In this document: positions 1 through 15,867 of the stretch, one piece after another
How positions within the stretch are numbered: position 1 is the first letter of the stretch
Layout: the number at the start of each line of letters is the position of its first letter
Assembly: GCA_946480015.1 (NCBI GenBank)
Contig: CAMLIL010000113.1
Coordinates: forward strand, 1 to 15,867
From: an uncultured Oxalobacteraceae bacterium
Lineage (GTDB): Bacteria; Pseudomonadota; Gammaproteobacteria; Burkholderiales; Burkholderiaceae
Reading direction: 5' to 3'
DNA: 15,867 bases
The notes under the pieces: generated by a model
Databases searched by the model: none
The model's input: only the letters and a program-made list of their open reading frames with translations
What the model was told of the DNA's origin: nothing
Translations under genes and position numbers: made by a program

Positions 1-50
1 TGGGGGAGTTTGACCTGGCCAAAGGTGGGGGAATTTAACCTGGCCAACGG
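1..50. repeat. Two tandem 25-bp repeats, probable insertion-sequence end
   Basis: Two adjacent 25-bp units (1-25 and 26-50) begin TGGGGGA and contain ACCTGGCCAA. They differ at only 3 of 25 positions. Multiple short terminal repeats of this kind are typical of IS21-family ends, so the window may begin just inside or beside such an element. No transposase is visible here. The IS21 assignment is from memory of the motif, not a search. Confidence 0.4.
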
Positions 51-160
51 GGCTACGAATCAAGGATCAGGATTTTCACTAGTTGTGACGACCTTCGGTA
101 GGTAGAGGCAAATACCTTCACCGGTAAAAAAGAAAAAGCGGTCTTCAATGCCCTGACTTC

Positions 161-1735
161 GTGTCTGCGCAAAGGTTTTTCAATTTGAGAACTACTCTCT
201 TCGCTCAGCGCGAACCCTGGCGATTAAGCACTGCGCTGTCGGTCTCCTTGCTAGCTCACGCGCTGCTGTTGAGCGTCACCTTAGGTGGTCAGACATTCGG
301 ACTTCCTGGCCTAAACTTTCCCTGGAAAGAAAGGCGTTTGGGGGCCGATGATTTGCGCATTCTTCTCGCGCCGCTGCGGCCCGCGGTGCCTGCATCGGCA
401 AGGGCACCAGCGCCAGCAGATACTTTGCCGGCTGAAATGCCCAAACCGGTGCTCGCCGCAGTGGAACAGCCCGCAGTTGGGAGCAACGAGACATCAATGT
501 CTATGTCATCCCCCACCGTTGGACATAGCGAGGTGGCAGCCGTACTGCCCGCGCCCCCGATAGCCGCGCCGACGCCAGCAACCGTTCCCGCGCCGCATCA
601 GGAGCCGGTCATGACGGCACCAACGCGGCCCGACGTGAACCTGCCCACCGCGCCACCGGTGAGAGCGCCTGCAACCTCGGTGGCGCGAAATACGCCAACC
701 CAGGGGAGTGAAGTACCTGTACCCAGCAATGCAGCGCAGAAGCAGATCGACCAGGATACGCAGGAGCGGGCGCTTGAGCAGGCCAGGCTCGAGCGTGAGA
801 AGCAGAACGCGGAGCGACTACGACAGGCGGAACTGATGGCGGACGCGCGGCGAGAAGCGGCGCGGCAGGAGCAGCTACGACAAGACGCGACACGCGCTGA
901 GCAAGCGGCCAAAAGCGAAGCGGCGCGAATCGAGGCCGAACGTCAGGAGCTTGCCCGGCAAGAGGGTCTGCGTCGAGAGGCATTGCGACAAGAACGGGCA
1001 AGGCAGGACGAAAAGGCGCAGCAGGAGGTCGCTCGGCAGGAACTGGAACGGGCCGAGGCTGCGCGACTGGAAGCTGCACGCAGAGAAGCCGCACGACAAG
1101 AACAGACAAGGCAAGCGCAGCTTGAAGCAGCGCGCCAGACGCAGCTAGATGCCGCGCGACAAGACGCAGTAAAGCAAGAGGCAGCACGACGAGACGCAGC
1201 AAAGCAGGAGGCTGCTCAACAAGAACGGGCAAAACAAGAGCTAGCGCAGCGGGAACGGACTGAGCAGGAGGCGCAACGCGAGGAGCGGCTGCGCGCTATC
1301 GGGAAGCAACTCAACGAGGAAGCGGCCCAGCGCGACGCAGCGTTGAATCGCCCTTCACGCTCGCTGCAGCCCAACGTAAGCAGCCTTCGCCGCGGATGGC
1401 TCTTCGATCGCGCCGATCCGAACACCGATCTCGTCCTCTACGCGGAAGCCATGAGCCGGAAGATCGAGATGAATATGACGTTCGACATGGTTCGCGAAAC
1501 GGTGAAACGGCCTCACGTCCCGCCGGTGGTAACGGTCGCAATCCGCGCAGACGGCTCAGTAGAGAAAGTGACTTTCGTGGTTTCGAGCGGTGTGCCCGCA
1601 ATCGACGACGCGATACGAAAAGTCGTCGGCAGCCAGGCGCCCTATACCGCGTTCCCGCCCGCCTTGGCGCGTCAGTACGACGTGATTGAAATTCGTCGCA
1701 CATGGGTATTCGACATGGCCATCCGGCTGCAGTGA
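161..1735 (+). CDS. TonB-family energy transducer with TolA-like coiled coil
   Basis: Likely inner-membrane energy transducer that passes proton-motive force from ExbB/ExbD-type motors to outer-membrane receptors. One N-terminal membrane segment (about residues 23-42) holds the S-x3-H pattern of TonB anchors (S29, H33). A Pro/Ala-rich linker (about 70-190) follows, then a very long Ala/Arg/Gln/Glu coiled coil (about 195-400) as in TolA. The C-terminal TonB-like domain (about 417-524) ends in FDMAIRLQ. The start is uncertain. The GTG at 161 has no good Shine-Dalgarno, and a TTG at 185 preceded by AAAGG is an alternative that keeps the membrane helix. No exbB/exbD neighbour is present, so its partner system is unknown. 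TolA is the main alternative, but no tol genes are nearby. Confidence 0.8.
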   Translation: MSAQRFFNLRTTLFAQREPWRLSTALSVSLLAHALLLSVTLGGQTFGLPGLNFPWKERRLGADDLRILLAPLRPAVPASARAPAPADTLPAEMPKPVLAAVEQPAVGSNETSMSMSSPTVGHSEVAAVLPAPPIAAPTPATVPAPHQEPVMTAPTRPDVNLPTAPPVRAPATSVARNTPTQGSEVPVPSNAAQKQIDQDTQERALEQARLEREKQNAERLRQAELMADARREAARQEQLRQDATRAEQAAKSEAARIEAERQELARQEGLRREALRQERARQDEKAQQEVARQELERAEAARLEAARREAARQEQTRQAQLEAARQTQLDAARQDAVKQEAARRDAAKQEAAQQERAKQELAQRERTEQEAQREERLRAIGKQLNEEAAQRDAALNRPSRSLQPNVSSLRRGWLFDRADPNTDLVLYAEAMSRKIEMNMTFDMVRETVKRPHVPPVVTVAIRADGSVEKVTFVVSSGVPAIDDAIRKVVGSQAPYTAFPPALARQYDVIEIRRTWVFDMAIRLQ

Positions 1736-2126
1736 AGACGACGACGTTGGCCGGCAGAGCGTCATCTATACGCCAAAACCAATATCGCCTCACACTAGGC
1801 TTGTTCGGCCAGAGGTGTTTGCCGAATCCCTTAGCAAGCGGCCGCAGGTTGGGTGGGACAAACGTGTCTGTTATTGACAAGACACCTTAGCTTGAGAGAA
1901 GCGCATCGCTGGGCCGTAATTCTTGACGTAAGTATGTGGATCGATACTTGTACTCGCGCGCTCGAGTCTTCATCGGTCTCTTCGTACTGAACTCTGACCG
2001 AGGCCGCGCTCCGACAAATAGTCAAGCATGATCGTTGGCATCCAGATCTTTTAGGCAGTAAAACCACCAATTTTGTTCAATATCTTTTATACTACTTTGC
2101 GGAGATAACTGGATCGGCTGGGCGTC
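1736..2126. other. Intergenic region with no recognisable gene
   Basis: About 390 bases between the TonB-like gene and the HNH gene. The first 13 bases belong to the 41-bp sequence that recurs at 3313-3353. Base composition becomes more AT-rich towards the HNH gene. A TATACT box at 2088-2093 could be its -10, but no convincing -35 is seen. I see no RNA gene or terminator here. Confidence 0.4.
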
Positions 2127-3185
2127 ATGCAAGTTTGGGAATTTATAGATAGTGAACAAAATTATCTATCTTGGCTCGCCAATCATCCGAAGGGGTATGT
2201 ACTAAACTCTCTAAGCCCACCCAGCGAGAAGTACCTGGTTTTACACACGACACAGTGCAAAGCTGTAAGCCAATCGAAGAAGACGGCGCATCCAGCGTGC
2301 TTTACAGGTAACGGTTACTTCAAAATTTGCGCAACCGAAGTCGCGCATCTTAAAAATTGGTGCGCGACGCATGGATTCGACGATTTTTCCTCTTATTGTC
2401 CGCATTGCCAACCGGTCGGCCCGTCTTATCCTAAACGTTTGAACTGGACTAGAGATGAGTTAATCCTCGCCTTAGACCTCTACTTCAAAGCTCCGGCGGC
2501 ACATGGCGATGACAAGCATCCCGGTGTAGTAGAGCTAAGCGAACTGCTCCAAGATCTGCCGATCCATACCCAGGCAATGCGTCTCAAGAATTTTAGGAAT
2601 CCCAACGGAGTCGGTTTAAAGCTAGTGAACTTCCAATCTTTGGATCCGGCCTATTCTGGAACCGGCATGCCGCAAGGGGCACAGAAAGACCGCGATATCT
2701 GGAATGAGTTCGCACACGATATCGATTTGCTGTCTGCAACTGCGCTCGCCATACGGGAACTCTACACAAGCTTTCAACCCAGCGATCTTGTATCGGTCGA
2801 CGGGGACGATGGCGTTGCCGAAGGAGGAATTTTGGGCGCCGCGCATAGGCGCCACGAGCGCAACAGCAAGATAGTTCGAAAGAAAAAGCGAGCAGTTTTC
2901 GCATTACACATGGCTCTGAAATGTGAAATCTGCGATTTCGACTTCGCCGCCACCTATGGCGAACTTGGCAGCCAATTCGCAGAATGCCATCACACCAAAC
3001 CAGTTTCAAAAATGCAGCTTGGTGACAAGACAAAGTTAGACGACCTAAGCATCGTCTGTGCAAACTGCCATAGGATGCTTCACCGTGGTCCTGAGCTGCT
3101 GAGCATCGCGGAACTAAAAAAGATATACGATAGCGAACGCGCGTCTCACGCCATAAAGAGCACGTTTATTGGCCCTTCTGCCTGA
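2127..3185 (+). CDS. McrA-like HNH endonuclease
   Basis: Probable DNA endonuclease of the HNH superfamily, of the kind acting in modification-dependent (type IV) restriction. The C-terminal third has a complete zinc-bound HNH core: C266-x2-C269, the E-C-H-H cluster at 286-289, C311-x2-C314-H315 and H319. The middle (about 107-215) begins WTRDELILALDLYF and contains FRNPNGVGLKLVNF, a conserved module commonly found in front of such HNH domains. The N-terminal 100 residues hold cysteine pairs (for example C91-x2-C94) and are not a domain I can name. The gene is more AT-rich than its neighbours, which suggests horizontal acquisition. It stands alone with no methylase beside it, fitting a type IV-like enzyme. 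Target specificity cannot be read from the sequence. The ATG at 2127 lacks a strong Shine-Dalgarno. Confidence 0.8.
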   Translation: MQVWEFIDSEQNYLSWLANHPKGYVLNSLSPPSEKYLVLHTTQCKAVSQSKKTAHPACFTGNGYFKICATEVAHLKNWCATHGFDDFSSYCPHCQPVGPSYPKRLNWTRDELILALDLYFKAPAAHGDDKHPGVVELSELLQDLPIHTQAMRLKNFRNPNGVGLKLVNFQSLDPAYSGTGMPQGAQKDRDIWNEFAHDIDLLSATALAIRELYTSFQPSDLVSVDGDDGVAEGGILGAAHRRHERNSKIVRKKKRAVFALHMALKCEICDFDFAATYGELGSQFAECHHTKPVSKMQLGDKTKLDDLSIVCANCHRMLHRGPELLSIAELKKIYDSERASHAIKSTFIGPSA

Positions 3186-3312
3186 TGACGCTTCAATTGG
3201 CTTACAGGGGGCTTGCCTACGATATGGTTGCCCAATAACCGCACTACTGTCGGCTACGCGAATCTGCCGAGTGCGCCAAACGCGGCGCCGGCGAGAGCGG
3301 GTGTAACCGCCG

Positions 3313-3353
3313 ATTCGACATTGCCATTCGCCTGCAGTGATGACGAAGACGTT
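3313..3353 (+). repeat. 41-bp near-copy of the 3' end of the TonB-like gene
   Basis: This stretch matches 1708-1748 at 36 of 41 positions. In frame it would encode FDIAIRLQ followed by a stop, like the end of the TonB-like protein. Sequence upstream and downstream does not match. It looks like the remnant of a second, deleted TonB-like gene. The rest of 3186-3387 shows nothing else recognisable. Confidence 0.55.
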
Positions 3354-3387
3354 CGCTTAACGGAAATACTCATTCCGGTTTGCGCCG

Positions 3388-3598
3388 TCAAAAGCTTCCT
3401 GACTTCATGCAGCACTTCTTGAAGTGTTTTCCGGAACCGCACGGGCATGGATCATTACGCCCCAGTTTCTCCAGAAGTTCTTTATCGCCATGCACGAACC
3501 GGACGCCGCGTTTAACCTGCGTTTCGGATGGGAAGCCTTTCCTGCGCTTGCGGGTGATCTCGAAAGCACTGTTGTTGTTCGATGTCTTTGGTTTTCAT
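3388..3598 (-). pseudogene. Small SEC-C zinc-motif protein, frame broken by one base
   Basis: An ATG at 3598 with a strong Shine-Dalgarno (AAGGGAGA) opens a reading frame that stops after 28 codons. The -1/+2 frame then continues without interruption into a classical SEC-C motif, [17 protein letters not shown], and ends at 3388. The span is 211 bases. Removing one base in the GAACAACAACAG tract near codons 7-10 gives a single 69-residue protein with a basic centre ([10 protein letters not shown]) and the C-terminal zinc motif. SEC-C motifs bind zinc, as at the C-terminus of SecA, and mediate protein or ribosome contact. The gene is last in the second rtcB module, 60 bases after the 273-aa gene. 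It could be a true pseudogene, a sequencing error, or a frameshifted gene. Confidence 0.7.
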
Positions 3599-3658
3599 GA
3601 TAGTTCTCCCTTGCGATGTGCCGCCTGCGCGGCGAAAAGATGCTCGTGACGGGCCAGG

Positions 3659-4480
3659 CTACATGCCCAATCCGTATTTTTTCAATTCCTGTGAACCGAG
3701 TTGCCGTTTCGAGACCGCGTATTTGTCCGGCGTGCCATACAGATCACGATTGCTCGGCTGTGCCTTATGCGTTGGCAGATCCCCGTGCTCGCGCGATATC
3801 CACTCCTTGCGCACGACGTCCCAGCAGGCGTCATGAACGGCCTGCTTCGCCACCTTGCCTTCACTTTCACGGATCTCCACTCTGGCAATCGGCAGCACGT
3901 CGAGTATCACCTCGTACCAGTTACCATCGATGCAGCGAAGCTGCCGACGCTCGTCGATATCGCGACGGCCCGCGCGTTCCTGGTCGTACCGAGCCTGAAG
4001 TTCTTGCTGACGGCGCCTGCTCCATGGGACGTGATGGCGATTGCGCAACAGGATGCCGGTGCGCGGATGGACGAACAACCCGATATCCGCCTCCTCGATG
4101 AACGAGTTCTCGCGAGGCCACCTGGTTCTGCGGAAAAGCACCTTCCCACCATCAGGTGTTTCCACCCAATGGGTATCGACGGCAACGAAATCGTCGATGT
4201 GCTGGAGGATATGCCGCTTGACCGTATTGCGGGCATCGATGGTGGCCCGAATCTCGCTGTACACCTTGTCCCACGGACGGTTCACCTGCTTCTCCAGGTA
4301 ACGCTGGAACGGAGCAAGGTTGTCGTTAAACCGCTTCCACCGCTTGGTGTATCCGCGCTTCATGCCGAGCTTGGCCGGCGCGTTTTCATCGTTGCGGAAC
4401 TTGCGGCCGTCGCGGCTATAGCCATTGCTGTTGACCAGCCGTGGCCGCTCCACGATGACCTTGAACATGTCTTCACGCAT
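3659..4480 (-). CDS. Conserved RtcB-neighbour protein of unknown function (273 aa)
   Basis: I do not know its function. It begins MREDMFKVIVERPR, and I recall similar starts in unnamed proteins encoded beside rtcB in other bacteria, though this was not checked. The start at 4480 has an AAGGA Shine-Dalgarno eight bases upstream and overlaps the end of the 58-aa gene by eight bases, so translation is probably coupled. The protein is very basic and soluble-looking, with no signal peptide or membrane helix. Residues 40-100 (GMKRGYTKRWKRFNDNLAPF, then RPWDKVYSEI and a helical stretch rich in His, Asp and Val) look like the conserved core. A second part around 130-155 has FVHPRTGILLRNRHH. RNA or ribosome binding is plausible from charge and context, but it is inference. 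Confidence 0.75.
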   Translation of the reverse strand: MREDMFKVIVERPRLVNSNGYSRDGRKFRNDENAPAKLGMKRGYTKRWKRFNDNLAPFQRYLEKQVNRPWDKVYSEIRATIDARNTVKRHILQHIDDFVAVDTHWVETPDGGKVLFRRTRWPRENSFIEEADIGLFVHPRTGILLRNRHHVPWSRRRQQELQARYDQERAGRRDIDERRQLRCIDGNWYEVILDVLPIARVEIRESEGKVAKQAVHDACWDVVRKEWISREHGDLPTHKAQPSNRDLYGTPDKYAVSKRQLGSQELKKYGLGM

Positions 4481-4649
4481 GATCTTTTCCTTCTCGTTTT
4501 TGTTCAGTAACCAGCGAACGCAGTACCTGCTTTTCGGTGCGTCGCTGCTTGCGCCTGGCCTGATGCGCTCCGTGCGCGCCCGCGTTGAGCTGCCTGGCAA
4601 CGACGGCATGCGGGTTACGCGGCTTCATTGGCTTGTTAGTCGATTTCAT
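4473..4649 (-). CDS. Small basic protein of the rtcB module (58 aa)
   Basis: A short gene starting only three bases after the rtcB paralogue stops, with an AAGGGA Shine-Dalgarno inside the end of that gene. It ends overlapping the start of the 273-aa gene by eight bases (ATGCGTGA), so all three are tightly coupled. The product is strongly basic: RNPHAVVARQLNAGAHGAHQ is followed by an Arg/Lys-rich helix (ARRKQRRTEKQ). This composition resembles small RNA-binding or ribosomal proteins. The R-N-P-H and G-A-H pattern looks like a conserved family found near rtcB, as far as I recall. The function is unknown, but operon position and coupling make it a likely real gene. Confidence 0.75.
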   Translation of the reverse strand: MKSTNKPMKPRNPHAVVARQLNAGAHGAHQARRKQRRTEKQVLRSLVTEQKREGKDHA

Positions 4650-4652
4650 GTC

Positions 4653-5861
4653 TTATCCCTTGATGCAAATGACCTGGCGCAGCGTGTGCACGACCTCGAC
4701 CAGATCCGATTGATGCTCCATGACCTTGTCGATGTCCTTGTACGCCGCCGGAATCTCGTCCACGACGCCGCCGTCCTTGCGGCATTCGACACCCTCGGTT
4801 TGCTGCGCCAGGTCGAATCGGTTGAACTGCCGCTTCGCTTCGCTGCGGCTCATGCGGCGGCCGGCGCCATGCGAGCATGAGCAGAACGACTCCGGATTGC
4901 CCTTGCCACGCACGATGTAGCTCTTGGCGCCCATGCTGCCCGGGATGATGCCGAGTTCGCCTTCGCGTGCCGAGATCGCCCCCTTGCGCGTGACGAACAA
5001 CCGTTCGCCGCCGTGCGATTCGCGCGCCACGTAGTTGTGATGGCAGTTGATCGCTTCGCCATCAAACTTAAAGGCAGGCAAATGCTGAATCAGTACGTCG
5101 GCCACGCGGCGCATCATCTCGCGGCGGTTGATGAGCGCGTAATCCTGCGCCCACTCCACTGCTTCCACGTAGTCGTCGAACAGCGTCGATCCTTCGCTGA
5201 AATAGGACAGGTCCTTGTCCGGCAGATGAATTTTGTGACGCTGCATGTCCTTGCGCGCCGCCGAGATGAAGTAGCGGCCGATAACGTTGCCGATCCCGCG
5301 CGAACCGGAATGCAGCATGATCCAGACGCGCTGCGCTTCGTCGAGACAGATCTCGATGAAGTGATTGCCGCCGCCCAGCGTGCCAAGCTGGCAGATCCAG
5401 GTCTGCGCGAACTTGTGCTGCATCTTCATGATGCCGCCGTGTTTGGCGACGATGCGGTCGAGCCGGTCGTTGAGCGGCCGGCCCACACGCGCATGCGCCG
5501 AGCCGCGCACCTTGTCCCAGGCGTGCTGTTCGAAACCGGCCGGCACCGCGGCTTCGATCGCGCTACGCAAACGCGCCAGGTTGTCGGGCAACTGGCTTGC
5601 CGTCAGCGTTGTACGGACGGCGTTCATGCCGCAGCCAATGTCGACACCGACCGCCGCCGGAATGATGGCGGAACGCGTTGGAATGACGCTGCCGACGGTG
5701 GCGCCAACGCCGGCATGGACGTCGGGCATGGCGGCAACATGAGGATGGACGATCGGCAGCCTCGCGATGTTCAGCAGTTGCTGGAGCGCAGAGTGATCGA
5801 TCTCGTCCGTGTAGATGTGCACCGGGACGCGTCCCTTGTGCAGTGTTTGTACGATGGGCAT
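4653..5861 (-). CDS. Second RtcB-family RNA ligase (402 aa)
   Basis: A paralogue of the ligase at 7247-8482. RtcB enzymes join RNA with a 3'-phosphate or 2',3'-cyclic phosphate to a 5'-OH end, using GTP and manganese. All key residues are present: D74 and C77 in VGVDIGCGMN, H167 in GGNHFIE, H184 in LHSGSRG, H275 in NCHHNY, and the guanylated H331 in CSHGAGR. The N-terminus is divergent (MPIVQTLHKGRVPVHIY instead of the APVKMWTKG type). The segment at 112-155 lacks the RGxDKGSWExPP region of the E. coli-like enzyme. These differences suggest a separate subfamily, perhaps with another substrate. Paralogous RtcBs with differing activity are known in Myxococcus. The start at 5861 has GGAAAAG upstream. 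It heads the second module and follows a terminator-containing leader. Confidence 0.93.
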   Translation of the reverse strand: MPIVQTLHKGRVPVHIYTDEIDHSALQQLLNIARLPIVHPHVAAMPDVHAGVGATVGSVIPTRSAIIPAAVGVDIGCGMNAVRTTLTASQLPDNLARLRSAIEAAVPAGFEQHAWDKVRGSAHARVGRPLNDRLDRIVAKHGGIMKMQHKFAQTWICQLGTLGGGNHFIEICLDEAQRVWIMLHSGSRGIGNVIGRYFISAARKDMQRHKIHLPDKDLSYFSEGSTLFDDYVEAVEWAQDYALINRREMMRRVADVLIQHLPAFKFDGEAINCHHNYVARESHGGERLFVTRKGAISAREGELGIIPGSMGAKSYIVRGKGNPESFCSCSHGAGRRMSRSEAKRQFNRFDLAQQTEGVECRKDGGVVDEIPAAYKDIDKVMEHQSDLVEVVHTLRQVICIKG

Positions 5862-5923
5862 AACTTTTCCAATGGAAGTTCGTTATGCCGGCGTTCTTGA
5901 TTCGAAAGACTGACGTCTTCCGG

Positions 5924-5958
5924 AAAACAAAAACCCCGGCGAGTTTCCTCACCGGGGT
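5924..5958 (-). terminator. Strong intrinsic terminator before the second rtcB
   Basis: On the minus strand an 11-bp stem (ACCCCGG, a T-G wobble, then GAG, pairing with CTC, G and CCGGGGT) closes on a GAAA loop and runs straight into TTTTTGTTTT. It lies 62 bases before the rtcB paralogue ATG. It either ends the rsr-rtcBA transcript or acts as an attenuator for the downstream module. Confidence 0.85.
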
Positions 5959-5975
5959 CCTGAAGGGAACGACCG

Positions 5976-6023
5976 GCTCGGGGCGGCATGGTTGCCGAGC
6001 CCCGAGCAGCACTGCGCGGGGCT
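5976..6023 (-). promoter_or_regulatory. Mutually exclusive hairpins after the leader ORF
   Basis: Minus-strand hairpin A pairs AGCCCCG (6023-6017) with CGGGGCT (6004-5998). Hairpin B pairs GCTCGGGGC (6007-5999) with GCCCCGAGC (5984-5976) and adds a GGC/GCC inner stem. A and B share the CTCGGGGC segment and cannot form together. The shared segment could also pair with the C-rich 5' arm of the downstream terminator. Hairpin A's 5' arm overlaps the stop codon of the leader ORF, so a ribosome there would block A. This is the layout expected of an attenuator; its function is inferred. Confidence 0.5.
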
Positions 6024-6060
6024 ATCTGTGTTGCGAGTGGTTGATAGCCGTACGTGGCAT
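6022..6060 (-). CDS. Putative 12-codon leader peptide
   Basis: A tiny ORF reading MPRTAINHSQHR, with an AAAGGGA Shine-Dalgarno five bases before its ATG. It lies about 40 bases after a TTGACA promoter and immediately before the alternative hairpins and the intrinsic terminator that precede the rtcB paralogue. The last five codons are His, Ser, Gln, His, Arg, so stalling for lack of those charged tRNAs would place a ribosome over the first hairpin arm. A short ORF could arise by chance; the good Shine-Dalgarno and the surrounding layout are the support. Confidence 0.45.
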   Translation of the reverse strand: MPRTAINHSQHR

Positions 6061-6108
6061 GCCCGTCCCTTTCTTTAAAAATTGGTTGATCAAAATCGAT
6101 GAGGTGCG

Positions 6109-6138
6109 ATTCTGCGCGAGTCGATATAACGTTGTCAA
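6109..6138 (-). promoter_or_regulatory. Sigma-70-type promoter after rtcA
   Basis: The minus strand carries a perfect TTGACA (-35, 6138-6133), an 18-base spacer and CAGAAT (-10, 6114-6109; 4 of 6 match). Transcription would begin near 6102, after the rtcA stop and about 40 bases before the leader ORF. It would give the second rtcB module its own, sigma-54-independent expression. Confidence 0.5.
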
Positions 6139-6191
6139 ACGATTTATGTTGGCATGCGATGAAACTGTTGTATCGAGCGCATGCCGTGTCG

Positions 6192-7211
6192 TCAGCATTT
6201 GCTCACCACGCAAGTCTGAACACCATCGCGCTCGCCAAACTGTACCCGCACCGGCAGGAAGCGCTCAATGACGTCGGCATTCGTCTTCGCATGCATCGAT
6301 ACCGACTCGGTCGTGAAGCCGCCATTGCCCGCCAGTGCCAACGGCAGCATCAGCTGGTCGGCCAGGTATTCACCGACCGCCGCGTTCGATGCAATGTAGC
6401 GGCGCGTGTCCTGCAACGCCTGCCGCGCTACCGCTTCCGCGCGTACCGATTTCTCGCCGAACGCCGTGACCACCTCGGTCACATGCTCATACTCGAGCGT
6501 GACCAGCAACGCGTTGCCCGGCCCCTGCTCGCCGGGCAATCCACGGATCAACAGCTGAGGCTCGCCCCACCCCATCCCGGTGCCGATACATTCGAGTTCG
6601 CGCTTGGCAACGCTGGCCGGCACGCCGGCGATGAAGCTTTCCGCATAGGCAGCAGTCCGTTCGCCGCGCGCCATCCATTCGAAAGGCCGCAACTGCTTGC
6701 ACGGTGCGATGTTTGCGACCACTTCGCCGCCGCCGGCCGGGTAGAACCCGAACCGGTCGATGCGGATATCGATCGCTACGCCCATATCGGCCATTGCACG
6801 GCAATAGGCGCGCTGCAGGAATTGCACAGGCGGCGCCATCGGGTTATGCGTGCCGCCGCTGACCTTGACGGTCGACGGCGTGTCGGCGAACAGCAAGGCC
6901 GGCATCAAGGTCTGCAATACCAGCGTGCAGCTGCCCGCCGTGCCGATGGCGAACTTGTAATCGCCGCCCTTGATGGCCTTCGGCGCGAAGGCCAATGCCT
7001 GCGATCCGACCGCTGCGCCCGCCACCTCCGCATCGCATACCTGAGCGGCCGCTTGCACGGCAACCAGGTGCTGACGCATCAGCCCGGGCTTGGCCCGCTT
7101 GACGCGAATGTTCTGTATGCGGAAAGGCCGGCCGGTGATCATCGACAGCGTCAAGGCCGTGCGAAGGATCTGGCCGCCGCCTTCACCCATCGATCCATCC
7201 AGTTCAATCAT
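6192..7211 (-). CDS. rtcA: RtcA, RNA 3'-terminal phosphate cyclase
   Basis: Converts RNA 3'-phosphate to 2',3'-cyclic phosphate with ATP through an enzyme-AMP intermediate, preparing ends for RtcB. The 339 residues match the family's usual length (E. coli 338). The N-terminus MIELDGSMGEGGGQILRTA is the classical RtcA signature. The C-terminal SMHAKTN segment carries the adenylated histidine (H307 here, equivalent to E. coli H309), and ERFLPVR follows as expected. The ATG at 7211 is chosen by alignment to family starts; an in-frame ATG at 7262 would add a non-homologous extension overlapping rtcB. It lies 35 bases after rtcB and is probably translated from the same sigma-54 transcript. Confidence 0.95.
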   Translation of the reverse strand: MIELDGSMGEGGGQILRTALTLSMITGRPFRIQNIRVKRAKPGLMRQHLVAVQAAAQVCDAEVAGAAVGSQALAFAPKAIKGGDYKFAIGTAGSCTLVLQTLMPALLFADTPSTVKVSGGTHNPMAPPVQFLQRAYCRAMADMGVAIDIRIDRFGFYPAGGGEVVANIAPCKQLRPFEWMARGERTAAYAESFIAGVPASVAKRELECIGTGMGWGEPQLLIRGLPGEQGPGNALLVTLEYEHVTEVVTAFGEKSVRAEAVARQALQDTRRYIASNAAVGEYLADQLMLPLALAGNGGFTTESVSMHAKTNADVIERFLPVRVQFGERDGVQTCVVSKC

Positions 7212-7246
7212 GTCTTCTTGTTCTTTCTTTTTGTTATCGGACTGCC

Positions 7247-8482
7247 TTAGCCCTTCACACACACCACCTGCTTCAAGGTATGCACGACTTCAACCAGGTC
7301 GCGCTGCGCTTCCATCACCGCATCGATATCCTTGTACGCCATCGGAATCTCGTCGATCACGTCGGCATCCTTGCGGCATTCGACGCCTTCGGTCGCCTTG
7401 ACCTGGTCGTCGATGGTGAAGCGGCGCTTGGCCTCGGTGCGGCTCATGGTACGCCCGGCACCGTGGCTGCAGCTGTTGAAGCTTTCCGGGTTTCCCTTGC
7501 CGCGCACGATGAAGCTCTTCGCCCCCATCGAGCCCGGAATGATACCGAGTTCGCCGGCGCGGGCCGACACCGCGCCCTTGCGCGTGACCAGTACATCCTT
7601 GCCGAAGTGGTGCTCCTTCTGCACGTAGTTGTGGTGGCAGTTCACCGCTTCCACATGCGTCTCGAAGGGCTTGGTGATTACCGTCCGTACTGCCGCGATC
7701 AGGTTCTGCATCATCACTTCGCGGTTCATCCGTGCGAACTTCTGTGCCCAGCTGACCGCTTCGACATAATCGTCGTAATGCTTCGTGCCTTCCGGCAGGT
7801 ATGCGAGATCCTGATCGGGCAGGTTGATGAAGTGCGTACGCATATCCTGCTTGGCCAGCTCGATGAAGTACGAGCCGATCGCGTTACCCACACCGCGCGA
7901 ACCCGAATGCAGCATGAACCATACCGACCCGGCCTCATCCAGGCAGATCTCGATGAAGTGGTTACCGGTACCCAGCGTTCCCAAATGCTTGTAGTTGTTG
8001 GTGTTCTTCAGCTTCGGCGTCTTCTGGCAGATGACGTCGAAGGCGTCCTTGAGCTGCAGCCAGGCTTCGTCAACCGGCTTCGGCGGCGTTTCCCACGAAC
8101 CCTTGTCTCGGCCCCTGAAGCCGCGGGTCTTGGGCGACATGCCGTGCGGTACCGATTTCTCGATCGCGCTGCGCAAGGGGCCCAGATTATCCGGCAAGTC
8201 GTTTGCGCTCAGCGTGGTCTTGGCCGCCATCATCCCGCAGCCGATATCGACACCGACGGCAGCGGGAATGACGGCGCCCAGCGTCGGAATCACGCTACCG
8301 ATCGTCGAACCCTTTCCCAGGTGGACGTCCGGCATCACCGCGATGTGCTTGTAGATGAAGGGCATCATCGCGGTGTTGGTCAGCTGGCGCCTGGCATCGA
8401 CCTCGACAGGCACACCCTTCGTCCACATCTTGACCGGACGTCCGCCTTCGATATTCAGCACATCGTATTCTTCGTGTTTCAT
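7247..8482 (-). CDS. rtcB: RtcB, RNA-splicing/repair ligase (E. coli-like)
   Basis: GTP- and Mn-dependent ligase that seals RNA 3'-phosphate or 2',3'-cyclic phosphate ends to 5'-OH ends, for example broken tRNA or rRNA. At 411 residues it is close to E. coli RtcB (408) along its whole length, including the VKMWTKGVPVE start. Key residues are D79 and C82 (VGVDIGCGM), H175 (GNHFIEI), H192 (LHSGSRG), H284 (NCHHNY) and the guanylated H340 (CSHGAGR). The ATG at 8482 is preferred to the in-frame ATG at 8488, because GAAG sits eight bases upstream of 8482 but only two upstream of 8488, and the shorter form matches the family. It lies 28 bases downstream of the tRNA-mimic Y RNA in the same transcript, so the RNA must be processed from, or coexist with, the mRNA. 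Confidence 0.97.
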   Translation of the reverse strand: MKHEEYDVLNIEGGRPVKMWTKGVPVEVDARRQLTNTAMMPFIYKHIAVMPDVHLGKGSTIGSVIPTLGAVIPAAVGVDIGCGMMAAKTTLSANDLPDNLGPLRSAIEKSVPHGMSPKTRGFRGRDKGSWETPPKPVDEAWLQLKDAFDVICQKTPKLKNTNNYKHLGTLGTGNHFIEICLDEAGSVWFMLHSGSRGVGNAIGSYFIELAKQDMRTHFINLPDQDLAYLPEGTKHYDDYVEAVSWAQKFARMNREVMMQNLIAAVRTVITKPFETHVEAVNCHHNYVQKEHHFGKDVLVTRKGAVSARAGELGIIPGSMGAKSFIVRGKGNPESFNSCSHGAGRTMSRTEAKRRFTIDDQVKATEGVECRKDADVIDEIPMAYKDIDAVMEAQRDLVEVVHTLKQVVCVKG

Positions 8483-8510
8483 GATCATTTCTTCGTTTCT
8501 ATAAATAAGT

Positions 8511-8631
8511 CGATGACAAGTGGCGATGAAATGTCGACTGAGCTACCGGCTTGCACCGGCCCGGGATTGAACCGGGGACCTCCGGAGTGGACTCCGGCGC
8601 TCTATCCATGTAATTCCATCTGCATTCATCA
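8511..8631 (-). ncRNA. yrlA: Y RNA 3: YrlA-type RNA with a circularly permuted tRNA mimic
   Basis: The Y stem has outer helix TGATGA/TCATCG (8631-8626 with 8516-8511), conserved ATGC and CTTG internal-loop strands, and inner helix GATGGAAT/ATTTCATC (8620-8613 with 8532-8525, one G-T). Inside is a full tRNA-like fold in permuted order: D-stem strand GAGC (8602-8599), anticodon-like arm CCGGAG-TCCA-CTCCGG (8597-8582), T arm CCCGG-TTCAATC-CCGGG (8576-8560), acceptor-like stem CCGGT/GCCGG closed by GCAA (8559-8546), TA, then D-stem strand GCTC (8543-8540). So the acceptor end is sealed and the D loop opens into the Y stem. Bacterial YrlA RNAs encoded beside rsr are known tRNA mimics that bind Ro/Rsr and effectors. 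Confidence 0.88.
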
Positions 8632-8642
8632 AAAAGGTTACT

Positions 8643-8688
8643 GGCGACACGCGGCATTCGCCGCACCGTTTCCGGCACTCGTGTCACC
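8643..8688 (-). ncRNA. Structured RNA segment (possible three-way junction) between Y RNAs 2 and 3
   Basis: On the minus strand GGTGACAC (8688-8681) pairs with GTGTCGCC (8650-8643). It encloses CCG-GAAA-CGG (8675-8666), with a GNRA loop, and GCGGC-GAAT-GCCGC (8664-8651). It lacks the spaced Y motifs, so it is not a fourth Y RNA by that test. It may be a processing spacer or a 3' domain of Y RNA 2. Confidence 0.5.
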
Positions 8689-8692
8689 CGTG

Positions 8693-8923
8693 CTACGTTG
8701 CCCCGACAAGAATCGACAGGACATTCTGCCAGACCTGCTCGGCCTGACAGGCCGGATTCGAACCGGCTTTACCAGATGTAGTCCTGCCCGCATTCGGGGA
8801 AACCGTTACTTGAGCCGCTGCACGACAAGCGTTCGATGTGACGAGACATACTGACAATGTAGTCACACCGGCATTCGTACCCCGCTCAAAATCTGCTCTT
8901 CCTACCCTGATTACCCAGCCCAT
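8693..8923 (-). CDS. Doubtful 76-aa ORF reading through Y RNAs 1 and 2
   Basis: The ATG at 8923 follows a near-perfect Shine-Dalgarno (AGGAGACAGTT) that overlaps the rsr stop codon region. The frame starts MGWVIRVGRADFERG and stays open across Y RNAs 1 and 2 to 8693. The non-coding structures in the same bases have much stronger support, so the full ORF is probably not conserved. The start region may still be translated, perhaps to couple translation with Y RNA processing. Confidence 0.25.
   Translation of the reverse strand: MGWVIRVGRADFERGTNAGVTTLSVCLVTSNACRAAAQVTVSPNAGRTTSGKAGSNPACQAEQVWQNVLSILVGAT
8701..8799 (-). ncRNA. Y RNA 2: Y stem with a T-arm-only tRNA-like insert
   Basis: It has the same plan as its neighbours: outer helix CCCCGA/TCGGGG (8799-8794 with 8706-8701), ATGC and CTTG internal-loop strands, inner helix CAGGAC/GTCCTG with flanking G-T and G-C pairs (8789-8781 with 8722-8714), and TACAT after the inner 5' strand. 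The insert carries a perfect T arm, GCCGG-TTCGAAT-CCGGC (8767-8751). Another possible stem follows (CCTG...CAGG), but there is no clear anticodon or D arm. It likely binds Rsr, with a reduced tRNA-like effector domain. Confidence 0.8.
8820..8880 (-). ncRNA. Y RNA 1: compact 61-nt Y stem without tRNA-like part
   Basis: Outer helix GTACGA/TCGTGC (8880-8875 with 8825-8820), ATGC and CTTG internal-loop strands, then a 9-bp inner helix CGGTGTGAC/GTCACATCG (8870-8862 with 8842-8834) with TACAT following. The apical part is only about 19 bases and can form a short ACAT/ATGT stem. Both helices differ in sequence from the other two copies but keep pairing. It starts 52 bases after the rsr stop codon. 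Confidence 0.8.
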
Positions 8924-8932
8924 AACTGTCTC

Positions 8933-10483
8933 CTAAATCTGAATCGACTGGATTTCTCCAACCCAGTGCGCCGCACTCAACTGGCCAGCCGCGAATGCCG
9001 CGATGATGTTGAACACGTCATCCGAAAAGCCACCGATGTTCAGCACGTCGTGGCATTCCGCCGCCTGGGTCGTGCCATACGGCGCAATGTCGATGCACAC
9101 CAGCTTCGCGTTCCGGTTGCGCTTCTTGAACACTTTCCATTCGCGCATGGTCGCTGTGGCTCCATGGCGCGTCGCATCGACCCACGACTGGTTATCCGAC
9201 ACGAACACGACCAGGTCGGCGTGTGCCTTCTTTTTGTTCAACATGGCCAGCGGCGCGCTGCAGTTCGTGCCACCGCCACCGATCGATGCCAGCTTCTGCG
9301 CGTTGGTCATGACCGTGTCGCGCGGATTAAGGTTGATCTCCACCACGGCGTTCTCGAACGGCAGGACGGTCGTGGCCGCATTCTTGCGCAACATCGCCGC
9401 AGCCACCAGCGCTGCAACGTCGATGCAACGCACCGCCGTCGACGCGGAACCGCGGTAACCCGTCACCGGCGAACCCATCGATCCCGACACGTCCGGGCAA
9501 ACGACGACCCTGCCTTCGATCTGCGGCACGTTGGCCAGCGCGATTTCCAACGCGTCCTGCAAGGCTTCGCGGATCGCCAGCGGCACATCCTGCGTTGCCG
9601 AACGATAGGCCGACATCAACTGGTACGGAAATACCTTGGCCTTCGCAATCGCATTCGCATCGCACAGCTTGGCGGCAATCGCCTCGACCATGCCGGGCAA
9701 GGCGTACACGCCATGCCGCGCAAACGTGTTCAGGTTCATGCGCACCATCTGCCAGCCGCCTTGCCGCGCAATCTGCGCCCAGGCCTCGGCGGACAGATCC
9801 AGCGCGGTCAGCATCTGGAACGGCACCTCCGGCAGCGGCTGCGACCGATCCCGCTGGTAGGCCTCAAAGGCTTTCACAATCGGCGGCAGCGCATCAGCGT
9901 TATGTGGCTTGCCGATCAACCAGGCGAAGAAGGCTTCGCGCCATACTTGCGCTGGCTTCGGGTGCACCATCTTCACGACATCGGCCAGCGAGGGCGCCTT
10001 GCCGACGGCAGCCAGCAGCGCTTTTTCCGACGCCGTGTTCAGCCACTTCTGCACCAGCTTTTTCGGACGCGTGCCGAGCGATTTGCGGCCGGCGGCACCG
10101 GAGCGGACGATCTGCACGAAGTTACGCAGCATCTTGCCGCTGTCGATCACGCGATCGAACACCGGCGTCAATTCGGCCGCGCCCCTGGCGGCCAGGATGG
10201 CGGCCAGCAAGGCCGGCATGTCCTTCATGTAGCCGCGCTCGCGGCAGTAGATCGCTGTCTGGGCGATGAAGCGGGCATCGACTTCCTTGGCCAATTCCAG
10301 CACGGTATCGAGGTGCGTTTCCGCATTCGCATAGTACGTATCGTTCAGGCAGCCGGTCGCGGCGTATTGCGCCAGCCGATGCTGCGGCGACAGTTGATAA
10401 GCGGCCGCCTGTTCGACATTGACCGCATTCGCGGTCGGCAGGAGTTTCCCCTTCAGGCTTTGGAACAAGCTGGCGTTGGCCAT
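8933..10483 (-). CDS. rsr: Rsr, Ro60-like TROVE-domain RNA-binding protein
   Basis: Bacterial orthologue of the Ro60 autoantigen. Such proteins form a HEAT-repeat ring that binds Y RNAs on its outer face and threads the single-stranded ends of misfolded or damaged RNA; in Deinococcus and Salmonella it partners with PNPase. The 516 residues have an N-terminal TROVE region (from about residue 20, with LAQYAATGCLNDTYY and CRERGYMKDMPALLAAIL) and a C-terminal von Willebrand A-like domain. That domain has an intact MIDAS metal site: D331-x-S-x-S335, T406 and D430. The ATG at 10483 has GAGGA seven bases upstream; the frame is open further upstream but without homology. It is first in the sigma-54 operon rsr-Y RNAs-rtcB-rtcA, 28-odd bases after the predicted transcription start. 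Confidence 0.95.
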   Translation of the reverse strand: MANASLFQSLKGKLLPTANAVNVEQAAAYQLSPQHRLAQYAATGCLNDTYYANAETHLDTVLELAKEVDARFIAQTAIYCRERGYMKDMPALLAAILAARGAAELTPVFDRVIDSGKMLRNFVQIVRSGAAGRKSLGTRPKKLVQKWLNTASEKALLAAVGKAPSLADVVKMVHPKPAQVWREAFFAWLIGKPHNADALPPIVKAFEAYQRDRSQPLPEVPFQMLTALDLSAEAWAQIARQGGWQMVRMNLNTFARHGVYALPGMVEAIAAKLCDANAIAKAKVFPYQLMSAYRSATQDVPLAIREALQDALEIALANVPQIEGRVVVCPDVSGSMGSPVTGYRGSASTAVRCIDVAALVAAAMLRKNAATTVLPFENAVVEINLNPRDTVMTNAQKLASIGGGGTNCSAPLAMLNKKKAHADLVVFVSDNQSWVDATRHGATATMREWKVFKKRNRNAKLVCIDIAPYGTTQAAECHDVLNIGGFSDDVFNIIAAFAAGQLSAAHWVGEIQSIQI

Positions 10484-10522
10484 TTTTATTTCCTCATTTT
10501 TTTTGGTTTGTGCCTTCCTTAT

Positions 10523-10538
10523 TGCAAGGGGTGTGCCA
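10523..10538 (-). promoter_or_regulatory. Sigma-54 (-24/-12) promoter of the rsr-rtcBA operon
   Basis: The minus strand reads TGGCACACCCCTTGCA, an exact match to TGGCAC-N5-TTGCA with -24 GG and -12 GC correctly spaced. The transcript would begin near 10511, about 28 bases before the rsr ATG. A sigma-54 activator (RtcR) is encoded divergently, as in E. coli and Salmonella. Confidence 0.93.
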
Positions 10539-10652
10539 GCGGCGGGGAACGAAGGTCTTCCGCCATCTAAGTAGTTGTTTTGTAAGAAGACGCTTCGCCA
10601 GGCAGGCGACTTCGAGGAAAAGGGGGCGCTCTTCATTTCGTGATAAATTATC

Positions 10653-10672
10653 CGTTTATATAAACGTTTATC
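10653..10672. promoter_or_regulatory. Palindrome cluster, candidate RtcR binding site
   Basis: A perfect 14-bp palindrome CGTTTATATAAACG (10653-10666) overlaps a second palindrome TAAACGTTTA (10661-10670), giving three CGTTTAT half-sites. It lies about 115-150 bp upstream of the rsr -24/-12 element, a normal distance for a sigma-54 enhancer site. It ends only eight bases before the rtcR ATG, so binding could also limit rtcR expression. RtcR binding is inferred. Confidence 0.5.
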
Positions 10673-10679
10673 CAAAATA

Positions 10680-12293
10680 ATGAAGAGCAAACGCATCGTC
10701 GTGATCGGTTTCATCGGCACCCAGCTCGACGGCGGCAAGGGCAGCGTGCGCTGGGAGAAGTGGCGGCCAACCGTTGCGCTCACCCAGCACGAAGATGTGG
10801 TGGTCGAGCGGGTCGAGTTGTTGTTCAACGGCCGCCATGGCGAACTGACCGAGCTGATCACGCGCGATATCGCATCGGTATCCCCGGAAACCAAAGTCGT
10901 CGCGCACCGCATGCAGATAAACGACCCGTGGGACTTCGAGGAGGTGTACGGCAGTCTGTTCGATTTCGCCAAGGGCTATCCCTTCGATCCGGATAACGAG
11001 GAATACTGGATCCACATCACGACCGGCACGCACGTCGTGCAGATCTGCATGTTCCTGATGACCGAGGCGCGCTATTTCCCCGGGCGCCTCTTGCAGGCCT
11101 CGCCACCGCGCCGCCAGACGATCGGCGACCCTGGCAGCTACACGTTGATCGATCTGGACTTGTCGAAGTATGACCAGATCGCGCAGCGCTTTTCGCGCGA
11201 GCAGCAGGAAGGCGTCGCGTTCCTGAAGTCGGGCATCGCCACGCGCAACGCGCGCTTCAACGCGATGATCGACGAACTCGAGCGCGTGGCGATCAAGTCG
11301 AAAGCGCCGATACTGCTGATGGGGCCGACCGGCGCCGGCAAGTCATTTCTCGCGCGCCGCGTGTATGAGCTGAAGAAAGCGCGCCACCAGCTCGACGGCA
11401 AGTTCGTGGAGATCAACTGTGCGACACTCCATGGCGACGGTGCCGGGTCGACCTTGTTCGGCCATATCAAGGGCGCGTTCACCGGCGCCGCGTCCGATCG
11501 TCCGGGACTGCTGCGCACGGCGCACAAGGGCTTGCTGTTCCTTGACGAGATCGGCGAGCTGGGCCTGGACGAACAGGCGATGCTGCTCAAGGCGGTCGAA
11601 GAGAAGCGCTTCCTGCCGGTCGGCAGCGACCATGAAGTACAGAGCCACTTCCAGCTCATTGCCGGCACCAATCGTGACCTGTCGAAGGAAGTCGTGGCGG
11701 GCCGCTTTCGCGAAGACCTGTATGCACGGATCAATCTGTGGACTTACGAGTTGCCGGGCCTGGTGGACCGCTCCGAGGATATCGAGCCGAACATCGATTA
11801 CCTGCTCGCGCAGTTCGGCGCCGAGAACGGCGAGATGGTGCGGTTCAACAAGGAGGCGCGCGAGCGTTACATGCGATTCGCCATGTCGCCCGAGGCACGT
11901 TGGGTCGGTAACTTCCGCGACCTGTCTGCGTCGGTGCTGCGCATGGCGACGCTGGCCGAAGCCGGGCGCATCACCGATACGATCGTCCAGGACGAGTTCG
12001 GGCGCTTGCGGCGCCTGTGGCATCACTACACCGAGGGAAATGCCGGTGCGGGCGATGTCGATCTCGACGCCGTGCTTGGGCGGGAGGCGGTCGAGCAGCT
12101 CGACTTGTTCGACGCGATGCAATTGAAGGCGGTCATCGGGATCTGCCGGCAATCAAAATCGATGTCGGACGCGGGACGCAAACTGTTCGCGATGTCTCGC
12201 GAGGCGAAGGCGCGGCCTAATGATGCCGACCGGTTGAAGAAATATCTGGCGAAGTTCGGTTTAGCCTGGGAAGCTGTCAGCTTGTTACAATAA
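10680..12293 (+). CDS. rtcR: RtcR, CARF-AAA+ sigma-54 activator of RNA repair
   Basis: Transcription activator of the rtc operon. The N-terminal CARF domain (about 1-180, with HITTGTHV near 112-119) senses an RNA-derived ligand; damaged tRNA fragments are reported activators in Salmonella. The AAA+ domain has Walker A GPTGAGKS (215-222), the sigma-54-contacting loop GAFTGA (265-270), Walker B LLFLDE (285-290) and REDLYAR (344-350) containing the candidate arginine finger. A Fis-type DNA-binding region occupies about 475-530. At 537 residues it aligns with E. coli RtcR throughout, including the start. No clear Shine-Dalgarno precedes the ATG, so expression is probably low. It is divergent from rsr and shares the 196-bp control region. 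Confidence 0.97.
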   Translation: MKSKRIVVIGFIGTQLDGGKGSVRWEKWRPTVALTQHEDVVVERVELLFNGRHGELTELITRDIASVSPETKVVAHRMQINDPWDFEEVYGSLFDFAKGYPFDPDNEEYWIHITTGTHVVQICMFLMTEARYFPGRLLQASPPRRQTIGDPGSYTLIDLDLSKYDQIAQRFSREQQEGVAFLKSGIATRNARFNAMIDELERVAIKSKAPILLMGPTGAGKSFLARRVYELKKARHQLDGKFVEINCATLHGDGAGSTLFGHIKGAFTGAASDRPGLLRTAHKGLLFLDEIGELGLDEQAMLLKAVEEKRFLPVGSDHEVQSHFQLIAGTNRDLSKEVVAGRFREDLYARINLWTYELPGLVDRSEDIEPNIDYLLAQFGAENGEMVRFNKEARERYMRFAMSPEARWVGNFRDLSASVLRMATLAEAGRITDTIVQDEFGRLRRLWHHYTEGNAGAGDVDLDAVLGREAVEQLDLFDAMQLKAVIGICRQSKSMSDAGRKLFAMSREAKARPNDADRLKKYLAKFGLAWEAVSLLQ

Positions 12294-12340
12294 TCCCAAG
12301 TTCACATGCGTGAAATGCCTTACGAATCGACTCACCAGCC

Positions 12341-13285
12341 GTGAAAAAAACCTCACACTATCGCAATCCTGACGCGATCCTTGTCTGGCTCCAGTCTGGC
12401 CCTGGACTGCCTGAATTGCGTGAACGCTTTCCCCAAGAGTGGGAAGAAGTCTCGGCGGAAGTGACCGATGTCATCCGATCAGGACGTCCTGAACAATTGA
12501 AGGCGATGACTGATGCGCTAAATCGTGCGGAGGTACTCGCGCCCTCGAAGAACGGCGTTGCATCGAAAGCCGGTCGTGAAGCACTGGTCTCCAAGGCCAT
12601 TCGCGGCCGCATGCTCGCCGAGTACGTTAAAACGCAGAGCCTGGCTGTTGCCGCCGGTAAGACTGGACGATTCAAACTCGGCCTGTGGAGCGGTTTCTTA
12701 GCCCAAAAATTGCTGTTCGCCCGGGATTTTGAGCGCCGCCCGGTATCACGGCGCCTGTTTCGCCTGGTGTGGCCATTCGTGTGGCAGCGCCGTCTCGTCA
12801 TGCCCTTGGTTCAACAGCGCGGCATTTACTGTTTCTACTCAAAGGAACTCGTGGCGGCACTCGCCTCGCTCATCGGCGAAAACGTATGCCTGGAAGTGGC
12901 GGCGGGGGATGGAACGCTTTCGCGCTTCCTTCGCGAGGGCGGTGTGAATGTCATCGCAACCGATAACCGCAGCTGGTCTCATGCGATCGACTACCCGGAG
13001 GATGTGCTTGCCTGCGATGCAGTCCAATCTCTGGCACGATTCAGTCCAGGTGTAGTGCTGTGTTCGTGGCCTCCTCCGAATAATGGCTTCGAACGCGCGA
13101 TTTTCGCCACGCCAAGCGTCAATACCTATATTGTCATTGGAAGCAAGATGCGTTCAGCGTTTGGAAACTGGGGGGCCTATGCGGACCAGAATAAATTCGA
13201 GATGAGTGAGGAACCTGGCCTTGCGGAACTCGTGCTCCCGCCGGAGCTGGAGTCAGCCGTTTACGTGTTTCGGCGGCGATCCTGA
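12341..13285 (+). CDS. Class I SAM-dependent methyltransferase-like protein
   Basis: Probable methyltransferase of unknown substrate. The C-terminal half has a Rossmann pattern: motif I EVAAGDG (185-191), an acidic end of the second strand in IATDNRSW (D208), and SWPPP (242-246) at the motif IV position. The N-terminal 150 residues are basic and helical (for example WPFVWQRRLVMP) and match no domain I know; they may contact nucleic acid or membrane. The GTG start at 12341 has no good Shine-Dalgarno, so the true start could differ. It lies 47 bases after rtcR on the same strand with no terminator between, so co-transcription is likely. Whether it acts in RNA repair or modification is unproven; it could also be an unrelated neighbour. 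Confidence 0.65.
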   Translation: MKKTSHYRNPDAILVWLQSGPGLPELRERFPQEWEEVSAEVTDVIRSGRPEQLKAMTDALNRAEVLAPSKNGVASKAGREALVSKAIRGRMLAEYVKTQSLAVAAGKTGRFKLGLWSGFLAQKLLFARDFERRPVSRRLFRLVWPFVWQRRLVMPLVQQRGIYCFYSKELVAALASLIGENVCLEVAAGDGTLSRFLREGGVNVIATDNRSWSHAIDYPEDVLACDAVQSLARFSPGVVLCSWPPPNNGFERAIFATPSVNTYIVIGSKMRSAFGNWGAYADQNKFEMSEEPGLAELVLPPELESAVYVFRRRS

Positions 13286-13396
13286 ACTGACAGGAACTGC
13301 GACAACACCTTCGTGAACAATTCCGGTTCGAAATAGCCCTGCTGCCTTGGTTTGACCATGTGCGCATGAACTCGCGTCGTTCCATGTCCCGTCCCC

Positions 13397-13435
13397 AAAC
13401 AAAAAACGCACTTCAGGCCGTGAGGCGCGAAGTGC
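13397..13435 (-). terminator. Intrinsic terminator of the small leftward unit
   Basis: Minus-strand stem GCACTTC/GAAGTGC (13435-13408) with an inner GCC/GGC pair is followed by G and TTTTTTGTTT. It lies 27 bases after the 39-aa ORF. The plus-strand side has no T run, so it serves only leftward transcription. Confidence 0.75.
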
Positions 13436-13461
13436 AAAGAACAACAGGAAGCTGGATTGTT

Positions 13462-13581
13462 TTAGAGTTCGTCGGCGTATCGCTGTCTGGCCTGGCCTGC
13501 CGCAGAATCGGGTCCCCGCATGTGCGAGCACAAGGCGATCAGAGCGGCGGCGAACACACGGGTTCGTTTTGTTGGGTGCAT
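13462..13581 (-). CDS. Small ORF of 39 residues in its own transcription unit
   Basis: The ATG at 13581 has a strong GAGGAG Shine-Dalgarno nine bases upstream. The product begins MHPTKRTRVFAAALIALC: a basic start and a short hydrophobic stretch that could be a weak signal or membrane segment. A hydrophilic tail ending RQRYADEL follows. A hairpin CCACCGC/GCGGTGG (13600-13620) sits just before the Shine-Dalgarno, and promoter, palindrome and terminator frame the unit. I do not recognise the protein. It could be a membrane micropeptide, a leader, or a spurious ORF on a small RNA. Confidence 0.45.
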   Translation of the reverse strand: MHPTKRTRVFAAALIALCSHMRGPDSAAGQARQRYADEL

Positions 13582-13673
13582 TGTCTTTGTCTCCTCAAGC
13601 CACCGCGATCGAGGCGGTGGTCTTTACAACTGCAGTCGGTCTCGCCCCGGGCCCGAGCGATACATCTTTTTTC

Positions 13674-13689
13674 TTGTTATCGATAACAA
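13674..13689. promoter_or_regulatory. 16-bp perfect palindrome, probable repressor operator
   Basis: TTGTTATCGATAACAA is a perfect palindrome with a central CG, the form typical of LacI/GalR-family operators. It lies just downstream of the predicted -10 of the leftward small unit, where a bound repressor would block transcription, and 128 bases upstream of the HAD gene. No LacI-type gene is in the window. Confidence 0.55.
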
Positions 13690-13695
13690 TACCGA

Positions 13696-13724
13696 ACATT
13701 AACATCCCTTTTCGGCGTCGTCAA
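13696..13724 (-). promoter_or_regulatory. Candidate promoter of the small leftward unit
   Basis: Minus strand TTGACG (-35, 13724-13719), 17-base spacer, TAATGT (-10, 13701-13696). The -35 is strong and the -10 weak. The start would fall at about 13689, at the edge of the palindrome. Confidence 0.4.
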
Positions 13725-13816
13725 CAGTGTTGGAAACATCAGATTGGTGAATGTGTGCGGCCGTGCGGATCAGTTAAGATCGTCGCCTAGCGAATTCTTT
13801 CTTTCACCAGCCGACA

Positions 13817-14446
13817 ATGACCTACGACCTCGTGATTTTCGACTTCGATGGCACGCTGGCCGATTCGTTTCCGTTTTTTGTCAGCGTCTTCAACACCATC
13901 GCCGACCGCCACCGCTTCCGCCGGGTCGACACGGCGCACGTCGATCACCTGCGCCATCTTAGCGCGCGCGAGATGATGCGGCATGTCGGCATGCCGGCGT
14001 GGAAGCTGCCCATGGTATCCAAAACGTTTATCGCGATGATGAAGGAAAACGGCGCAACCGTTCCGATATTCGACGGCATCGACGCTGCGCTGCGCGCCAT
14101 CGCCGCGCATGGCGCGCAGCTGGCGATCGTCTCGTCGAACTCCGAACATAATGTGCGCCATGTGCTGGGCGCGGAACTGTCCGCCCTGATCGGCCGCTTC
14201 GAATGCGGCATGTCGATCTTCGGTAAGGCCGCGCGCCTGAAACAGGTGATCAGGGAGAGCGGCGCCAGTGCCGCAAAGGCCGTGTTTATCGGCGATCAGG
14301 ATACCGACGCCAAGGCTGCCATGAAATGTGGAATCGCCTTCGGTGCCGTCAGCTGGGGCTATGCGCCGGTCGAGATACTGCGGCACCATGGCCCGGTCGT
14401 CGAATTCGACACCCCGGCCTGCATGGCGCAATACCTCACCAGCTGA
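13817..14446 (+). CDS. HAD-superfamily hydrolase, phosphoglycolate-phosphatase-like
   Basis: Phosphatase of the haloacid dehalogenase superfamily. Motif I DFDGT gives the nucleophile D9 and acid/base D11, motif II is VSSN (S106), motif III K137, and motif IV GDQDTD (D160, D164). The helical cap between motifs I and II is of the Gph/PGMB type. The 209 residues are normal for the group. The substrate cannot be told; phosphoglycolate or another small phosphate ester is likely. The ATG at 13817 is placed by the motif I start, with only a weak ribosome-binding site. It lies 531 bases after the methyltransferase gene and looks like its own unit. Confidence 0.85.
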   Translation: MTYDLVIFDFDGTLADSFPFFVSVFNTIADRHRFRRVDTAHVDHLRHLSAREMMRHVGMPAWKLPMVSKTFIAMMKENGATVPIFDGIDAALRAIAAHGAQLAIVSSNSEHNVRHVLGAELSALIGRFECGMSIFGKAARLKQVIRESGASAAKAVFIGDQDTDAKAAMKCGIAFGAVSWGYAPVEILRHHGPVVEFDTPACMAQYLTS

Positions 14447-14457
14447 ACCGGTCTCAC

Positions 14458-14484
14458 TTCGCGGCGGTTCGATACCGCTGCGAA
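14458..14484 (+). other. 10-bp hairpin with a T-loop-like heptaloop
   Basis: TTCGCGGCGG pairs with CCGCTGCGAA (one G-T) around the loop TTCGATA, 11 bases after the HAD stop. Stem and loop resemble a tRNA T arm stacked on an acceptor helix. There is no good T run after it, so it is a poor intrinsic terminator. Confidence 0.55.
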
Positions 14485-14536
14485 AGCGTCGTTTCCCCTT
14501 GTCCACTGTGCCGTTCGGCATCGGCGCGGCGTCCGT

Positions 14537-14605
14537 TTTGAGCGAGTTTGGTTTCATGTCGAAGTTTGATCGAATCGACATCCAAGGGCCGCTCCATCGC
14601 TCAAA
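14537..14605 (+). other. Nested three-helix structure upstream of tRNA-Cys
   Basis: TTTGAGCG (14537-14544) pairs with CGCTCAAA (14598-14605). Inside it, TTGG (14548-14551) pairs with CCAA (14582-14585), and ATGTCGA (14556-14562) pairs with TCGACAT (14575-14581). Nineteen pairs in register suggest a structured RNA or leader. The function is unknown. Confidence 0.45.
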
Positions 14606-14616
14606 CTGATTTCAAC

Positions 14617-14690
14617 GGCGGAGTAGCAAATTGGGAATGCACCAGTCTGCAACACTGGGGAAGTTGGTTCGATTCCAACATCCGCCTCCA
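14617..14690 (+). tRNA. tRNA-Cys (GCA)
   Basis: A 74-base cloverleaf with encoded CCA. The acceptor starts GGCGGAG and pairs with ATCCGCC except for a G-A at the last pair. The D arm starts TAGCAAA as in other bacterial tRNA-Cys. The anticodon arm CCAGT-CTGCAAC-ACTGG gives anticodon GCA with U33 and A37. The T arm is GTTGG-TTCGATT-CCAAC, with discriminator T then CCA. The D-arm and T-loop features are canonical, while the anticodon and T stems are unlike the usual housekeeping sequence. Confidence 0.8.
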
Positions 14691-14729
14691 TCTTTCGCAC
14701 ACCCGTTCAGGGCACGCAAGGGTTCGTCA

Positions 14730-15854
14730 ATGAAATCATTTATATCGTTTTCATTCGCGCTGGCCATGTGCGTGCTGAGCGCACTGGCGCATGCCGCGCC
14801 ACCGGCAGCCGCGGGCTATGACTTCTACGTGTCGCCGGACGGCTCGGACGCCAATCCCGGCACGGCCACGCTGCCTTTCCAGACCATCCTGCGCGCCTCG
14901 CGCAATGCCTTGCCCGGGACCACCATCCACGTAGCGCCGGGAAATTACACCGGTGGCTTCAAGACCACCATGAGCGGCACGCCGACCCAGCGCATCACCT
15001 ATTTGTCGGTAAACAAATGGGGCGCCCGCATCGTGCCGCCGATGCATTCGGTCACCGAAACGGCCTGGGATAACCGCGGCAGCTATGTCGACATCGTCGG
15101 CTTCACGGTGGACGGCAGCGCAGTACAGCGCGGAATGAAATGGACGCGCGGAATCTACATCGGCGGCTCGCACAATCTGGTGCGCGACAACCACCTGCAC
15201 CACCTCGCGCGCCAGACTCCGTGCGCCAGCTCGGGCGGCGCGGGCATCGCCGTGGACAGCTACTACCGCGGCATCCGCAACCAGGTCATCGGCAATACGG
15301 TCAACGACATCGGCCCGTCCGGCTGCCGCTTCGTGCAGGGCATCTACATCAGCACCAGCGGCGTGGTGCAGAACAATGTGGTGTACGGCATCGGCGGCGC
15401 GGCCATCCAGATGTGGCATGACGCGAACAATGTCGTTGTCAGCAACAACACCGTGTCGGCCTCGGGCATCGGCATCCTGGTCGGCGGTGGCGACTTCTAT
15501 CACACCACGGGGCCGAACGATTACACCAGCGTGCACAACAACATCGTCTTCGACAACCAGGTCGGCGTTTCCGAGCAGGGCGAGACCGGCGTCCACAACA
15601 GCTACCGCAACAACCTGGTCTACCAGAATGCCACTGCCGACTGGCAGTTGCGCAATGGCCTGGCCCACGTCGCGACGGTGGCGCAGGCGCCGCAGTTTGT
15701 TCGCTATGGCAAGCGCGGCAATCCTGATTTCAGGTTGCTGCGGAGCTCGCCTGCAATCGGCAACGCGACGCGCGACCTGGGCGCCGTCGACGACATTGCC
15801 GGCAAGCTGCGCCCGACCGCATCGCCCCCCGACATCGGCGCCTACCAGCATTAA
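14730..15854 (+). CDS. Secreted right-handed parallel beta-helix protein
   Basis: Exported protein with a signal peptide (about residues 1-22, cleavage after AHA). It then starts YDFYVSPDGSDANPGTATLPFQTI, the usual opening of pectate-lyase-like beta-helix proteins (DUF1565 type). Repeated rungs rich in Asn, Gly, Ile and Val (for example NHLHHLAR, NTVNDIG, NNVVYGIGG, NNTVSASGIG) follow through the body, and the C-terminus ends PDIGAYQH. Such proteins are often polysaccharide lyases or hydrolases, but no catalytic triad can be assigned by eye, so activity is open. The start at 14730 has AAGGG seven bases upstream; a longer frame from 14631 would overlap the tRNA and lacks a signal peptide at its start. 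It lies 39 bases after tRNA-Cys. Confidence 0.85.
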   Translation: MKSFISFSFALAMCVLSALAHAAPPAAAGYDFYVSPDGSDANPGTATLPFQTILRASRNALPGTTIHVAPGNYTGGFKTTMSGTPTQRITYLSVNKWGARIVPPMHSVTETAWDNRGSYVDIVGFTVDGSAVQRGMKWTRGIYIGGSHNLVRDNHLHHLARQTPCASSGGAGIAVDSYYRGIRNQVIGNTVNDIGPSGCRFVQGIYISTSGVVQNNVVYGIGGAAIQMWHDANNVVVSNNTVSASGIGILVGGGDFYHTTGPNDYTSVHNNIVFDNQVGVSEQGETGVHNSYRNNLVYQNATADWQLRNGLAHVATVAQAPQFVRYGKRGNPDFRLLRSSPAIGNATRDLGAVDDIAGKLRPTASPPDIGAYQH

Positions 15855-15867
15855 GAGGCTGTTTCAA

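Follow-up and report, generated by a model that had tools for sequence, protein, structure and literature searches.

A bacterial Y RNA beside rsr that probably carries a second circular permutation of the tRNA body, with the Y stem entering the D loop

Canonical YrlA is a permuted tRNA in which the Y stem stands where the anticodon arm would be. The circular permutation between YrlA and tRNA has already been described (PMC11472068). The resemblance of YrlA to tRNA lies in the D, T and acceptor arms, and it is a substrate of the modifying enzymes DusA and TruB (PMC8394870). Binding of Rsr to the lower Y stem has been described in Deinococcus, Salmonella and Mycobacterium, and in Deinococcus Rsr is tethered to PNPase by the Y RNA (PMC4726728). 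A study in Salmonella reported that cleaved tRNAs, acting through RtcR, turn the operon on, and proposed YrlA, of which it detected no cleavage fragments, as an anticodon nuclease competitor (PMC7790460). A second permutation, via the D loop, was not found described in the open literature; the main Y RNA papers lay outside that search, which leaves the absence unproven.

The locus compared here lies in a window (the whole stretch of DNA that was analysed, 15,867 nucleotides from an uncultured Oxalobacteraceae bacterium), in which the minus strand carries, in order, rsr, three Y RNAs, rtcB, rtcA and a second rtcB, with rtcR divergent. The genes and the promoter-like site are as follows.

10680..12293, plus strand: rtcR (PF06956)
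10523..10538, minus strand: sigma-54-type site TGGCACACCCCTTGCA, just upstream of rsr
8933..10483, minus strand: rsr (bacterial Ro60), with TROVE and Ro60 vWA domains; the start ATG at 10483 was picked by eye
7247..8488, minus strand: first copy of rtcB (PF01139)
6192..7262, minus strand: rtcA (PF01137), start uncertain
4653-5861, minus strand: second copy of rtcB, downstream of rtcA

TGGCACACCCCTTGCA matches the sigma-54-type promoter consensus exactly, and it is its position that carries weight, because 0.76 such sites are expected in the window when one mismatch is permitted. The Rsr of the window groups among those of Oxalobacteraceae (Massilia and relatives) on the Rsr tree described below. 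Two ORFs are without a Pfam match, one of 316 aa at 3659-4609 (minus strand), after the second rtcB, and one of 314 aa at 12341-13285 (plus strand), which follows rtcR on the same strand.

Between rsr and the first rtcB lie the three RNAs.

8820..8880, minus strand: Y1, a plain YrlB-like Y RNA with an outer and an inner Y stem, without a tRNA-like domain
8701..8799, minus strand: Y2, a Y stem with a T-arm hairpin and a long acceptor-like hairpin, with no clear separate D arm
8511..8631, minus strand: Y3, a probable D-loop-grafted tRNA-like Y RNA (D-type), from model scores, fold, covariation and ARAGORN rotation

A first-pass annotation had read this region as three Y RNAs from a repeated motif, GAATGC-N9-TACAT, matched downstream by TCG-N3/4-CTTG-TC and by outer helices that keep pairing. 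Exact copies of the motif were confirmed with starts at 8876, 8795 and 8627, all on the minus strand (three observed vs. 0.01 expected, with none of 200 shuffles holding three), and permitting two mismatches adds one match only in the window, near chance level. The downstream motif was likewise found in each of Y1, Y2 and Y3, whose outer helices each pair 6/6 with G-U counted. Of the features by which bacterial Y RNAs are recognised, an adjoining rsr/Ro60 gene is present for the Y RNAs of the window and of its relatives, and a long 5′/3′ stem with conserved motifs is present in all three.

The relatives are the best 80 loci of 170 rsr relatives, cited below by locus number where needed. Among these 80, a relaxed motif occurs close to the end of rsr or beyond it in 76, and the near-exact motif, GAATGC-N9-[ACT]ACA[AGT] within 2.5 kb downstream of rsr, occurs at least once in 78 and at least three times in 37, with a maximum of 7, over a background of 6 matches in the remaining ~745 kb of these loci. 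The number of Y RNAs in the window is therefore ordinary, and the earlier remark that three exceed the one or two known falls away. The only loci without the near-exact motif are two from Cardiobacterium, in which the Y-like matches precede rsr. Cardiobacterium hominis carries two rsr loci (L049, L063), with canonical-type matches upstream of the gene and not downstream. Arrays of five to seven motifs were observed downstream of rsr in L010, L012, L057 and L009 (Undibacterium, a Burkholderiales MAG). A separate observation concerns L055, an Acidobacteria MAG, in which many tRNA-like matches at 1391-4784, upstream of rsr, probably represent a tRNA gene array.

Against Rfam, Y1 is nearest to YrlB (RF02565; 31.2 bits, under the gathering score of 97), and both Y2 (43.3 bits, E 6.5e-7) and Y3 (34.4 bits, E 2.5e-4) are nearest to YrlA (RF02553), whose gathering score of 69 is missed by these two and also by some canonical relatives. 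Covariation among relatives of the three RNAs, a check that the annotation had named, showed double-change cells above shuffles in every class: 137 vs. 42.8 shuffled for Y3 (22 sequences, 94.4% of cells paired), 15 vs. 6.3 for Y2 (11 sequences, 95.9%) and 36 vs. 12.2 for Y1 (12 sequences, 97.6%), each reached by 0/500 shuffles. The Y1 and Y2 sets were 12 and 11 sequences hand-picked from 260 Y RNA matches, window included, and the count of pairs with double change is weaker, being reached by 9/500 shuffles for Y2 and 18/500 for Y1. The Y2 class holds ten further members of equal length (L001, L002, L005, L006, L011, L013, L015, L021, L035 and L041), and the GG after TACAT, kept in 10/11 aligned Y2-class sequences, could pair with the T loop. 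The three RNAs would be expressed, bound by Rsr and functional. Their identity as Y RNAs, given at first pass, is borne out by position, motif, nearest Rfam families and covariation, although it passed over the tRNA-mimic permutation of Y3, the T-arm/acceptor-like hairpin pair of Y2 and a canonical-YrlA-like remnant between Y2 and Y3.

The module order of YrlA (T arm, then acceptor hairpin, then the complete D arm, the anticodon arm being replaced by the Y stem) is not that of Y3. In the minimum-energy fold of Y3, GAGC pairs with GCUC and encloses three hairpins, and the two D stem strands sit on opposite sides of the tRNA-like module.

8606..8607, minus strand: GG, equivalent of tRNA G18G19, right after TACAT; GG stands there in 22/22 D-types
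8599..8602, minus strand: D stem 3′ strand GAGC, pairing with 8540-8543; 96.6% of cells paired in this helix
8582..8597, minus strand: anticodon-arm equivalent, 6 bp with the 4-nt loop TCCA (fold and covariation)
8560..8576, minus strand: T arm CCCGG TTCAATC CCGGG (fold, R1 model, covariation and signature residues)
8546..8559, minus strand: acceptor stem, 5 bp capped by GCAA (covariation and fold)
8540..8545, minus strand: U8 A9 and D stem 5′ strand GCTC (R1 model and signature residues)

The 5′ half would run from the Y stem through the D-loop GG, the D stem 3′ strand and the anticodon arm to the variable region, and the 3′ half from the T arm through the GNRA-capped acceptor stem, U8 A9 and the D stem 5′ strand back to the Y stem. 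The predicted fold of Y3, its covariation, its tRNA signature residues, its permutation and its conservation beside rsr are computed from sequence, and, so modelled, Y3 is probably a Y RNA that bears an almost whole tRNA body, circularly permuted in a second way, with the Y stem inserted in the D loop.

The permutation was scored with two models made from tRNAs of two genomes, with no Y RNA in the training; ten tRNAs of equal D-loop length were used, one of the 11 permutable tRNAs being left out for its shifted D loop. In R1 these tRNAs are cut at the D loop (76 positions), and in R2 at the anticodon (59 positions). Y3 scores 54.6 bits with R1 (E 1.4e-14), ranking second of 171 R1 matches at E up to 10 in the window and the 80 loci (875,918 bases), and 27.8 bits with R2, i.e., 26.8 bits lower, whereas the canonical YrlA of L001 goes the opposite way, with 52.0 bits for R1 and 60.8 bits for R2. 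The discriminator is the R1 minus R2 difference rather than R1 alone, which is unspecific: canonical YrlAs reach up to 52.2 bits (L080 6705, L053 7021), apparent real tRNA genes 42.2 bits (L002) and the probable tRNA array in L055 47.2 bits. In Pseudomonas, at least three canonical RNAs (L064, L070 and L078) favour R1 by 3.2-3.6 bits despite their canonical order, and the apparent tRNA genes in L002 and L055 likewise score higher with R1 than with R2, for which reason the surrounding Y stem is part of the D-type definition. Twenty-two Y-stem-bearing RNAs were chosen for R1 exceeding R2, so that their margins of 6.8 to 29.3 bits are partly selection; the Y stem motifs occur in all 22, with a TACAT variant in some.

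These 22 of the 27 eventual D-types, Y3 of the window included, were aligned by MAFFT without structure. In this alignment, 24/34 pairs change on both sides, and the 137 double-change cells compare with 22-39 in slid controls. RNAalifold, unaided, finds the Y stem, the anticodon arm, the T arm and the acceptor. The D stem was not recovered by RNAalifold in the alignment of the 22, and it shows no double-sided change there because its strands are nearly invariant GAGC/GCTC. The tRNA signature residues are A9, A58 and the GG in the D-loop half in all 22, T54, T55 and C56 in 21 each, A14 and A21 in 20 each, and U8, G15 and C48 in 19 each. The D-stem strands of L042 and L047 differ from GAGC/GCTC and are still able to pair by eye, differences that would be compensatory; in the minimum-energy fold, the D stem is formed in both L047 RNAs and absent in L042. 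L047, a Rhodospirillales MAG, carries two D-type Y RNAs (1757-1889 and 2058-2191), and the D-stem strands of the first, GGC/GCC, are presumably like those of tRNA-Tyr/Ser.

A model of the whole D-type, R3, was trained on the 22 D-types and run on the window and the best 80 of 170 loci, where it returned 260 matches to Y RNAs (E up to 0.001). At 69 bits or more, a cut fixed after the list was seen, these comprise 27 D-type RNAs in 26 of the 81 sources, and the next match below the cut (L077, 64.4 bits) was read as canonical from its sequence. Five D-types lie outside the R3 training, namely L068 at 93.0 bits and four at 69-72 bits (one each in L008 and L042, two in L047); their D-type status rests on R3 and folds, with R1 giving 28.0 bits for L068, 18.5 bits for one L047 RNA and no match for L008, L042 and the other L047 RNA. 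The D-types span Burkholderiales, Methylococcaceae, alphaproteobacteria and Desulfuromonas. In whole genomes, D-types of at least 69 bits were found in 17/294 genomes of the family of L001's genome, 2/337 of the class of L080's, 1/321 of the class of L068's, 1/198 of the phylum of L014's and 0/194 of the phylum of L048's, all of which are lower bounds since strict filters score only some candidates, in sets that include genomes already present as loci. An rsr homologue was present in 27/27 fetched survey loci, taken from 70 whole-genome matches.

On an Rsr tree of 73 rows (72 of the 80 loci and the window; L059, L060, L065, L069, L072, L074, L076 and L079 were left out, none with a D-type), D-type presence requires 7 changes vs. 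a shuffled mean of 21.4. It covers 8/8 alphaproteobacterial rows, 3/3 Methylococcaceae rows, the sole Desulfuromonas row and 14/36 rows in the clade holding Oxalobacteraceae. A viral scan with one exact D-type pattern gave no match. BLASTN of Y3 against plasmids returned four Variovorax matches spanning 40% of Y3, none of them overlying an annotated feature, and against phages one match over 47% of the query, a tRNA-Arg gene, which fits the portion of Y3 that is colinear with tRNA.

With canonical YrlA defined as R2 of at least 33 bits, a cut picked by eye, both types occur in 19/26 D-type sources, and no canonical YrlA is found at the locus in 7/26 (the window, L016, L018, L023, L025, L033 and L040). 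In L001, L005, L013 and L035, the two types are adjacent as separate RNAs. With R3, no canonical YrlA was found away from the locus in the genomes of L018, L025, L016 and L040 (the last assigned by matching score); this statement rests on R3 because R2 is unspecific on whole genomes (six genomes gave 45 matches, of which many are presumably tRNA genes in tandem), and the R3 matches away from the locus are of 22-29 bits, a range in which a weak canonical RNA could escape, as some canonical RNAs score only 29. The window itself contains one further segment that bears on this question.

8643..8662, minus strand: possible scar left by a deletion inside a canonical YrlA, GGCGAATGCC-GCG-TGTCGCC, between Y2 and Y3

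Compared by eye with L001, L005, L013 and L035, which have a canonical RNA at the same place, this 20-mer, GGCGAATGCCGCGTGTCGCC, resembles both ends of the relatives' canonical Y RNA, and it is possibly a collapsed canonical YrlA with its interior deleted.

The reading towards which we lean, with some reserve, is that bacterial Y RNAs evolved at least two tRNA permutations, one hung on the anticodon arm and one on the D loop, often adjoining in one RNA-repair operon; the D-loop form would be an undescribed class, placing the Rsr ring at the tRNA elbow, having both functional ends sealed and replacing YrlA in some Massilia. Among the alternatives, the one that survives best holds that D-type and canonical RNAs are interchangeable scaffolds of equal function whose graft point drifted neutrally. 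It agrees with the seven D-type sources lacking a canonical YrlA under the by-eye R2 cut and with the patchy spread over the Rsr tree in 7 changes. However, the retention of both types in 19/26 sources suggests separate roles, and the presence of a D-type in all eight alphaproteobacterial tree rows also speaks against free drift; this alternative is less likely than not.

It is very unlikely that Y3 is instead a canonical YrlA, built of T arm, acceptor hairpin and whole D arm, that has diverged and whose D-loop graft is an alignment illusion. The T arm and the acceptor hairpin are indeed common to both designs, and YrlA is the best Rfam match of Y3 (34.4 bits, E 2.5e-4). However, the anticodon-cut tRNA model places Y3 26.8 bits under the D-loop-cut model. 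In an Rfam comparison over six loci, canonical RNAs score 46.7-85.3 bits against YrlA and 5/8 pass 69, whereas the D-types of L001, L025 and L018 score 29.4-34.6 bits and that of L056 is unlisted at E up to 0.1. The separate neighbouring copies of both types in L001, L005, L013 and L035 argue in the same direction. In the loci scanned, the YrlA model of Rfam misses the D-type class at its cut-off.

A further alternative regards Y3 as a permuted-tRNA precursor, in which cleavage at the Y stem, ligation by RtcB to close the D loop and opening of the acceptor by end processing would yield a tRNA working in translation. Permuted tRNA genes with a D-loop junction do exist, as in the type I genes of the alga Cyanidioschyzon (position 20/21; PMC3978253), RtcB is encoded adjacent to Y3, and ARAGORN accepts rotated Y3 as a tRNA. 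In that rotation test, run without the Y stem, a tRNA was called by default in 7/72 Y3 rotations, every cut lying within the acceptor hairpin, and in 0/3000 dinucleotide shuffles; at the 50% threshold, 9 Y3 rotations pass, as do 155/3000 shuffles. Over the 22 D-types, 10 are called at default and all 22 at the 75% threshold, with mononucleotide-shuffled rotations giving 0 at default and 273 of 32,180 at 75%; most cuts lie within the acceptor hairpin or next to it, and at 75% L018 is called outside it as well.

However, the functional ends of this tRNA body appear to be sealed. The anticodon-arm loop is 3-5 nt in 27/27 D-types, with differing sequences (minimum-energy fold of the arm alone), and the acceptor is GNRA-capped in 16/22 (minimum-energy fold of pieces). 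Y3 has a predicted 4-nt anticodon-arm loop and a 5-bp GCAA-capped acceptor with no CCA, in place of the 7-nt anticodon loop and 7-bp acceptor stem of a translation-competent tRNA. Nine of the ten default ARAGORN D-type calls are without an amino acid, and L001 alone has a full anticodon, Leu (caa). Given the short loops, the capped acceptor and the one anticodon in ten calls, decoding and aminoacylation are unlikely for Y3, and the precursor reading is highly improbable. That the region is a functionless, decaying tRNA-derived or mobile element can be given almost no weight, the remnant-like 20-mer between Y2 and Y3 speaking for it, and covariation and rsr linkage across taxonomic classes against it.

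The following mechanism may be proposed. RtcR would activate the operon from the sigma-54 site, and Rsr would grip the conserved Y stem of Y3. A sealed tRNA body, with neither a free 3′ end nor a 7-nt anticodon loop, would thereby be offered to a tRNA-binding protein, candidate partners being PNPase, a tRNA-modifying enzyme (TruB, DusA), an anticodon nuclease, or RtcB/RtcA. Y3 would act as an adaptor or decoy and would do YrlA-like work with Rsr attached on the elbow side. In our view, the T-arm/acceptor half may be the contact that matters, because it is the one part that the canonical type shares with both Y3 and Y2; the main effect of the graft point would be to set the position of Rsr relative to this half.

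The two permutations amount to a natural experiment on the purpose of the tRNA-like part of Y RNAs. If both serve beside the same Rsr, the shared T arm and closed acceptor are the likely contact, and the differing attachment points predict differing Rsr geometries against the partner. The question of what the tRNA mimic targets, and why it is present in an RNA-repair operon, thus becomes directly testable.

Among known systems, Y1 is like YrlB (RF02565) in approximate size and in having no tRNA domain, and differs from it by scoring 31.2 bits against a gathering score of 97. Y3 is like tmRNA and permuted tmRNA (RF00023, RF04321) in its partial tRNA mimicry, but no mRNA part is seen in it, and the Rfam matches to these families on related loci are below gathering. 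With the type I permuted tRNA genes of Cyanidioschyzon, Y3 shares a junction in the D loop (PMC3978253), but it is attached to a Y stem and lacks an anticodon loop or acceptor end that could be used. With YrlA (RF02553), the tRNA-like Y RNA of Salmonella (PDB 6CU1), Y3 shares the GAATGC/TACAT and CTTGTC motifs of the Y stem, the place in an rtc operon beside rsr, the T arm, the closed acceptor hairpin and the D-stem sequences; it differs from YrlA in that the Y stem enters the D loop, the arms follow in another order and the anticodon arm is retained.
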